61,435 bases of DNA from Streptomyces celluloflavus (lineage in GTDB: Bacteria; Actinomycetota; Actinomycetes; Streptomycetales; Streptomycetaceae). This document shows, piece after piece, positions 1 to 61,435 of the stretch (position 1 is its first letter; each line of letters opens with the position of its first letter). Both the position numbers and the translations under genes were made by a program. Location of the stretch: NCBI GenBank assembly GCA_000720995.1, contig JOEL01000037.1, positions 1-61,435 on the forward strand, read 5' to 3'. Under the pieces are notes generated by a model, which was given only the letters and a program-made list of their open reading frames with translations, was not told where the DNA came from and ran no database searches.

Positions 1-39
1 ACCACGATCCACCCCGACCGAGCACTCCCCGCGTGACAC

Positions 40-54
40 TGGTCGGACCGACCA
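40..54. repeat. short perfect palindrome upstream of the methyltransferase
   Basis: TGGTCGG and CCGACCA flank a single central A, forming a perfect 7+1+7 inverted repeat. It lies about 60 bp upstream of the methyltransferase start. It could be an operator for that gene or the terminator of a gene lying off the left edge; the sequence alone does not decide. Confidence 0.4.
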
Positions 55-103
55 AGACCAGACCCACCAGCCGGAAAGCCACCTAAATCACCGGTATTGC
101 ATC

Positions 104-109
104 TAGCCT
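104..109 (+). promoter_or_regulatory. candidate -10 box, probable leaderless start
   Basis: TAGCCT lies 6 bp before the GTG start at 116, the spacing expected if transcription starts at or next to the start codon. No Shine-Dalgarno sequence precedes the GTG, so a leaderless mRNA, common in Streptomyces, is likely. No convincing -35 box is seen. Confidence 0.4.
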
Positions 110-115
110 GGCCCG

Positions 116-964
116 GTGACTGATGAGCAGGAGCGGGTGCAGCCGTCGGGAGTGTGGGCCACCGCGGTGGGGGTGGCCAGGGTGCGGGCGCTGGAGAGCG
201 AGCGGGAGAACGCGCTGTTCCGCGACCCACTGGCACAAGCCTTCGCCGCCGCCGGCGGCCTGTGGCCCTCCTCGCCGCCGCCCGCTGACGAGGCCGCGCG
301 ACGCCGCCGGCTGGCCGTATCGCTCTCCATCGTCATCAGGACGAAGTTCCTCGACGACCTGTTGCAGCAAGCCTCCGCGTCCGGGGTCCGGCAGGTCGTG
401 CTGCTCGGCGCCGGTATGGACAGCCGGGCCTTCCGGATGGACTGGCCCGAGGGCACCCGGCTGTTCGAGGTCGACACCGCCGCGCCACTGGGCTTCAAGG
501 CTTCGGTGCTGCGCCAGGAGCGGGCCGTCGCACGCTGCGAGCGGATCACCGTCGCGGTGGATCTGCGTGCGGACTGGCCAGGCGCGCTGGCCGCCGCAGG
601 GCACGACCCGGCCGTGCCGACCGCGTGGATCGCCGAAGGACTACTGATCTATCTGCCCCAGGACGCGGTGGAGCTCCTGCTGGCCCGGATCAGCGCGCAG
701 TCGGCGGCAGGCAGTCGGATGGGGCTGACATTGGGCTCGCGCGGCGTGATCGAGCGCTTCGGCGCGGACGCCGCGCCGGGATCGGCGGCGTCCATGTGGG
801 TCTCGGAGATGCCCGACGACCCGGTGGGCTGGCTGGTCGGACACGGCTGGGAGGCCGACAGCCACACCCTGCGCGAGCGCGCTGCCGCCTACGGCCGCCC
901 GATCAGCACCCCGCCACAGCGCGCGGAGCAGCCCGGCGGGCTGATCTCGGCGGTCCGCCGGTAG
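116..964 (+). CDS. SAM-dependent methyltransferase (leucine carboxyl methyltransferase-like family)
   Basis: This 282-aa protein is a class I SAM-dependent methyltransferase of the actinobacterial family related to leucine carboxyl and polyketide O-methyltransferases. The SAM-binding loop reads VVLLGAGMDSRAFRMDWP at about residues 97-114. It is followed by the family acidic motif FEVDTAAPLGFK and by WIAEGLLIYLP, where this family has W-x-x-EGLL-x-Y. The length fits the usual 270-310 aa. The GTG at 116 is used because it lies just after a -10-like box with no ribosome binding site. The substrate is unknown and neighbours give no clue. It stands alone; the cobalamin genes start on the other strand. 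Confidence 0.85.
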   Translation: MTDEQERVQPSGVWATAVGVARVRALESERENALFRDPLAQAFAAAGGLWPSSPPPADEAARRRRLAVSLSIVIRTKFLDDLLQQASASGVRQVVLLGAGMDSRAFRMDWPEGTRLFEVDTAAPLGFKASVLRQERAVARCERITVAVDLRADWPGALAAAGHDPAVPTAWIAEGLLIYLPQDAVELLLARISAQSAAGSRMGLTLGSRGVIERFGADAAPGSAASMWVSEMPDDPVGWLVGHGWEADSHTLRERAAAYGRPISTPPQRAEQPGGLISAVRR

Positions 965-1202
965 CGCGCCTCCCCGTTCCCTGGACGGTCGATTCCAAGA
1001 TCGGTTCCAAGGGAGCCTGATGAGTGGAGCCGGGTTCATGCGCGGCCGGCCGGTCATGCCAGTCATGCGCGCACTGACCGCCTACGGCCACTGAAACCAC
1101 CATCAGGCGAAGATCAACATTCGCGGGACCGGCAGGGATCCACCCCCGAGACGGGAGCGCACCCGATCCGGCTCGTCTCGGCACAGCTCGGCTCGGCTCG
1201 CC

Positions 1203-1970
1203 TCAGGCGAAAAGGCGGCGCACCCAGTCCACGGCCTCCGCCGGATCCGCCGCCACCGGTACCCCCTCGGGGGCCGGGGGACGGCGGACGAGGACGACCG
1301 GGATGCCCGCCTCGCGTGCCGCCGTCAGTTTCGGGGCGGTCGCGGCGGCGCCGCTGTCCTTGGTGACCAGGACATCGATGCGGTGGCGGCGCAGCAGCTC
1401 GCGTTCGCCGTCGAGGGTGAAGGGGCCGCGGTCGAGGAGGGTCCGCATCCGGGGCGGGTGCGGGGGCTCGGGGGCGTCCACGGAGCGTACGAGGAACCAG
1501 AGGCCGGTCAGGTGGGCGAAGTGGGCCAGCCCCATCCGGCCGGTGGTGAGGAAGACGCGGGCGCCGAGGGCGGGGAGGGCGGCGGCCGCCTCGTCCAGGG
1601 ACGCGACCTGGTGCCAGTCGTCGCCCGGACCCGGGACCCAGCCGGGCCGGCGGACAGCCAGCAGGGGAACATGGGCGGTAGCGGCGGCTTCGGCCGCGTT
1701 GTGACTGATCGTGCCGGCGAAAGGATGGGTGGCGTCGATGAGCGCGTCCACCGCGTGCTCGCGCAGCCAGCGGGCGAGGCCCTCGGGGCCGCCGAACCCT
1801 CCGATGCGGACGTCCCCGGCGGGCAGCCGCGGCGCGGCGACCCGGCCGGCGAGGGAGGTCGTGACCTGCGGTGCGAGGGGCGACGCGACCAGGTCGGCGG
1901 CCAGGCGGCGGGCCTCCGTGGTGCCGCCGAGGATCAGCAGACGGGGCACCGGGCGAGCGGCGTGGTTCAT
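1203..1970 (-). CDS. cobK: cobalt-precorrin-6A / precorrin-6A reductase
   Basis: CobK/CbiJ reduces the corrin macrocycle at C18-C19 with NADPH, converting (cobalt-)precorrin-6A to 6B in cobalamin synthesis; it is cytoplasmic. The N-terminus LLILGGTTEARRLA (residues 10-23) is the family glycine-rich NADPH-binding motif. Further family motifs are ALIDATHPFA in the middle and VLVTKDSGAAAT near the C-terminus, with the conserved K-D-S-G. The 255 aa matches the usual size. It is divergent from cbiD (about 90 bp between starts), so the two probably share a control region. CobM and CobL are encoded nearby. Confidence 0.93.
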   Translation of the reverse strand: MNHAARPVPRLLILGGTTEARRLAADLVASPLAPQVTTSLAGRVAAPRLPAGDVRIGGFGGPEGLARWLREHAVDALIDATHPFAGTISHNAAEAAATAHVPLLAVRRPGWVPGPGDDWHQVASLDEAAAALPALGARVFLTTGRMGLAHFAHLTGLWFLVRSVDAPEPPHPPRMRTLLDRGPFTLDGERELLRRHRIDVLVTKDSGAAATAPKLTAAREAGIPVVLVRRPPAPEGVPVAADPAEAVDWVRRLFA

Positions 1971-2062
1971 GGGGTGCGGGGTCCTCGGTAGCGGGTTCTG
2001 CGGTGGCGGGTGCGCCGGTTACGGATGCGCCGATCGCGGACGCCTCGGTCGCGGGTGCGTCC

Positions 2063-3352
2063 GTGGCTGAAGCGCAACCGAAGGGTACGGGAGGGCGCAG
2101 CGCTCAGCTCGCGCACACCGGGCTGCGGCCCGGCTGGACGACCGGTGCCTGTGCGACGGCGGCGAGTACGGCCGCGTACACCGCGCTGCTGAGCGGCGAT
2201 TTCCCTGATCCGGTCACCATCACGCTGCCCAGGGGACAGACACCCGCCTTCGCGCTCGCCGTGGAGGAGCTGGGAACGGTGGATGAGCCGGGACCGGCGG
2301 GTGAGCTGGGGCCCGTTGAGGATTCGAGCCCCGTGGATGAGCTGGGGCCACCGAGCGAGCCGGGACCGTCGGGACTACGGGGCGAGTCGGGGCCACCGAG
2401 GCGGAGCCCCGTACGGAGCGCCATGGCCGGGGTGGTGAAGGACGCCGGGGACGATCCGGATGTGACGCACGGTGCGCTGATCCGCGCCCGGGTGCGGGCG
2501 CTGCCGGCCGGTTCCGGTGTGGTGTTCAAGGCGGGGCCGGGAGTGGGTACGGTCACCCGCCCCGGGCTGCCGCTGGACGTCGGGGAGCCCGCGATCAACC
2601 CCGTCCCCCGGCAGCTGATCCGCGAGCATCTGGCCGCGGTCGCCGCCCGCTGCGGCGGAAGCGGGGACGTCGAGGTCGAGATCTCGGTCGATCACGGTGC
2701 GGAGATCGCCCGCAGTACCTGGAACCCGCGGCTCGGCATCCTCGGCGGGCTGTCGATCCTGGGCACCACCGGCATCGTCGTCCCGTACTCCTGCTCCGCC
2801 TGGATCGACTCCATCCGGCGCGGGGTGGACGTGGCGCGGGCGGCGGGGCGGCGGCATGTGGCCGGGTGCACCGGTTCGACGTCGGAGAAGACGGTCGTCG
2901 CCCTCCACCACCTCCCCGAGGACGCGCTCCTGGACATGGGTGACTTCGCGGGCGCGGTGCTCAAGTACATCCGCCGCCACCCCGTCGACCGCCTCACCCT
3001 CTGCGGCGGCTTCGCCAAGCTGTCCAAACTGGCGGCCGGGCATCTCGATCTGCACTCCGCGCGCTCCCAGGTGGACAAGGGCTTCCTCGCCGAACTGGCC
3101 CGCCGCGGCGGCGCCGACGAGCCCCTGGCCACCGCCGTCGCCGAGGCCAACACCGGTCTCGCGGCCCTCCAGCTCTGCGCGGCGGCCGGCGTCCCCCTCG
3201 GCGACCTGGTCGCCGCCACGGCCCGCGACGAGGCCCTCGCCGTCCTCCGCGGCGCCCCCGTCGCGGTCGACGTCATCTGCATCGACCGGGCGGGGATGGT
3301 GGTGGGCCGGGCGGAGCCACGGGGGCCGGAGGGTCGGCGGGGCAGCGCCTGA
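2063..3352 (+). CDS. cbiD: cobalt-precorrin-5B (C1)-methyltransferase
   Basis: CbiD methylates C1 of cobalt-precorrin-5B in the anaerobic-type cobalamin pathway and replaces CobF. The hallmark LRPGWTTGACATAA opens the domain. Later family motifs are KDAGDDPDVTHGA, VGTVTRPGL, NPVPR, LGILGGLSILGTTGIVVPYS and GCTGSTSEKT. From GTG 2063 the protein is 429 aa, against about 350-380 usually. The surplus is a Gly/Pro/Glu/Ser-rich insert (bases about 2270-2400, repeats like DELGPPSEPGP) between the first strand pair and KDAGDDP. The start is uncertain: GTG 2003 is also in frame and neither has a clear ribosome binding site. The frame stays open upstream to 1871, but that part overlaps cobK and looks non-coding. 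Confidence 0.88.
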   Translation: MAEAQPKGTGGRSAQLAHTGLRPGWTTGACATAASTAAYTALLSGDFPDPVTITLPRGQTPAFALAVEELGTVDEPGPAGELGPVEDSSPVDELGPPSEPGPSGLRGESGPPRRSPVRSAMAGVVKDAGDDPDVTHGALIRARVRALPAGSGVVFKAGPGVGTVTRPGLPLDVGEPAINPVPRQLIREHLAAVAARCGGSGDVEVEISVDHGAEIARSTWNPRLGILGGLSILGTTGIVVPYSCSAWIDSIRRGVDVARAAGRRHVAGCTGSTSEKTVVALHHLPEDALLDMGDFAGAVLKYIRRHPVDRLTLCGGFAKLSKLAAGHLDLHSARSQVDKGFLAELARRGGADEPLATAVAEANTGLAALQLCAAAGVPLGDLVAATARDEALAVLRGAPVAVDVICIDRAGMVVGRAEPRGPEGRRGSA

Positions 3353-3418
3353 GCGTGTTCCGCACACCGGACGGCGGCCCGGCGCCCCGTGCCCAGGGCG
3401 GCGGGCACCCAAGCTCCA

Positions 3419-3445
3419 GGTCCGGACCCGTCGTCAGCCCGGACC
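3419..3445. terminator. possible stem-loop between convergent cbiD and cobM
   Basis: GGTCCGG (3419-3425) pairs with CCGGACC (3439-3445) across a 13-nt loop. It lies in the 175-bp gap between the convergent 3' ends of cbiD and cobM, where a two-way terminator is expected. There is no U-tract, which is normal for Streptomyces. Confidence 0.3.
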
Positions 3446-3527
3446 CGGCATCCACATCTGCATATCGGCGTCGGCGTCGGCCGGGATGCCCGTTCCCGAG
3501 CGGGTAACGGGCGCGTACGCACGCGGT

Positions 3528-4343
3528 TTACGGAGCGTCCACCGCCGACGCATCGGCCCGCGCGTCCCCCGCCGCACCGCAAGCGCCCTCCCCCGCCGCG
3601 TGCGGGCGTTCGCGGTCCGCCGAGTAGAGGTGGCTGTCGCGGAACCGGTCGGCGGCGAGGGTGCGGCCGACCAGGATGACGGCCGTGCGGACGATGCCGG
3701 CCGCCTTCACCTGATCGGCGATATCGGCGAGGGTGCCGCGCAGGACGACTTCGTCGGGGCGGGAGGCCATCGCGACGACGGCGGCCGGGCAGTCGGCCCC
3801 GTAGTGCGGCAGCAGTTCGTCGACCACCCGGTCCACGTACATCGCGGCCAGGTGCAGGACGAGCAGCGCGCCACTGCGGCCGAGGGTGGCGAGGTCCTCG
3901 CCCTCGGGCATGGGGGTGGCGCGCTGGGCGACACGGGTGAGAATGACGGTCTGGCCGACGGTCGGCACGGTCAGCTCGCGCTTGAGGGCGGCGGCCGCGG
4001 CGGCGAACGCCGGAACGCCCGGCACGACCTCGTACGGCACACCGGCCGCGTCCAGGCGGCGCATCTGTTCGGCGACGGCGCTGAAGACGGACGGGTCGCC
4101 GGAGTGCAGCCGGGCGACGTCGTGGCCCTCCTCATGGGCCCGGACCATCTCCCCGGTGATCGCGTCGAGGTCCAGCTGCGCGGTGTCGATGAGACGGGCG
4201 CCGGGCGGGCACTCGGCGAGCAGTTCGCGCGGCACCAGGCTGCCCGCGTACAGGCAGACCCCGCAGGCGGCCAGGGTGCGGGCGCCACGCACGGTGATCA
4301 GGTCGGCGGCGCCGGGGCCCGCCCCGATGAAGTAGACGGTCAT
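3528..4343 (-). CDS. cobM: precorrin-4 C11-methyltransferase
   Basis: CobM/CbiF transfers a methyl group from SAM to C11 of precorrin-4 (or the cobalt form). The sequence is a typical tetrapyrrole methylase: FIGAGPGAADLITVRG at residues 5-20, then CLYAGSLVP, ARLHSGDPSVFSA (family motif GDPxxFxA), PYEVVPGVPAF, and VILTRVAQRATPMPEGEDLA, which is specific to CobM. The start is ATG 4343 because the methylase fold begins at once and the ATG overlaps the cobL stop by 4 bp, implying translational coupling. The 271 aa includes a low-complexity Ala/Asp tail of about 20 residues beyond the usual end. It is the second gene of a cobL-cobM operon. Confidence 0.95.
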   Translation of the reverse strand: MTVYFIGAGPGAADLITVRGARTLAACGVCLYAGSLVPRELLAECPPGARLIDTAQLDLDAITGEMVRAHEEGHDVARLHSGDPSVFSAVAEQMRRLDAAGVPYEVVPGVPAFAAAAAALKRELTVPTVGQTVILTRVAQRATPMPEGEDLATLGRSGALLVLHLAAMYVDRVVDELLPHYGADCPAAVVAMASRPDEVVLRGTLADIADQVKAAGIVRTAVILVGRTLAADRFRDSHLYSADRERPHAAGEGACGAAGDARADASAVDAP

Positions 4344-5935
4344 CGTGGGTCTTCGCTCTCGTGAGGGAGGGTGTTGGCGAGGAGGGAGGTGGGTGTCCGG
4401 GGTGTCCCGGGCGATTTGACCGCCGTCCACTGGGTGACCGGCATCGCCTGCCGCCAGCCGGTGAAGCCGCCGACCGGCACCGCGTGCGCGACGGCCAGCC
4501 GGACCAGTTCGCCGCCGTGCCGCCGGTACCAGTCGGCGAGCAGCGCCTCGGACTCCAGCGTCACCGTGTTGGCGACGATCCGGCCGCCCGCGGGCAGCGC
4601 GTCCCAGCACGCGGCCAGCAGACCGGGGACGGTCAGCCCGCCGCCGATGAACACCGCGTCCGGCGTCGGCAGACCGGCCAGCGCCGCGGGCGCGCGCCCG
4701 GTGACGACGCGCAGCGCGGGCACGCCGAGCGCGCGTGCGTTACGGCCGATCCGCTCGGCCCGTACGGGATCGCGCTCGACGCTGACCGCCCGGCAGCCGC
4801 GGTGGGCGCGCAGCCACTCGATGGCGATGGAGCCGGAGCCGCCGCCGATGTCCCACAGCAGTTCACCGGGGGCGGGCGCCAGCGCGGCGAGGGTGGCGGC
4901 GCGGACATGGCGCTTGGTCAGCTGGCCGTCGTGCTCGTACGCCGCGTCGGGCAGCCCCGGCACGGCCGACAGCCGCAGCGTGCCGGGCTCCCGGACACAG
5001 TCCAGGGCGATGACGTTCAGCGGGTCGATGTCGGTCGGAGCGACGTTCAGGGGGGCGGTGTCGATCGGGATGGCGTCCAGGGGGGCGATGTCGGCGGCCG
5101 GGGTGACGTCGTTCGGAGGGACGATGCCGACGGCCGGGGTGACGTTCGGAGGATCGGCGTCAGCCGGGGTGACGTTCAGCGGATCGGCGTCAGCCGGGTG
5201 GTGGGCGGCGGTGATCGCGTCGCGGGTCTCCGGGGGCCACTCCGCCGCCGTGCCCTCGGCGGTCCGTTCGCGGTCGCCGCCGAGCTGTTGCAGGACCCGC
5301 ATCCGGGTCGGGCCGTAGCCGTGCGCGCGCAGCAGCGTCGCGACCTCGGCGGGGGTGCCGGCGCCCGCGGAGAGCACCAGCACCCGGCGGCCGTCGTACA
5401 GCGCGGCGAGCAGGTTCTCGGCGGGCCGCCCGACGAGCGTGACGACCTCGGTCTCCTCCACCGGCCACCCGAGCCGGGCGCAGGCGTACGAGACGGAGGA
5501 GGGGTGCGGGAGCACCCGCAGCCGCGGGGCGGACGGGGCGGTGTGGGGGGCCGGGCCATCGGACATGACCGTCACGGCCTCCTCCAACACCTCGGTCAGC
5601 GTCCGCCCGATCCCGTAGAACATCGGGTCGCCGCTGGCCAGAACGGCGACCCGGCGGCCGGCGTGCGCGGCGAGCAGACCGGGGACGGCCGGACGCAGCG
5701 GCGAGGGCCAGGCGACCCGCTCGCCCGCGCACTCCGCGGGCAGCAGCGCAAGCTGCCGCGCCCCGCCGATCAGCGTCTCGGCGGTGCGCAGCGCCTCCCG
5801 GGACGCGTCGGGCAGACCGTCCCAGCCGTCGGCCCCGATACCCACGACGGTCACCGCCGACGGCAGGGAGGCGGGCGGTGCGGGCGGTGCTGCCGGGCCG
5901 GACGGTGTCGTCGGCCCAGGTGGTGCGGGGGTCAC
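4340..5935 (-). CDS. cobL: precorrin-6Y C5,15-methyltransferase (decarboxylating), CbiE-CbiT fusion
   Basis: CobL methylates C5 and C15 and decarboxylates the C12 side chain of precorrin-6Y. The N-terminal CbiE-like tetrapyrrole methylase runs from VTVVGIGADGW (about residue 28) through LASGDPMFYGIG to about residue 235. The C-terminal CbiT-like domain begins near KRHVRAATLAAL and carries the SAM motif LLWDIGGGSGSIAIEWLR. The usual length is 400-420 aa; here it is 531. Most of the excess is a repetitive linker (bases about 4995-5215) built of copies like ADADPLNVTPA, separating the two catalytic domains. The start is GTG 5935 and its ribosome binding site is weak. It overlaps cobM by 4 bp. 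Confidence 0.93.
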   Translation of the reverse strand: MTPAPPGPTTPSGPAAPPAPPASLPSAVTVVGIGADGWDGLPDASREALRTAETLIGGARQLALLPAECAGERVAWPSPLRPAVPGLLAAHAGRRVAVLASGDPMFYGIGRTLTEVLEEAVTVMSDGPAPHTAPSAPRLRVLPHPSSVSYACARLGWPVEETEVVTLVGRPAENLLAALYDGRRVLVLSAGAGTPAEVATLLRAHGYGPTRMRVLQQLGGDRERTAEGTAAEWPPETRDAITAAHHPADADPLNVTPADADPPNVTPAVGIVPPNDVTPAADIAPLDAIPIDTAPLNVAPTDIDPLNVIALDCVREPGTLRLSAVPGLPDAAYEHDGQLTKRHVRAATLAALAPAPGELLWDIGGGSGSIAIEWLRAHRGCRAVSVERDPVRAERIGRNARALGVPALRVVTGRAPAALAGLPTPDAVFIGGGLTVPGLLAACWDALPAGGRIVANTVTLESEALLADWYRRHGGELVRLAVAHAVPVGGFTGWRQAMPVTQWTAVKSPGTPRTPTSLLANTLPHESEDPR

Positions 5936-6316
5936 TGCCGAGTACCTCGGGATCGCGGTAAGGGTGAGATGAACGGCTTCGCACTCTACTGACCGGGGCG
6001 TCGCCCCGTGACAGCGAACCTTGATCGATTACTGCCGATACTGCTGGTCACTGCTGATTGCCGCCGACGCTCGGCCTCGGAGTGCCTCCGGAGGGCTCCC
6101 TTGCTCCGAAGGCTCCCTCGCCATCATCGGGCAAGTGCCGTCAGCGGGTGAGTGCCGCCGTCGGTCGCGGACGCCGCAGCAACCACTGCCAGAAACTGCG
6201 GCGGGGCGGCTTGGCCCCGCGCACCCTCCGTCCTCTTGCCTTCCCCTTTGCTGGCCCCCCGTTCCCCTTATTGCCTACACTTCGCAATTACTCACTCAAT
6301 GCAAGAAGGGACCGCG
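5936..6316. other. intergenic region between cobL and tsaD-like gene
   Basis: These 381 bp separate two divergent genes. A perfect 7+1+7 palindrome (CGGGGCG T CGCCCCG) lies at 5994-6008, about 60 bp upstream of cobL on its own strand. I looked for a cobalamin riboswitch on both strands and found no B12 box and no convincing core. The last 60 bp before 6317 are AT-richer and probably hold the tsaD-like promoter. Confidence 0.4.
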
Positions 6317-7522
6317 ATGCCGACGAAGAAGTGGTCCGCGGGCTCGCCGCGGGGCGGGGCCGCCGGCTCCGTGCGCGGCCGTACCGCCGGCTCCCCCGTC
6401 GTGCTGGGTATCGAGTCCTCCTGCGACGAGACCGGTGCGGGGCTGGTGTGCGACGGGCGGCTGCTCGGGCATGCGCTGGCGTCGAGCATGGATGAGCACG
6501 CCCGGTTCGGCGGGGTGGTGCCGGAGATCGCCGCGCGCGCCCATGTGCACGCCCTGACGCCCGTGGTGCGTGAGGCGCTGGACGACGCGGGGCTGACGGC
6601 CGCCGATATCGGGGCGGTCGCGGTGACCACCGGTCCGGGGCTCTCCGGTGCGCTTCAGGTGGGGCTGGCCGGTGCGAAGGGGCTGGCGTACGCGCTCGGC
6701 GTCCCGCTGTACGGCGTCCACCACCTGGCCGGGCATGTCGCCGCCGACACCCTCGAACACGGCCCGCTGCCCGACCCCTGCGTGGTGCTGATCGTCTCCG
6801 GCGGCCACACCTCGCTGCTGCTCGTACGCGATCTGGCCCGCGACCCGATCACGCACCTCAGCGACACCCTGGACGACGCCGCCGGGGAGTGCTTCGACAA
6901 GGTCGCCCGGGTCTTCGGGCTGCCCTATCCGGGCGGCCCGGCCATCGACCGGACCGCGCGCACGGGGGATCCGCGCGCGGTCCCGTTCCCCCGTCCGCTC
7001 ACCACGGGCCCGTCCGCGAACCGCTTCACGTTCTCCTTCTCGGGCCTGAAGACCGCGGCGGCCCGCTGGGCGGAACGCCATCACGCCGCCGGACTGCCCC
7101 TCCCGCTCGCCGACGGCGCGGCCTCGCTCCAGGAGGCGGTCGCCGATGTCCTCACCCGCAAGGCGGTGGCCGCCTGCACCGAACACGGTGTACGGACCCT
7201 GGTCGTGGTCGGCGGTGTGGCCGCCAACTCGCGGGTCCGCGCGCTGGCCCAGGAGCGCTGCGCCGCGGCCGGTATCACCCTGCGCGTACCGCCGCTGCGG
7301 CTGTGCACCGACAACGGCGCGATGATCGCCGCCGTCGGCGACCTCCTGGTCCGCGCGGGCGCCGAACCGGCCCCGCTGGACGTCTCGATCGACCCGTCGG
7401 CGCCGCTGGAGTACGCGGCGCTGCATCCGGTGGCACGAGGGCCGCACCTGGTGACACCAGGGACGTACCCGGTGGCACCAGGGCAGCACCCGGTGGCACC
7501 AGGGCCGTACCCGTCGGGGTGA
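6317..7522 (+). CDS. tsaD: TsaD-family tRNA threonylcarbamoyladenosine protein with a repeat tail
   Basis: TsaD (Kae1/YgjD, ASKHA fold) transfers threonylcarbamoyl to A37 of ANN-decoding tRNAs, together with TsaB and TsaE. The signature is clear: [14 protein letters not shown] (residues about 32-45), the metal-binding [26 protein letters not shown] (second metal histidine pair), [40 protein letters not shown] and [12 protein letters not shown] 6317 follows AAGAAGGGA at a good distance. The protein has 401 aa against about 340-365 usually: a 30-aa basic N-terminus and a C-terminal tail made of PVAPG-type repeats. It is isolated here, without tsaB/tsaE/rimI beside it, so it may be a second copy. 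Confidence 0.9.
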
Positions 7523-7548
7523 GGGCCGCACCGCTGAGGTGCGGGCCC
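7523..7548. terminator. stem-loop after the tsaD-like gene
   Basis: GGGCCGCACC pairs with GGTGCGGGCCC (one bulged G) around the loop GCTGA, directly after the TGA stop at 7520-7522. It sits between convergent genes and is GC-rich without a U-tract. Confidence 0.6.
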
Positions 7549-7552
7549 CGCG

Positions 7553-7627
7553 GACACGGTGTCCGCAGACGCCGTGTCCGCAGACACCACGTCCCCAGGC
7601 ACGGCGTCCCCAGGCACGGCGTCCGTC
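7553..7627. repeat. five tandem 15-nt repeats between convergent genes
   Basis: Five head-to-tail 15-nt units run from 7553 to 7627, the first reading GACACGGTGTCCGCA. Unit 1 contains the palindrome GACAC-G-GTGTC. Later units drift (for example GGCACGGCGTCCCCA). They follow the tsaD-like terminator and run into the stop codon of the DeoR gene. A similar slippage pattern is seen in the tsaD-like C-terminal codons just upstream. Confidence 0.85.
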
Positions 7628-8384
7628 ACACCCGCCGTACCACCACCCCGGCCGCCGTCAGGGCGTCCACGGCCTCGTCCGGCGCGGCCGTGTCGGTCAC
7701 CACGACGTCGAGGGCGGTGGCGGCCGCGACGAAGGCCAGCGCCGTACGGGAGAGCTTCGCCGCGTCGGCGACCGCGATCACCCGGCGGGCCGAGGCCATC
7801 GCGGCGCGTTTGATCGCCGCGTCGGCCAGGTCGTACGCGGTCAGCCCGTCCCCCGGCGTCAGCCCGCAGCAGCCGATGACGGCGGTGTCGAAGCGCAGCG
7901 CGGCCAGTGACGCCTCGGCGAGCGGGCCGGTCACCGCCAGTTCGCCGGGGCGGGGCTCGCCGCCCGGCAGCAGCAGTTTGAGCGTGGGGGCACCAGCCAG
8001 GACGTTGGCGGCGTGCAGCGAGAGCGGCAGCGCGGTGAGCGGGCGGTCGCGCAGCGCCTTGGCGACCTCCAGGCAGGTCGTACCGCTGTCGATGAGGACG
8101 GACTCACCGTCGGCGATCTGCCCGGCCACCTCGGCGGCGATCCGCTCCTTGACGTCCAGGCCCTCCCGGACGCGCAGTCCGAACGGCGGCCCCTCGCCGC
8201 GCAGTACGAGGCTTCTGGCGCCACCGCGGTAGCGCTCCAGTACGCCCTGTTCCGCCAGGTGCTCCAGATCGCGCCGGATGGTCATCTCCGAGGCGCCCGT
8301 GAGCGCGGCCAGTTCCGTGACGCTCAGCCGCTCGGACTCGCGCAGGGCCCGGGTGATCAAAGTGAGCCGGTCGGTACTCGACAT
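7626..8384 (-). CDS. DeoR-family transcriptional regulator
   Basis: This is a sugar-metabolism type repressor. The N-terminal DeoR helix-turn-helix spans about residues 4-58, with the family pattern LSVTELAALTGASEMTIRRDLEHLAEQGVLERYRGGA. The C-terminal DeoRC sensor domain carries DSGTTCLEVAKAL, the phosphosugar-binding loop. I chose ATG 8384 because the helix-turn-helix then begins at the usual distance; ATG 8396 and 8411 are also in frame. A promoter candidate on this strand is TTGACT (8426-8431) with TGCGAT (8403-8408), 17 bp apart. The gene is divergent from an MFS transporter across a strong inverted repeat, so it probably represses itself and the transporter. The inducer is unknown. Confidence 0.9.
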   Translation of the reverse strand: MSSTDRLTLITRALRESERLSVTELAALTGASEMTIRRDLEHLAEQGVLERYRGGARSLVLRGEGPPFGLRVREGLDVKERIAAEVAGQIADGESVLIDSGTTCLEVAKALRDRPLTALPLSLHAANVLAGAPTLKLLLPGGEPRPGELAVTGPLAEASLAALRFDTAVIGCCGLTPGDGLTAYDLADAAIKRAAMASARRVIAVADAAKLSRTALAFVAAATALDVVVTDTAAPDEAVDALTAAGVVVRRV

Positions 8385-8431
8385 CCCCGCATACATGCCC
8401 GTATCGCACATCCATAACGTTCATAAGTCAA

Positions 8432-8460
8432 GCTAGCGAACATGATATGCGTTCGTTAGC
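8432..8460. promoter_or_regulatory. operator-like inverted repeat between DeoR regulator and MFS transporter
   Basis: GCTAGCGAAC (8432-8441) and GTTCGTTAGC (8451-8460) are inverted copies with one mismatch, separated by 9 bp (ATGATATGC). The site ends 9 bp before the transporter ATG and lies just upstream of the deoR -35 box, so a bound repressor would block both promoters. This is inferred from position and symmetry. Confidence 0.75.
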
Positions 8461-8469
8461 CTCCGGAAG

Positions 8470-9840
8470 ATGAACACTTCGAGTGCCTCGTCCTCGCCTT
8501 CCCCCTCGTCTTCCTCGTCCTCCGCGGCCTCCCCTTCCAGCCCCGCGCCCACCACGGCCCCCGCCGCCCCGCCGGACCGCGACGGCCGCCCGCCCACCGG
8601 ACCACCGGCCGGGTCGGCGGCCGCTCCGCCGGACCGCCGGCTGCGCGCGGCCCGCCTGGCCACCTTCGGGTTCTTCGGGCTCAACGGCTTCGTCATGGGC
8701 ATGTGGATCGTGCACATCCCGGCCATCGAGCACCGGACCGGCGTCACCCACGCCGTGCTCGGCTGGCTGCTGCTCTTCCTCGGCGGCGGCGCGTTCGCCG
8801 GGATGCAGCTCTGCGGCCCGCTCACCGACCGGTTCGGCAGCCACCGCGTCGTTCCCGCGGGCGGACTGCTGTGCAGCGCCGCGCTCGTCCTGCCGGGCCT
8901 GGCCCAGGGACCGTGGGCACTGGCGGCGGCGCTGCTGGTACTCGGCTTCGGCAACGGCTGCCTGGACGTCGGCATGAACACGCACGCCGTCCACGTGGAG
9001 AGCCGGTACGGACGGCCCGTCATGTCCGCCTTCCACGCGGTGTTCTCCGTCGGCGGGGTGCTCGCCGCGCTGGTCGGCGCCCGGACGCTCAGCTGGGGCT
9101 GGAGCGCGCCCGTCACGCTGAGCTGCATCGCCGCTCTCGGCGTGGCCGTCACGCTGGTCACCACCACGGGGCTGCTGCGGCCGCGGCCGGACGGCCCGGC
9201 CCCCGACGGCGGCCCCGCGAACCAGAGCCTCGCCGAGGACACCAACGGCCACGGAGACGCCGAGGTCGCCCCCGGCGGGAAGTCCGGCAAGCGCCGTACG
9301 CCCTCCCGCATCTGGGCGCTCGCCGTACTGGCTCTGGCCCTGATGCTCTGCGAAGGCGTCGCGAACGACTGGAGCGCGCTGCACCTCCGCGACGTCCTGG
9401 ACGCCCCGGCCGCGACGGCCGCGCTCGCCTACGGTGCCTTCGCCACGGCGATGACCGTCGGCAGGTTCGCCACCGACCGCGTCGTCGCCCGGATCGGCCC
9501 GGTGCGCCTGGTCCGCTACGGCACGGCCCTGGCCGCCGCCGGGCTCGTGGCCACCGCGCTCTCCCCGTGGATCCCCCTCGCACTGGCCGGCTGGACGGTC
9601 TTCGGCATCGGCCTCTCCGGCTGCATCCCGCAGTTCTTCAGCGCCGCGGGCCACGCCGACGCGGGCGCCTCCGGGGCGAACGTCTCCCGCGTCGCCGGCC
9701 TGGGCTACCTCGGCGTCCTCGCCGGCCCCGCCGTCATCGGCCCACTGACCCAGGTCATCCCGCTCAACCTCACGTTCTTCCTGCCGGTGGCCCTGTGCGC
9801 ACTGGCGGCCTGCACGGCGGGGGTGGTCCGCGCTCGGTGA
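8470..9840 (+). CDS. MFS transporter (YbjJ-like sugar/unknown substrate exporter family)
   Basis: This 456-aa integral membrane protein has about twelve hydrophobic segments starting near residue 60 (LATFGFFGLNGFVMGMWIVHIPAIE). That opening, plus GCLDVGMNTHAVHVE and SAFHAVFSVGGV, is typical of the YbjJ/fucose-permease-like MFS branch. The loop after helix 2 has the motif A remnant CGPLTDRFGSHRV. The first 55 residues are Ser/Pro/Ala low complexity and cytoplasmic. GGAAG abuts the ATG, too close to act as a normal ribosome binding site, so the start may be leaderless. The substrate is not evident. Control by the divergent DeoR regulator is likely. Confidence 0.87.
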   Translation: MNTSSASSSPSPSSSSSSAASPSSPAPTTAPAAPPDRDGRPPTGPPAGSAAAPPDRRLRAARLATFGFFGLNGFVMGMWIVHIPAIEHRTGVTHAVLGWLLLFLGGGAFAGMQLCGPLTDRFGSHRVVPAGGLLCSAALVLPGLAQGPWALAAALLVLGFGNGCLDVGMNTHAVHVESRYGRPVMSAFHAVFSVGGVLAALVGARTLSWGWSAPVTLSCIAALGVAVTLVTTTGLLRPRPDGPAPDGGPANQSLAEDTNGHGDAEVAPGGKSGKRRTPSRIWALAVLALALMLCEGVANDWSALHLRDVLDAPAATAALAYGAFATAMTVGRFATDRVVARIGPVRLVRYGTALAAAGLVATALSPWIPLALAGWTVFGIGLSGCIPQFFSAAGHADAGASGANVSRVAGLGYLGVLAGPAVIGPLTQVIPLNLTFFLPVALCALAACTAGVVRAR

Positions 9841-9863
9841 AGGGGCGGGGTGGGCGAAGAGAA

Positions 9864-9908
9864 GCGAACGCCGGGCAACGAGCCCCGCCGGCGAACGCCG
9901 TGCAACGA
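9864..9908. repeat. 18-nt direct repeat after the MFS gene
   Basis: GCGAACGCCGGGCAACGA (9864-9881) recurs with one change at 9891-9908, 27 bp apart. It lies in the 296-bp gap after the transporter. No function is evident. Confidence 0.7.
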
Positions 9909-9982
9909 ACACAGCCAAGCGGATGCCGTGAAACAAGCAAAGGTGAGGTGAACGGCGCGAAGCGAAGGTGCGCAGTAAACCA

Positions 9983-10005
9983 ACTCCCGTCGCCACCACG
10001 GGAGT
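9983..10005. terminator. stem-loop in the gap after the MFS gene
   Basis: ACTCCCGT (9983-9990) pairs perfectly with ACGGGAGT (9998-10005) around a 7-nt loop. It lies 140 bp after the MFS stop and 130 bp before the next start, so it is a plausible transcription boundary. Confidence 0.4.
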
Positions 10006-10136
10006 CAACACGCCGCAGGCAAGGTTTCCGCAAGGATGCGGCAAGCCTTTCGCAAGTCTCCCCGGGCATGAGCCCCGCCAACCGGCCACCAACCGGTACA
10101 GCGGCCGGCCGGACCGATCACACATGGGGGGATGCC

Positions 10137-11399
10137 GTGACGGCATTGGGCATGTTCGAAAAGGATCCACACCACGGCCACAACTTACGCGAATGGCTCA
10201 CACTCACGGGCCGTAAGCGGATTCTGTTCGTCGCACACACCGTGACGTACGCGAAGCGGCTGCAAGAGGTGTGCGCACTGCTGGAGTCGGACCTGCGGAT
10301 CCAGATGGTGTTCACCGCGCCGCCGCACCCGTTCAGCGACGGCGTGGCGCAGTTTCTCCACCGGCTCGGCAGCGCGGTGCTGCCCTGGAGCGAGGCGGTC
10401 CGGATGGAGTTCGATCTCGCGTTGGCGGCAGGGCCACGGGGCATGGGCGAGATCCGGGCGCCCCTGATCACGCTGCCGCACGGTGCCAACTACCTCAAGC
10501 GCGTGACCGAGGGGGCGGACACTCGCGTGGCGGGGCTCGGGCGGCAGGACATCATCCCGGACGGCCGGGAGCTGCCCGCCGCGGTGGTCCTGCCCCACCG
10601 GGACCACCTCGGCGAGCTGGCGCACTCGTGCCCGGAGGCCCTGCCGGTGGCGGCCGTGATCGGCGACCCCGTCCACGACCGCATCGTGGCCAGCCTCCCG
10701 CTGCGTCGCGCCTACCGCCGGGCGCTGGGCCTCCGGAAGGGGCAACGGCTCGCCGCCGTCGTCTCCACCTGGGGCAGGCGTTCCTCCTTCGGGTCCATCG
10801 AATCCCTGCTGCCACGGCTGCTGGGCGAGCTGGCGGGGAAGAACCGCCGGGTGGCCGTCCTGGTCCACCCCAACGTCTGGTCCGGGCACGGCGCCTGGCA
10901 GGTACGGTCCTGGCTTGCGCAGTGCGAACAGCGCGGCATCGCGGTGGTGCCACCGGAAGCGGACTGGCGGCCCGTGCTGATCGCGGCGGACTGGATCATC
11001 GGCGACCACGGCTCCGTGACCTTGTACGGGACGCTGACCAAGGCCCCGATCTTGCTGGCCGCATCGCCCGAGCAGGAGATCAACCCCGCCTCACCGGCCG
11101 CCGCGCTCGCGCTGACGGCCCCGGCGCTGTCCCCCGCGCACTCCCTCAAGAGCCAGTTGGCGTACGCCGCGGTCGAGTACCGGCACCGGCAGCGGACGGA
11201 ATACGCGGCCATCGCCGCCCGCATCACCTCCGAGCCGGGGCGGTTCAGCCAGAACATGCGCAGGCTGCTCTACCGGAACCTCGGCCTCGGCCAGCCCGCA
11301 CACCCGGCCACCACCCGCCAACTGCCCCTGCCGCCGCAGCTGGCGGCGTGGGCCGCGGCACCCGGCGCCGGGGACCTGGGAACGGAGGTGCCGGCATGA
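10137..11399 (+). CDS. GT-B-fold glycosyl/glycerophosphotransferase-like protein
   Basis: This 420-aa protein has a two-lobed GT-B pattern. The N-lobe begins RKRILFVAHTVTYAKRLQEV; the C-lobe ends with ADWIIGDHGSVTLYGTLTKAPILLA, which resembles the GD-(H/x)-S-S loop of CDP-glycerol glycerophosphotransferases and UDP-GlcNAc 2-epimerases. A middle stretch LITLPHGANYLK and RLAAVVSTWGRRSS fit the lobe boundary. No signal peptide or membrane segment is seen. GTG 10137 is chosen because GGGGGG lies 5 bp upstream; the frame stays open far upstream, but without coding character. Substrate and pathway are unknown. The stop overlaps the next gene by 4 bp, so the two products probably work together. Confidence 0.65.
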   Translation: MTALGMFEKDPHHGHNLREWLTLTGRKRILFVAHTVTYAKRLQEVCALLESDLRIQMVFTAPPHPFSDGVAQFLHRLGSAVLPWSEAVRMEFDLALAAGPRGMGEIRAPLITLPHGANYLKRVTEGADTRVAGLGRQDIIPDGRELPAAVVLPHRDHLGELAHSCPEALPVAAVIGDPVHDRIVASLPLRRAYRRALGLRKGQRLAAVVSTWGRRSSFGSIESLLPRLLGELAGKNRRVAVLVHPNVWSGHGAWQVRSWLAQCEQRGIAVVPPEADWRPVLIAADWIIGDHGSVTLYGTLTKAPILLAASPEQEINPASPAAALALTAPALSPAHSLKSQLAYAAVEYRHRQRTEYAAIAARITSEPGRFSQNMRRLLYRNLGLGQPAHPATTRQLPLPPQLAAWAAAPGAGDLGTEVPA

Positions 11400-12136
11400 C
11401 GAGTCCGCGGAACGCCGCGGCACCGCGGCCCGAAGTGCCGCCGCCCGCGGCCCCGCCGCCCACCACGCCGGTCCGGGCCGCCGCGCCCCGGCCCCCGGTG
11501 CCATGGACGCATCCGGAGTGGGCGCGGGCCGAGTGGACGCGGGCCGCGTGGGCACGGGCGGAGTGGGTGTACCGGGGCCGGCGAATGGTGCGGGTGCGGG
11601 CCGGGCTGCCCGGCAGCCTGTCCGCCACCGGTATCCCCCGCTCCGTACCGGCGCTCACGCTGTTCGCCGCCACGCGCACCGGCGGGTACACCGCGGTGGC
11701 CCGCGTCGCCGGAGCCGCCGGAGGGAGCGGGGTCCGGCCCGACGTGACAGGACCGCCGGATAGCGCACGCCCACCGGACGACCTCGACGAGCACTTCGCC
11801 GTGGATGCCGAATCCGGTGCGGCGGACCGCTGGCTGGACTGCGCGGACGTACTGCACGGACACCGGCCCCGGCCGGAACGGGCCGCACTGCGCTGGGTCG
11901 AGAACGTACTGACCCGTCGCACCGGCTGCCGGCTCGCCGCGCTTCCGCTGCCCGACGGCGGCTGGGCGGTCGCGGAACGCACCGGCAGCCGCCGGCTGCC
12001 GCCCTCCGCGTCGGCGTCCGGCCGGCCGCTGACGCCCATGGAGTGTTCCCTGGTGGCGTCGTGTCTGCACGGGCTGCTGGTGGCGGGCGACGCAGGGGAG
12101 GCGCTGCTGTCCCTCACTGTGCTGCCGGTCAGCTAG
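11396..12136 (+). CDS. unknown protein coupled to the GT-B-like gene
   Basis: I do not recognise this 246-aa family. ATG 11396 overlaps the preceding stop (ATGA), indicating translational coupling to the GT-B-like protein. The first 40 residues are Pro/Ala-rich. They are followed by a short Trp repeat (units like EWARA and EWTRA, about residues 38-58) encoded by 15-nt tandem repeats. The rest (VYRGRRMVRVRAGLPG to the C-terminus, with WVENVLTRRTGCRLAALPLPDGGWAVAERTG) looks like a soluble alpha/beta domain. No signal peptide, no membrane segment. Its 3' end overlaps the convergent NB-ARC gene by 8 bp. Confidence 0.7.
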   Translation: MTSPRNAAAPRPEVPPPAAPPPTTPVRAAAPRPPVPWTHPEWARAEWTRAAWARAEWVYRGRRMVRVRAGLPGSLSATGIPRSVPALTLFAATRTGGYTAVARVAGAAGGSGVRPDVTGPPDSARPPDDLDEHFAVDAESGAADRWLDCADVLHGHRPRPERAALRWVENVLTRRTGCRLAALPLPDGGWAVAERTGSRRLPPSASASGRPLTPMECSLVASCLHGLLVAGDAGEALLSLTVLPVS

Positions 12137-14435
12137 GACGGTCCCCGGGGGGATCTGCTGAATCTGCCGGATCTACTGAACCGGCCGGGTCTGTTGCGCC
12201 GGCCGGACCTGACGGCTCAACGGGCCCGGCGGGCTGAATGGGCTGACCCGATTCGACAGGTTCGGCGGGCCCGGCAGGCCCAACGGGTTCGTCGGATCCC
12301 GTCACCCCGGCCAGCAGATCCCCCACCCGGCGTGCGTCGGACGGGCTCTGCCGCTCGTACAGGGCCCGGGAACGCTCGTAGAAGCCTCGCGCGACGGCGA
12401 GGTCGGCGTGTTCCCGGGCGCAGGTGCCGAGCAGCTCCAGCGTCCTGGCCTGCCAGTGCGCGGCGCCCGCCGCCTCGAACACCGCACCCGCGTCCGCGAG
12501 TTGGGCCATACCCGACTCGTACGCGCCGGTCAGCACCCGGGCCCGGCCGAGGAGGGCGAGCGCCCGCGCGGCGTCGTAGGGGTCGTCCACCGCGAGCAGC
12601 GCTTTGTGGGCCCGCGCGAAATACTCCGCGGCCCGTTGCCCGGTCCGCGCACCGGGCCGTTCCGCGTCCCCGTCCGCCAGAACCATCTCACCCAGCACGA
12701 TCCGCGACAGGGCGGCCCCCCGCGGATAGCCGACCGCCTCCCAGCTGTCTATCGCCCGCGCCAGAAAGGACGTGGCCTCCGCAGGACGCCCGGCCTGCCA
12801 GTGGGCCGTGCCGAGTCCGTGCAGCGCCTGGCCTTCGTCCCGTACGTCCCCGGCCTCACGGGCGGCGTCGAGCGACCGGGTGAACCAGGTGATGGCCTCC
12901 TCGACCCGCCCGGCGGCGTTGAAGCCGATGGCGCCGGAGTTGAGCATCTGCCGTTCCGCCGTACGGTTTCCGGCCCGCCGCGCGGCACGCAGACCGGTTT
13001 CGTGTGCGTCCGCCCACAGCTCGAAGTAGCGCAGCCGGTGGAACAACGGCCACATCGCGTCGACGAGTTGCCAGGCGAGGTCGTCCCACTGTCGTGCGTA
13101 GGCGGCGCGCACGGCGGCCAGCAGGTCGTTCCGTCGGGTTTCGAGCCAGTTCAGCGCGTCGGTCTCCCGGGCGAAGGGACGGAGCGCATCCGGCGGGAAC
13201 CGGTACTCCCTGGACAGGGTGAACTGACGTGGGGACAGCAGCCGCTGGGCCTCCGTCGCGGTGGCCAGATACCAGTCGCACACCCGCCGCAGCGTCTCGT
13301 CGAGGGCCGCCGCACTCTCCTCGGTCCGCCCCCGTTCCTCGGCGTGCAGCCGGACCAGATCGTGGAAACGGTAGGCGTCCGCGCCGATGTCCTCGACCAG
13401 ATTGGCCTCCACCAGTGCGTCGAGCAGCCGGCCCGCCTCCACCAGCGGGATCGCGCAGACCGCCGCCGCGATACGGGCCTCGAAGGTGCGGACCGGCAGC
13501 AGCGCGAGGCGCCGGTAGAGCCGCCTGACGTCAGCGGTCAGCACCGCGTACGACTCGTCCAGTGCGTTGTACACCGAGGACTCCGATTCCCCTGTGATGG
13601 CCAGCGCCGCCAGCCGGCCGCGTTCCTGGGCGAGCGCGTCCACCATGGCGCTCATCGGCTGCCGGGGTCTGGAGGCGAGACGCGCGGACGCCAGGCAGAC
13701 CGCCAGGGGCAGCCCGGCACAGAGCGAGACCACCTCGTCCGCCTCACTGGACTCGCTCTCCACGCGGTCCTGACCGATCCCGCGGGACAGGATCTCCACG
13801 GCGGCCGCCCGGTCCAGCAGGCCGAGCTGGTAGTAGAGCGCACCGTCGGCGCGCAGGCCGGTGAGCCGGTGTCTGCTGGTCGCGACGACCAGACCGCCCT
13901 GGCCACCGGGCAGCAGCGGCCGGGCCTGGGCGGCGGAGAAGACGTTGTCGAGCATGACGGCGATACGCAGCGCCGCGGTGACCGAACGCCACAGCGCGGT
14001 CTGCTCCCCCAGGTCGGCCGGTACCGGACCGACACCGAGCGCTCGCAGGAATTGGCCGAGTATCTCGCCGGGCGCGGCCGGGCCCTCCGGTGAGTGGCCG
14101 CGCAGATCCGCGTACAACTGGCCGTCCGGAAACCGCTCCGCCGCGTCTCTCAGCCACCGCGACACCAGCGCCGTCTTGCCGATACCGGCCGTCCCGCTGA
14201 CCACGATCAGCGGGGTGGCGGTGTCCGGGCAGCGGGCGTAGAGCTCGTCCAGGGCCGACAGCTCGCGCTCACGGTTGGTGAAGTGCGGGGAAACGGGGAG
14301 CAGTTGACGCGGTACGGGGAGGACCGGCGCGGCGGCCCCCGGGTAGATGTGAAGCCCGCCGCGGACCGCCCCGGCCTGGACGCTCGGCCCGTTGATCCAG
14401 GCCGAGCCCCCTATGGCGTTCACATCCCGATGCAT
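12129..14435 (-). CDS. NB-ARC/TPR (NLR-like) protein with N-terminal RHIM-like amyloid motif
   Basis: This 768-aa STAND ATPase has no DNA-binding domain. Residues 1-32 form a short Gly/Asn-rich motif with the core INGPSVQAGAVRGGLHI (residues 14-30), a pattern resembling the RHIM-like amyloid signalling motifs described at the N-termini of bacterial NLR proteins. NB-ARC follows: PRQLLPVSPHFTNRERELSALD, Walker A GTAGIGKT (81-88), MLDNV (Walker B region), GLPLAV, and RFHDLVRLHAEER. The C-terminal half is TPR repeats, ending in a Gly/Pro/Glu low-complexity tail. I chose ATG 14435 because the frame upstream is only tandem repeats coding for Arg/Thr/Pro. It may act as a sensor that oligomerises; the partner is not obvious nearby. 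Confidence 0.85.
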   Translation of the reverse strand: MHRDVNAIGGSAWINGPSVQAGAVRGGLHIYPGAAAPVLPVPRQLLPVSPHFTNRERELSALDELYARCPDTATPLIVVSGTAGIGKTALVSRWLRDAAERFPDGQLYADLRGHSPEGPAAPGEILGQFLRALGVGPVPADLGEQTALWRSVTAALRIAVMLDNVFSAAQARPLLPGGQGGLVVATSRHRLTGLRADGALYYQLGLLDRAAAVEILSRGIGQDRVESESSEADEVVSLCAGLPLAVCLASARLASRPRQPMSAMVDALAQERGRLAALAITGESESSVYNALDESYAVLTADVRRLYRRLALLPVRTFEARIAAAVCAIPLVEAGRLLDALVEANLVEDIGADAYRFHDLVRLHAEERGRTEESAAALDETLRRVCDWYLATATEAQRLLSPRQFTLSREYRFPPDALRPFARETDALNWLETRRNDLLAAVRAAYARQWDDLAWQLVDAMWPLFHRLRYFELWADAHETGLRAARRAGNRTAERQMLNSGAIGFNAAGRVEEAITWFTRSLDAAREAGDVRDEGQALHGLGTAHWQAGRPAEATSFLARAIDSWEAVGYPRGAALSRIVLGEMVLADGDAERPGARTGQRAAEYFARAHKALLAVDDPYDAARALALLGRARVLTGAYESGMAQLADAGAVFEAAGAAHWQARTLELLGTCAREHADLAVARGFYERSRALYERQSPSDARRVGDLLAGVTGSDEPVGPAGPAEPVESGQPIQPAGPVEPSGPAGATDPAGSVDPADSADPPGDRPS

Positions 14436-14451
14436 CCGCGCCCCCGTCCCG

Positions 14452-14561
14452 GTACGTCGTGAATCAGTACGCCGTGGAGCAGTGCTACGTCGTGGAGCGG
14501 TACTACGTCGCAAAGCGGTGCGTGGTGGAACGGTGCGTCGTGGAACAGTGCGCGGCGGAGT
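14452..14561. repeat. tandem 15-18 nt repeats upstream of the NLR-like gene
   Basis: Seven imperfect units of the form GT(A/G)CGTCGTGGAACA run across this stretch, two of them expanded to 18 nt by an inserted TAC. They lie between the divergent starts of the NLR-like and AfsR-like genes. They are open in both strands but give only Arg/Thr/Pro strings, so I treat them as non-coding. Confidence 0.85.
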
Positions 14562-14717
14562 GACCCCGCCGTCTCGCCCGCCTGTCCCCTGCCCGGCCGT
14601 CCCCCGGCGCCACACCCCGCGCTCCCAAGCCACTTACCCCCATGCCGCTTGCCCCCATGCGCCCTTTTTGATCACATCAGCATTACCCATGAACGGCCAA
14701 GAGGAGTCCACTCCCGC

Positions 14718-14750
14718 ACCCAACAGGCCGGATTCAGTCGCCTGTTGGGT
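14718..14750. promoter_or_regulatory. perfect 11-bp inverted repeat in the AfsR-like leader
   Basis: ACCCAACAGGC (14718-14728) and GCCTGTTGGGT (14740-14750) are perfect inverted copies with an 11-bp spacer. The centre-to-centre spacing of 22 bp (two helical turns) fits a dimeric regulator. It ends 76 bp before the GTG of the AfsR-like gene; it could also form an RNA hairpin in the leader. Confidence 0.65.
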
Positions 14751-14826
14751 AAGCCCCTGGCCACTCCCTCCGGCGAGTGACATGCTCACAAAGGTGGTGG
14801 GCTGCGCCGTCGAGGGGGAGGCGCCG

Positions 14827-17800
14827 GTGGAAATTTTCGTGCTCGGTCCCGTCTGTCTCGGATCGCGGCAACGCCGGATCGCACTGCGCTCCGACAAGGA
14901 GCGGTGCGTCCTTGCCTCGCTGGCCTTGGCGGTGGGCCGCCCCGTGGCCCTGGACACTCTCGTCGGACGCCTCTGGGACGGCGATCCGCCCGATAGAGCA
15001 CGCCAGGCCGTCCACACCTACGTCTCACGTCTCCGTTCGGATCTCCGCCGGGCCCACGCGAGTACCGGCACCCACACCGACGCCACGACCGGCACCTCCG
15101 CGCCCGCCATCACCCACCACGCCCACACCTACACCCTCGACGCCGATCCGGACCGTATCGACTGGCACCGCTTCCAGCGCCTCGCCACACAGGCCCGGTC
15201 ACTGTCCCACGACGGGGACGACGAAGCCGCCGCCGCCCTGCTGCACGAGGCGGAGCGGCTCTGGCACGGGGAGGCTCTCGCCGGGCTGCCGGGCAGCTGG
15301 TCCGAGCGGACGCGTACAAGCCTCGCGGAGAAACGGCTCGGCGTCACCTCGTCGCGTATCGCCATGGAGCTGCGGCTGCGGCGCTTCAGCGATCTCGTCG
15401 GCGATCTGTCCTCCCTCGCCGGCCAGTACCCCGACGACGAGAGCCTGTTGGGCCAGCTCATGGTGGCGTACTACGGCTGCGGCCGGCACGCGGACGCGCT
15501 GCGCGTCCACGAGGAGGCACGCCGCCGGCTGCGGGCGGAACTGGGCGCCGTTCCGGGCGAGGAACTCACCCGGATCCACCGGCACATCCTGCACCGCGGC
15601 CCCCTGGAGGACCTCCTCCCGGGCGCCGCCGCGGACCACGGAACCCCCTCCGCCGCGCCGCCCCGTAACCTCCCCCGCCATATCCCCCTCATCGGCCGGC
15701 ACACGGAGATGCGGCGGCTCCGGGCCGCCGTCGACGCGGTCATGAACAGCGGCGCGGGCAGCGGCATGGACAGTGGGGGTGGCGGTCACATCGTGGCCCT
15801 GGAGGCGATCTCCGGCATGGCCGGCGTCGGCAAGACCGCCATGGCGGTCAGCGCGGCCCATTTGCTCGGCGAGCGCTTCCCCGACGGGCAGTTGTACCTC
15901 GACCTACGGGCGCACGCCCAGGTCCAGGACCCGCTGAGCGCGGGCGCGGCGCTCGCGGTGCTGCTCCGCCTCATGGGGGTCCCGGCCGACGGCATCCCCT
16001 CCGACATCGAGGAACGCACCGCCCTGTGGCGCACCGTCCTGACGCGCCGGCGCATGGTCATCGTCCTCGACGACGCGGCCGGCACCGCCCAGGTCCGACC
16101 GCTGCTCCCCGGTTCCTCCCCGTCCCTCGTCATCATCACCAGCCGGCGCCGGCTGTCCGGCCTGCCCGGCGCCCGCACGCTCGCCCTGGACGTGCTACCG
16201 CCGGACGACGCGGTCGCGCTCTTCAGGGAGTTCGCCGGTGCGGACCGCACCCGGGAATCGGACGTCCGGGAAATCGCCCGTATCGTCGGTCTTTGCGGCT
16301 ATCTGCCCTTGGCGATCGAGATCGTCGCCAATCGCTTCAGCGCCCGTCCCTCGTGGACCCTGCGCATCCTTCGCGACCGGCTCTCCCGGGGTCCTGGCCG
16401 ACTCGGCGAATTCCGGGACGGGAACTCGGAGATCGCCCGCGCATTCGAACTCTCCTATCAGACCCTGACCGTTGATCAGCGATCCATGTTCCGCCGGCTC
16501 GGGCTCCACCTCGGCGCGGAGTTCGGGCCGCATGCCGCGGCGTCCCTGACCGGTCTGCCGCTCGACCAGGCCGAATGGCACCTCGAAACACTCCTGCACT
16601 GCCATCTGCTCCAGGAACCCGCGCCCAACCGGTACCGATTTCATGATCTGTTGGGGGAGTACGCACGCGTCCTGGCATTCTCCGAGGACAGCACGGAAGA
16701 GCGCGACGCCGCCCTGCGCCGCCTGATCGACTTCTATCTCTTCGCCGCGGTCCGGGCCGACACTCTCCTCTACCCACGGCGCTTCCGCCTGCCGGTCCAG
16801 GAAATGGCCGATCTTGCCCTCTCTCCGCTGCCCGTCTGGCGCTCCGCCGAGGACGCCAAGGACTGGCTGACCACCGAGCGGTCCAACCTGCTGACCGCCG
16901 AGCGGCACGCCCGCACCCACGGGGCGCCCGACCGGGCCGCACTGCTCAGCCATGCGCTGGCCGGTTTCCTGGACGCCGAATGCCACTGGACGGACACCGT
17001 CCGCATGCACCGGCACGCCGTTGACCACTGGGAACGCGCCGACGACCGGCGTGCGTTACGGCTCGCCCTGCTCGACCTCGGCGCGACCCACGCGAACACC
17101 AGCGACTACGCCCAGGCGGCGGAGACCGGCCGCCGGGCACTGGCGCTGGCCCGCGCCGCCGGCGACACGGACACCACGGCAGCGGCCCTCCGCGCCCTGG
17201 GCGTCCTGCACTGGCACCTCGGAGAGAACGACGAAGCACTCGCCCTCTACGAGGAGACCCTGGAAATCCAGCTGGCCTCGGGAAACGCCTGGGACCTGGC
17301 CAGGACACAGAACAATATCGCCATCTCATTCCTCTCTCTCGGAGACCACCACCGGGCCCGCAAATATTTCCACGAGGCAATCGAGAATTTCCAGCTGTCG
17401 GGCGATCAGCGGAATCTGGCGAAGACTCTCAATAATTTCGGCGATTTACATACGCTGCTGGGCGAGCAGCGACTCGCCCGCCAGACTTACGAAGAGTCGC
17501 TCCGTATCGCAAAATCCAGCGGAAGCCATTCCGACCAGGCCACCATCCAGGCAAATCTGGCCGGCTTCCTGGCCGCCACCGGGGATGTCGAACTCGCGCT
17601 GGACATGTATCAGGAATGCCTCTTCATCTTCCGGCGGCTCGGCGACCGGAAGAACGAGGCGAACAGTCTCATCGGACTGGGCAGGGTCCATCACCTCTTG
17701 GGCCGTCCCGTCGAGGCCGCCACGTACCACGGGAAGGCCCTGGAGCTGGCACGCAACATCGGCGCGGCCCACGAGGAGGTCGAAGCCCTGCGCCGGCTGG

Positions 17801-18081
17801 GCCAGGCGGAGGCCGATATGCAGCAGCTGCCGGACGCCGCCGAGCACCTGGAGGCGGCGATCGCCGCGGCCCGGCGGATGCGCTCCCCGGAGGAGGAGGC
17901 CAGGGCGGCGGACACGCTGGCCGAGGTCCGCGTCCACGAGGGCCGCACCGAATCCGCCCGCGCGTTATGGCAGCAGGCGTACGACATCTTCTCTTCGCTC
18001 GACCAGAGTGAGGCGGCCCGCATCAGTGAATGCTTGAGTAATATGCCGGGGCCATTTTCGCCCGGCAATGAGAATCGGTAA
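14827..18081 (+). CDS. AfsR-like SARP-BTAD-NB-ARC-TPR transcriptional regulator
   Basis: This 1084-aa regulator has an OmpR/SARP-type winged helix (residues about 1-95, opening IFVLGPVCLGS), a bacterial transcriptional activation domain (about 105-250), NB-ARC (Walker A GMAGVGKT at 330-337, Walker B VIVLDDA near 411, GYLPLAIE near 490) and a long TPR array from about 690 to the end. I chose GTG 14827 because GAGGGGGAGG lies 5 bp upstream and the winged helix begins at once. Three TTA codons (17056, 17446, 17965) make translation dependent on the rare bldA tRNA. Codon use becomes AT-richer in the TPR part. A secreted-peptide gene lies 168 bp downstream. Targets and ligand are unknown. Confidence 0.9.
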   Translation: MEIFVLGPVCLGSRQRRIALRSDKERCVLASLALAVGRPVALDTLVGRLWDGDPPDRARQAVHTYVSRLRSDLRRAHASTGTHTDATTGTSAPAITHHAHTYTLDADPDRIDWHRFQRLATQARSLSHDGDDEAAAALLHEAERLWHGEALAGLPGSWSERTRTSLAEKRLGVTSSRIAMELRLRRFSDLVGDLSSLAGQYPDDESLLGQLMVAYYGCGRHADALRVHEEARRRLRAELGAVPGEELTRIHRHILHRGPLEDLLPGAAADHGTPSAAPPRNLPRHIPLIGRHTEMRRLRAAVDAVMNSGAGSGMDSGGGGHIVALEAISGMAGVGKTAMAVSAAHLLGERFPDGQLYLDLRAHAQVQDPLSAGAALAVLLRLMGVPADGIPSDIEERTALWRTVLTRRRMVIVLDDAAGTAQVRPLLPGSSPSLVIITSRRRLSGLPGARTLALDVLPPDDAVALFREFAGADRTRESDVREIARIVGLCGYLPLAIEIVANRFSARPSWTLRILRDRLSRGPGRLGEFRDGNSEIARAFELSYQTLTVDQRSMFRRLGLHLGAEFGPHAAASLTGLPLDQAEWHLETLLHCHLLQEPAPNRYRFHDLLGEYARVLAFSEDSTEERDAALRRLIDFYLFAAVRADTLLYPRRFRLPVQEMADLALSPLPVWRSAEDAKDWLTTERSNLLTAERHARTHGAPDRAALLSHALAGFLDAECHWTDTVRMHRHAVDHWERADDRRALRLALLDLGATHANTSDYAQAAETGRRALALARAAGDTDTTAAALRALGVLHWHLGENDEALALYEETLEIQLASGNAWDLARTQNNIAISFLSLGDHHRARKYFHEAIENFQLSGDQRNLAKTLNNFGDLHTLLGEQRLARQTYEESLRIAKSSGSHSDQATIQANLAGFLAATGDVELALDMYQECLFIFRRLGDRKNEANSLIGLGRVHHLLGRPVEAATYHGKALELARNIGAAHEEVEALRRLGQAEADMQQLPDAAEHLEAAIAAARRMRSPEEEARAADTLAEVRVHEGRTESARALWQQAYDIFSSLDQSEAARISECLSNMPGPFSPGNENR

Positions 18082-18181
18082 TATTCACCTGGCAAAATCG
18101 ATGGGGACCTGTCCGAAGGATCGTGACACATATCCGTACGCCCCGATCCTCTCGCTTTGCACACGCCACACTTTTACGCTT

Positions 18182-18209
18182 TTGCATCGCCAATCCCTCC
18201 CGTGATAAT
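18182..18209 (+). promoter_or_regulatory. candidate promoter for the small secreted peptide
   Basis: TTGCAT (18182-18187) and GATAAT (18204-18209) are spaced by 16 bp. GATAAT is close to the vegetative -10 consensus. Transcription would start near 18216, giving a leader of about 34 nt before the GTG at 18250. Confidence 0.55.
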
Positions 18210-18242
18210 CCTCTGTTTCGAAGATCCCCTTTCGCATACGAG

Positions 18243-18256
18243 GATTCACGTGAAAC
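18243..18256. promoter_or_regulatory. parS-like 14-mer overlapping a start codon
   Basis: GATTCACGTGAAAC differs at one position from the Streptomyces parS palindrome. The GTG start of the small peptide gene lies inside it. It may be a weak ParB site or chance; a perfect copy lies at 28157. Confidence 0.4.
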
Positions 18257-18459
18257 CACGCATGAGGCCCTGTGTCGCCGTTGCAATTACGGGCTTCGCC
18301 CTCATCGGGACGCAGATAGCCATGGCCTCGGCCGCATCGGCAGCAGAGTCGACCGGTGCCCACCGCACCATGGTCAGCCCGGTCCAGGCGCAGCACCCGG
18401 CCTCGGACTCCGCCGAGCAGAGGGACATCTGCATCCCCACCTCCGCACCCGCGGCCTGA
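18250..18459 (+). CDS. small secreted peptide precursor (69 aa) downstream of the AfsR-like regulator
   Basis: This short gene encodes 69 aa with a clear Sec signal peptide: a basic N-terminus (KPRMR), a hydrophobic core CVAVAITGFALIGTQIAMA and a likely cut after ASAASA, near residue 30. The mature part would be about 39 aa (starting AESTGAHRTMV), hydrophilic, with a single Cys and the tail DICIPTSAPAA. GAGGA lies 5 bp before the GTG start, a -10/-35 pair sits upstream and a perfect 18-bp terminator stem follows the stop, so it is its own transcription unit. I do not recognise the family. Position after a TPR-containing regulator suggests a signalling peptide, but that is inference. Confidence 0.75.
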   Translation: MKPRMRPCVAVAITGFALIGTQIAMASAASAAESTGAHRTMVSPVQAQHPASDSAEQRDICIPTSAPAA

Positions 18460-18471
18460 CACTCGGACACC

Positions 18472-18509
18472 CGGCGTCGGCCGTCGTCAGATGACGACGG
18501 CCGACGCCG
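18472..18509 (+). terminator. strong stem-loop terminator after the small peptide gene
   Basis: A perfect 18-bp stem (left arm from 18472, right arm to 18509, 2-nt apical GA) begins 12 bp after the TGA stop. It is followed by GGCGTTTGTA, a weak T-rich stretch. This is one of the strongest hairpins in the window. Confidence 0.85.
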
Positions 18510-18746
18510 TGGCGTTTGTACGAGGCGACGAGTCCGTGGCCGTCGGGCGGCGTACCGGGGGTCTCCCACCCCGCCCGAGCGGACCTCCCCGCTCCGTTTC
18601 CGCTCTCCTCGCCGAAGCCGTTCGCACCGCTGTGACCAGGCACGATAGCCCGTTCGGCGGTAATGACAACGGTCACCGGTGCAGCCTTTGGATCTTTCGC
18701 CGAAGTGCGGTTTGCTTCCCAGCGACGACCCAGGAAGGAGCGCGCC

Positions 18747-19775
18747 ATGACCGAGCACGCCCACGGGCACGACGAGGGCACAGCCCACGCGCACAGCCAT
18801 TCGCACGCCGTCTCGCCGGACGCCGACCGGCGCTGGCTGCGCGCCGCGCTCATCCTGCTCACTGCGTACATGACGGTCGAAGTCGTCATCGGCTTCGTGG
18901 CGCAGTCGCTGGCGCTGATCTCCGACGCCGCCCATATGCTCACCGACGCGGTCTCGATCGTGCTCGCGCTGATCGCGATGCGGCTCGCCGCCAAACCGGC
19001 CCGCGGCGGTTACACCTACGGCCTCAAGCGCGCCGAGATCCTCTCCGCCCAGGCCAACGGCCTCACGCTGCTGCTGCTCTCCGTCTGGCTGGGGTACGAG
19101 TCGATCGTCCGGCTGATCTCGCCACCCGCGGTCACCGGCGGGCTGGTGCTGGTCACCGCGCTGGCCGGGATCGTGGTGAACCTCATCTGCGCCTGGATGC
19201 TCTCCAAGGCCAACCGCGCCAGCCTGAACGTCGAGGGCGCCTACCAGCACATCCTCACCGACCTGTTCGGCTTCATCGCCACCGCGGTCTCCGGTCTGAT
19301 CGTGCTGACCACCGGCTTCGCACGGGCCGACGCGATCGCCTCGCTCGTGGTCGTCGCGCTGATGCTGAAGGCCGGTACGGGGCTGGTCCGCGAGTCCGGC
19401 CGGATCTTCATGGAGGCCGCGCCGGCCGGTATCGACCCGGACGCGCTGGGCGATCACCTCGTCGCGGCCGACGAGGTCGTCGAGGTCCACGACCTGCACA
19501 TCTGGCAGATCACCTCCGGGCAGTCGGCGCTCTCCGCGCACATCCTGGTGGCGCCGGGCGGCGACTGCCACAAGGTCCGCCGCTCCCTCCAGGAACTGCT
19601 GAGCGCGGAGTACGGCATCACACACGCCACCCTCCAGGTCGACCACGTCGGTGAACAGGGCTCCGCCGACGACGTACTGCGGCTGACCGCCGGCCCCGCG
19701 CCCGCCCCGCTCCCCGCCGAGCACTGCGAGGACACCCACGGCCCCGTCCACCGGCCGGGCCCACACCGGCACTGA
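18747..19775 (+). CDS. CDF-family cation efflux protein (ZitB/CzcD type)
   Basis: This 342-aa inner-membrane antiporter exports Zn2+ or similar divalent metals in exchange for protons. The N-terminus is His-rich (HAHGHDEGTAHAHSHSH). Six membrane segments follow. The paired metal-site motifs are SDAAHMLTD in helix 2 and YQHILTDLFG in helix 5. The cytoplasmic C-terminal domain carries VHDLHIWQITSG, the CDF hallmark, and the extreme tail is again His-rich. AAGGAG lies 6 bp before ATG 18747; the frame is open upstream to 18663 but without a binding site. It is monocistronic. Only a poor palindrome (about 18658-18678) precedes it, so metal regulation is not shown. Confidence 0.93.
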   Translation: MTEHAHGHDEGTAHAHSHSHAVSPDADRRWLRAALILLTAYMTVEVVIGFVAQSLALISDAAHMLTDAVSIVLALIAMRLAAKPARGGYTYGLKRAEILSAQANGLTLLLLSVWLGYESIVRLISPPAVTGGLVLVTALAGIVVNLICAWMLSKANRASLNVEGAYQHILTDLFGFIATAVSGLIVLTTGFARADAIASLVVVALMLKAGTGLVRESGRIFMEAAPAGIDPDALGDHLVAADEVVEVHDLHIWQITSGQSALSAHILVAPGGDCHKVRRSLQELLSAEYGITHATLQVDHVGEQGSADDVLRLTAGPAPAPLPAEHCEDTHGPVHRPGPHRH

Positions 19776-19970
19776 ACCCACACCGGCACGGAGCCCACAC
19801 CGGCAATGGGCCCGCCCCACTCCCGGTACGGCCCCGGTACGGGCGCACCTCCGGTGGCCCGCTCCCCCGGTGGCCCGCTCCGCAGCTGACGCCCACTCAC
19901 TCGGGTGAACCCGAGCCCGGAGCGGGCCGCGAGCCGCCGGGCGCGGGGGCGGCGGTGCTCGGATGGCGCC

Positions 19971-20804
19971 ATGACATCCGGCATCGGAACCGGCAGCGGG
20001 ACCCGCATCGGAACCGGCAGAGGGACGGGCACGGGGACAGGGACGGGCACGGCGACGGGCCGGAGAACCACCGTCGCCGTCTGCGCACTGCTCTGCGCCG
20101 CCGCACTTCCCGCACCGTCCACCGCCCTCGCGCACGACTGCCGGACAGCACCCGCCCCCCGTCGGGCAGCCCCCGCCCTCGCCCACGACCGCCAGGTCGC
20201 ACCCGCACCCGCCCTCGTACGAGTCCGCCCCGTATCGCCCGCCGCCCCGCGGGACCGCCAGGCGCCGCCCGCCGTCGCGGTGTCGGTGGATGTGACCGAC
20301 GGTGTCGATCACGCCGATGCCGGTCAGCGGCTCGACTACCGCGTCACCGTGCACAACCTGGGCGCCACCGGGCTGCCCGGCACCCGTATCGAGCAGCAGA
20401 TGCCCGCGACCACGGCCGCGGCGACGGCGGACGGCGGCACCGTCGTGGACGACGGGACGGGAGCGCGGAAGGCCGTCTGGCGAACGGATCTGGGCGCGTA
20501 CGACGAGCAGGTCTTCACTGCCTCGGCCACCCTCGGCGAGCGCCCCACCCCCGCCGGTACGACCGCCCCGGGCACCCTGCGGGCCGCCGTCACGGTCTGC
20601 GTCTACGTGTACGGCCAGGCCGCCCCCGCCGCCTGTTCCGGCGATCTGGACGACCTGCCCGAGACCCACCCGGAAGGCCCCGGCACCGGCCTGGTGTGGT
20701 GGGCGGTGGCCCTCGGGGTCTGCGCCGTACTCGCCCCGGGCGTACACCGCGCCATCCGCCGCCGTGGTGGTGATGGAAGGGGGGACAGTGGCGGCGGCAC
20801 GTGA
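19971..20804 (+). CDS. secreted, membrane-anchored DUF11-like surface protein
   Basis: The 277-aa product has an N-terminal Gly/Thr repeat (GTGRGTGTGTG, from 6-nt DNA repeats). A signal-like hydrophobic stretch follows (TVAVCALLCAAALPAPSTALA, about residues 33-52). A DUF11/CARDB-like beta domain spans about residues 105-215 (VSVDVTDGVDHADAGQRLDYRVTVHNLG). One C-terminal membrane helix (LVWWAVALGVCAVLAPGV) and a short basic tail end the protein. It is probably extracellular and membrane-anchored. The start is uncertain: the repeat tract before the signal peptide is unusual and no clear ribosome binding site precedes ATG 19971. Partners are unknown. Confidence 0.65.
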   Translation: MTSGIGTGSGTRIGTGRGTGTGTGTGTATGRRTTVAVCALLCAAALPAPSTALAHDCRTAPAPRRAAPALAHDRQVAPAPALVRVRPVSPAAPRDRQAPPAVAVSVDVTDGVDHADAGQRLDYRVTVHNLGATGLPGTRIEQQMPATTAAATADGGTVVDDGTGARKAVWRTDLGAYDEQVFTASATLGERPTPAGTTAPGTLRAAVTVCVYVYGQAAPAACSGDLDDLPETHPEGPGTGLVWWAVALGVCAVLAPGVHRAIRRRGGDGRGDSGGGT

Positions 20805-20998
20805 CCCGGAACGGCGGTGTCGTGCCTGACGCGTGCCGGATCCGCGGAGTGCCGCCCCAGAGGCGTCCGGCGGCGGGGATACGAGATGGGGCTACCTCCG
20901 ACCCTCACCCGCGGGCGGTCGGCCGCCCGGGTGGTGGGCGGCCGTCCGCCGTCGGAGCGCCCCGAGTCCGCTCCGGTCCCGATGTCGCGGGGGCGTCG

Positions 20999-21940
20999 TC
21001 AGATGGCCAGCACCGTTTTGCCCCGGGCGCGGCCCGTGCGGCTGGCCGTCAGGGCTTCGGGGGCCTCCTCCAAGGAGACTTCGCTGCCGACGAGGACGGT
21101 CAGGCGGCCCGCGTCGACGTGGCCCGCGAGGATCTCCAGGAGTTGCGGGGAAGGGCGGTTGACGAAGTTGAAGCCGCGCAGGTTGTGCTCGGTCAGATCG
21201 TCCGCGTCGGCCGAGCCGATGGTGGAGACGGCGGTGCCGCCGTCCCGGACGATCCGCGTCATCTCGCTGAATTCCGCGGGGCCGCTGATCAGGTCGATCA
21301 GTACGTCCACGCCGTCCGGGTGGTCCGCCAGGACCCGTTCGGCGACCGGGCCCGCGGTGTGGTCGACGGTCTCGGCGGCGCCCAGGTTCCGCATCAGTTC
21401 CGCCATCGCGGGCCGCGCGGTGGCGATCACCTCTGCGCCGCGGCCGGCCGCCAGTTGCGTGGCGAAGGTGCCGACCCCGCCGGTCGCGCCAACGATCAGC
21501 ACCCGCCGGCCCTCGCTGACGCGGGTCTCCTCGACCAGGTTGTACGCCGTCATCCCGGCCGTCGGCAGCGCCGCGGAGGTCGCGTAGGTGACGCTGCGGG
21601 CGGCCGGTGCGAGCGACGCCTCGGCGGCCACCGCGAAGTCGGCGTACGAACCGCCGCCCCGCTCCACCCGCTGGAACTGGCCGAACACCGGGTCGCCGAC
21701 GGTGAACCGCCGTACGCCGGTCCCGACGGCGGCCACTTCACCCGCCCCGTCCGACCCCATGACCAGCGGGAAGACGGCCGGCATGGCGTCCCCGAAGTTG
21801 CCGTCGGCGATCTTCCAGTCGATGGGGTTGACCCCGGCTGCGGACAGCCGCACCAGGACCTCACCCGGCCCTGGTTCGGGCTGTGGCAGATCCATGAGCT
21901 GTGGCTGTTCACCGAATGCGCTGACTGCTACGGCTCTCAT
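20999..21940 (-). CDS. NADP-dependent zinc-free alcohol dehydrogenase / quinone oxidoreductase
   Basis: This 313-aa medium-chain dehydrogenase is of the quinone oxidoreductase subgroup, which lacks the catalytic zinc ligands. The N-terminal GroES-like domain has GPGEVLVRLSAAGVNPIDWKIADG, where a zinc enzyme would have C and H residues. The Rossmann motif VLIVGATGGVGTFATQLA follows near residue 150. ATG 21940 is preceded by GGAAGG at about 10 bp and begins the domain directly (MRAVAVSAFG). Typical reactions are reduction of quinones or enones with NADPH. It is a single gene, convergent with the DUF11-like gene; the substrate is unknown. Confidence 0.9.
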   Translation of the reverse strand: MRAVAVSAFGEQPQLMDLPQPEPGPGEVLVRLSAAGVNPIDWKIADGNFGDAMPAVFPLVMGSDGAGEVAAVGTGVRRFTVGDPVFGQFQRVERGGGSYADFAVAAEASLAPAARSVTYATSAALPTAGMTAYNLVEETRVSEGRRVLIVGATGGVGTFATQLAAGRGAEVIATARPAMAELMRNLGAAETVDHTAGPVAERVLADHPDGVDVLIDLISGPAEFSEMTRIVRDGGTAVSTIGSADADDLTEHNLRGFNFVNRPSPQLLEILAGHVDAGRLTVLVGSEVSLEEAPEALTASRTGRARGKTVLAI

Positions 21941-22115
21941 CGTGGCGTTCCCTTCCACCCTTCGACCGGAGGCCGGTGTGGATCGTAAGCACGCCGGTGG
22001 GGCCGGATGCGGCAGGACGAGAGGCGGTGCCCCGGAAGCAACTCGTACGGCCCCGCGCCCGGCCGGATCCGGCCCCACCGAGCGCGGGTGCCACCCGGTC
22101 TCCCTTTCCGCGACG

Positions 22116-22158
22116 GCGCGGGTCCTGTCCCGCGCGGTGCGCCGGACAGGACCCGCGC
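22116..22158 (-). terminator. terminator of the MacB-type ABC operon
   Basis: A perfect 15-bp stem (22116-22130 with 22144-22158, 13-nt loop) lies 27 bp beyond the stop codon of the last gene of the minus-strand exporter operon. It has no U-tract but is very stable. Confidence 0.8.
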
Positions 22159-22185
22159 GTCACCGGACGCGATGGCCTCAGAGGT

Positions 22186-23382
22186 CTAAACCGCCTGCAG
22201 GGCGAGCGTCGGGGAGAGCCGGGCGGCCCGTACGGCCGGGTAGAGGCCGGCGATCGTGCCGATCACCAAGGTCGCGCCGAAGCCGCCGCCGACCGCCCAC
22301 AGGGGCACCACCCAGGGCATACCGCCCGAGGCCGCGAAGACATAGGTCGCGGCCGCGCCCAGGACGATGCCGGCGATACCGCCGAGCCCCGAGAGCAGCA
22401 GGGACTCGGTCACGAACTGGATCCGGATCTGGCCGCGGGTGGCGCCCATCGAGCGCCGCAGCCCGATCTCGTGGCGCCGCTCCAGCACCGAGATGATCAT
22501 GGTGTTGGCGACTCCGACGCCGCCCACCAGCAGCGCCACCCCGCCCAGCCCGAGCAGCAGGTTGGTGAACGCGCCCTCGGTCGCCGCCTTGGCCTGGAGC
22601 GCCGAGGACGGGTCGGTGACCTGGACGTTGCGCGGGTTCTCCGGATCGACGGTGCGCGGGATCAGATCGCGTACGCCGCGCACGGAGGCGTCGGTGGACC
22701 GCTCGTAGATCGACGTGGGGTGGCCGTCGAAGCCGAGCAGCTTGCCCGCGGCCGACCAGCCGACCAGGGCGGACCGCTCGATCTCCGGGGCCAGCGGCAG
22801 CGGGCCGAGGATGCCGACGACGGTGAAGTACCGGCCGTCGATGTAGACCTGCCGGCCGGGCTCGGTGATCCCGAGGCGCTCGGCGCTGATGTGGCCGAGC
22901 ACGACGGAGGGATAGCGGCCGTTGGCGTCGTTGAGCCAGGTGCCGGACGCCATCGCCCCGCGCAGCACCTTCAGCAGCCCCTCGTCCGCGGCCTTGAGCG
23001 TGATGCCGCCGGACTCGTCCGCCGGGATCTTCTCGCTGCGCCGCACCGCCTGGGGCAGATCGCCGGTGGCGCCGACCTGCTGCACCCCGTCGATCCGGCC
23101 CACCATGCCGGGGGCCTCCTTCGGCAGTTTCACCTCCTCGCCGAACAGTCCCTGGCCGGGCGAGGCGACGAGCATGTTGGTGCCCAACGCGTCCAGCTTC
23201 TGCAGGAGTTGGGCCTTGCTGGAGGCGGAGATGCCGACCACCGCGATCATCGTCGCGATGCCGATGGCGATACCGAGGGCGGACAGGACGACCCGCATGG
23301 GGCGGGTACGCAGCCCGGCCGAGCCGACGTGCAGGACGTCGCGCGGGCCGAGGGACGCCGGGGAGAGCCTGGTGCGCCTCAC
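22186..23382 (-). CDS. MacB/FtsX-type ABC transporter permease
   Basis: This 398-aa protein has the MacB permease topology. One N-terminal helix (LRTRPMRVVLSALGIAIGIATMIAVVGIS) is followed by a large extracytoplasmic MacB-PCD domain (about residues 55-270) and three C-terminal helices with the FtsX motif GVANTMIISVLERRHEIGLRRSMGATR. These transporters work by mechanotransmission and move peptides, lipoproteins or antibiotics out across the membrane. GTG 23382 overlaps the stop of the ATPase gene by 4 bp. It is the last of four genes: lipoprotein, adaptor, ATPase, permease. Confidence 0.92.
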   Translation of the reverse strand: MRRTRLSPASLGPRDVLHVGSAGLRTRPMRVVLSALGIAIGIATMIAVVGISASSKAQLLQKLDALGTNMLVASPGQGLFGEEVKLPKEAPGMVGRIDGVQQVGATGDLPQAVRRSEKIPADESGGITLKAADEGLLKVLRGAMASGTWLNDANGRYPSVVLGHISAERLGITEPGRQVYIDGRYFTVVGILGPLPLAPEIERSALVGWSAAGKLLGFDGHPTSIYERSTDASVRGVRDLIPRTVDPENPRNVQVTDPSSALQAKAATEGAFTNLLLGLGGVALLVGGVGVANTMIISVLERRHEIGLRRSMGATRGQIRIQFVTESLLLSGLGGIAGIVLGAAATYVFAASGGMPWVVPLWAVGGGFGATLVIGTIAGLYPAVRAARLSPTLALQAV

Positions 23383-24296
23383 CGCTCGGCGCTCCGGATG
23401 CCGGGGTGCCCGGTGCCGGGCGCCCTGCGTTTCCCGGTGGGGGCCGCACGTCCCTCGTCCGCGACCACCTGGCCGTCCCGGATCCGTACCTGGCGCGGCA
23501 GTTCCGCGGCGATCTCGCTGTCGTGAGTGATGACGGCGATGGTGGCGCCCTCCTTGTTGAGGTCGTGCAGCAGCGCCATAACGGCCTCGCCGGAGGCGGA
23601 GTCCAGCGCGCCGGTCGGCTCGTCCGCCAGCAGCAGATCGGGTTCGCCGACCACCGCCCGCGCGATGGCCACCCGCTGCTTCTGGCCGCCCGACAGTTCG
23701 TGCGGGCGGTGCGCCATCCGGTCCGCGAGGCCCACCCGGTCCAGCGCGACCGCGGCCCGGCGGCGCCGCTCGGCGCGCGGCAGCCCGGAGTAGAGCAGCC
23801 CCTCGGCGACGTTGTCCTGCGCGCTGATGCCGGGCACCAGGTGGAAGGACTGGAAGACGAAGCCGATGTGCTGGGCGCGCAGCGCGGAGAGCCGGCGGTC
23901 GGTCAGCGTGGCGATGTCATGGCCCGCGATGGTGACCGAGCCCGCGGTCGGCCGGTCGAGGGTGCCGATGATGTGCAGCAGGGTGGACTTGCCGGAGCCG
24001 GACGGGCCGACGATGGCCAGCAGTTCCGCACGCGCCACCCGCAGGTCCACCCCGCGCAGCGCGGCGACCCCGCCCGGGTACTCCTTGGTGACGCCGGCCA
24101 GCTCGACGACGTGCTCGGGGGCGCCGGTGAAACCGTCGGAGGCGCCCGCGAAGTGGCCGGGGAGGCCGCCGGCGTGTCCGGTGCCCGCGGGGTCGACGGC
24201 GTATCCGGTGCCGACCGGACCGGCGGCGTGCCCGGTGGGGCACGTGCCGGGGTCCGCCGGGCCGGGGACGGCGCCGTCCGTGGTGCCGCTGCTCAT
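23379..24296 (-). CDS. ABC transporter ATP-binding protein (MacB/LolD type)
   Basis: The 305-aa ATPase energises the permease. Walker A is GPSGSGKST, the Q-loop [13 protein letters not shown], the signature [14 protein letters not shown], Walker [14 protein letters not shown] and the H-loop VITHDSE, all in the LolD/MacB order. About 60 N-terminal residues before [14 protein letters not shown] are Gly/Pro/Thr-rich low complexity (repeated [17 protein letters not shown]-like units), unusual for this family, so the true start may lie further in. ATG 24296 overlaps the adaptor stop by 4 bp. Confidence 0.93.
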
Positions 24297-25408
24297 GACT
24301 TGGGCACCCCGACCTTCATGCCCTGCTTCAGACCGCCGCCGGACACCTCGACCCTGCCCTGTCCGAACATGCCCAGCTTCACGGGTACGTCGCGTGCCGT
24401 GCCGCCGTCGACGACCTGCACGGCGAACTCGCCGCCGGGCAGCGCGAGCAGCGCGTTGACCGGGACCGTCAGGACGTTCTTGCGCACCTCGCCGACCACG
24501 TCGACGGTGACCGGCGACTGGTCGAAGGCGGTGACCTCGCCGGGGTCCGCGAAGGTGATCCGGGCGGTGATCTTGGGGCTCTTGCTCTGCGGGTCGCTGC
24601 CCTCCTCGGTGACGGTCCGGTCGACCGAGGCCACCTTGCCGCGGGCGGTGCCGCCGCCGGGCAGGTTCACGACGACCTCGGTGCCCACCTTCGCCAGGTC
24701 CGCCTGCGCGACATCGAGTTTGATCTTGACCTCGCGCGCGGACCCGGTGGTGGTCAGCAGCGGCCGGCCGGGCGCGGCCTGGTCGCCGACCGCCGCGTCC
24801 TTGCTCTTGATCCGCACCGCGCCCGGCTGGAAGGAGATCTGGTCGGGCCCGGTGGTGCCGGTCTGCTTGAGGTCGTGCGCCTTCTGCCAGCGCTTGACGG
24901 CGGCGGTAGTACCCGCGGTGAACTCCCCGTCCACGGCCAGCCCGTTCCCGTAGCCCAGCGCGCGCAGATTCTCCTTCAGCTGCTTGACGTCGTCGCCCTT
25001 GTCACCCTGCTTGAGGGTCCGGTACATCGGCTTGTCGCCGTACATCAGCCGGACCTTGTGGCCGTCCAGCTCATAGAGCGCGCCGTCCTGCTGCACCGTG
25101 GAGCCGGTGTCCGGCAGCCAGGTCAGGATGCCGGCCGCGCCGCCGTTGATCTTGCGTTCCTTGGTGTAGCCGAGCGTCCCGTCGACCTGGGTGCTGCTGC
25201 TGAGGTCCTGCCGCTCGACGGAGCCGGTCGCCGGCGGCAGCGCGCCCTTGCCCTGCTGCTGTCCGCCGTCCTGGCGGGCGGTGACCGAGGCGATGGCCGC
25301 GCCGCCGCCGGCCAGCAGGGCGACGATCACCAGCGCGGAGATCAGATACTTCTTCTTCCGGCCGCGCCGTGGAGCCGGCCCCTGCTCCTCATCCGGCATT
25401 CTGGCCAC
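24293..25408 (-). CDS. MacA-like membrane-fusion/adaptor protein with peptidoglycan-binding domain
   Basis: This 371-aa protein has one N-terminal membrane anchor (KKKYLISALVIVALLAGGGAAIASV). An HlyD/MacA-type hairpin-barrel region surrounds a PG_binding_1 domain (about residues 133-180, LKQGDKGDDVKQLKENLRALGY with DGEFTAGTTAAVKRWQ). Its C-terminal beta-barrel resembles RND/ABC adaptors. In Gram-positive MacAB-like systems such proteins assist the permease and contact the cell wall. The start could be GTG 25408 or ATG 25399; both overlap the lipoprotein gene. Confidence 0.9.
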   Translation of the reverse strand: MARMPDEEQGPAPRRGRKKKYLISALVIVALLAGGGAAIASVTARQDGGQQQGKGALPPATGSVERQDLSSSTQVDGTLGYTKERKINGGAAGILTWLPDTGSTVQQDGALYELDGHKVRLMYGDKPMYRTLKQGDKGDDVKQLKENLRALGYGNGLAVDGEFTAGTTAAVKRWQKAHDLKQTGTTGPDQISFQPGAVRIKSKDAAVGDQAAPGRPLLTTTGSAREVKIKLDVAQADLAKVGTEVVVNLPGGGTARGKVASVDRTVTEEGSDPQSKSPKITARITFADPGEVTAFDQSPVTVDVVGEVRKNVLTVPVNALLALPGGEFAVQVVDGGTARDVPVKLGMFGQGRVEVSGGGLKQGMKVGVPKS

Positions 25409-25916
25409 CGCACGCCTTGTTGGCCTTCTCGAACTTCTTCTTCTCCTCGCCCTGCGGCATGGTCATCGCCTTGCCGATCATCCCGCCCCCTTCGAACTTC
25501 GGATCGGGCATATTGAAGCCGTTCTTCCGCATACAGCGGGCGTACTTCAGCGCCTCGTCCTTGTCCGCCTGGGTCAGCTCGCTCTTTCCGGCGTTGGGGC
25601 TGGTGCTCTTGCACGCCTCCAGCGCCTTCTTCATCTTCTCCTGGTCGACGTTCCCGCCGGCCCCGATGACCATGCCGCGCGGGTCCTGACCCGGCTTGGG
25701 CTCCTCGACCTTCACGCCGTGGTCCCGCAGGCACTGGCGGTGCTTGTAGGCCGCGTCCGCCTCCTTGCCCTTGCCGCTCGCGTCCGAACCGCCGCCCGTG
25801 CCCGATCCGTTGGCCGTGTCCTTGGTCCCGCCGTCCGCGCCGGAGCAGGCCGTGGCGAATATCGCCAGGCCCGCCGCCAACGATGCCGCCGCCAGTGACG
25901 CCTTGCGCTGCCTCAT
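25389..25916 (-). CDS. cysteine-containing lipoprotein, first gene of the MacAB-type operon
   Basis: The 175-aa product is a lipoprotein: basic start MRQRK, hydrophobic core and lipobox ATAC with Cys24. The mature part has a Gly/Ser linker and then a repeated motif with Cys residues: YKHRQCLRDHG, ACKSTSP, YARCMRKNGFNMPDP and ACGGQ. The pattern C-M-R-x-N-G-x-x-x-P-D-P is common in actinobacterial lipoproteins linked to MacAB transporters; its function is not established. ATG 25916 follows GGAGGAAAA at a good distance. The operon promoter must lie in the 204-bp gap shared with the two-component system. Confidence 0.85.
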   Translation of the reverse strand: MRQRKASLAAASLAAGLAIFATACSGADGGTKDTANGSGTGGGSDASGKGKEADAAYKHRQCLRDHGVKVEEPKPGQDPRGMVIGAGGNVDQEKMKKALEACKSTSPNAGKSELTQADKDEALKYARCMRKNGFNMPDPKFEGGGMIGKAMTMPQGEEKKKFEKANKACGGQNAG

Positions 25917-25986
25917 GATTTTTTCCTCCGTGCCGAATACGGGTGAGCCGACGCGGCAGAGGCTGGCACGAGGCCGCATTTCGTTT

Positions 25987-26039
25987 CCTTAACCGATCAC
26001 CGGCCGCTCCTTGACCGATCACCGGACGCAGATCACCGG
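25987..26039. promoter_or_regulatory. 22-bp direct repeats in the shared promoter region
   Basis: Two head-to-tail 22-bp units start at 25987 and 26009; each contains CCGATCACCGG. A third partial GATCACCGGCCGC lies at 26031. A 22-bp period places copies on the same DNA face, as expected for an OmpR-type response regulator. They sit between the exporter operon and the response-regulator gene. Confidence 0.65.
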
Positions 26040-26073
26040 CCGCGGGAATTCGTCCCTCCGCACACCGGTGGAG

Positions 26074-26100
26074 TGCACCTTTACTTTGTCGAAAGGTGCA
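26074..26100. promoter_or_regulatory. perfect 9-bp inverted repeat before the response regulator
   Basis: TGCACCTTT (26074-26082) and AAAGGTGCA (26092-26100) form a perfect inverted repeat with a 9-bp spacer, 20 bp upstream of ATG 26121. It could be an operator or a leader hairpin covering the weak ribosome binding site. Confidence 0.65.
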
Positions 26101-26120
26101 TCTCGGGTACACATGACCCC

Positions 26121-26852
26121 ATGCGCGTTCTGGTGGTGGAGGACGAGGAATTCCTCGCGGAAATGATCGCCGCGGGGCTGCGCCGCGATGCCGTCGCGGC
26201 CGATGTCGCCCACGACGGCCGTACGGCGCTGGCGAAGCTGCGGCTCGGCGCGTACGACGTGCTCATCCTGGACCGGGACCTGCCCGGCCTGCACGGCGAC
26301 GAGGTCTGCCGCCATGTCGTCCGGCAGGGACTGCTGACCCGCGTCCTGATGCTCACCGCGTCCGGCACCGTCCGCGACCGGGTGGACGGCCTGGGCCTGG
26401 GCGCCGACGACTACCTGACCAAACCCTTCGCGTACGAGGAACTGCTGGCCCGGGTCCTGGCGCTCGGCCGGCGCGCCCGTCCCGCGCTGCCCCCGGTCAT
26501 CGAACGGGCCGGAGTCTCCGTCGACACCGCGCGCCGCCAGGCCGTCCGCGACGGCCGGCCGCTCGCCCTGTCCCGCAAGGAGTTCGCGGTCCTGGAAGTG
26601 CTGCTGCGCGCCCAGGGCGCGGTGGTCAGCGGCGACGACCTGATCGAGGAGGTCTGGGAGGAGCACACCAGCTACCGCACCAACGCGGTCCGCGTCACCC
26701 TCAGCAAACTGCGCGCCAAGCTCGGCGAACCGCCGGTGATCGAGACGGTGCCGGGCGCGGGCTACCGGTTGGGCGGAGCGCGGCCGGACGGCGACGGGCC
26801 GGGGTCGGACGACCGCCACGGGGCGGCCGACCGGCCGGGCGCCTCCCGATGA
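26121..26852 (+). CDS. OmpR/PhoB-family response regulator
   Basis: The 243-aa regulator has a receiver domain (acidic pocket VEDEE at 7-10, phospho-acceptor Asp51 in LILDRDLPG, Lys in DDYLTKPF) and a C-terminal winged helix (about 130-225, ALSRKEFAVLEVLLRAQGAVVS ... RTNAVRVTLSKLRAKL). The 20-aa tail is low complexity. ATG 26121 starts the receiver fold directly. It overlaps the histidine kinase by 4 bp. The exporter operon begins on the other strand 204 bp away, so it is the likely target. Confidence 0.95.
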   Translation: MRVLVVEDEEFLAEMIAAGLRRDAVAADVAHDGRTALAKLRLGAYDVLILDRDLPGLHGDEVCRHVVRQGLLTRVLMLTASGTVRDRVDGLGLGADDYLTKPFAYEELLARVLALGRRARPALPPVIERAGVSVDTARRQAVRDGRPLALSRKEFAVLEVLLRAQGAVVSGDDLIEEVWEEHTSYRTNAVRVTLSKLRAKLGEPPVIETVPGAGYRLGGARPDGDGPGSDDRHGAADRPGASR

Positions 26853-28135
26853 GCTCCTTCCCCGCCGGCCGCCGACCGCTGTCCCGCCGGCTGCTGTCCT
26901 GCCGGCTGCCGCTGCCGGGCCGGCTGCTCGGCCGCCGCTGGTTCCCCGGCAGCGAACGCGTACGGCTCACCGCCCTCTACGGCGGGCTGCTGGTGCTGGC
27001 CGGGACGATGCTCATCGCGCTGGTCTACTTCCTCCTGCGCAGCGGCCTGTACTCCAGTCTGAGCCTGGCCGTCACCTCCACCGCCACCGGCCGGATGTCC
27101 CCGGTCCCCGGCGCCACCGGCCCGATCGTCCAAGGCCCCGCCGTGGCACCGGCCTCGCCGGCCTCCCCGGGCTCCCACGAGGCCGGCCTCCTCAGCACCA
27201 CCAAGATCATCACCGATGCCACCGAGCACGCCGCCCTCAGCCAGCTGCTCACCGTCTCGCTGATCGCCCTGCTGGTCTTCACCGTCCTCTCGGTGGCGCT
27301 GGCCTGGTGGATGGCCGGCCGGGTGCTGCGCCCGGTCTCCGTGATCACCACCACCGCCCGCCGGCTCTCCGCCGCCAACCTCCACGAACGCATCGCGCTG
27401 GACGCGCCGCCCGGCGAACTCAAGCAGCTCGCCGACACCTTCGACGGCATGCTCGACCGCATAGAGCACCTGGTCTCCGCGCAGCAGCGGTTCGCCGCCA
27501 ACGCCGCGCACGAGCTGCGCACCCCGCTGGCCGTGCAGCGCGCGGCGGCCGAGATCGGCCTGGCCGACCCGGACCCGGCCAACGTACGGCGCATCCGCGG
27601 CAAGCTGATCGAGGTCGCCGACGACAGCGAGCAGCTGATCGAGGGCCTGCTGCTGCTCTCCGTCTCCGATCAGGGCCTGGAGCGCCGGGAGCCGGTCGCG
27701 CTCGGCGATCTCGCCAAGACCGTGGCCGCCGAATACGCCGACGACGCCTGGGGGCGCGGCGTGACCCTCGCCACCGACATCCGTCCGCTGACCGTCGACG
27801 GCGATCCCGTGCTGCTGACCCACCTCGTACGCAATCTGGTCGGCAACGCCGTACGCCACAACCACTCCGACGGCCGGATCACCCTCGGCATCGACGGCCG
27901 CACCCTGGTGATCACCAACACCGGCCCCGCCGTGGCCGCCGAGTCCGTCCCGTATCTCTTCGAACCGTTCCGCCGCATGGAGGCACGCCGGCACGCGCCC
28001 GGCGAGGGCGCCGGACTCGGCCTGTCGATCGTCGCCTCCATCGCCCGCGCGCACGCCGCCACGGCCGAGGCCGAACCGAACCCGGGCGGCGGTCTGACGG
28101 TCCGGGTGACCTTCCCCGCCCATCTGCCCGTCTGA
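26849..28135 (+). CDS. sensor histidine kinase
   Basis: This 428-aa kinase has two membrane helices (about residues 40-63 and 132-156) with an extracytoplasmic Pro/Ala/Ser loop of about 70 residues. HAMP (about 157-210), HisKA with FAANAAHELRTPL (phospho-acceptor His221) and HATPase with NLVGNAVRHN and GEGAGLGLSIV follow. The sensor loop is short and lacks a recognisable fold, as in kinases that sense envelope stress or peptides with help from a transporter. It is coupled to the response regulator by ATGA overlap and faces away from a MacAB-type operon. Confidence 0.94.
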   Translation: MSSFPAGRRPLSRRLLSCRLPLPGRLLGRRWFPGSERVRLTALYGGLLVLAGTMLIALVYFLLRSGLYSSLSLAVTSTATGRMSPVPGATGPIVQGPAVAPASPASPGSHEAGLLSTTKIITDATEHAALSQLLTVSLIALLVFTVLSVALAWWMAGRVLRPVSVITTTARRLSAANLHERIALDAPPGELKQLADTFDGMLDRIEHLVSAQQRFAANAAHELRTPLAVQRAAAEIGLADPDPANVRRIRGKLIEVADDSEQLIEGLLLLSVSDQGLERREPVALGDLAKTVAAEYADDAWGRGVTLATDIRPLTVDGDPVLLTHLVRNLVGNAVRHNHSDGRITLGIDGRTLVITNTGPAVAAESVPYLFEPFRRMEARRHAPGEGAGLGLSIVASIARAHAATAEAEPNPGGGLTVRVTFPAHLPV

Positions 28136-28156
28136 ACCCGGGCCGCCACCGCGCCG

Positions 28157-28170
28157 GTTTCACGTGAAAC
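28157..28170. promoter_or_regulatory. parS site (ParB-binding centromere)
   Basis: GTTTCACGTGAAAC is a perfect 14-bp palindrome identical to the published Streptomyces parS consensus; flanking G and C extend it to 16 bp. It lies in the gap between the histidine kinase and the Opu-type ATPase gene. In Streptomyces such sites cluster around oriC, so this window is probably in the origin-proximal core. Confidence 0.88.
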
Positions 28171-28305
28171 CGTCGACCGGACCGCCCGCGTGCCGCTCGC
28201 TCCCATGACCGGCCGGTCCGCACGGCCCGGTCGTCGGCCGGAAGCTCGCTAGCCCGTTTGCCCGCATGAGGGGACCGGTCGCGGGCCGCGGGATTCAATG
28301 AACCA

Positions 28306-29463
28306 ATGATCCGGTTCGAGTCCGTCACCAAGTGCTACCCCGACGGGACCCTCGCCGTCGACGACCTCTCCTTCGAGGTGGGCACGGGCGAGCTGGTGAC
28401 CCTGGTCGGGCCGTCCGGCTGCGGCAAGACGACGACCATGATGATGGTCAACCGGCTCCTCGACCCCACCCACGGGCGGATCTTCGTGGACGGTACGGAC
28501 ATCTCCGGGGCCGATCCGGTCACGCTGCGCCGCCGGATCGGCTACGTCATCCAGCAGACCGGCCTCTTCCCGCACCGCACCGTCCTCGACAACACCGCGA
28601 CCGTGCCCGTCCTGAGCGGCTGGAAGAAGACCAGAGCACGGGCACGGGCGGCCGAGCTCCTGGACCTCGTCGGCCTGGACCCGGCCGTCTACGGACCGCG
28701 CTATCCCGAGCAGCTCTCCGGCGGCCAGCGGCAGCGCGTCGGCGTCGCCCGCGCGCTGGCCGCCGACCCGCCCGTCCTCCTCATGGACGAACCGTTCGGC
28801 GCCGTCGATCCGGTGGTCCGCGACCGGTTGCAGAAGGAGTTCCTGCGGCTCCAGGCGGAGCTGCGCAAAACGGTGCTGCTGGTCACCCATGACATCGAGG
28901 AAGCCGTCCGGCTCGGCGACCGGATCGCGGTCTACGGGGCGGGCCGCATCGAACAGTACGACACCCCGGCGAGCGTACTGGGCGCCCCGGCCTCCCCCTA
29001 TGTCGCCGAATTCGTCGGCACCGACCGGGCGTTGAAGCAGCTCTCGGTGACCGGTATCGACCACACCGACCTGGAACGCCCGCCGTTCGCCCGCCTCGAC
29101 GAACCGGCCGGCCGGGCGGCGGCCCGGATGCGCGCGGACGGCGCCCGGTGGGCCGTGGTGCTGGACGCGGACGGCGCGCTGCACGGCTGGGTGGGCCGGG
29201 ACGAGATGTCCGGCGCGCCCGGCACCGTCGCCGACCAGGCCCGCCGGATGGAGGCATGGGTACCGGTGACCGGCACGCTCAAGCAGGCGTTCAGCGAGAT
29301 GCTCAAGCACGACGCGGGCTGGATCGCGGTCCTGGACGGCCCCCGCTTCCTCGGCGTGCTGACCCCGACGAAACTCCATGAGGCGCTGCGCCGCACCATC
29401 GGCTCGGGCGGCCGCGGCGTACCGCGGGAACGGGCGGAGGTGGACTCGGTACCCACGGAGTAG
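28306..29463 (+). CDS. osmoprotectant (glycine betaine/choline) ABC importer ATPase, OpuCA/ProV type
   Basis: The 385-aa ATPase belongs to the quaternary-amine uptake family. Walker A GPSGCGKTT (about 35-43), Q-loop YVIQQTGLFPHRT, signature LSGGQRQRVGVARA, Walker B VLLMDEPFGAVDP and H-loop LVTHDIEEA are present. The C-terminal part (about residues 255-375, ending DAGWIAVLDGPRFLGVLTPTKLHEAL) is a CBS-domain pair, which in OpuA senses ionic strength or cyclic di-AMP. It lies 34 bp from and points towards the other three transporter genes, an unusual convergent split. Start ATG 28306. Confidence 0.9.
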   Translation: MIRFESVTKCYPDGTLAVDDLSFEVGTGELVTLVGPSGCGKTTTMMMVNRLLDPTHGRIFVDGTDISGADPVTLRRRIGYVIQQTGLFPHRTVLDNTATVPVLSGWKKTRARARAAELLDLVGLDPAVYGPRYPEQLSGGQRQRVGVARALAADPPVLLMDEPFGAVDPVVRDRLQKEFLRLQAELRKTVLLVTHDIEEAVRLGDRIAVYGAGRIEQYDTPASVLGAPASPYVAEFVGTDRALKQLSVTGIDHTDLERPPFARLDEPAGRAAARMRADGARWAVVLDADGALHGWVGRDEMSGAPGTVADQARRMEAWVPVTGTLKQAFSEMLKHDAGWIAVLDGPRFLGVLTPTKLHEALRRTIGSGGRGVPRERAEVDSVPTE

Positions 29464-29497
29464 GGCCCGGTGCCCCGGCTTCTCCCCCGCACCTCCC

Positions 29498-30478
29498 TCA
29501 TCCCCCTTTCTTCGTCAGCAGTCCTTTGGACTTCAGGTAGGTGCGGGCCACGTCCGCCGGCAGCCGCCGCCAGCTGTCGACCTGTTCGTCGAGGTCCGCG
29601 AGGTCGGCGGTGGTCAGCACGGCGTTGAGCCGGTTCAGGGCGGCGGCGGCCCGTGCGCTGCCGGCCCGTGCGCGGTTGACGACGGGGACGACGTAATCGG
29701 CGTTCTGGAGCTTCTTGTCGTCGGCGAGCAGCACCAGGCCGAACCGGTCGAGGGTGGCGTCCGTGCCGGTGGTCAGGACCATCTGGTCCTGACCGTCCTG
29801 TACGGCCTGTTTGGCGGGCGTGGTGCCGACGCCCTTCGGGTCGATGGCCGTCACCGCTATGCCGTACGTCTTCTTCAGCCCCGGTGCGCAGAACGGCCGC
29901 CGGACACATTCGTCACCCGCCGCCAGCCGCACCGGAAGTCCGGCCCGGCCCAGGTCGCTGAGGGTCCTGAGCCGGTGCTCGGCGGCGTACTCCGCGCTCA
30001 CCGCGAAGGCGTTCCGGTCGACGGCCCGGCCGGGGGCGAGCACGGTCAGGCCGCGTGGGGCGGCGAGCCGGCGCAGCGCGGTCATGGTGGTACCGAGGTC
30101 CGGCGCGGCGACCGGCGCCGCCCGCGGCCCGTTCTTCTTGGCGTTGAGCCAGTCCGCGAAGGTGGCGGCGTACTCCGCGACGACGTCGAGCTGCCCTGCC
30201 TCCAGCGCGGGTTCGTACAGTTCGCGGTTGCCGACGGTGACGATGTCGGTCCGGTAGCCGGCCGCGCCGAGCAGCGCCGCGTACATCTGGGCGAGCAGCT
30301 CGCTCTCGGTGAAACCGGCCGAGCCGATGGTCAGCTCGTGGCTGTCGCCGGGCGGGACGGTGACCGCGTCACGGTTCTCCAGGGCGGGCCCGCCGGCGCA
30401 GGCGGTGTAGACCGTGCAGAGAGTGAGGACGAGCAGCAGGACCAGCGGGTACGGGCCCGGCCTCCGGCGGGCGCTCAT
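29498..30478 (-). CDS. osmoprotectant substrate-binding lipoprotein (OpuAC/ProX type)
   Basis: This 326-aa lipoprotein captures glycine betaine, choline or a related compound outside the membrane. The N-terminus is MSARRRPGPYPLVLLL with lipobox VYTAC (Cys27). The binding domain opens with LTIGSAGFTESELLAQMYAALL, the OpuAC signature, and contains LYEPALEAGQLDVVAEYAAT, a conserved cap motif. ATG 30478 overlaps the upstream permease stop by 4 bp. It is the last gene of the three-gene minus-strand operon. Confidence 0.92.
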   Translation of the reverse strand: MSARRRPGPYPLVLLLVLTLCTVYTACAGGPALENRDAVTVPPGDSHELTIGSAGFTESELLAQMYAALLGAAGYRTDIVTVGNRELYEPALEAGQLDVVAEYAATFADWLNAKKNGPRAAPVAAPDLGTTMTALRRLAAPRGLTVLAPGRAVDRNAFAVSAEYAAEHRLRTLSDLGRAGLPVRLAAGDECVRRPFCAPGLKKTYGIAVTAIDPKGVGTTPAKQAVQDGQDQMVLTTGTDATLDRFGLVLLADDKKLQNADYVVPVVNRARAGSARAAAALNRLNAVLTTADLADLDEQVDSWRRLPADVARTYLKSKGLLTKKGG

Positions 30479-31149
30479 CGCGGCCCCCCGCGCGCCCTGG
30501 CCGGTGCCAGCCGCTGCCCGGCCACGAAGGCCGCCTCCACCAGCAGCGCGAACACCGCGACGAGCACCGCGCCCGCCATCACCTGCGGGGTGCTGGCGAG
30601 ATTGAACCCCGCGGTGATGATCCGGCCGAGCCCCCCGCCGCCCACCAGCGCGGCCAGCGTGGCGGTCGCGACCAGTTGCACGGCGGCGATCCGCACACCG
30701 GTCAGCACCAGCGGCAAGGCCAGCGGCACCTCGACCCGCCACACCAGCTGCGGTCCGGTCATCCCCATCCCCCGGGCGGCCCGCACCACGTCCTGGTCCA
30801 CCGTGCGCATCCCGACATAGGCGTTGGTCAGCAGCGGCGGGACGGCGAAGAGCACCAGCGCGATGACCGTCGGCAGCTCCCCGTACCGCCCGAGGGGGGT
30901 GAGCAGGAGGAGTACGAGGACGGCGAAGGTCGGCACCGCGCGGCCGGCGTTGGCGAGGTTGACGGCGAGCGCGCCGCCGCGGCCGAGGTGGCCCAGCATC
31001 AGCGCGACCGGCAGCGCGATCAGTGCGCTGAGGACCAGGCAGACCACGGTGAGCAGGAGGTGTTCGACGAGGCGGTGCCAGACGCCGTTCTCACCGGACC
31101 AGTTGGCGGCGGTGGTCAGCCAGGTGCCGACCTCGGTGAGCGTGTTCAC
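30475..31149 (-). CDS. osmoprotectant ABC importer permease (OpuCD/ProW type)
   Basis: The 224-aa permease has five to six helices and the binding-protein-dependent permease motif ARGMGMTGPQLVWRVEVPLALPLVLTGVRI (EAA loop). The start is GTG 31149, which overlaps the preceding permease stop (GTGA) by 4 bp. The short length is normal for this family. The N-terminal TEVGTWLTTAANWSG precedes helix 1. Confidence 0.92.
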   Translation of the reverse strand: MNTLTEVGTWLTTAANWSGENGVWHRLVEHLLLTVVCLVLSALIALPVALMLGHLGRGGALAVNLANAGRAVPTFAVLVLLLLTPLGRYGELPTVIALVLFAVPPLLTNAYVGMRTVDQDVVRAARGMGMTGPQLVWRVEVPLALPLVLTGVRIAAVQLVATATLAALVGGGGLGRIITAGFNLASTPQVMAGAVLVAVFALLVEAAFVAGQRLAPARARGGPR

Positions 31150-31898
31150 GGCCGCCGCCCGGTGGCGACCGGCAGCCGTCCCTCGGCACGGTCCGCCGGC
31201 CGGGCGCGGGGCGGCCGCCGCCGTGCGCCCGCCCGCCGCCACGGGGTGAGCAGCCGCTCCGCGCCGAGCAGCAGCAGGTCGAAGGCGACCGCGATGAGCA
31301 CGCACAGCACGGACGCGGTGAGGACCTGGGCCTTGAAGAAGGAGTTCATCCCGGCGTAGATGAGGTTGCCCAGACCGCCGTGGCCGACGATCGCGCCGAC
31401 GGTGGTGAGCGCCACGGCCGACACGGTGGCGATCCGCAGCCCGGCCATCGCGGCGGGCAGCGCCAGCGGCAGCTCGACGGCGAGCAGTTGGCGCAGCGGT
31501 CCGTAGCCCATCCCGCGGGCCGCCTCCTTGGCCTCCGCGGGGACGCCGTCGAGGCCCGCCAGGATGTTCCGGACGAGCAGGGTGAGGGAGTAGAGGGCGA
31601 GGCCGGCCACGACGAGCGCGGCGGAGAGCCCGTAGAGCGGCAGCAGCAGGGAGAACATCGCCAGCGAGGGGATCGTGTAGAGCACGGTGGTCAGGCCCAG
31701 CACCGGTCCGCGCGCCCAGCGCCGGCGGCGGGCCAGCAGCGCCAGCGGCAGGGCGATCACCAGCCCGAGGAGCACGGAGACCACCGTCAGCTGGACGTGC
31801 TCGGCCACCGCGTCGAGCAGGATCTGGCGGCGGGAGCCGAGGTAGTCGCCGCAGATCCAGTCGTTGCGGGCCAGGCAGTCGTCCGGCGGTGCGGTCAC
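31146..31898 (-). CDS. osmoprotectant ABC importer permease (OpuCB/ProW type)
   Basis: The 250-aa second permease subunit contains AARGMGYGPLRQLLAVELPLALPAAMAGLRI (EAA loop) and several hydrophobic helices. GTG 31898 is chosen since the conserved part DDCLARNDWICGDYL begins soon after; the frame is open up to 32057. After the last helix comes an Arg/Pro-rich tail that extends into the next gene. It is the first gene of the operon; its promoter lies in the 295-bp region shared with the deacetylase-like gene. Confidence 0.9.
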   Translation of the reverse strand: MTAPPDDCLARNDWICGDYLGSRRQILLDAVAEHVQLTVVSVLLGLVIALPLALLARRRRWARGPVLGLTTVLYTIPSLAMFSLLLPLYGLSAALVVAGLALYSLTLLVRNILAGLDGVPAEAKEAARGMGYGPLRQLLAVELPLALPAAMAGLRIATVSAVALTTVGAIVGHGGLGNLIYAGMNSFFKAQVLTASVLCVLIAVAFDLLLLGAERLLTPWRRAGARRRPPRARPADRAEGRLPVATGRRP

Positions 31899-32061
31899 GG
31901 TACGAGTCCACCGTGGGGCGCCGGAGGTGTCGCGCGGGACACGGCCGAACGGGGGTGCGCGCGGCCCCGGGGCTACCGACCGACATAGACCGCCAAACGC
32001 CACCCGATCACCCCATATCGACACACCCACCCCCGTAAGCCCCACACCCCCACCCACCTAT

Positions 32062-32090
32062 ACACCCGGTGTGTACCACCTACGTATAGT
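32062..32090. promoter_or_regulatory. palindrome and -10-like box before the deacetylase-like gene
   Basis: ACACC-C-GGTGT (32062-32072) is a perfect 5+1+5 palindrome, and TATAGT (32085-32090) resembles a -10 box reading rightwards. Both lie in the 295-bp region between the Opu-type operon and the deacetylase-like gene. No clear -35 is seen. Confidence 0.4.
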
Positions 32091-32193
32091 TCCCCGGGCT
32101 GTCGTCATCCCGGCGTCGGCACCACCGGCCAGATCCAGGCCCAGGCCCAGGCCACGGCCCGTTCCACCGCTCGTGTTCGAAGAGAGAGCTCGC

Positions 32194-33021
32194 ATGCCGA
32201 AGAAGATGTCCGCGGCCCGCGGCAAGTCCATAGCCGGGCTGCTGGCCGCCACCTCCCTGGTCCTGGCGCTCAGCGGCTGCGCCACGTTCGATGTCACCGC
32301 GCCGGTGGACGCCCGGAACGACGCACCGGCCGCCAACGTGAAGGACAAGGACGCCCAGCTCGCCAGGGATGCGAAGAGCGGCGCCAAGGACGACGCGGCG
32401 GCCGACGGCGTCGACTGCCGCAAGGCCAAGTGCGTCGCCCTCACCTTCGACGCCGGCCCCAGCGAGAACACCCCCCGGCTGCTGGACATCCTCAAGCAGG
32501 AGAAGGTGCACGCGACCTTCTTCATGCTCGGCAAGAACCACATCGCCGACCGCCCCGCCGAGGTGAAGCGGATCGACGCCGAGGGCCATGAACTGGCCAA
32601 CCACACCTGGTCGCACCAGATCCTCACCGAGATCAAGCCGGAAGAGGTCAAGCGGGAGCTGTCCCGGGTCCAGGACGCGGTCCAGGAGATCACCGGCAAG
32701 AAGCCCAGGCTGATGCGCCCGCCGCAGGGCAAGACCGACGAGATGGTCTCCGACGTGAGCCGCGATCTCGGGCTGGCGCAGGTCCTGTGGAGCGTGACCG
32801 CCAAGGACTACCAGACGACCGACTCCGCCCTGATCACCAAGCGGGTCCTCGAACAGACCAAGCGCGACGGCGTCATCCTGCTGCACGACATCTACAAGGG
32901 CACCGTGCCGGCCGTCCCCGGCATCATCAAGGAACTGAAGAACCGCGGCTTCACGATCGTCACGGTCTCCCAGCTCCTGTCCCCCGCGACGCCCGAACCG
33001 GGCATGGTCTACCGCCCGTAA
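32194..33021 (+). CDS. NodB-domain polysaccharide deacetylase-like lipoprotein
   Basis: The 275-aa product is a lipoprotein (lipobox ALSGC, Cys29) with a Lys/Asp/Ala linker and a NodB domain from about residue 78. Motifs: TFDAGPSENT (family TFDDGP), NHTWSH (metal His pair), RPPQGKTD (family RPPYG) and LLHDIY. The second Asp of motif 1, a metal ligand, is Ala87 here, while the catalytic Asp86 remains. Such enzymes remove acetyl groups from peptidoglycan or chitin-like polymers; the changed ligand makes activity uncertain. AGAGAGAG precedes ATG 32194. Confidence 0.87.
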   Translation: MPKKMSAARGKSIAGLLAATSLVLALSGCATFDVTAPVDARNDAPAANVKDKDAQLARDAKSGAKDDAAADGVDCRKAKCVALTFDAGPSENTPRLLDILKQEKVHATFFMLGKNHIADRPAEVKRIDAEGHELANHTWSHQILTEIKPEEVKRELSRVQDAVQEITGKKPRLMRPPQGKTDEMVSDVSRDLGLAQVLWSVTAKDYQTTDSALITKRVLEQTKRDGVILLHDIYKGTVPAVPGIIKELKNRGFTIVTVSQLLSPATPEPGMVYRP

Positions 33022-33095
33022 CGCACCGGCGGGGGGGACGGCGGGGCGCGGTGGGACGACAGGGGCGGGACGACAGGTGCGGGACGGCACGGCGA

Positions 33096-33125
33096 AGGGG
33101 GCGCCGGACGGCTCCGACGCCCCCT
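33096..33125. terminator. two-way terminator between convergent genes
   Basis: AGGGGGCG (33096-33103) pairs with CGCCCCCT (33118-33125); the inner CGGA/TCCG extends the stem with a single mismatch around CGGC. It lies between the 3' ends of the deacetylase-like and esterase genes. Confidence 0.75.
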
Positions 33126-33206
33126 CGCGGCCCTGCTCCGGCGCCCCGTCCGGCCCGCCGCCGCACTCGCCGCCCCGGTCCCGCGACGGCGCGCGCATCC
33201 GCCGCC

Positions 33207-34493
33207 CTACCCCGGCGACCGCTCCGCCGCCACCCGCTTCCGGTCGGCCGTACCGTTCGACGAGGCGGGCGCAGCGGGCGCCTTCGGCCCGTCCGAGCCC
33301 GGCTTACTCTTCACCGGGATCGACTCCACGTCCTGCGGGAACGTCAGCTGCTGGCTCTGCCACTCCAGCGCCGGCACGATCTCGCGCAGCCACGTCGAGA
33401 ACTGGTGGCTGCCCTCCGGCAGGATGATCGAGTCGACCTTCATCGGCTCCTTCGCCGCGTGGATGAACTTCATGGTCTCGCCGTAATCCGGCTCCCCCTT
33501 GCGGCTGCTCGCCACCAGCGCCGAGACCTGCGGCGCGGGCAGGTTCTGCAGCCGCCACAGCAGATCGTGCTCACGCTCGCGCTGCGCCCCGGCCGCACCG
33601 GAACCGAAGAGGCTGCCGGTGGTGAGGTCGTCCTGGATGGCGTAGTCACCGGAGAGCGAGACCGCCGAGGTGTACGCGTGCGGATTGCGCATGGCCAGCT
33701 GGAGCGAGCAGGTGCCCCCGGACGAGTAGCCGAACGCGCCCCAGGCGCTGGGGTCGTGGCCGACGCGGTACGCCGACTTCATGGCGTCCGGCAGGTCCTT
33801 GGCGAAGAACGTCTCGGCCTGCGGCCCGTCCGGTACGTCCACGCACTCGGTGTCCCGCGGCGGCGCGATCGTCGGCCGGAGCATGACGATCACGGTCGGC
33901 TGCATCTTTCCGTCCGCGATCAGCCGGCCCGCGTTCTGCGGGATCTGGAGGTGCTGCGCGAGATTCATGATGCCGCCCGGATAACCGCTGATGACGACCA
34001 TGACAGGGAACCGCTGCCGACGGAACTGCGACTGGAAATACTGCGGCGGAAGATAGACGAACGCCGGATTGATGGCCCGCGTCCGTCTGCCGACGATGCG
34101 GACGGACTCGACCTTGCCGACCTTGTCGGCGGGGCCCTGCGGAAGGCCCGTCACACGGTCGAGCCCCTGCGGGCCCGCCGCCTGGACCAGCTCGCTCTTG
34201 GCATTCCCGACGGAGGCGTACTGCCCCTCGCCGCCCTGGCTCACGGACGCCGGAGCCTTGTCGTTGTTGCCCAGCAATTCGTCCCAGCTGCCGTAGAACT
34301 CGAAGCTCGCGTTCACGGCGAGCGCGAGTGCGCACACGATCGATACCTGGGTCATCACGATGGCGCCGAGTCTGCCGAGTACGGGCCGTACGCCCTGCCG
34401 CGAAAGGCGAGGCCACAGCCACACCGTGGCGGCCACACAGACCAACGCCAACACGATCACCGTGTATTCGAGCGACTGACTGGTCAGCCCCAT
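33207..34493 (-). CDS. membrane-anchored esterase of the antigen-85/esterase D-like alpha/beta-hydrolase family
   Basis: The 428-aa protein has two or more N-terminal helices (LEYTVIVLALVCVAATVWLW and MTQVSIVCALALAV, residues about 8-60). A putative-esterase domain follows: RRFPVMVVISGYPG, the nucleophile elbow GYSSGG (Ser257) and GSHQFSTWLREIVPALEW with the catalytic His near 367. The catalytic acid is probably the Asp of MKVDSIILPEG or nearby. This layout is common in actinobacteria; substrates are unknown. The hydrolase domain is predicted outside the membrane. Its tail is Lys/Pro/Ala-rich. ATG 34493. Confidence 0.85.
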   Translation of the reverse strand: MGLTSQSLEYTVIVLALVCVAATVWLWPRLSRQGVRPVLGRLGAIVMTQVSIVCALALAVNASFEFYGSWDELLGNNDKAPASVSQGGEGQYASVGNAKSELVQAAGPQGLDRVTGLPQGPADKVGKVESVRIVGRRTRAINPAFVYLPPQYFQSQFRRQRFPVMVVISGYPGGIMNLAQHLQIPQNAGRLIADGKMQPTVIVMLRPTIAPPRDTECVDVPDGPQAETFFAKDLPDAMKSAYRVGHDPSAWGAFGYSSGGTCSLQLAMRNPHAYTSAVSLSGDYAIQDDLTTGSLFGSGAAGAQREREHDLLWRLQNLPAPQVSALVASSRKGEPDYGETMKFIHAAKEPMKVDSIILPEGSHQFSTWLREIVPALEWQSQQLTFPQDVESIPVKSKPGSDGPKAPAAPASSNGTADRKRVAAERSPG

Positions 34494-35120
34494 GCGCCCA
34501 CATCTCCCGTCACCCTCGATAAGGGTTCTCGCCTGCTTTTACCGGCCGCCAAGAGGGACAACGGACGGCTCCAACAATGGTCACCGGAGAAGACGGGGCC
34601 AGGTGCGCCGCGGATACCCGACCGGCCTTCTTCTTACCGTCCCTTGCCCACTCTTACCGACCTCTTGCCTCGCCGTTTCCCCGGCGTGACGTGGGCTGAA
34701 CTCCGGCGTGCTGCGGACCGAACTCCGGCGGGACGCGGCTCTTCGGGCCGTCGGGCGGGCGGCCCGCGGCCGGGGCCCGCGCCCCACCCGCCCCGTCATC
34801 ACCACAGCGACGGGAACAGAGATCACCGGAGCGGCAAAAGAATGTGAACTCACCGCGAATATCCGACCGCTCGCCGAGTACGTGCCAAGTGCGGCCATAA
34901 GAAAGCACCTACACACCACGTACGCAATTCCCGTCAGGCAAACCGCCCCACGGCCGAAACCACATCCGCCCCCACACCCCGGCAGCCCACCACGCGCGGC
35001 GCGAGATCCCACGACCAGGCCGGTGCAGGCCGCTACCCTTACGTATCCGACCTGGTCAGGGACATGTCTGTGTTTCACGGACATTCGCCGCACACCCCCA
35101 CACGCAAGAGAGGTCCGCCG
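34494..35120. other. intergenic region between esterase and VWA gene
   Basis: These 627 bp carry no convincing gene; open frames here are short or Pro/Arg strings. An 11-nt direct repeat GAACTCCGGCG occurs at 34698 and 34720, exactly 22 bp apart. Bases about 34830-34930 are AT-richer and probably hold a promoter; TACCCT at 35034-35039 is a possible -10 for the VWA gene. Confidence 0.45.
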
Positions 35121-36734
35121 ATGGGCATTCGGAGTCTGCTGCGCAACGCATTCGGTCGCTCCAAGGCGACCCGTGAAGAAACCGGCGGAGCACCGAACGG
35201 TGCGGACGCGCCGGAGTCGGCGACAATCCCGGAGGCCCGCGAGGAATCCGCCCCGGGAGCCGTCACCCCCGAGGCCGAGGTCCCCGCCGCCCGCACCGCC
35301 CCGTCCGGGTCCCCCAAGCCGGACCGGGCGCCGAAGACGGCCACCCTGCCCGCCCAGGGCAGCCCGGTCGACATCGGCGCCGCCAAAAGCCACCTCACCA
35401 CCAGCGGCGCCGGTGACAACAGCGGTAGCGGCAGTAGCAGTAACAGCAGCAACAGCCTCGACAAGGCGGACGACGCGAAGGCCGATGCGGTCACCGTCCC
35501 GGCGCCCGCCGAGGCCCCCGAGGCGGTCAAGGCAGTCGAGGAACCGGCCCCGACCGCCCCGGAGCCCGAGGTCACCACCACCGCCGACCTGGTGAGCCAG
35601 GCTTTCGACAACCCCGCACCGGTCACGGCCCCGGCCTCGGAACCGGCCGCACCGTCCCCCGAACCGGCCGCCGAAACCGCGAAGCCGACGGCAGCACCGG
35701 AAGCAAAGCCGAAAACGAAGCCCGAAACGAAGCCCGAAGCGGCGACGACGACACCGGAAACGAACCTCGAAGCGGCGGCGGAGCCCGTATCCGCACCGGA
35801 GCCGATCCCGACGGCCGAGCCGAAAACCGAGTCGAAGACGGAGCCGAAGCCGGAGTCGAAGACCGAGCCGGCGGCCGAACCGACGGCAGAGCCGACGGCC
35901 GAGGCCGCGCCGGAGCCGCAGCCCGCCCCGGAGACCGACTCGGCACCCCACGAGGACGAGACCCCCGCCCCCGCGGCCGCCCCGTCCGCCACCTCTTCCC
36001 CCTCCCCCGACACCTCCCCCTCCCCCCTCAGCAGGCTCGAATCCACCGCCCCCGGTCTCGTCAGCCTCTACACGTCCGCGGGCGCCACCCTGGAGAAGCA
36101 CGGTCTGGCCACCCAACGCGCCATCGTCTACCTGGTCCTCGACCGCTCCGGCTCGATGCGCAACTACTACAAGGACGGCACCGTCCAGCACCTCGCCGAG
36201 CAGGCCCTCGGTCTCTCCGCCCACCTGGACGACGGCACGGTTCCGGTCGTCTTCTTCTCCACCGATGTCGACGGCACCGCCGACCTGGACCTGGCCAACC
36301 ACCAGGGCCGCATCGAGGAGTTGCACGCCGGGCTCGGTCACATGGGCCGGACCAACTACCACTGGGCCATCACCGAGGTCGTCGACCACTACAAGAAGTC
36401 CGGCGCCACCGCCCCCGCCTTCGTCATCTTCCAGACCGACGGCGCCCCCACCTCCAAGCCGGCCGCGGAGAAGGCCCTCTGCGAGGCGGCGGGCCTGCCG
36501 GTCTTCTGGCAGTTCATCGGCTTCGGCGACCCGGACGCCAGGGGCTTCGACTTCCTGCGCAAGCTGGACGATCTGACCGTCCCGGACCGGCGCGCGGTCG
36601 ACAACGCGGGCTTCTTCCACGCCGGCCGCGACCCCCGCAGCCTCTCCGCCGACGAGTTCTACCAGCAGCTCATGGTCGAATTCCCCGAGTGGCTGACCGA
36701 GGCCCGCACCGCCGGCGTCCTCAAGGACAACTGA
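35121..36734 (+). CDS. VWA-domain protein with long Pro/Ala/Glu/Thr linker
   Basis: The 537-aa product starts with a short basic helix (MGIRSLLRNAFGRSK). A linker of roughly 290 residues rich in Pro, Ala, Glu, Thr and Lys follows, with repeats such as EPKTESKTEPKPESKTEP. A von Willebrand A domain then runs from about 333 to 520. The MIDAS motif is complete: DRSGSM (Asp341, Ser343, Ser345), a Thr in MGRTNYHWAI and Asp in FQTDGAPTS. Related VWA proteins occur with tellurite-resistance (Ter) systems. No signal peptide, so cytoplasmic. GAGAGG lies 7 bp before ATG 35121. The role is unknown. Confidence 0.85.
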   Translation: MGIRSLLRNAFGRSKATREETGGAPNGADAPESATIPEAREESAPGAVTPEAEVPAARTAPSGSPKPDRAPKTATLPAQGSPVDIGAAKSHLTTSGAGDNSGSGSSSNSSNSLDKADDAKADAVTVPAPAEAPEAVKAVEEPAPTAPEPEVTTTADLVSQAFDNPAPVTAPASEPAAPSPEPAAETAKPTAAPEAKPKTKPETKPEAATTTPETNLEAAAEPVSAPEPIPTAEPKTESKTEPKPESKTEPAAEPTAEPTAEAAPEPQPAPETDSAPHEDETPAPAAAPSATSSPSPDTSPSPLSRLESTAPGLVSLYTSAGATLEKHGLATQRAIVYLVLDRSGSMRNYYKDGTVQHLAEQALGLSAHLDDGTVPVVFFSTDVDGTADLDLANHQGRIEELHAGLGHMGRTNYHWAITEVVDHYKKSGATAPAFVIFQTDGAPTSKPAAEKALCEAAGLPVFWQFIGFGDPDARGFDFLRKLDDLTVPDRRAVDNAGFFHAGRDPRSLSADEFYQQLMVEFPEWLTEARTAGVLKDN

Positions 36735-36762
36735 CGGCGCACCGGCACCCGTTCACCCCCTC

Positions 36763-36799
36763 CGGCCGCGGCCGGGCCCCACCGGGCCCACCGCGGCCG
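36763..36799. terminator. terminator between VWA and FAD-oxidoreductase genes
   Basis: CGGCCGCGG (36763-36771) pairs with CCGCGGCCG (36791-36799); an inner GGGCCC/GGGCC arm adds stability. It lies between convergent 3' ends. Confidence 0.65.
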
Positions 36800-36876
36800 T
36801 TGCCGTAGGCGCGCGTGCGGAGCGGCTGCCGCGGGCCGCCGCCGCGGTTCGCCGGTCGCGGCCCCGCCGCGGCCGG

Positions 36877-38295
36877 TCAGCCCAGGACGCTGCCCGAGGA
36901 GTCCGCGTTGACGGGGCGCTTCCGCGAGAACGCGGCGAGGCCGATGATGTGTCCGGTGTGCTCGCAGTGGTAGCTCAGCGGCTCGGCGTCGTGGTCGTGG
37001 CCGGCTTCGACCCCGGCGACCAGGGCGGCGAGGAACCGGCCGGCGAGCGGGGCGTTCTTGAACTGGTTGCCGCTGGTGCCCATGGCGACGTAGAAGCCGT
37101 CGAGGTCCGTACGGTCGTAGATGGGCGTCCAGTCGTCGGCGACGTCGTAGACCCCGGCGATGCCGGACGGGGTGTTGGGGACCGTCAGATCCGTCAGCCG
37201 GCGGGCGGCCCGGGTGACCTGGGCCCGGAAGCGGCTCGCGGTGGCGTACGGGCGGGCCGCGTCGGGGTCCTCCACCCAGTCGAACGGATCGCATTCCGGC
37301 TCGGTGCCGCCCACCAGCAGACGGCCGCCGGGGGCGGGCCGCAGATAGGTCCCCAGGTCCATATCGGCAACGGCCGGCCGGGTCTCGCCGGGCCCCGTCC
37401 AGGAGGCGGGGGCGGTGACCTGGTGGACCTCCTGGCGCATCGGCCGCACCCCGACGGTGAACTCGGCGCCGACCCCGGCCAGGCGGTTGAGCGCACCGGA
37501 CCACGGCCCGGCGGCATTGACCAGGACGGGGGCCGTCAGCCGGGTGCCGTCGGACAGGGTGACGCCGCCGACCCGGTCGCCCCGTGTGTGGATCCGCGTC
37601 ACCGCCCGGTTCAGCACGAATTGCGCGCCCCGGTGGGCCGCGGCGGCGGCGAGGTTCTGCGCGGCCAGCTGGGGATCGTCGACATAACCGGCGTCGGGGG
37701 TGTACAGGGCGCCGACCGCCCCCCGCGCGTCGTCGAAGAAGCGGTCGTCGTCGACGGGCCGGGGCGGCCAGTACCGTCCGGGGTCGATACCGGGGATCCG
37801 GGCGGCCAGGGTGGCGGGCTCCCATTCCTCGTACGGGACGCCGACCTGGTCGAAGAGCCGGGTCATCCGCTCGCGCGGGGCCACCGGCACATCGAGCATG
37901 GCCATCCCGGCGCGGTGGAAGCGCGCCGGTCCGGCCGGGTCGCGGAACCCCAGGTGGTCCGGCCACCGTTCCCAGCAGTGCTGGGACTCCCAGGCGGTGG
38001 CGACGCCGTCGCGGGTGGAGTAGTTGAAGCGGACGATGGCGCTGGAGGCGCTGGTCGAGCCGTGACCCACGCCGCCCGCCTTGTCGACGACGGTGACCCG
38101 CAGACCGAGCTTCGCCAGCTCCAGCGCGACGGAGGCGCCGATGACACCGGCCCCGACGACGATCACCTCCGTGACGGAGTCCGGGGCGGCGGACGCGACG
38201 GAGTCGGGAGCGAGGCCGGGAGCAAGATCAGGGGCGTCGTCCGGAGCGGCGGACGTGACGGCACCCGTGGCAGCGTCCGTACCGGTAGGGGGCAT
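36877..38295 (-). CDS. FAD-dependent oxidoreductase (DAO / sarcosine oxidase-like)
   Basis: The 472-aa flavoprotein oxidises an amine or amino acid. The FAD motif is VIVVGAGVIGASVALELAKLGLRVTVVDK (from residue 44); the DAO pattern continues with VNAAGPWSG, AVADMDLGTYLRPAPGGRLLVGG and IYDRTDLDGFYVAMGTSGNQFKNAP. The 40 residues before the FAD motif are repetitive (APDLAPGLAPDSVASAAPDS) and not part of the fold. I chose ATG 38295 because CTGGAG lies 6 bp upstream; ATG 38301 has the same box directly against it. It lies 70 bp downstream of a PucR-type regulator on the same strand, which probably controls it. Confidence 0.9.
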   Translation of the reverse strand: MPPTGTDAATGAVTSAAPDDAPDLAPGLAPDSVASAAPDSVTEVIVVGAGVIGASVALELAKLGLRVTVVDKAGGVGHGSTSASSAIVRFNYSTRDGVATAWESQHCWERWPDHLGFRDPAGPARFHRAGMAMLDVPVAPRERMTRLFDQVGVPYEEWEPATLAARIPGIDPGRYWPPRPVDDDRFFDDARGAVGALYTPDAGYVDDPQLAAQNLAAAAAHRGAQFVLNRAVTRIHTRGDRVGGVTLSDGTRLTAPVLVNAAGPWSGALNRLAGVGAEFTVGVRPMRQEVHQVTAPASWTGPGETRPAVADMDLGTYLRPAPGGRLLVGGTEPECDPFDWVEDPDAARPYATASRFRAQVTRAARRLTDLTVPNTPSGIAGVYDVADDWTPIYDRTDLDGFYVAMGTSGNQFKNAPLAGRFLAALVAGVEAGHDHDAEPLSYHCEHTGHIIGLAAFSRKRPVNADSSGSVLG

Positions 38296-38365
38296 CGTCA
38301 TCTCCAGGAAGTCGGGTGCGGCCTTCCCTCCGACGCTAGGCGCCCGCCGCCGGCCCGGTCACTGG

Positions 38366-39610
38366 TCAATCGTCGAACTCCGCGACGGCGGCTTCCGGCA
38401 GGTGTCGCGCCAGCACCCGGAGCTTGAGGCCGAGGTGCAGCGTCAGCCGGTCGTCGCCGCTGTCGAGCCGGCGGCCGGTGATGTGCTCGATGCGCTTGAG
38501 CCGGTGGTAGAGCGTCGCACGGTGCACCCGCAGGGACTCGGCGGTGCGCCGTACGTCCCCCGCGTGGTCGAAGAACGCCTCCAGGGTCGCGAGCAGCGTC
38601 CCCTGGCCGTCCTCGCGTTCCAGGGCGACGAGCGCGGGCAGCCGCGACGCGGCCGCGAGATCGTCGGCGGGCATCTTCAACAGCAGTTCGTACGGGCCGA
38701 GTTCGCCCCAGCGGGCGATATCGCCGATACCGGGGACGAGCAGGGCCGCGCGGGTGGCGAGGAACGCCTGCCGGTAGGACTCCACGACGCGTTCCAGGCT
38801 CGTCACCGCGGCGCCGGTCCCGATGACGACGCGGGCCGCGCCGCCGCCCGTGAGGTCGCCGAACCTGGCCGCGACGCGGCTGGTGAGCGCGTCGAGCCGG
38901 GACCGCGGCAGGACCTGCTCGTCGGCGAGGAGAATCCACGCCCTGGTGCGGTGGGCGACCATCAGATGCCGGTCGCCGGGCACGGCGCGCAGACCGTCCT
39001 CGACCCCGGCTTCGAGGGCGGCCTGCCGCGACGCGGCCGGGATGCCGTCGCCGCCCCGGCAGCAGACGGCGACGACCTGGTAGTGCCCGGTCCGCTCGGG
39101 GAACAGCTGCTCGTCCCGCAGGTCCGCCGCGGCCTGCGTCCGCGTCGCGGGATCGGCGGAGACCAGCTCCCGCAGGATCGCCTCGTGGCGGGCCTTGGTG
39201 CGCTCGTGCAGGAGCAGCCGCCGGTAGAGCACCACCCCGGCCCGCTCCGCCGCCTCCGCCGCGAGGTCCACGGACGCCGGCTCCGGCGCCAGCCCGGTGT
39301 CGATCAGCCACAGGTAGCCGAGCAGCAGACCGTTGCAGCGGATCGGCGCGCACAGCCGGGGCAGACAGCCCTCGGCGCCGACCACCACGCTGCCGGGCCC
39401 CGTCCAGCGCGCGACGCCGTGCGCCAGTACGCGCTCGACGAGGTCCGCGCTCACGGACCGGTTGAGCACCGAGGCGACCCGCACCGCGTCCTCGTCGCCG
39501 AAATGCCGGCTGGCGGCGAGCAGGCGGATCGAGGGGTCGTCGATCGCGACGGACCGCTGAAGCCGTTCGGCCAGACCGTCCACGATGGACTGGAGATCAT
39601 CGTTGGCCAC
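38366..39610 (-). CDS. PucR-family transcriptional regulator (CdaR-like)
   Basis: The 414-aa regulator has a GAF-like N-terminal part (DDPSIRLLAASRHFGDEDAVRV), a GGDEF-like middle (YQVVAVCCRGG to ARVVIGTGAAVTSLERVVESYRQA) and a C-terminal PucR helix-turn-helix (GDVRRTAESLRVHRATLYHRLKRIEHITGRRL). Such regulators respond to purine, proline or amine metabolites and usually act on adjacent catabolic genes. GTG 39610 follows GAGGGAGGG at 8 bp. Divergent from a DHA2 exporter and followed by the FAD oxidoreductase, it may control both. Confidence 0.91.
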   Translation of the reverse strand: MANDDLQSIVDGLAERLQRSVAIDDPSIRLLAASRHFGDEDAVRVASVLNRSVSADLVERVLAHGVARWTGPGSVVVGAEGCLPRLCAPIRCNGLLLGYLWLIDTGLAPEPASVDLAAEAAERAGVVLYRRLLLHERTKARHEAILRELVSADPATRTQAAADLRDEQLFPERTGHYQVVAVCCRGGDGIPAASRQAALEAGVEDGLRAVPGDRHLMVAHRTRAWILLADEQVLPRSRLDALTSRVAARFGDLTGGGAARVVIGTGAAVTSLERVVESYRQAFLATRAALLVPGIGDIARWGELGPYELLLKMPADDLAAASRLPALVALEREDGQGTLLATLEAFFDHAGDVRRTAESLRVHRATLYHRLKRIEHITGRRLDSGDDRLTLHLGLKLRVLARHLPEAAVAEFDD

Positions 39611-39759
39611 CGGCGAGCCCTCCCTCGTCTCGGGGCCAACGTACCGCCGGGCGCGCGCGGCCACCCTCCCCGGCTCCCCGCGTGACCGGCCGCCTCCGCT
39701 CCGCCACCGGGGCCCGCCGCCATCGGGCGGGCTCCGCGCCCGCTGCCTACGCTGAGTGG

Positions 39760-41406
39760 ATGGAGTGCCCAAGGCCGAACGGGGTCGCGGGGTCCGCACC
39801 GGATCCGCGGCGCTGGTGGGGGCTCGTGGTGATCGCGCTGGCGCAGCTGATGGTGGTGCTGGACTCGACGATCGTCAACATCGCGCTGCCGTCCGCCCAG
39901 CGGGAACTGGGCATGTCGGACACGAACCGGCAGTGGGTGATCACCGCGTACACGCTCGCCTTCGGCGGTCTGCTGCTGCTGGGCGGGCGGATCGCCGACC
40001 TGGTGGGGCGGAAGCGGACCTTCATGGTGGGCCTGGTCGGGTTCGCGGTCGCGTCGGGGCTCGGCGGGGCGGCGACCAGCTCCGGGCTGCTGTTCGGGGC
40101 GCGGGCGCTGCAGGGCGCCTTCGCCGCGCTGCTGGCCCCGTCCGCGCTCTCGCTGCTGACCACGGCGTTCACCCTCGGCAAGGAGCGCGGCAAGGCGTTC
40201 GGGATCTACGGCGCCATCGCGGGCGGCGGTTCGGCGATCGGGCTGATCGCCGGCGGTCTGCTGACCGAGTACCTGGACTGGCGCTGGTGCCTGTACGTGA
40301 ACGTCCCGGTCGCGGCCGCCGCGCTGACCGGCGCGTCCGTCGTCCTGCGCGACCGGCCCGGCCGCCGCCACGCCCGGCTGGACGTACCGGGTGCGGCGCT
40401 CGGCTGCGGCGGGCTGGTCGCGCTGGTCTACGGGTGCAGCGAGGCCGGGCCGCGGGGCTGGGGCAGCGGGCCGGTGATCGGGCTGCTGGCGGGCGGCGCG
40501 GCCCTGCTGGCTCTTTTCGCCTGGTGGCAGACGCGGGCCCGGTACCCGCTGCTGCCGCCGCACATCGTGCGCGACCGCACCCGGGCCGGGTCCTTCCTGA
40601 CCATGGCGCTGACCGTCATCGCCATGTTCGGCATGTTCCTGTTCATGACGTACTACTTCCAGGTCGTGCTCGGCTACTCGCCGGTCAAGACCGGTATGGC
40701 GTTCCTTCCGCTGACGGTGACGATCGTCGTCGGATCGACGCAGATATCGGCCCGGCTGCTGCACCGCCTCGCGCCCCGCCTGCTGATGGTGCCGGGCGCG
40801 CTGCTGGTCTCGGTGGGGCTGTATCTGCTGACGTTCCTGACCGCCCGGCCCGCGTACGCCACGCACGTCCTGCCCGCCGAACTCCTCGTCGGCCTCGGTA
40901 TGAGCCTGGTCTTCATGCCGGTGACGGCGACCGCGACGAAGGGGGTGGCCCCGCACGACGCCGGTGTCACGTCCGCGACGGTCAACACCGCGCAGCAGGT
41001 GGGCGGTTCGATCGGTACGGCGCTGCTGAACACGATCGCGACCTCGGCCACCGCCACCTATCTCACGGCCCGTCTCGCGGACGCGGCCCGCCGCAACGGG
41101 GGCGGGGCCGTCCCGCCCGCCCTGCGGACGGCGATCGTGCACGACGGGGTGGTGCACGGGTTCACCGTGGCGATCGGCATCGGAGCGGCGATCATGCTGC
41201 TGACCGCCGCCGTCGCCGGGCTGATGGTCACGGCCCGGCCCCCGCGGCACGGCCCCGGGACGGACGGCGCGGGCCCGGCGGGAGTGCGGGACGGAGCCGT
41301 GGTGCACGAGGAGCACGGGGAGCACAGGGAGCACGAGAAGGACGGGGAAGACGAGGCGGAAGGCGCCCGTGGGCCGGTGCGGCGGCCATCGGCGGACCCC
41401 GGGTAG
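39760..41406 (+). CDS. DHA2-family MFS drug exporter (EmrB/QacA type, 14 TM)
   Basis: The 548-aa protein has 14 predicted helices. Motif D1 is LDSTIVNIALPSAQREL, motif A GRIADLVGRKR and motif C-like GFAVASGLGGAATSS; they place it in the DHA2 proton-antiport multidrug family. The tail after helix 14 is charged and repetitive (HEEHGEHREHEKDGEDEAEG). ATG 39760 follows TACGCT (39748-39753) by 6 bp with no ribosome binding site, suggesting a leaderless transcript. It is divergent from the PucR regulator by 149 bp. Confidence 0.91.
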   Translation: MECPRPNGVAGSAPDPRRWWGLVVIALAQLMVVLDSTIVNIALPSAQRELGMSDTNRQWVITAYTLAFGGLLLLGGRIADLVGRKRTFMVGLVGFAVASGLGGAATSSGLLFGARALQGAFAALLAPSALSLLTTAFTLGKERGKAFGIYGAIAGGGSAIGLIAGGLLTEYLDWRWCLYVNVPVAAAALTGASVVLRDRPGRRHARLDVPGAALGCGGLVALVYGCSEAGPRGWGSGPVIGLLAGGAALLALFAWWQTRARYPLLPPHIVRDRTRAGSFLTMALTVIAMFGMFLFMTYYFQVVLGYSPVKTGMAFLPLTVTIVVGSTQISARLLHRLAPRLLMVPGALLVSVGLYLLTFLTARPAYATHVLPAELLVGLGMSLVFMPVTATATKGVAPHDAGVTSATVNTAQQVGGSIGTALLNTIATSATATYLTARLADAARRNGGGAVPPALRTAIVHDGVVHGFTVAIGIGAAIMLLTAAVAGLMVTARPPRHGPGTDGAGPAGVRDGAVVHEEHGEHREHEKDGEDEAEGARGPVRRPSADPG

Positions 41407-41562
41407 CAGACCCGGGGGAGCGGCCCCGGGCCTCCCCTCCGCTCCCGGGCCTCCCCGTCGGTCCCGAAAAACCCGGCTGGGCGCCCGCACCCCGTCCAGT
41501 ACGATATTGACGTTCCGTAAAGCAAATCCTCACTCACCGTAGCGACTTGGGAGCAGCCGGCA

Positions 41563-43293
41563 ATGGCTCGACACCTCATCACCAGCGCCCTTCCGTACAT
41601 CAACGGGATCAAGCACCTGGGCAACATGGTGGGGTCCATGCTCCCGGCCGATGTGTACGCCCGGTACCTGCGCCAGCGCGGGCACGACGTGCTCTACATC
41701 TGCGCGACGGACGAGCACGGCACGCCCGCCGAGCTGGCCGCGAAGGCCGCCGGACAGTCGGTCGACGCGTTCTGCGGTGCGCAGCACGACGCGCAGAAGG
41801 CGATCTACGACGGCTTCGGGCTGCGCTTCGACCACTTCGGCCGCAGCTCGTCGCGGCAGAACGTCGAGCTGACCCAGCACTTCGCCCGCAAGCTGCAGGA
41901 GAACGGCTTCATCGAGGAGCGGGCGATCCGCCAGGTCTTCTCCCTCGCCGACGACCGCTTCCTGCCCGACCGCTACATCGTCGGCACCTGCCCGCACTGC
42001 GGCTACGACAAGGCGCGCGGCGACCAGTGCGAGAACTGCACCCGTGTCCTGGACCCGACCGATCTGATCGAGCCCCGTTCGGCGATCAGCGGCAGCGCCG
42101 AGCTGGAGGTGCGGGAGACCAAGCACCTCTTCCTGCTCCAGTCCAAGCTCCAGGCCGAGGTCGAGCAGTGGATCGACGCCAACAGCGCGGACTGGCCGAC
42201 GCTGGCCTCGTCGATCGCGCGCAAGTGGCTGACCGAGGGCCTCCAGGACCGCGCGATCACCCGTGACCTCGACTGGGGCGTGCCGGTACCGGCCAATGTG
42301 TGGCCCGAGCTGGCGGCCGACGGCAAGGTCTTCTACGTCTGGTTCGACGCGCCGATCGAGTACATCGCGGCGACGAAGGAGTGGGCGGACGCAGCCGGGG
42401 CGGACGGCGAGCGCGACTGGAAGTCGTGGTGGTACGAGGCCGGCGACGTCCGCTACACGGAGTTCATGGCCAAGGACAACGTCCCGTTCCACTCGGTGAT
42501 GTTCCCGGCCACCCAGATCGGCACCCGCGAGCCCTGGAAGAAGGTCGACTTCCTCAAGGCGTTCAACTGGCTGAACTACTACGGCGGGAAGTTCTCCACC
42601 TCCCAGCAGCGCGGCATCTTCACGGACGCGGCGCTGGAGCTGCTGCCGGCCGACTACTGGCGCTACTTCCTGATCGCCAACGCCCCGGAGTCCGACGACA
42701 CCTCCTTCACCTGGGAGCTGTTCTCCTCCTCGGTCAACAAGGACCTGGCGGACACGCTGGGCAACTTCGTCAACCGGGTGCTGTCGTTCTCCCGCAAGCG
42801 GTTCGGGGACGACGTCCCGGCGGGCGCGGCGGCCGGCCCGGCGGAGCAGAAGCTGGGCGAGGAGATCGCCGGACTGCTCGCGGAGTACGAGGGCCACCTG
42901 GAGGCCCTCCAGTTCCGCAAGGCGGCGGCCGCGCTGCGCGCCCTGTGGAGCGCGGGCAACTCCTACCTGGAGGAGAAGGCCCCCTGGCTGGAGATCAAGA
43001 CCGACAAGGAAGCGGCGGCGCTGACGCTGCGCACGGCGATGAACCTCATCCACCTGTACGCGGTGGTCTCCGAGCCGTTCATCCCGGCGTCCGCGAAGGC
43101 GATGCGGAGCGCGTTCGCACTGCCGGACGACACGGCGGCCTGGGTCACCCAGGAGGAGGCCAAGGCGCTCGCCTCGGTGCCCGCCGGGACGGCCTTCACG
43201 GTGCCGCCGGTGCTCTTCGCGAAGATCACCGAGGACGATCTGGAGTCGTACCGCGCGCGGTTCGGCGGCGGCGAGGAGACCGCGGGCGCCTGA
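41563..43293 (+). CDS. metG: methionyl-tRNA synthetase
   Basis: MetG charges tRNA-Met with methionine for both initiation and elongation. The 576-aa enzyme has the class I signature HLGN (18-21), a zinc knuckle [27 protein letters not shown] and the KMSKS equivalent KFSTS (343-347), followed by the anticodon-binding helical domain. There is no C-terminal EMAP domain, as in the shorter actinobacterial form. GGGAG lies about 8 bp before the ATG. A -10-like TACGAT (41500-41505) sits about 60 bp upstream. It is a core gene with normal codon use. Confidence 0.97.
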
Positions 43294-43341
43294 GCCCCGG
43301 ATCCGCCCGGCCGATCGTGCGGCCGGGCTTGACGTCCGTGT

Positions 43342-43377
43342 CAGGGCCCGGAACCGTGTACCCGGTTCCGGGCCCTG
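43342..43377 (+). terminator. metG terminator
   Basis: A perfect 15-bp stem (43342-43356 with 43363-43377) closes a 6-nt loop, 48 bp after the metG stop. It separates the core gene from the injection-system locus. Confidence 0.88.
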
Positions 43378-43501
43378 CGCGCACACCGCGGGCCCCGCGC
43401 GCACCGGCCCGCACGGCGGCGTTGATTCGCCTGTAATCGCCTGTTGAACGACCTGGTGCACCCTGTCTCCGTCGGTACGAGAGGGAAGACAGGGAACGCC
43501 A

Positions 43502-44227
43502 GTGCTCGAAGAACGTGTCACGGTGACCGTCCACGCCTCCGATCCGCTGAGCCGGGCCGGGGTGATAAGCCACCTCCAGCATCAGCCCTCCCTCGAACTC
43601 CTCCAGGGCCAGGTCACCACCGGACACGGCACGGGCACCGGCCCCGGCAAGGACCGGGGCGGCGCCGTGGACCCGCATCCGGACGGGACCGCCGCGACCC
43701 CCGCGACCCCCGGCATCGTCGCCGTCATGATCGTCGACCGGCTCGACGACGTCGCCACGGCCGAGCTGCGCCGGCTGGTGCGCGGCGGTGAGCAGCGCGT
43801 GGTGCTGGTCGCCCGCGAACTGCGCGAACCGGAGCTGATGACGGTCGTGGAGTGCGGTATCCGGGCCATCCTCTGGCGCCATCAGGCCACCCCGCAGCGG
43901 CTGCTCCGCGCGGTGCGCTCCGCCGCCCGCGACGAGGGCGAACTCCCGCCGGACCTGATCGGGCGGCTGCTCACCCAGGTCGGCAGACTGCGGCGCTCGG
44001 TGGTGGAGACCACGGCGGGCGCGGCGGTGCCGACGCTCGGTATGGCCCCGCGCGAGGTCGATGTGCTGCGGCTGGTCGCCGAGGGCATGGACACCCGGCA
44101 GATCTCCGAGAAGCTCTCCTACTCCGAGCGCACCGTCAAGAACGTCCTGCACGCCCTGATGACACGGCTGCAGCTGAACAACCGCGCGCACGCCGTCGCG
44201 TACGCGCTGCGAGAGGGCTACATCTGA
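43502..44227 (+). CDS. LuxR-type regulator at the head of the injection-system locus
   Basis: The 241-aa product has a degenerate receiver-like N-terminal domain (VTVTVHASDPLSRAGVISHL) lacking a normal phosphorylation pocket, a Gly/Pro insert near 40-70 and a LuxR/FixJ helix-turn-helix (about 175-241: PREVDVLRLVAEGMDTRQISEKLSYSERTVKNVLHAL). LuxR-type regulators of this kind stand next to Streptomyces CIS clusters. GTG 43502 is used, with GGGAA about 8 bp before it. The DUF4255 gene follows after 61 bp on the same strand, so it probably belongs to the same unit or controls it. Confidence 0.85.
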   Translation: MLEERVTVTVHASDPLSRAGVISHLQHQPSLELLQGQVTTGHGTGTGPGKDRGGAVDPHPDGTAATPATPGIVAVMIVDRLDDVATAELRRLVRGGEQRVVLVARELREPELMTVVECGIRAILWRHQATPQRLLRAVRSAARDEGELPPDLIGRLLTQVGRLRRSVVETTAGAAVPTLGMAPREVDVLRLVAEGMDTRQISEKLSYSERTVKNVLHALMTRLQLNNRAHAVAYALREGYI

Positions 44228-44288
44228 TGCGTACCTGTACGGGAAGCGGCCGCGGCAGCGCCGGCGCGGGACAGCCGGGGGGACCGGC

Positions 44289-44981
44289 GTGATCCACGAG
44301 GTCGACGAGGCCATCCGGCGCATACTGCGCGGCGGGGCGCTGCCGGACGGACTGGGCGAGGTCGCGTTCGAGGCCCCGACCCGCGAATGGGCGGCGCGGC
44401 GCAACGCCCCCACGCTCAACACCTATCTGTACGACATCCGCGAGGAGGTGGCCCGGCGCGAGCGCGGGGCCTTCGCCGAACGGGACGAGAACGGGGTGGT
44501 GGTCCGCCGGCGGCAGCCGCCGCGGTGGTTCCGGCTGTCCTACCTGGTCACGGCCTGGACGACCCGCCCGCTGGACGAACACCGGCTGCTGGCGGGCGCG
44601 TTGGCGTGTCTGCTGCCGCACGAGATCCTGCCGGCCGCCGCGCTCACCGACGCGCTCACCGCGCTGCGGGCCCCGCTGCCGGTCTCCATCGCGGTGCCGC
44701 CGGCCGAGTCCCGTTCCATCGCGGACATCTGGTCGGCGCTGGGCGGGGAGCTCAAGCCCTCCCTGGACCTGGTGATCATGGTGCCCTTCCCGGTATCGCC
44801 CACGTATCCCGTCGCCCCGCCGGTCACCGAGGGCGCGGTCGCGGTCGTCCGCGGACTGCACGGCGAACCGAACGACTCCCAGCCCCGCATGCTGCGGACC
44901 ACCCCCGGGGCCGCACCCGGCGCCGCGTCCGGTGCCGTGTCCGGTGCCGCGTCCGGTGCCGGGGACAAGGCGGACGGATGA
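44289..44981 (+). CDS. DUF4255 (Pvc16-N) tail-terminator/cap protein of the contractile injection system
   Basis: The 230-aa protein matches DUF4255, the N-terminal part of Pvc16/Afp16, which caps the sheath-tube and sets length. Key segments: EAPTREWAARRNAPTLNTYLYDIREE and PPRWFRLSYLVTAWTTRPLDEHRLL, with SIAVPPAESRSIADIWSALGGELKPSLDLVIMVPF. The last 30 residues are GAASGAVSG-type repeats. It starts at GTG 44289 and overlaps the ATPase gene by 3 bp within ATGA, so the two are coupled. Confidence 0.88.
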   Translation: MIHEVDEAIRRILRGGALPDGLGEVAFEAPTREWAARRNAPTLNTYLYDIREEVARRERGAFAERDENGVVVRRRQPPRWFRLSYLVTAWTTRPLDEHRLLAGALACLLPHEILPAAALTDALTALRAPLPVSIAVPPAESRSIADIWSALGGELKPSLDLVIMVPFPVSPTYPVAPPVTEGAVAVVRGLHGEPNDSQPRMLRTTPGAAPGAASGAVSGAASGAGDKADG

Positions 44982-47179
44982 GCGGCACGGCGGCGGCGGA
45001 CGGCGCGGCGCGGGATCTGCTGGTCCGGCTCGCCGGGCTGCGCAGCCGGGTGGCCGGACTGGTCGAACTGCGCAGCGCCGACGACCCGACGGCCACGGAC
45101 CCGCTGCGCGGGCTGTATGTGACCCCGGAACGGGCCAGGGCACTGGCGGCCACGCGGACGGACGCGGACGGGCGGACGGACGCGGCGGCGGAGGAGGGGG
45201 ACGGTCTGCGGGCCGGGCCCCTGCCGGAGGCCGGTCAACTCGGGCCGGTGGCGCAGCGGTTCGACCTGCTGGTCCGGGAGTTCGGGCTGACGGAACTCGA
45301 CGCGCACATCCTGCTGTGCGCGCTGGCACCCGACGTGGACCGGGGCTTCGAGCCGCTGTACGGCTATCTCAACGACGATGTCGGGCGGCGGCGCGCCACG
45401 GTCGCGCTCGCCCTGGACCTCGCGGGCACCGGCCCGTACGACCCGGCGGCCCGCGCCCGCTTCCACCCGTCCGCGCCCCTGGCGTCCGGCGCGCTGATCG
45501 CCGTCGAGGACGCGGACCGGCCGCTGCCGGGGCGGGCGCTGCGGGTGCCCGAGCGGGTGGTCGCCCACCTCCTCGGGGACGATGCGCTGGACCCCGAACT
45601 GACGGGCCACGAGGTGACGTTGCTGCCGGCGGGGCCGGACGACGGAGCGGCCGGGAGCGCCGGCGGCGGCACCGGAGCGGAAGCGGCGCCCGGCGACGGC
45701 GCCGAGAGCGTCGATGAGAGCGGCGACGGCGGGTTCGCGGCGCGGCTCGGGGCGTTCGTCGTGGCGCGGTCGGCCCCGGTGTATCTGCGGGAGCGGCGGA
45801 GCGACGGGGCCGCCGAGCTGGCGGCCGACGCCCTGTGCGGCGCCGGACTGGCCGTACTGCGCTACCGGCCGGGCGGCGCCCCGCCGCGCGAGGCGGACGC
45901 GGCGGACACCACGGCGGCACCGGCCGCCCCGGCATCCGCCGGGGTCTCCGCCACGGCCGCGGCGGCGCTGGTGCGCGAGGCCCGGCTGCGGGGTGCCGCG
46001 CTCGTCGTGGGCCCGCTGCCGGAGCGCCCCGCGGGGCTCGTGCGGGCGCTGGCGTCGGCCGGGGTGCCCGTGGTGTTCCACGGCGGCGAGCCCTGCGATC
46101 CGCAGTGGCTGCCCGACGCGGGGCTGCTCGCACTGGACGCCCCGGCGGGCGGCGGCGCGCCCGCGCTCTGGCGCGCCGCACTCGCCCCGCGCGGCGGCGA
46201 CCTGGGTCCGGCCGAGCTGGCCGAGGCCGTCGCACCGTACCGGCTGGGTCCGGCCGGGATCCGTGGCGCGGCCCGGACGGCGGGCGCGCTCGCCGCGTTC
46301 GACGGGACGCCGCTGACCGTCGCCCACATCCAGCACAGCGCGCGGCAGCAGTCCGCACCGCTGCTGGGACGGCACGCGCGCCGGGTGCGTCCGGCCGTCT
46401 CCTTCGCGGACCTGGTTCTGCCGCCCGAGCCCCTGGAGCTGCTGCACGAGCTGGCGCAGCGGGCCCGGCACCGGGATCAGGTGCTGGGTACGTGGGGGCT
46501 GCGGACCGGCGGCGGCCGCGGCCGGGGGGTGACATCCCTGTTCGCCGGGGAGTCCGGCACCGGCAAGACGCACGCCGCCGAGGTCGTGGCCGGTGCGCTC
46601 GGCCTGGACCTCTATGTGGTGGACCTGTCGTCGGTCGTCGACAAGTACGTCGGCGAGACGGAGAAGAACCTGGAGCGGATCTTCGTCGAGGCCGACCACA
46701 CGGACGCGGTGCTGCTCTTCGACGAGGCCGACGCGGTCTTCGGCAAGCGGTCGGACGTCAAGAGCTCGCACGACCGGTACGCCAACCTCGAAAGCGCCTA
46801 TCTGCTCCAGCGGCTGGAGTCCTTCGGCGGCATCGCCGTGCTCACCACCAACCTGCGGGCCAATATCGACGAGGCGTTCACCCGGCGCCTCGACCTGGTG
46901 GTCGACTTCCCGTTCCCGGACCCCGAACAGCGGCTGACGCTCTGGAACCGCTGCCTGCGGTCCGTGCCCTGTGCACCGGATCTCGCCGTCGAGCTCGAAC
47001 TCTGCGCGAAGGAGTTCGAACTGTCCGGCGGGGCCATCCGGTCCGCCGCGGTGACCGCCGGCTATCTGGCGGCGGGCCGCGGCGAGGCGGTGTCGGCGGC
47101 GGATGTCCGGGCCGGGGCGCGGCGCGAGTACCGGAAGATGGGGCGGCTGGTGCCGGGGAGTTCACCGGGCTGGGAGTGA
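44978..47179 (+). CDS. AAA+ ATPase of the contractile injection system (Pvc15/Afp15 type)
   Basis: The 733-aa ATPase carries an N-terminal winged/helical region (about 1-140, FDLLVREFGLTELDAHILLCALAPDVDRGFEPLYGYL), a variable Ala/Gly-rich middle and a C-terminal AAA+ module. Motifs: Walker A GESGTGKT (about 523-530), Walker B LLFDEADAVFGKR (near 579), sensor 1 VLTTNLR and the arginine finger in AFTRRLDLVVDFPFP. In Afp/PVC systems this ATPase is needed for particle assembly. ATG 44978 overlaps the preceding stop. It ends 116 bp before a convergent gene. Confidence 0.92.
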   Translation: MSGTAAADGAARDLLVRLAGLRSRVAGLVELRSADDPTATDPLRGLYVTPERARALAATRTDADGRTDAAAEEGDGLRAGPLPEAGQLGPVAQRFDLLVREFGLTELDAHILLCALAPDVDRGFEPLYGYLNDDVGRRRATVALALDLAGTGPYDPAARARFHPSAPLASGALIAVEDADRPLPGRALRVPERVVAHLLGDDALDPELTGHEVTLLPAGPDDGAAGSAGGGTGAEAAPGDGAESVDESGDGGFAARLGAFVVARSAPVYLRERRSDGAAELAADALCGAGLAVLRYRPGGAPPREADAADTTAAPAAPASAGVSATAAAALVREARLRGAALVVGPLPERPAGLVRALASAGVPVVFHGGEPCDPQWLPDAGLLALDAPAGGGAPALWRAALAPRGGDLGPAELAEAVAPYRLGPAGIRGAARTAGALAAFDGTPLTVAHIQHSARQQSAPLLGRHARRVRPAVSFADLVLPPEPLELLHELAQRARHRDQVLGTWGLRTGGGRGRGVTSLFAGESGTGKTHAAEVVAGALGLDLYVVDLSSVVDKYVGETEKNLERIFVEADHTDAVLLFDEADAVFGKRSDVKSSHDRYANLESAYLLQRLESFGGIAVLTTNLRANIDEAFTRRLDLVVDFPFPDPEQRLTLWNRCLRSVPCAPDLAVELELCAKEFELSGGAIRSAAVTAGYLAAGRGEAVSAADVRAGARREYRKMGRLVPGSSPGWE

Positions 47180-47295
47180 GACGCTTGGGGCCGTGCCGGA
47201 CGCCCGGCACGGCCCTGGTCCGGGCACGCGGCCCGGTGCCGCCCTCGGAGCCCGGGGGCGGCCGTTCCGTCACATCCCGGGATCCGGGCGGACGC

Positions 47296-48678
47296 TCACT
47301 TCGCGTTCTCGATCTTCCACTTCTGACCGCCGTACTTCCCGCACTCCCCCGTCAGCGCGCTCTTGTCGTTCTGCGTGTCGCTGAGGCACTCGTTGTTGTC
47401 CATGTTGACGAGGCGGAAGCGGCCGTCACCCGCGTCCTCCAGCCGCCACTTCTGGTTCGCGGGCAGCTGCCCCGACTTCAGCGCCTGGGGATCGGCGTGC
47501 CAGATCGAGACGATATTGCTGCCGCCGTTCTTGTCGAGGACCTTGCCCGGGGCGTTGCCGGCCTCCAGGGCGACCGTGTTGTCCTCGGCATAGCGGTGGA
47601 TGATCCACAGCTGGTTGCGGCCGTACTTGTCGCCGGTCAGGTCCGGGCTCTGGCCGACGTAGGTGCCGTCCTTCTGCTGCCCCTCCTTGACCTCCAGGTA
47701 CCCGCCGGGGTCGAAGTCGCTGTGGAGGGTCTCCAGCTTCGGGCCCTTGTCCTTCTTCTGCTCACCGCCGCCACCGCCGTCCTTCTTCGGCGGGTCCTTG
47801 GGCCCGTCGTCGCCCGACGGGGGCTTCTCGGCCGGCGGGGCCGACGGCGACGGCGGCGGGGCGCTGGGCATGGTCTTCGCATCCGGCTTGGTCGGCAGCT
47901 GTACCTGCGCCTCCGGCTTCTCCTTGGCCTGGGTGGACACCTCGGGCGACGCCCGGAACCACAGCGTCACGAACGCGATGAGGGCCGCGAGCAGCAGCGA
48001 CAGCAGCGCCAGCGCCCAGGGCGGCAGCACGGACGGCTGGAGGTAGGTGCCGCGCAGCTCGGTCGGCTGCGGTTCGCCCGCCCGCAGCACCGAGACGGTG
48101 AACGGGTGCTTGCGGGTGGTGCCGAACCAGCTCACCTGGCCCGGCTTGATGGCCAGTTCGGCGAACCCGGCCCGGCCGGGCGCCACCTGGACCGAACTCG
48201 GCTCGGCCTCGACGGTGAACGCGTCCCCGTTCTCCCGGCCGGACAGGGAAGTGGTCACTTCCTGGTTGCCGAGGTTGTCGACGGCGACCGCCGCCTTGGC
48301 GCGCCACCGGCCGCGGACGACCAATGGCACCAGTTCGGGGCGTAGTTCGGTGAACGGGCCGACCGTGAGCTGGCCCTCGACGATGTCCGCGGCCTGCGGT
48401 GTCTCGCGGGGCATCACCCGCACACCGAAGGGCGTCGGCCCGGCGACCGCGTCCGGTGTGCGCGGCGGCGCGAACCGCACCTCGGCCGTGCCCTCCGCCC
48501 CCGGATACAGCCGCAGCACATCCGGCTCCACCCGTGCCCAGCCCGCCGTGGCGCCCACCACCTGTAGGCGGTACTCCTCGACGGTGTCCCCCGTGTTGCG
48601 CACGCGCAGCCGTACGCCGGTACCGGAACCGGGTTCGACGCTCGTCGCGGCCGGTTCCAGAGAAGTCCACATACTCAC
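47296..48678 (-). CDS. CIS-linked membrane protein with beta-sandwich N-terminus and ricin-like C-terminus
   Basis: The 460-aa protein has no signal peptide. Residues 1-215 form two immunoglobulin-like/NEW3-type repeats (SVEPGSGTGVRLRVRNTGDTVEEYRL). One membrane helix (219-241) and a long Lys/Pro/Gly linker follow. The C-terminal domain (about 318-460) has ricin-type QxW features: NQLWIIHRY, NQKWRLEDAG and GQKWKIENA. The topology is N-in, C-out. It points away from the ATPase and lies inside the injection-system locus. I recall a membrane protein, CisA, needed for Streptomyces CIS firing; equivalence is untested. GTG 48678 or ATG 48672 could be the start. Confidence 0.75.
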   Translation of the reverse strand: MSMWTSLEPAATSVEPGSGTGVRLRVRNTGDTVEEYRLQVVGATAGWARVEPDVLRLYPGAEGTAEVRFAPPRTPDAVAGPTPFGVRVMPRETPQAADIVEGQLTVGPFTELRPELVPLVVRGRWRAKAAVAVDNLGNQEVTTSLSGRENGDAFTVEAEPSSVQVAPGRAGFAELAIKPGQVSWFGTTRKHPFTVSVLRAGEPQPTELRGTYLQPSVLPPWALALLSLLLAALIAFVTLWFRASPEVSTQAKEKPEAQVQLPTKPDAKTMPSAPPPSPSAPPAEKPPSGDDGPKDPPKKDGGGGGEQKKDKGPKLETLHSDFDPGGYLEVKEGQQKDGTYVGQSPDLTGDKYGRNQLWIIHRYAEDNTVALEAGNAPGKVLDKNGGSNIVSIWHADPQALKSGQLPANQKWRLEDAGDGRFRLVNMDNNECLSDTQNDKSALTGECGKYGGQKWKIENAK

Positions 48679-48679
48679 T

Positions 48680-48697
48680 CAGACAGTCAACTGTCTG
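48680..48697. promoter_or_regulatory. perfect 18-bp palindrome before the ricin-like membrane protein
   Basis: CAGACAGT and ACTGTCTG flank CA, a perfect 8+2+8 palindrome 1-19 bp upstream of GTG 48678. It covers the position of a ribosome binding site, so bound protein or an RNA hairpin would block initiation. Confidence 0.7.
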
Positions 48698-48834
48698 TAC
48701 AGGCGCGGGGCAGCGTCCGTAAGGGCACACCCGGGGGCACGATCGGCTGCCCTATCGTCCGGAACGGCCGACAGGCGGCACGGTCCCGTGATACGGCTGC
48801 CCGTAGCGGGCCGGGACGCGCCGGCCCCGGCCCG

Positions 48835-51800
48835 CTACGCCGGTATGTCGGAGCGCAGCAGTTCGTCCGGCAGCGGCTCGTCCAGCGGCTCCGCCAGCAG
48901 CTCCGCGATACCGGCCGCCTGGTGCGCGCCCCGCCGCCGCAGTGCCGAGCGCGCCGACTCCAGTGCGTGGTGCGCGCCGGCGGTGTCGCCCAGGGCCAGC
49001 AGCGCCCGGCCGCGCGCGGCCTGCGCCAGCCCCCGGCAGACGTCGTCCCCGAGGTCGCGTTCGATGGCCAGTGCCTGCGCCGCGCAGTCCAGCGCCGCCG
49101 AGTCGCGGCCCCGGGCCAGCTCGCAGTGGGCCAGCCGGGCCCAGGCCAGCGCCTCCCAGCGCGGGTTGCCGGCGCACCGGTGATGCCGCTGCGCCTCCCG
49201 CAGATGGGCCGCCGCCTCGCCCGCCCGGCCGTCCGCCAGCATCCCGCAGCCGGTCTGGTAGAGCACCTGCGCCGTCGTCTCGGGGCACCCCAGCTGCCGG
49301 GCGCTCGCCAGCGCCTCGGCCATGGCCTGGTACCCCTGGCGGCGCTGCCCGAGGACGAGATACGCGCGGGCCAGATGGGCGCGGACCCGGATCGCGTCGG
49401 CCCGCCCGCCGAGCGCCTCGAAGCGCGTGTACGCCTGCCCCAGTACGGGCAGCGCCTCCCCGGCCCGGCCCATGGCGAGCAGCACCATGGCCAGTTCGTG
49501 CGCGGCCTCCGCACCGACCAGCCGGTCGCCCGCCCGCTCGGCCAGCCGCAGGCTCTCGCGCAGCATCCGGGCGGACCGCTCATAGGTCTGGGAGCCGTGG
49601 CCGGGTGCGCCGAGGAGGCGGAGCGCACGGGCCGTGGCCACGTCGTCGCCGCGCCACCGGGCCCGCTCCAGGGCGAGCCGGGCCAGCGGTTCCAGACCGC
49701 GGTGGCGTGCGGTGCCGCCGAGGAGGTGGGACCAGGCGGTGAGCAGATCGACGGCCTGGCGCAGCAGGTCGCCGGGACAGTCGTCCGCATCGGCGGCGTC
49801 CTCGGCCCGGTGCGCCGCCGCCCCCGCCCACGCGTCGCCCGCGCGTTCCGCGTCCCCGCCCGCGCCGCGGTGCCGTCCGCCGGCCGGACCGGTGCACCCG
49901 TCGCCCTCCGGGGCGCCGTCCGCGCGCCGCTCCGCGCCGTCGGCCGGGCCCGGCCCGTAGCGCAGCACCCGGTCCACGAACGCGTACAGCCGCGCGTCCG
50001 CGTCGTCCAGCCATTCGCGCGAGCTCGCCGCGTCCAGCAGCGCGCGGCCCGGCATCGCCGGACGGTGCAGCAGGCTGGGCAGAACGCTGTGCGGTTTGCT
50101 GTTGCGCACCACTTCCAGGACGGTGGCCAGGACGAAGTCGAGGAAGCGGCGCCGCGCCTCGCACCGCTCGCGCGGGCTGTCGGTGCGCTCGCTCAGCCGT
50201 CGCGCGAAGAGCCTGACCAGGCCGTGGTAGTGGTAGCGGTCGGTGCCCTGGCACTCCAGCAGCCCCGCGTCGACCAGGCGCTCCACCCGCTCCTCCGCCT
50301 CGTCCTCGCTGATCCCGCCCAGCAGTACGGCCGCGGCTCCCCGGCAGAACGACGGCATATCGGCGAGGGCCAGGATGCGGAACGTCCGGGCGAGCTCGGG
50401 GTCGAGGGCCTCGTAGCCGATCCGGAACGTCGCGTGCACGGCCAGGTCGCCGACCCGCAGTTCGTCCAGCCGGCGCCGCTCGTCGCGCAGCCGCGCCGCG
50501 AGGTCGGCGAGGGTGCGGCCGGGCCGGGCGGCGAGGCGGGCGGCGGCGATGCGGAGCGCGAGCGGCAGTCCGCCGCAGTCCGCGACGAGTTCCCGCGCGG
50601 CGCACCGCTCCGCGGCGACCCGGTCGCGGCCCAGCACCGCGGCCAGCAGCCCGACGCCCTCCGCCTCCTCCAGTACGCCCACCTCGACGGTGCGCGCACC
50701 GGACAGCGCGATCGTCCGCGAACGGCTGGTGACCAGCACCGCGCAGCCCGGTGTACCGGGCAGCAGCGGCCGGATCTGCGCGGCGTCCTTGGCACTGTCG
50801 AGCAGGATCAGCATCCGGCGGCCCGCGAGCAGCGAGCGGTAGAGCGCCGCCAACTGGTCGAGGCCGTCCGGCAGGGCGCTGTCGGGGACGCCCAGGGCGG
50901 ACAGGAACCGGGTCAGTACGTCGGCGGTGTCGGCCGGGACCGGATCGCAGCCGTGCAGATCGACGTAGAGCTGGCCGTCGGGGAAACGGGCGCGGGCCTG
51001 CTGCGCGACATGGACGGCCAGCGCGGTCTTCCCGGCCCCGCCGAGCCCGGTGAGCACGGCCACCACCGGCGCCCGCCCGGCCGCGGCCCCGTCCAGCAGC
51101 TCGTGCAGCCCGGCCGCGAGCTCCCGCCGCCCGGCGAAGTCCGCCATGGCGGAGGGCAGCTGTGCGGGCACGGGGATCCGCTGGGCGGACGCCGCCGGCT
51201 GCCGGGCCGGGATACCGGAGGGGGCCTGGGGGCGGGGCGCGCAGGGCGGGGCGGATGCCCCCGGTATTCGCGCGGCCGGTGAGTCCGGTGAGGTCGGTGA
51301 GTCCGGTGACGGCAGGGAGGCTGCCGGCGTTCCCGGTGCCGGTGACGCGTCCGATGCCGCCCCGCGCGGCGGGGTCTGCCGGGGCACGCCGGGTGCGGGT
51401 ACGGCGCCGCCCCCGCGACCCGCGCGGGGGTCCGGCCTGGTCGCCGGGGCGGACATCGTTGTCCGCGCGCGCGCCGGAGTGACGATCCCCCGCGTACGGC
51501 TGGATCGCTGTGCGGGGACCGGGAGATCGGGCCCGGCGGACTCGGCGGACCGGCCGGTCCGCACCGGTATCTGCGGCTGCCGCTGCTGCTGTATCCGCCG
51601 TTCCGTCTGCGGCTGTGTTTGTGACTGCGGCTGTGCGAGGCGGGTGGCGGGCGCGCCCGACAGCAACCGGGCGTGCAGGGAACCGAGTTCGCGCCCCGGC
51701 CGGATGCCGAGTTCGGTGTCCAGGAAGCGCCGGGTGGCCTCGTACACGGCCAGCGCGTCCGCCCGGCGGCCGCTCTGGTCCAGTGCCCGCATCAGGAGTC

Positions 51801-52557
51801 CCTGGGTGCGTTCGCGTAACGGCTGCTCGGTGGCGAACGCGCGCAGCGACGCCACCACCTCGCTCGCCCGGCCCAGCTCCAGCGCGCAGGCGAAGGCGTT
51901 CTCCTGGGCGGTGACCCGCAGTTCCGTGAGCCGTTCGCGCTGCAGGTGCGGGTACGGACCGGACAGTCCGGCCAGCGGTGTGCCGCCCCACAGCCCGAGG
52001 GCGCGGGAGAGTTCCTCGTACGCCCCGCGGGTGTCGCCCCCGGACCGCAGCCGGGCCGCGACCGCCAGCCGGGCCTCGAACTCCGCCGCGTCCAGCGCCT
52101 GGACGGGGGTCCGCAGCGCATAGCCGTCGCCCTCGGACACCAGCAGCCGCGCGGGCGCACGGGCGCCCCGCTCCGGCTCCAGCAGCGTGCGCAGCCGCGA
52201 CACATAGGTCCGGACGGTGCCCATCGCCCGTTTCGGCGGCGCCTGCTCCCACAGCGCGTCGACCATCTCCCACACCGGCACCGCCCGGCCGCCGCGCAGC
52301 AGCAGCATCGCCAGCACCACGCGTTGCTGCGGCGAGCCCGCGTTCAGCGCCTGACCGTCCCGCAGCACCCGGACGGATCCCAGGACCTGGAACCGGAACG
52401 GACCACGCTCACCGCTCCGGTACTCGGCCCCGTATCCACTCCCGTGGCCGCCCGCGCGCCCGTGCCCGCCCTCGTATCCGGGGCCGTCCGCGTACCCCTC
52501 CTCGTAGCCCAGCCCCTCCTCGTACCCGTACCGGGTGGCACCCCTGTCCGTGGTCAC
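48835..52557 (-). CDS. SARP-NB-ARC-TPR (AfsR-like) regulator within the injection-system locus
   Basis: The 1240-aa regulator has a Gly/Tyr/Glu-rich N-terminal extension (about residues 8-50, units like GYEEG), a SARP winged helix (from FRFQVLGSVRVLRDG), a BTAD domain, a long Pro/Ala/Arg-rich disordered linker (about 300-470), NB-ARC (Walker A GLGGAGKT, ILLDSAKDAAQI, GLPLAL, RYHYHGLVRLFARR) and TPR repeats. GTG 52557 is the likely start; the frame is open 60 bp further. One TTA codon (51817-51819, in QPLRERT) ties it to bldA. It is divergent from the candidate effector across a 912-bp repeat-rich region and probably controls it. Confidence 0.88.
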   Translation of the reverse strand: MTTDRGATRYGYEEGLGYEEGYADGPGYEGGHGRAGGHGSGYGAEYRSGERGPFRFQVLGSVRVLRDGQALNAGSPQQRVVLAMLLLRGGRAVPVWEMVDALWEQAPPKRAMGTVRTYVSRLRTLLEPERGARAPARLLVSEGDGYALRTPVQALDAAEFEARLAVAARLRSGGDTRGAYEELSRALGLWGGTPLAGLSGPYPHLQRERLTELRVTAQENAFACALELGRASEVVASLRAFATEQPLRERTQGLLMRALDQSGRRADALAVYEATRRFLDTELGIRPGRELGSLHARLLSGAPATRLAQPQSQTQPQTERRIQQQRQPQIPVRTGRSAESAGPDLPVPAQRSSRTRGIVTPARARTTMSAPATRPDPRAGRGGGAVPAPGVPRQTPPRGAASDASPAPGTPAASLPSPDSPTSPDSPAARIPGASAPPCAPRPQAPSGIPARQPAASAQRIPVPAQLPSAMADFAGRRELAAGLHELLDGAAAGRAPVVAVLTGLGGAGKTALAVHVAQQARARFPDGQLYVDLHGCDPVPADTADVLTRFLSALGVPDSALPDGLDQLAALYRSLLAGRRMLILLDSAKDAAQIRPLLPGTPGCAVLVTSRSRTIALSGARTVEVGVLEEAEGVGLLAAVLGRDRVAAERCAARELVADCGGLPLALRIAAARLAARPGRTLADLAARLRDERRRLDELRVGDLAVHATFRIGYEALDPELARTFRILALADMPSFCRGAAAVLLGGISEDEAEERVERLVDAGLLECQGTDRYHYHGLVRLFARRLSERTDSPRERCEARRRFLDFVLATVLEVVRNSKPHSVLPSLLHRPAMPGRALLDAASSREWLDDADARLYAFVDRVLRYGPGPADGAERRADGAPEGDGCTGPAGGRHRGAGGDAERAGDAWAGAAAHRAEDAADADDCPGDLLRQAVDLLTAWSHLLGGTARHRGLEPLARLALERARWRGDDVATARALRLLGAPGHGSQTYERSARMLRESLRLAERAGDRLVGAEAAHELAMVLLAMGRAGEALPVLGQAYTRFEALGGRADAIRVRAHLARAYLVLGQRRQGYQAMAEALASARQLGCPETTAQVLYQTGCGMLADGRAGEAAAHLREAQRHHRCAGNPRWEALAWARLAHCELARGRDSAALDCAAQALAIERDLGDDVCRGLAQAARGRALLALGDTAGAHHALESARSALRRRGAHQAAGIAELLAEPLDEPLPDELLRSDIPA

Positions 52558-53264
52558 AGCCTGTCCACCCCTTTGCCCGATTGGCCCATGGCACCCCGAG
52601 ATTCTGCCCTTGCGCACCTACTCAGATGTACCGGATGTACTCGACGTCACCATCGGAGCGTCCTTTTCTTGCTGCGCGGTCATCCTCGCCGGGTGACGGG
52701 AACCGAGTAACGGCCGGTCGTATTCCCCCCGTTCCCAGAACCACGGGGCTTCGCCCCGGCGTTCCCGGACCTCCTGTGATGCCTGGCACTTCTCCGGAAG
52801 GTGCCCGAAAGGGCAGCGGCGGTTGCCCTTTCACCCCTGCGGAACCGTAAACACGTCATCGGGCGTCCCTGTGGCCCGGGACGGCACCCCACCACCTCGC
52901 CTTGCCCTTCCGGTCACCGCGCGCTGCCCGCCGGGACGTCCGCCCGGCTCTGTACCCGGCGCCCCGGACCGGCCATCGTCTACGCCGACGCCGGGTCCCC
53001 CGCCGCCGTCCGCCGGATGCGGACCCCCGGACGAACCGGACCGCAGGCACGGACACTGAAATCCCGAAGCCGGGGCAGCGAAGAGGCGGTGGACCTCGGG
53101 CGCCGGCTCCGGACTCCCCGTTCCGGGCGTCCGGCCTCGGGGCTCCGGCCCCCGTCCGCCGGCCTCGGCGGAGCGTCAGGTGACCGAACGGGCAGCCCCC
53201 TGTGCCCCCACTGACGTCCGTTCGTCTCTACATCCGCGCCGGACCGTACGCGATCGTGGGGAAA

Positions 53265-53296
53265 GTACGGAGTACCCGGCACCGGGTACGGAGTAC
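53265..53296. repeat. 11-nt direct repeat flanking an inverted repeat
   Basis: GTACGGAGTAC occurs at 53265-53275 and 53286-53296, starts 21 bp apart. Between them TACCCGG and CCGGGTA form a perfect inverted repeat with a 2-bp spacer. Near-copies (GTACGGCGTCGTAC at 53314) follow. Direct repeats about two turns apart are typical SARP binding sites. Confidence 0.55.
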
Positions 53297-53372
53297 GTGG
53301 TGCGGAGCAGGACGTACGGCGTCGTACGAAGACGAGGACGTACGAGCCCGGAGTACGGGACCCGAGAGCCGC

Positions 53373-53417
53373 ACACACCGCGAGAGCGGCGCAGAACATA
53401 CACACCGCGAGAGCGGC
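53373..53417. repeat. 18-nt direct repeat with tetraloop hairpins upstream of the candidate effector
   Basis: ACACACCGCGAGAGCGGC occurs identically at 53373-53390 and 53400-53417, 27 bp apart. Each copy contains CCGC-GAGA-GCGG, a short hairpin with a GNRA-type loop. The second copy ends 52 bp before the effector ATG, so both may be in its leader. Confidence 0.7.
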
Positions 53418-53469
53418 CGGGGCCGGACCACGCGTCCGGGGCCGGGAAGCCAGGGGACGGGGGGACACC

Positions 53470-55005
53470 ATGCGGATTCCGGGCCACCAGCCCGCGTCCG
53501 GGCGCGGACGCGCGGGCGCCGCGGCGGCCACCCGCACCCCGGCACCCGCCGCACGTCCCGCCGCCCCCGGATCCGCCGTCGCCACCGCACCGGCCCCGTC
53601 CGCCGCGTTCGCGGTGTCCGGAGCCGCCCGGGTGATGGCGTCGGTACCGGCGGGCCACCTCACCCCGAGCGCGGCCGAGTTGCTCCAACGGACCGCGGAC
53701 AGCGGTGGATTGGCCGACGTCATGCGACAGCACGGTTCAGCGGCCGGTGAGGTACCGGGCCGGCGGCAGGACCGGAACCGAGTCCCCGCCCAGGGCCGGG
53801 CCCCCGAACGAGAGGCGCAGCGGCGGCCCCACCGGACCGGCGTGCCGCTGGCCGAACGGCTGCGGGACAAGAACCCGCCGTCCGGGGCCCAGGCCCGCAT
53901 CAGCGAGCTCGCGGACCGCTACGACGGCCTGGGCGAACGGCGGGTGAAGGCGCGGCTCACCGTCCTCGGGGAGCTCCGGGACGCCGCCTCCGCGCTCTCC
54001 GGCCCGGACCCGCTCAAGGCGCTGCGCGAGATCGTCGAGCAGGAGACGCAGGCGGTCAGTGACCGGTTCATCGACCTCGCCGATCTCACCAGCCGCAGCG
54101 ACGGCCCCTACGAGATGATGACGCGCGAAGGTCTGCTCTGGCGCGACCCGGAATTCGAGCACCGCACCGCGGCGCTCCAGAAGTCCGGACGGGCCTATTT
54201 CGAGGAACTCTCCCGGATGAATCTCCAGTCCATGGAGCGGGAGAACGCGAGCAGAAGAGAGAAAGGGCGCTTCTCGCTCTTCCAGAAGACCGCCGAACCC
54301 TCATGGATGGCAGACACCCGCGCGAAACTCACCACGGCGCTCGGAAACAGCGTCCTGCACCACTACACGACCGTGGACCGGGCCGCCGCGATGGTCGACG
54401 ACAGGGCCATGCGGTCCAGGACATCCCTGGAACTCGAAGGGCGCGGCAACCGGCACCTTACGGAGCCCCGCGACGAGACGGCGCTGGCCAATGACGCGTT
54501 CGTCTTCTTCTTCATCGAGGCGCCGAGCTCGCCCTTGTGGGACATCCGGTTCGCCGGGGGCGGTGAACCCGCCCGGATCTCCCTGAAAATCAAGGAATCC
54601 GGTCTCCTCCAGCGCGGCTGGGTCATGCTCGGTGACTTCGCCCGGCGCGATTACCCCGCCCTGCTGACCGAGAGCATGCAGGAATACCACGCTCCGACGG
54701 GCGGCGTCGCGCACCGTTATCCGGACCGCGTCCATCAGAACGTGCTCGTCGGCGCCGATATCGTCCCCGGTCTGGCCGAGCGCGCCGTCCTGGAGATCGC
54801 CCGGCTCGAACAGGCCGGTCAGCCACTCGCCGCCCGGCTGAAGAAGATGAGTGGCGATGAGCTGATGACGTTCCTGCTGACGGATCTGCTGCACCCGCAG
54901 GCCATGCTGCCGAACTCGGTGCCGGTGTCCCGGAAGCACGTCGAACCCGCACCCGGACCCAGGCCCGGACGCGTACGAGTACCGGTGCCCCGCCCCGACA
55001 GCTGA
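53470..55005 (+). CDS. candidate injection-system cargo: possible ADP-ribosyltransferase-like toxin
   Basis: This 511-aa protein directly precedes the sheath gene. Residues 1-60 are Ala/Pro-rich. Residues 69-88 (AELLQRTADSGGLADVMRQH) resemble the LQRtaGNaAv-type motif seen in Streptomyces CIS-linked proteins. A helical, coiled-coil-like middle (about 125-270) follows. The C-terminal domain (about 285-480) opens LGNSVLHHYTTVDRAAAMVDD and contains DAFVFFFIEAPSSPLWD and HRYPDRVHQNVLVGADIV; the H-Y-T turn and spacing recall ADP-ribosyltransferase folds such as DarT-like proteins. This is a structural guess. GGGGGACACC precedes the ATG. No immunity gene is evident. Confidence 0.55.
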   Translation: MRIPGHQPASGRGRAGAAAATRTPAPAARPAAPGSAVATAPAPSAAFAVSGAARVMASVPAGHLTPSAAELLQRTADSGGLADVMRQHGSAAGEVPGRRQDRNRVPAQGRAPEREAQRRPHRTGVPLAERLRDKNPPSGAQARISELADRYDGLGERRVKARLTVLGELRDAASALSGPDPLKALREIVEQETQAVSDRFIDLADLTSRSDGPYEMMTREGLLWRDPEFEHRTAALQKSGRAYFEELSRMNLQSMERENASRREKGRFSLFQKTAEPSWMADTRAKLTTALGNSVLHHYTTVDRAAAMVDDRAMRSRTSLELEGRGNRHLTEPRDETALANDAFVFFFIEAPSSPLWDIRFAGGGEPARISLKIKESGLLQRGWVMLGDFARRDYPALLTESMQEYHAPTGGVAHRYPDRVHQNVLVGADIVPGLAERAVLEIARLEQAGQPLAARLKKMSGDELMTFLLTDLLHPQAMLPNSVPVSRKHVEPAPGPRPGRVRVPVPRPDS

Positions 55006-55025
55006 GCACCCGACAGCCGCACCAT

Positions 55026-55070
55026 CCGCAGTACCCGCAGGAATCGCAGTAACCGCAGTAACCGCAGTAG
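55026..55070. repeat. five tandem 9-nt repeats before the sheath gene
   Basis: Five 9-nt units (CCGCAGTAA with variants) run from 55026 to 55070, ending 36 bp before the sheath ATG and upstream of its ribosome binding site GAGGAG (55092-55097). The region after the sheath gene has related CGCA-rich repeats. Confidence 0.85.
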
Positions 55071-55106
55071 CCGATCTTCAGTACCGCCCATGAGGAGAGC
55101 AACGCC

Positions 55107-56702
55107 ATGCCCACCTACCTGTCCCCCGGCGTATACGTCGAGGAGGTCTCCAGCGGATCGCGCCCGATCGAAGGCATTGGCACGTCCGTCGCCGCCTTCG
55201 TCGGGCTGGCGTCCACCGGTCCGGTCAACGAGCCGACGCTGGTGACGAACTGGTCCCAGTACGTGGCCGCCTTCGGCGAGTTCACGGACGGGTACTACCT
55301 GGCGCACGCCGTCTACGGCTTCTTCAACAACGGCGGCACCGCCGCCTACGTCGTGCGGGTGGGCGGGACGTCCGCCGACACCGACGAGGCCGGGCAGCCG
55401 CAGGCCGTGGGCGCCGCCGCCCCCAAGGAGCTGACCGCGGGCGAGCCGGTCGCGCTCGGCACGTTCAAGGTCGCCGCCATCGCCACGGGTTCGGCGAACA
55501 ACGGCGCGCTGACCGTCGAGGTGCAGGACGTCGAGGGCGAGAGCGCGGCCGACCGCTTCAAGCTGGTGGTCAAGGACGGCGAGAAGGTCGTCGAGAGCTT
55601 CGACGTCAGCTCGAAGAAGACGGCGCGCAACTACGTCGTCACGCAGGTCAAGCAGCGGTCCAAGACCATCACCGTCGAAGAGGCCGCGACCGCCGCGCAG
55701 CTGACCAAGCCCGTCGCGCAGTCCGTCACCCTCGTCCCGCCCGTGGCCGCCCCCGTGCCGGCCACCCCGGGGACGGGCACCGCCGTGGAGCGGCTCAACT
55801 CCGGCCAGTTCATCGGCGATTCGGCCGACCGCACCGGTTTCGGCGGCCTGGAGGCGCTGGACGAGGTCAACATGGTCGCCGTACCGGACCTGATGGCCGC
55901 CTACCAGCAGGGCCTGATCGACCTGGAGCAGGTCAAGGCGGTCCAGCTCGGGCTGATCTCGCACTGCGAGCTGATGGGCGACCGGATGGCGATCATCGAC
56001 CCGCCGCCGTCCCTCAACGCCCGCGACATCCGCAAGTGGCGCCAGGAGGTGGCCGGGTACGACTCGCGGTACGCCGCGCTCTACTACCCCTGGATCAAGG
56101 TCTTCGACCCGGCGTCGGGCCAGTCGCGCGTCATTCCCCCGTCGGGCCACATGGCCGGTGTGTGGGCGCGCAACGACTCCGAGCGCGGTGTCCACAAGGC
56201 CCCGGCGAACGAGATCGTGCGCGGCGCCGTGGACCTGGAGCTCCAGATCACCCGGGGCGAGCAGGATCTGCTCAACCCGGTCGGCGTGAACTGCATCCGG
56301 GCCTTCCCCGGGCGCGGTGTCCGGGTATGGGGCGCGCGGACCCTCGCGTCCGACCCGGCGTGGCGCTACCTGAACGTCCGCCGCTACTTCAACTACCTGG
56401 AGGAGTCGATTCTCGTCGGCACCCAGTGGGTGGTGTTCGAGCCGAACGACCAGGCGCTGTGGGCCCGTATCCGCCGCAACATCTCGGCGTTCCTGGTGAA
56501 CGAGTGGCGCTCGGGCGCACTGTTCGGGGCGCGCCCCGAGGACGCGTTCTATGTGAAGTGTGACGCGGAGACGAACCCCGTCGAATCCGTCGACCTGGGG
56601 CGGGTCGTCTGCGAAATCGGTATCGCACCGGTCAAGCCGGCCGAGTTCGTCGTCTTCCGGCTGGCCCAGTTCTCCGGTGGCGGGGGCGAGCTGGAGGAGT
56701 AA
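55107..56702 (+). CDS. cis2: contractile sheath protein of the injection system
   Basis: The 531-aa sheath forms the contractile outer tube. The N-terminus YLSPGVYVEEVSSGSRPIEGIGTSVAAFVGLASTGPVN is the phage-tail-sheath signature; the C-terminus (WVVFEPNDQALWARIRRNISAFLVNEWRSGALFGA, FVVFRLAQF) is the conserved core domain with the handshake strand. Residues about 95-225 form a variable surface insertion. The length is typical of PVC/Afp-like sheaths. GAGGAG lies 9 bp before the ATG. There is only one sheath gene in the window. It belongs to eCIS type rather than a prophage because ATPase and DUF4255 genes are nearby. Confidence 0.95.
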   Translation: MPTYLSPGVYVEEVSSGSRPIEGIGTSVAAFVGLASTGPVNEPTLVTNWSQYVAAFGEFTDGYYLAHAVYGFFNNGGTAAYVVRVGGTSADTDEAGQPQAVGAAAPKELTAGEPVALGTFKVAAIATGSANNGALTVEVQDVEGESAADRFKLVVKDGEKVVESFDVSSKKTARNYVVTQVKQRSKTITVEEAATAAQLTKPVAQSVTLVPPVAAPVPATPGTGTAVERLNSGQFIGDSADRTGFGGLEALDEVNMVAVPDLMAAYQQGLIDLEQVKAVQLGLISHCELMGDRMAIIDPPPSLNARDIRKWRQEVAGYDSRYAALYYPWIKVFDPASGQSRVIPPSGHMAGVWARNDSERGVHKAPANEIVRGAVDLELQITRGEQDLLNPVGVNCIRAFPGRGVRVWGARTLASDPAWRYLNVRRYFNYLEESILVGTQWVVFEPNDQALWARIRRNISAFLVNEWRSGALFGARPEDAFYVKCDAETNPVESVDLGRVVCEIGIAPVKPAEFVVFRLAQFSGGGGELEE

Positions 56703-56847
56703 GCCCCGTTCGCAGCCGGCGAAGCGGCTGCGTGCGCGGACCCGGTCCGCAATCGGGTCGCCCTCGCAGCCGCAATCGCAATCGCCGCCGCAGTCTCCAT
56801 CGCAGCCACACAGATCCTTTCGAGAATTCGCACAGGAGTGAAATTCC
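56703..56847. repeat. CGCA-rich repeat tract between sheath and tube genes
   Basis: After the hairpin, bases about 56771-56815 contain repeats such as CGCAGCCGCAATCGCAATCG, similar in style to the 9-nt units upstream of the sheath gene. No gene lies here. The ribosome binding site of the tube gene, AGGAG, is at 56833-56837. Confidence 0.6.
56712..56733 (+). terminator. hairpin between sheath and tube genes
   Basis: CGCAGCCG (56712-56719) and CGGCTGCG (56726-56733) pair perfectly with a 6-nt loop, 9 bp after the sheath stop. It may reduce read-through or protect the upstream mRNA 3' end, tuning sheath-to-tube ratio. Confidence 0.55.
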
Positions 56848-57291
56848 TTGTCCCTTCAGCCCGGTGATGCGCTCACCTCACACAATTTCGGCCTCCAGAT
56901 CGACGGCGTGATGGTCGAGTACCTCCAGGAGGTCAGCGGCCTTTCCATGGAGCAGGACGTCATCGAATACCAGCAGGTGTCGGCGGACGGAAAGCCCGTC
57001 GTCAAGAAGATGCCCGGCGTGAAGAAGGCCGGCGAGTGCACCGTCACGCGAGGCATGACGCAGAGCGGCGCGTTCACGGAGTGGATCAACAAGTCCGTCG
57101 CGGGCGACATGGGTTCGGCCCGTAAGAACGCGACCATCATGATGATGGACTACCAGAACTCCCCGGTGAAGCGTTACAACATGCGCAACGCCTGGTGCAG
57201 CAAGGTGGAGACCAGTGGCGTCAAGGCGGGCGACGCCGCCGCGCTCACCGAGAAGGTCACGATCGTCTTCGAAGAACTGGTCATCGAGTAA
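56848..57291 (+). CDS. cis1: inner tube protein of the injection system
   Basis: The 147-aa protein is a T4 gp19/Hcp-like tube subunit that stacks as hexamers inside the sheath. The pattern SHNFGLQIDGVMVEYLQEVSGLSMEQDVIEY and the C-terminal NAWCSKVETSGVKAGDAAALTEKVTIVFEELVIE are typical. It begins with TTG 56848, since AGGAG is 10 bp upstream and the fold begins at once; no ATG or GTG fits better. The TAATG junction couples it to the next gene. Confidence 0.94.
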   Translation: MSLQPGDALTSHNFGLQIDGVMVEYLQEVSGLSMEQDVIEYQQVSADGKPVVKKMPGVKKAGECTVTRGMTQSGAFTEWINKSVAGDMGSARKNATIMMMDYQNSPVKRYNMRNAWCSKVETSGVKAGDAAALTEKVTIVFEELVIE

Positions 57292-57719
57292 TGCGACGGG
57301 AAGGCCCGGCCGGAGCAACCTCGGCCCAACATTCGGCCCAGCATGACGTGCTGCGCACGGAATTCGAGTTCGAGCTGCCGCGCGGATTCGTGGACGAGTC
57401 GGGAACGGTGCACCGCAACGGCACGATGCGGCTGGCCACGGCACGGGACGAACTGATCCCGCTCCGTGACGTACGGGTACGCGAGAACCCGGCCTACCTC
57501 TCGGTCGTCCTGCTGGGCCGGGTCATCACCCGGCTCGGCACGCTTCCGGACGTGCACGACGGGACGGTGGAGAACATGTTCGCCTCCGACCTGGCCTTCC
57601 TGCAGGACTTCTACCGGCAGATCAACGCGGAGGGCCACACCCGGGCGGCGGTCGCCTGCCCGCACTGTGCGGAGTCCTTCGAGGTGGAGCTGGCCGGGAG
57701 CCGCCTGGGGGAATCGTGA
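57291..57719 (+). CDS. conserved CIS tail-assembly protein
   Basis: This 142-aa protein follows the tube gene in CIS clusters. It contains TEFEFELPRGFVDESGTVHRNGTMRLATARDELIPLRDVRV, a stretch PAYLSVVLLGRVITRLGTL and a terminal CPHCAESFEVEL with one CxxC pair that could bind metal. The layout recalls phage tail assembly proteins that help baseplate or tube formation, but its exact role is not established. ATG 57291 overlaps the tube stop by one base (TAATG). Confidence 0.75.
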   Translation: MRREGPAGATSAQHSAQHDVLRTEFEFELPRGFVDESGTVHRNGTMRLATARDELIPLRDVRVRENPAYLSVVLLGRVITRLGTLPDVHDGTVENMFASDLAFLQDFYRQINAEGHTRAAVACPHCAESFEVELAGSRLGES

Positions 57720-57880
57720 CGTACGCGGCCGACCGTATCGAGGAGGAAGTCGCTTACCTCGCCTACCACTTCCACTGGGCCATCGGCGACATCCTCGACC
57801 TCGAACACGGCGACCGGCGCGCGTACGTGTCACAGATCGCGACCCTCGTCGAGCGGGGCGCGCGAGAAGGGAAGCAGTGA
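57716..57880 (+). CDS. small DUF6760-family CIS protein (54 aa)
   Basis: This tiny gene encodes 54 aa starting at GTG 57716, which overlaps the preceding stop by 4 bp. The sequence YAADRIEEEVAYLAYHFHW ... ILDLEHGDRRAYVSQIATLVE matches DUF6760, a short conserved protein found after tube genes in eCIS loci. It is helical and soluble. The function is unknown, but conservation of position suggests a structural or assembly role. Confidence 0.85.
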   Translation: MTYAADRIEEEVAYLAYHFHWAIGDILDLEHGDRRAYVSQIATLVERGAREGKQ

Positions 57881-57886
57881 CGGGGG

Positions 57887-61435
<3,549 letters not shown>

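Follow-up and report, generated by a model that had tools for sequence, protein, structure and literature searches.

The window analysed here, a stretch of 61,435 nucleotides of Streptomyces celluloflavus DNA, contains the features collected in Table 1. A reading made from the sequence alone (hereafter, the sequence-only reading) had described a SARP-NB-ARC-TPR gene, a gap of 168 nt from the regulator stop to the next start, and a gene for a 69-aa peptide with a ribosome-binding site and an 18-bp stem, and this layout was recovered in full. The N-terminus of the peptide displays, by a simple hydrophobicity score and by eye, a basic n-region, then a hydrophobic stretch and an AxA-type c-region. 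The hairpin located 3′ of the peptide gene has a fold energy of -42 kcal/mol and no T run behind it. No Rfam match was obtained between positions 14000 and 19500. The inverted repeat of the region between the divergent genes was not seen in six aligned relatives, and no conserved SARP-type direct repeat was seen upstream of the peptide gene in six aligned sequences.

Table 1. Features of the locus, with positions in the window.
Feature	Position	Strand	Remarks
Protein X, 420 aa, predicted GT-B fold	10137..11399	+	Convergent to the NB-ARC-TPR gene; model
Divergent NB-ARC-TPR protein, no DNA-binding domain detected	12129..14633	-	ORF of 834 aa; homology favours ATG at ~14435 as start
Region between the divergent NB-ARC-TPR genes	14436..14826		11-bp perfect inverted repeat, 14718-14728/14740-14750
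SARP (DNA-binding + BTAD)-NB-ARC-TPR activator, 1084 aa	14827..18081	+	GTG start; Pfam, model; proposed peptide receptor
GAGGA ribosome-binding site of the peptide gene	18240..18244	+	
Peptide precursor, 69 aa, signal-like N-terminus	18250..18459	+	GTG to TGA; recurs after homologous regulators
CIPT core codons, constant part of the precursor	18430..18441	+	Comparison across loci
Perfect 18-bp hairpin past the peptide gene	18472..18509	+	Arms 18472-18489/18492-18509; terminator-like

Concerning the regulator, BTAD, NB-ARC and TPR domains were detected with Pfam (TPR_12 at 1e-45), the Walker A motif is intact (GMAGVGKT), and the protein has the SARP + NB-ARC + TPR architecture of the large SARP/STAND activators. 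It scored 516 bits with the NCBIfam AfsR equivalog model, whose cutoff is 1430, so it can be called AfsR-like, not an AfsR orthologue. The structure model contains about nine TPRs (residues 701–1058). In fold comparisons of the predicted model, the DNA-binding part resembled the AfsR structure 8k60 (TMt 0.90), and the TPR part resembled, among others, TPR proteins whose solved structures include a bound partner (LGN/Pins; APPBP2 with an RxxGP degron), these TPR matches being generic and the TM score low across the whole model. A PADLOC search with the regulator and the divergent protein returned only the generic TPR model and, within the TPR part, a single weak match to PDC-S39.

The DNA downstream of homologous regulators was searched for a small ORF with a cysteine-containing core (Cys-core ORF). 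With a fixed criterion, whose motif was written after the data were seen, such an ORF was found after 50 of 79 regulators (duplicate genomes included), compared to 5 of 461 other long ORFs of the same loci, 1.6% of 1580 shuffles and none of the 15 outgroup regulators with enough downstream DNA; the remaining assignments were made by a looser motif and by eye. When the motif was derived from the first loci only, the later loci gave 36/58 positives vs. 12/434 in controls, or 34/58 vs. 3/434 if a signal-like stretch was also required; in two of the 36 positives the motif match sits in the leader, not in the core. Extended by the looser motif and by eye, the count was 65 of 72 non-duplicate members of one regulator clade, which has 100% tree support. 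The co-conservation of regulator and peptide expected from the sequence-only reading was thus borne out in the Streptomyces and Actinacidiphila loci examined. In the 65 loci, the ORF starts at a median of 132 nt past the regulator stop, and the precursor has a median length of 47 aa (range 20–116); by the simple score, 60 precursors contain a hydrophobic stretch and five do not. A regulator standing alone, named beforehand as an argument against the pairing, was rare: among the seven clade members without the usual Cys core (L080, L119, L140, L145, L146, L150 and L158), only L140 had no small-ORF candidate, L145 had a signal-like ORF with the core absent, and the other five had an odd or Cys-less peptide, which in L119 carries two tandem units (IYIPM/IHIPM). 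In a plasmid record (L232), the script found no ORF by any criterion, and the DNA 41 nt past the regulator stop reads, by eye, MKKTIYLATMVLVALACIPSVTYGG....

The constant part of the precursors is a Cys tetrapeptide, which is CIPT in the peptide of the window and CLPT, CMPT, CIPS, CIII, CIMI, CIAS, CMLF and others in other subclades. The core is clade-specific, with a leader, length and tail that vary freely. The tail DICIPTSAPAA, suggested earlier as possibly invariant, did not prove to be so: only the tetrapeptide was kept across loci, and for this reason the active part probably spans a few residues rather than the 39 of the supposed mature peptide. On the regulator tree, core position 4 requires 14 changes vs. 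38.9 in 30 shuffles (minimum 35), and position 3 requires 11 vs. 25.9; these counts were relied on instead of a five-class grouping made after viewing the tree. Trees built from each of the three regulator domains (DNA-binding, NB-ARC and TPR) fitted the core about equally, with no usable difference. CIPT is encoded by 8 different 12-mers in 10 loci, which indicates that selection acts on the protein. The core is the exact C-terminus in 18 of 65 precursors and lies elsewhere up to 56 residues ahead of the end; this free position, together with the varying leader and tail, is as expected if recognition is limited to a short released peptide. Two other interpretations of the cysteine were considered. 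A lipoprotein was discarded by eye against the lipobox consensus, as many different residues precede the core Cys (I, T, A, V, G, R, E, H and S among them), and a prenylated CaaX-like C-terminus was not adopted, as 47 precursors have residues beyond the core.

A second arrangement (type II) was recognised, partly by eye, in 13 of 14 loci, where a convergent small gene ends in or near RWMW, QWMW or QVMW; ECIW is a further ending. The criterion for this gene selected 6 of 629 long ORFs, all six belonging to these regulators; among the first nine loci, 6 were assigned by this criterion, written after viewing, and 3 by eye. Two of the loci (L212 and L215) are near relatives with an ambiguous start codon. 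In L221, a signal-like leader goes with three tandem QVMW units; like the tandem units of L119, these recall repeated pheromone precursors. Among 17 paralogue loci of the window's own genome, none of nine recognised NB-ARC ORFs was accompanied, on whichever strand, by a small ORF bearing one of the two cores.

The activator could have the small gene as its output, in the manner of AfsR and afsS; the gene would then encode a secreted or membrane peptide produced while the SARP is active, whose core acts on another target. It has its own ribosome-binding site and hairpin and, like afsS after afsR, lies on the same strand and the same side. PMC10936776 states that AfsR activates afsS. Moreover, joint descent of linked genes would equally yield the agreement of core and regulator tree, which alone is thus no proof of recognition; the argument for recognition rests on the contrast of the kept core with the fast-changing leader. 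However, the constant part comes down to four residues that shift with the regulator clade, the type II small gene is on the opposite strand, and AfsS is not known to be secreted or to carry a core of this kind. An output gene seems, on balance, rather unlikely.

The pairing described in the sequence-only reading does recur, but the unit is usually a four-gene module, to which the divergent NB-ARC-TPR gene and X also belong. A homologue of the divergent gene was found at the same place in 70 of 79 ingroup loci (4 duplicate genomes included) and in none of 17 outgroup loci, and an X homologue in 67 of the 79. X has no Pfam or NCBIfam family; the nearest folds to its model (pLDDT 86) include UDP-GlcNAc 2-epimerase and TagF. 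When the coding-like ORFs from 62 loci were compared, no families other than the NB-ARC-TPR proteins and X were present in more than 7 loci; the recurrent families included no export, protease or import gene as a part of the module, and no radical SAM maturase, the latter judged by family recurrence. Five regulators of one subclade have neither partner gene within the 3.5–7 kb examined and keep the small ORF (four Cys-core, L150 without), which indicates that the peptide is tied to the SARP regulator.

A RiPP-like precursor, whose Cys or Trp-Met-Trp core would be modified by X to give a signal or a natural product, would fit the linkage of X and its predicted GT-B fold, close to enzymes of UDP-sugars and CDP-glycerol. 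It would also fit the clear homology of both NB-ARC-TPR proteins to HaaT, a TPR protein of cyclophane RiPP clusters, at scores below the model cutoff (431 and 258 vs. 1125 bits). HaaT and FxSxx RiPP systems have a radical SAM maturase in the cluster. We consider such a precursor quite unlikely, given the subclade whose regulators have the small ORF but, in the flanks examined, neither X nor the divergent gene, and the loci where X adjoins NB-ARC-TPR genes and neither a SARP gene nor a convincing Cys-core peptide was found. The same two sets of loci bear on the divergent NB-ARC-TPR protein as the peptide receptor, controlling the SARP protein: its regular presence in the ingroup and absence from the outgroup would agree with this role, but five related loci retain the regulator and its small ORF and lack this gene in their flanks, and it occurs with X and no regulator where no convincing Cys-core peptide was found, so that this role has very little probability.

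Sixteen further loci were sampled with X as the anchor, and 5 from genomes already sampled were left out of the count. The preset criterion selected 5 of 6 new loci of the first arrangement (type I); in one of these (L246) the match lay in the leader and CIMI was recognised by eye as the core. In the sixth (L252), CMVD was found, also by eye, in a signal-like ORF. The regulators of the new type I loci are 46–81% identical to earlier ones, so this check is only partly independent. Among the new type II loci, 1 of 5 was selected, three (L254, L256 and L258) show the tail on visual inspection or over a longer search interval, and in L257 no tail was found.

In one close pair of precursors (L102/L120), 6, 8 and 18 substitutions were counted at codon positions 1, 2 and 3, an excess at position 3; most of the 17 pairs compared were too diverged or too alike to be informative. 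Hardly any credence can be given to small ORFs that are chance or a cis-acting intergenic feature with no translated signal: leaders diverge fast and 9 of 65 precursors have no ribosome-binding site by the score used, but the control and hold-out counts, the synonymous variation within the core and the excess at position 3 speak against it. At the level of sequence, a recurrent module with a conserved core, clade-specific core change and coding constraint is established.

The reading that best accommodates these data, and to which we give somewhat better than even chances, is that of a peptide-gated STAND transcription activator, switched on through its TPRs by a short peptide from an exported precursor. 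The precursor would leave the cell, usually via its signal sequence, and be cut down to a short linear peptide with the CIPT core; this peptide would re-enter the cell and bind the TPR superhelix of the neighbour regulator. Binding would relieve NB-ARC/TPR autoinhibition and allow ATP exchange, and the freed SARP domain would recruit RNA polymerase, the likely sites being its own module and other targets. The divergent NB-ARC-TPR protein may be a co-receptor or modulator, and X a linked GT-B-type enzyme modifying either a cell-surface glycan, as an output, or the peptide. Export, trimming, import, binding and activation, like the roles of the divergent protein and X, are steps that we infer.

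The module is a strong candidate for a novel form of peptide communication in bacteria, in which the core appears matched to its own regulator. Whether it amounts to an undescribed class of ribosomal peptide pheromones of Actinobacteria seems close to evenly balanced; in such a class, STAND transcription activators resembling NLRs would decode a four-residue signal (Cys-x-x-x in type I, x-x-Met-Trp in type II), the circuit would further include a second STAND protein and a protein with a GT-B fold from an unnamed family, and channels would be orthogonal between strains and even within a two-module genome. No description of the module was found among the matches listed in the open-access full-text literature. 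The linked, clade-specific tetrapeptide gives dozens of AfsR-like activators a candidate inducer that can be tested directly, the core-regulator match offers a way of naming cognate pairs from sequence, and the peptide is possibly a cheap chemical handle to wake silent Streptomyces pathways. If true, this would be a transcriptional NLR-like receptor of a ribosomal peptide in bacteria.

As regards known systems, the FxSxx-COOH and HaaA/HaaT RiPP systems also link a TPR or NB-ARC-TPR protein to a small peptide; unlike them, the present module has no conserved enzyme gene but X, and its proteins score below the models' cutoffs. NosP of nosiheptide biosynthesis is likewise a SARP, reported to respond to peptidyl ligands, which in that case come from the precursor peptide of nosiheptide. 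AfsR-AfsS and other large SARPs have in common with the module the SARP-NB-ARC-TPR architecture and a small gene just downstream; the difference lies in a regulator far below the AfsR model cutoff and a small gene encoding a signal-like precursor with a clade-specific core. According to PMC10936776, the NOD and TPR of AfsR inhibit the protein, and whether an inducer binds its sensor domain is not known. From the same source, autoinhibition and activation by inducer and then ATP, as in STAND activators of the MalT/GutR type, would be expected here, with the proposed inducer being a ribosomal peptide encoded next door instead of maltotriose or glucitol.

A close parallel is with the RRNPP peptide quorum-sensing systems of Firmicutes (Rgg-SHP, PlcR-PapR, ComR, Rap-Phr), which also combine an adjacent small precursor, a signal-like leader and a cytosolic TPR regulator with a short, often C-terminal active part. 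RRNPP precursors leave the cell through Sec (or PptAB), and the mature peptides bind the TPR domain; in the reading proposed here, export and TPR binding would occur as well. The actinobacterial RRNPP analogue proposed in the sequence-only reading holds for the TPR domain of the receptor, the adjacency and the precursor length, the 69-aa peptide lying within the 10–100 aa of RRNPP precursors, which a few of the 65 loci exceed. It does not hold for the size of the receptor, a STAND NTPase that has 1084 aa and includes a SARP domain, compared to the 250–500 aa given in PMC10075063. Of that interpretation as a whole, the co-conservation stands, and the invariant tail, the simple pair and full agreement with RRNPP criteria do not. 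The module differs further from RRNPP in its two additional linked genes, its Cys or xMW core and its occurrence in Actinobacteria, whose signals are, according to the same source, typically enzyme-made small molecules, oligopeptide signals being the way of the Firmicutes.

The regulator and the small gene were found as proposed in the sequence-only reading, and the ribosome-binding site and 18-bp hairpin of the small gene were confirmed as real. The precursor encoded by this gene is MKPRMRPCVAVAITGFALIGTQIAMASAASAAESTGAHRTMVSPVQAQHPASDSAEQRDICIPTSAPAA. According to Pfam, the regulator combines a SARP DNA-binding/BTAD part with NB-ARC and TPRs. Its Walker A sequence is GMAGVGKT, and about nine TPRs appear in the predicted structure, in which domain packing is unsure because pTM was 0.52 (pLDDT 83).

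Features of the window and their positions
Feature	Position	Strand	Remarks
Protein X	10137-11399	+	420 aa; convergent to the divergent gene
Divergent NB-ARC-TPR gene	12129-14633	-	
Short imperfect tandem repeat	14453-14571		15-18 nt steps; before the regulator, within the divergent ORF's start, itself probably over-extended
SARP-NB-ARC-TPR regulator	14827-18081	+	1084 aa
Small gene	18250-18459	+	69-aa precursor
DNA upstream of the CDF gene	~18660-18700		near-identical in locus L062 (by eye); perhaps a metal-responsive operator
Cation efflux (CDF) transporter gene	18663-19775	+	3' of the peptide gene
Second SARP-NB-ARC-TPR-like ORF	48835-52617	-	~1260 aa; 36-38% identical in parts; no small peptide ORF after it in a scripted scan of its own strand

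Regulator homologues were obtained by nucleotide search in 150 genomes of the genus, and the best of these are followed by small ORFs that have ICIPT, ICIPS, RCIII and similar sequences in common. Such ORFs were again present at the 80 loci named with L-numbers in a scan of genome contigs, which are the best 80 of 522 relatives. In a FastTree phylogeny of 94 regulators, 75 rows formed a single clade with support 100; three of them duplicated other rows and were removed, leaving 72. A constant tetrapeptide with Cys (the core, CIPT in the window) was assigned in 65 of these 72, using a permissive motif and, for part of them, visual inspection, which bears out the co-conservation of regulator and peptide. 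Elsewhere in the clade, the usual Cys core is replaced by a VPC end (L080), tandem IYIPM/IHIPM (L119) or RYMPI (L146); L150 and L158 have a small signal-like ORF without it, and L145 a signal-like ORF of 109 aa, also without it. L140 is the sole clade regulator with no candidate small ORF downstream.

A fixed criterion was matched for 50 of 79 regulators of the Cys-core clade (the ingroup) versus none of 15 outside regulators and 5 of 461 control ORFs, the ingroup limits (L159 and L161 excluded) having been drawn with the loci already known and agreeing with the later tree. The matching ORF was the assigned one in 50/50 cases. In a hold-out test, 36/58 regulators matched versus 12/434 controls, and 34 of the 36 matches were located at the core itself.

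Invariance of the tail DICIPTSAPAA, suggested as a check in the sequence-only reading, did not hold: conservation in the 65 assigned precursors is mainly limited to four residues, and these vary among loci (CIPT in 10, CMPT in 6, CIPS in 5, CMPS, CIII, CIMI and CIAS in 4 each, plus rarer forms; 28 forms in total). Leaders diverge fast even among near relatives, L062 and L103 having a common ARICIPT end and little else, and an identical core may be encoded by differing codons. The core is the exact C-terminus in 18/65 precursors. A hydrophobic stretch occurs in 60/65 and is absent in L064, L124, L125, L130 and L135. Proline-run starts without a hydrophobic leader precede the core in L124 (MFAPPPPPP), L125 (MLDVPPPPPP) and L130 (MIAPPPP), precursors that may leave the cell by another route or act in the cytosol. 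Core type tracks the regulator tree. Such agreement, with which the fast divergence of the leaders contrasts, is also expected from joint descent, which accounts for part of the match and thus slightly reduces confidence in the peptide as a signal.

The regulator-peptide pair recurs, but the unit exceeds it by two linked genes. The divergent NB-ARC-TPR gene lies opposite the regulator in 70/79 ingroup loci (query window left out, four duplicate genomes included) and 0/17 outgroup loci; among the nine misses, L131 and L133 begin too near a contig end to judge, and L080 has the gene farther off (seen in L229). No DNA-binding domain was detected in its product. X occurs in 67/79 ingroup loci, some with incomplete flanks, and in 3/17 outgroup loci (L159, L161, L166). 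Beyond these, no other family of genes exceeded 7 of 62 loci. X gave no Pfam or NCBIfam family at cutoffs and no meaningful PDB sequence match; the folds nearest to its predicted model (pLDDT 86) are UDP-GlcNAc 2-epimerases, teichoic acid polymerase TagF and other GT-B enzymes (TM ~0.4-0.6).

Relatives of X (E <= 1e-20) are present in 70/150 genomes of the genus, and some adjoin NB-ARC-TPR genes where no SARP gene was found. Such pairs, without a SARP match nearby, are L222, L223, L214, L228, L230 and L231, two of these pairs lying on contigs C20 and C55 of the genome from which the window comes. Perhaps STAND proteins have a general partner in an unnamed GT-B-fold family. A similar protein start (MDPVS/MDPIS) is common, by eye, to L070, L074 and L081 (3' of the peptide gene) and to the own-genome NB-ARC protein of L223, and is possibly a recurrent effector-type domain.

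Tracing X relatives of 47-52% identity revealed a second arrangement, in nine loci with the divergent-type NB-ARC-TPR, X and SARP regulator genes rearranged. Convergent with the regulator, the small gene of these loci has RWMW, QWMW, QVMW or ECIW at or near its end, as seen in 9/9 of the first loci (criterion in 6, visual inspection in 3) and 4/5 later ones (criterion in 1). The criterion for this arrangement matched 6/629 long ORFs, all six belonging to these regulators. L221 carries three QVMW units in tandem behind a signal-like leader. The occurrence of this second peptide family, with another ending, on the same chassis is the strongest argument that the peptide acts as the variable signal and is read by the STAND regulator. 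Single genomes may hold two modules: the Actinacidiphila epipremni record set has two of the first arrangement with different loose cores (L154 CILA, L162 CTPS), and genome G155 one of either arrangement (L245, L254).

Beyond co-conservation and clade specificity, we infer a mechanism in which the precursor would be exported and trimmed, and a fragment with the tetrapeptide re-imported as inducer of the regulator. In AfsR, the SARP part is inhibited by NOD and TPR and ATP relieves the inhibition, as PMC10936776 describes, and by analogy the regulator should rest inhibited and need an inducer. The TPR domain would be its natural site, since the structural neighbours, although such TPR matches are generic, include LGN/Pins solved with bound partners and APPBP2 with the RxxGP degron. 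In the subclade L078, L150, L153, L156 and L165, neither partner gene lies in the 3.5-7 kb examined while the small ORF is kept (Cys core in four, L150 without). This makes the SARP protein a likelier putative reader than the divergent one.

Among the matches listed in open-access full text, neither the titles nor the abstracts displayed report a peptide or module of this kind, though a description may exist in subscription papers or preprints. A hunt for signalling-peptide genes in one Streptomyces strain gave no strong candidate according to PMC11019849. The only defence models matched by the regulator or the divergent protein are generic TPR ones, and the regulator belongs to the class of large SARP/STAND proteins and is not AfsR. 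Compared with the five RRNPP criteria set out in PMC10075063, the module agrees in three and departs in receptor length; on export, the observation is the hydrophobic stretch of most precursors, a putative signal. The suggestion of an actinobacterial RRNPP analogue therefore survives in part: the module would work like an RRNPP system, yet it is not classed as one.
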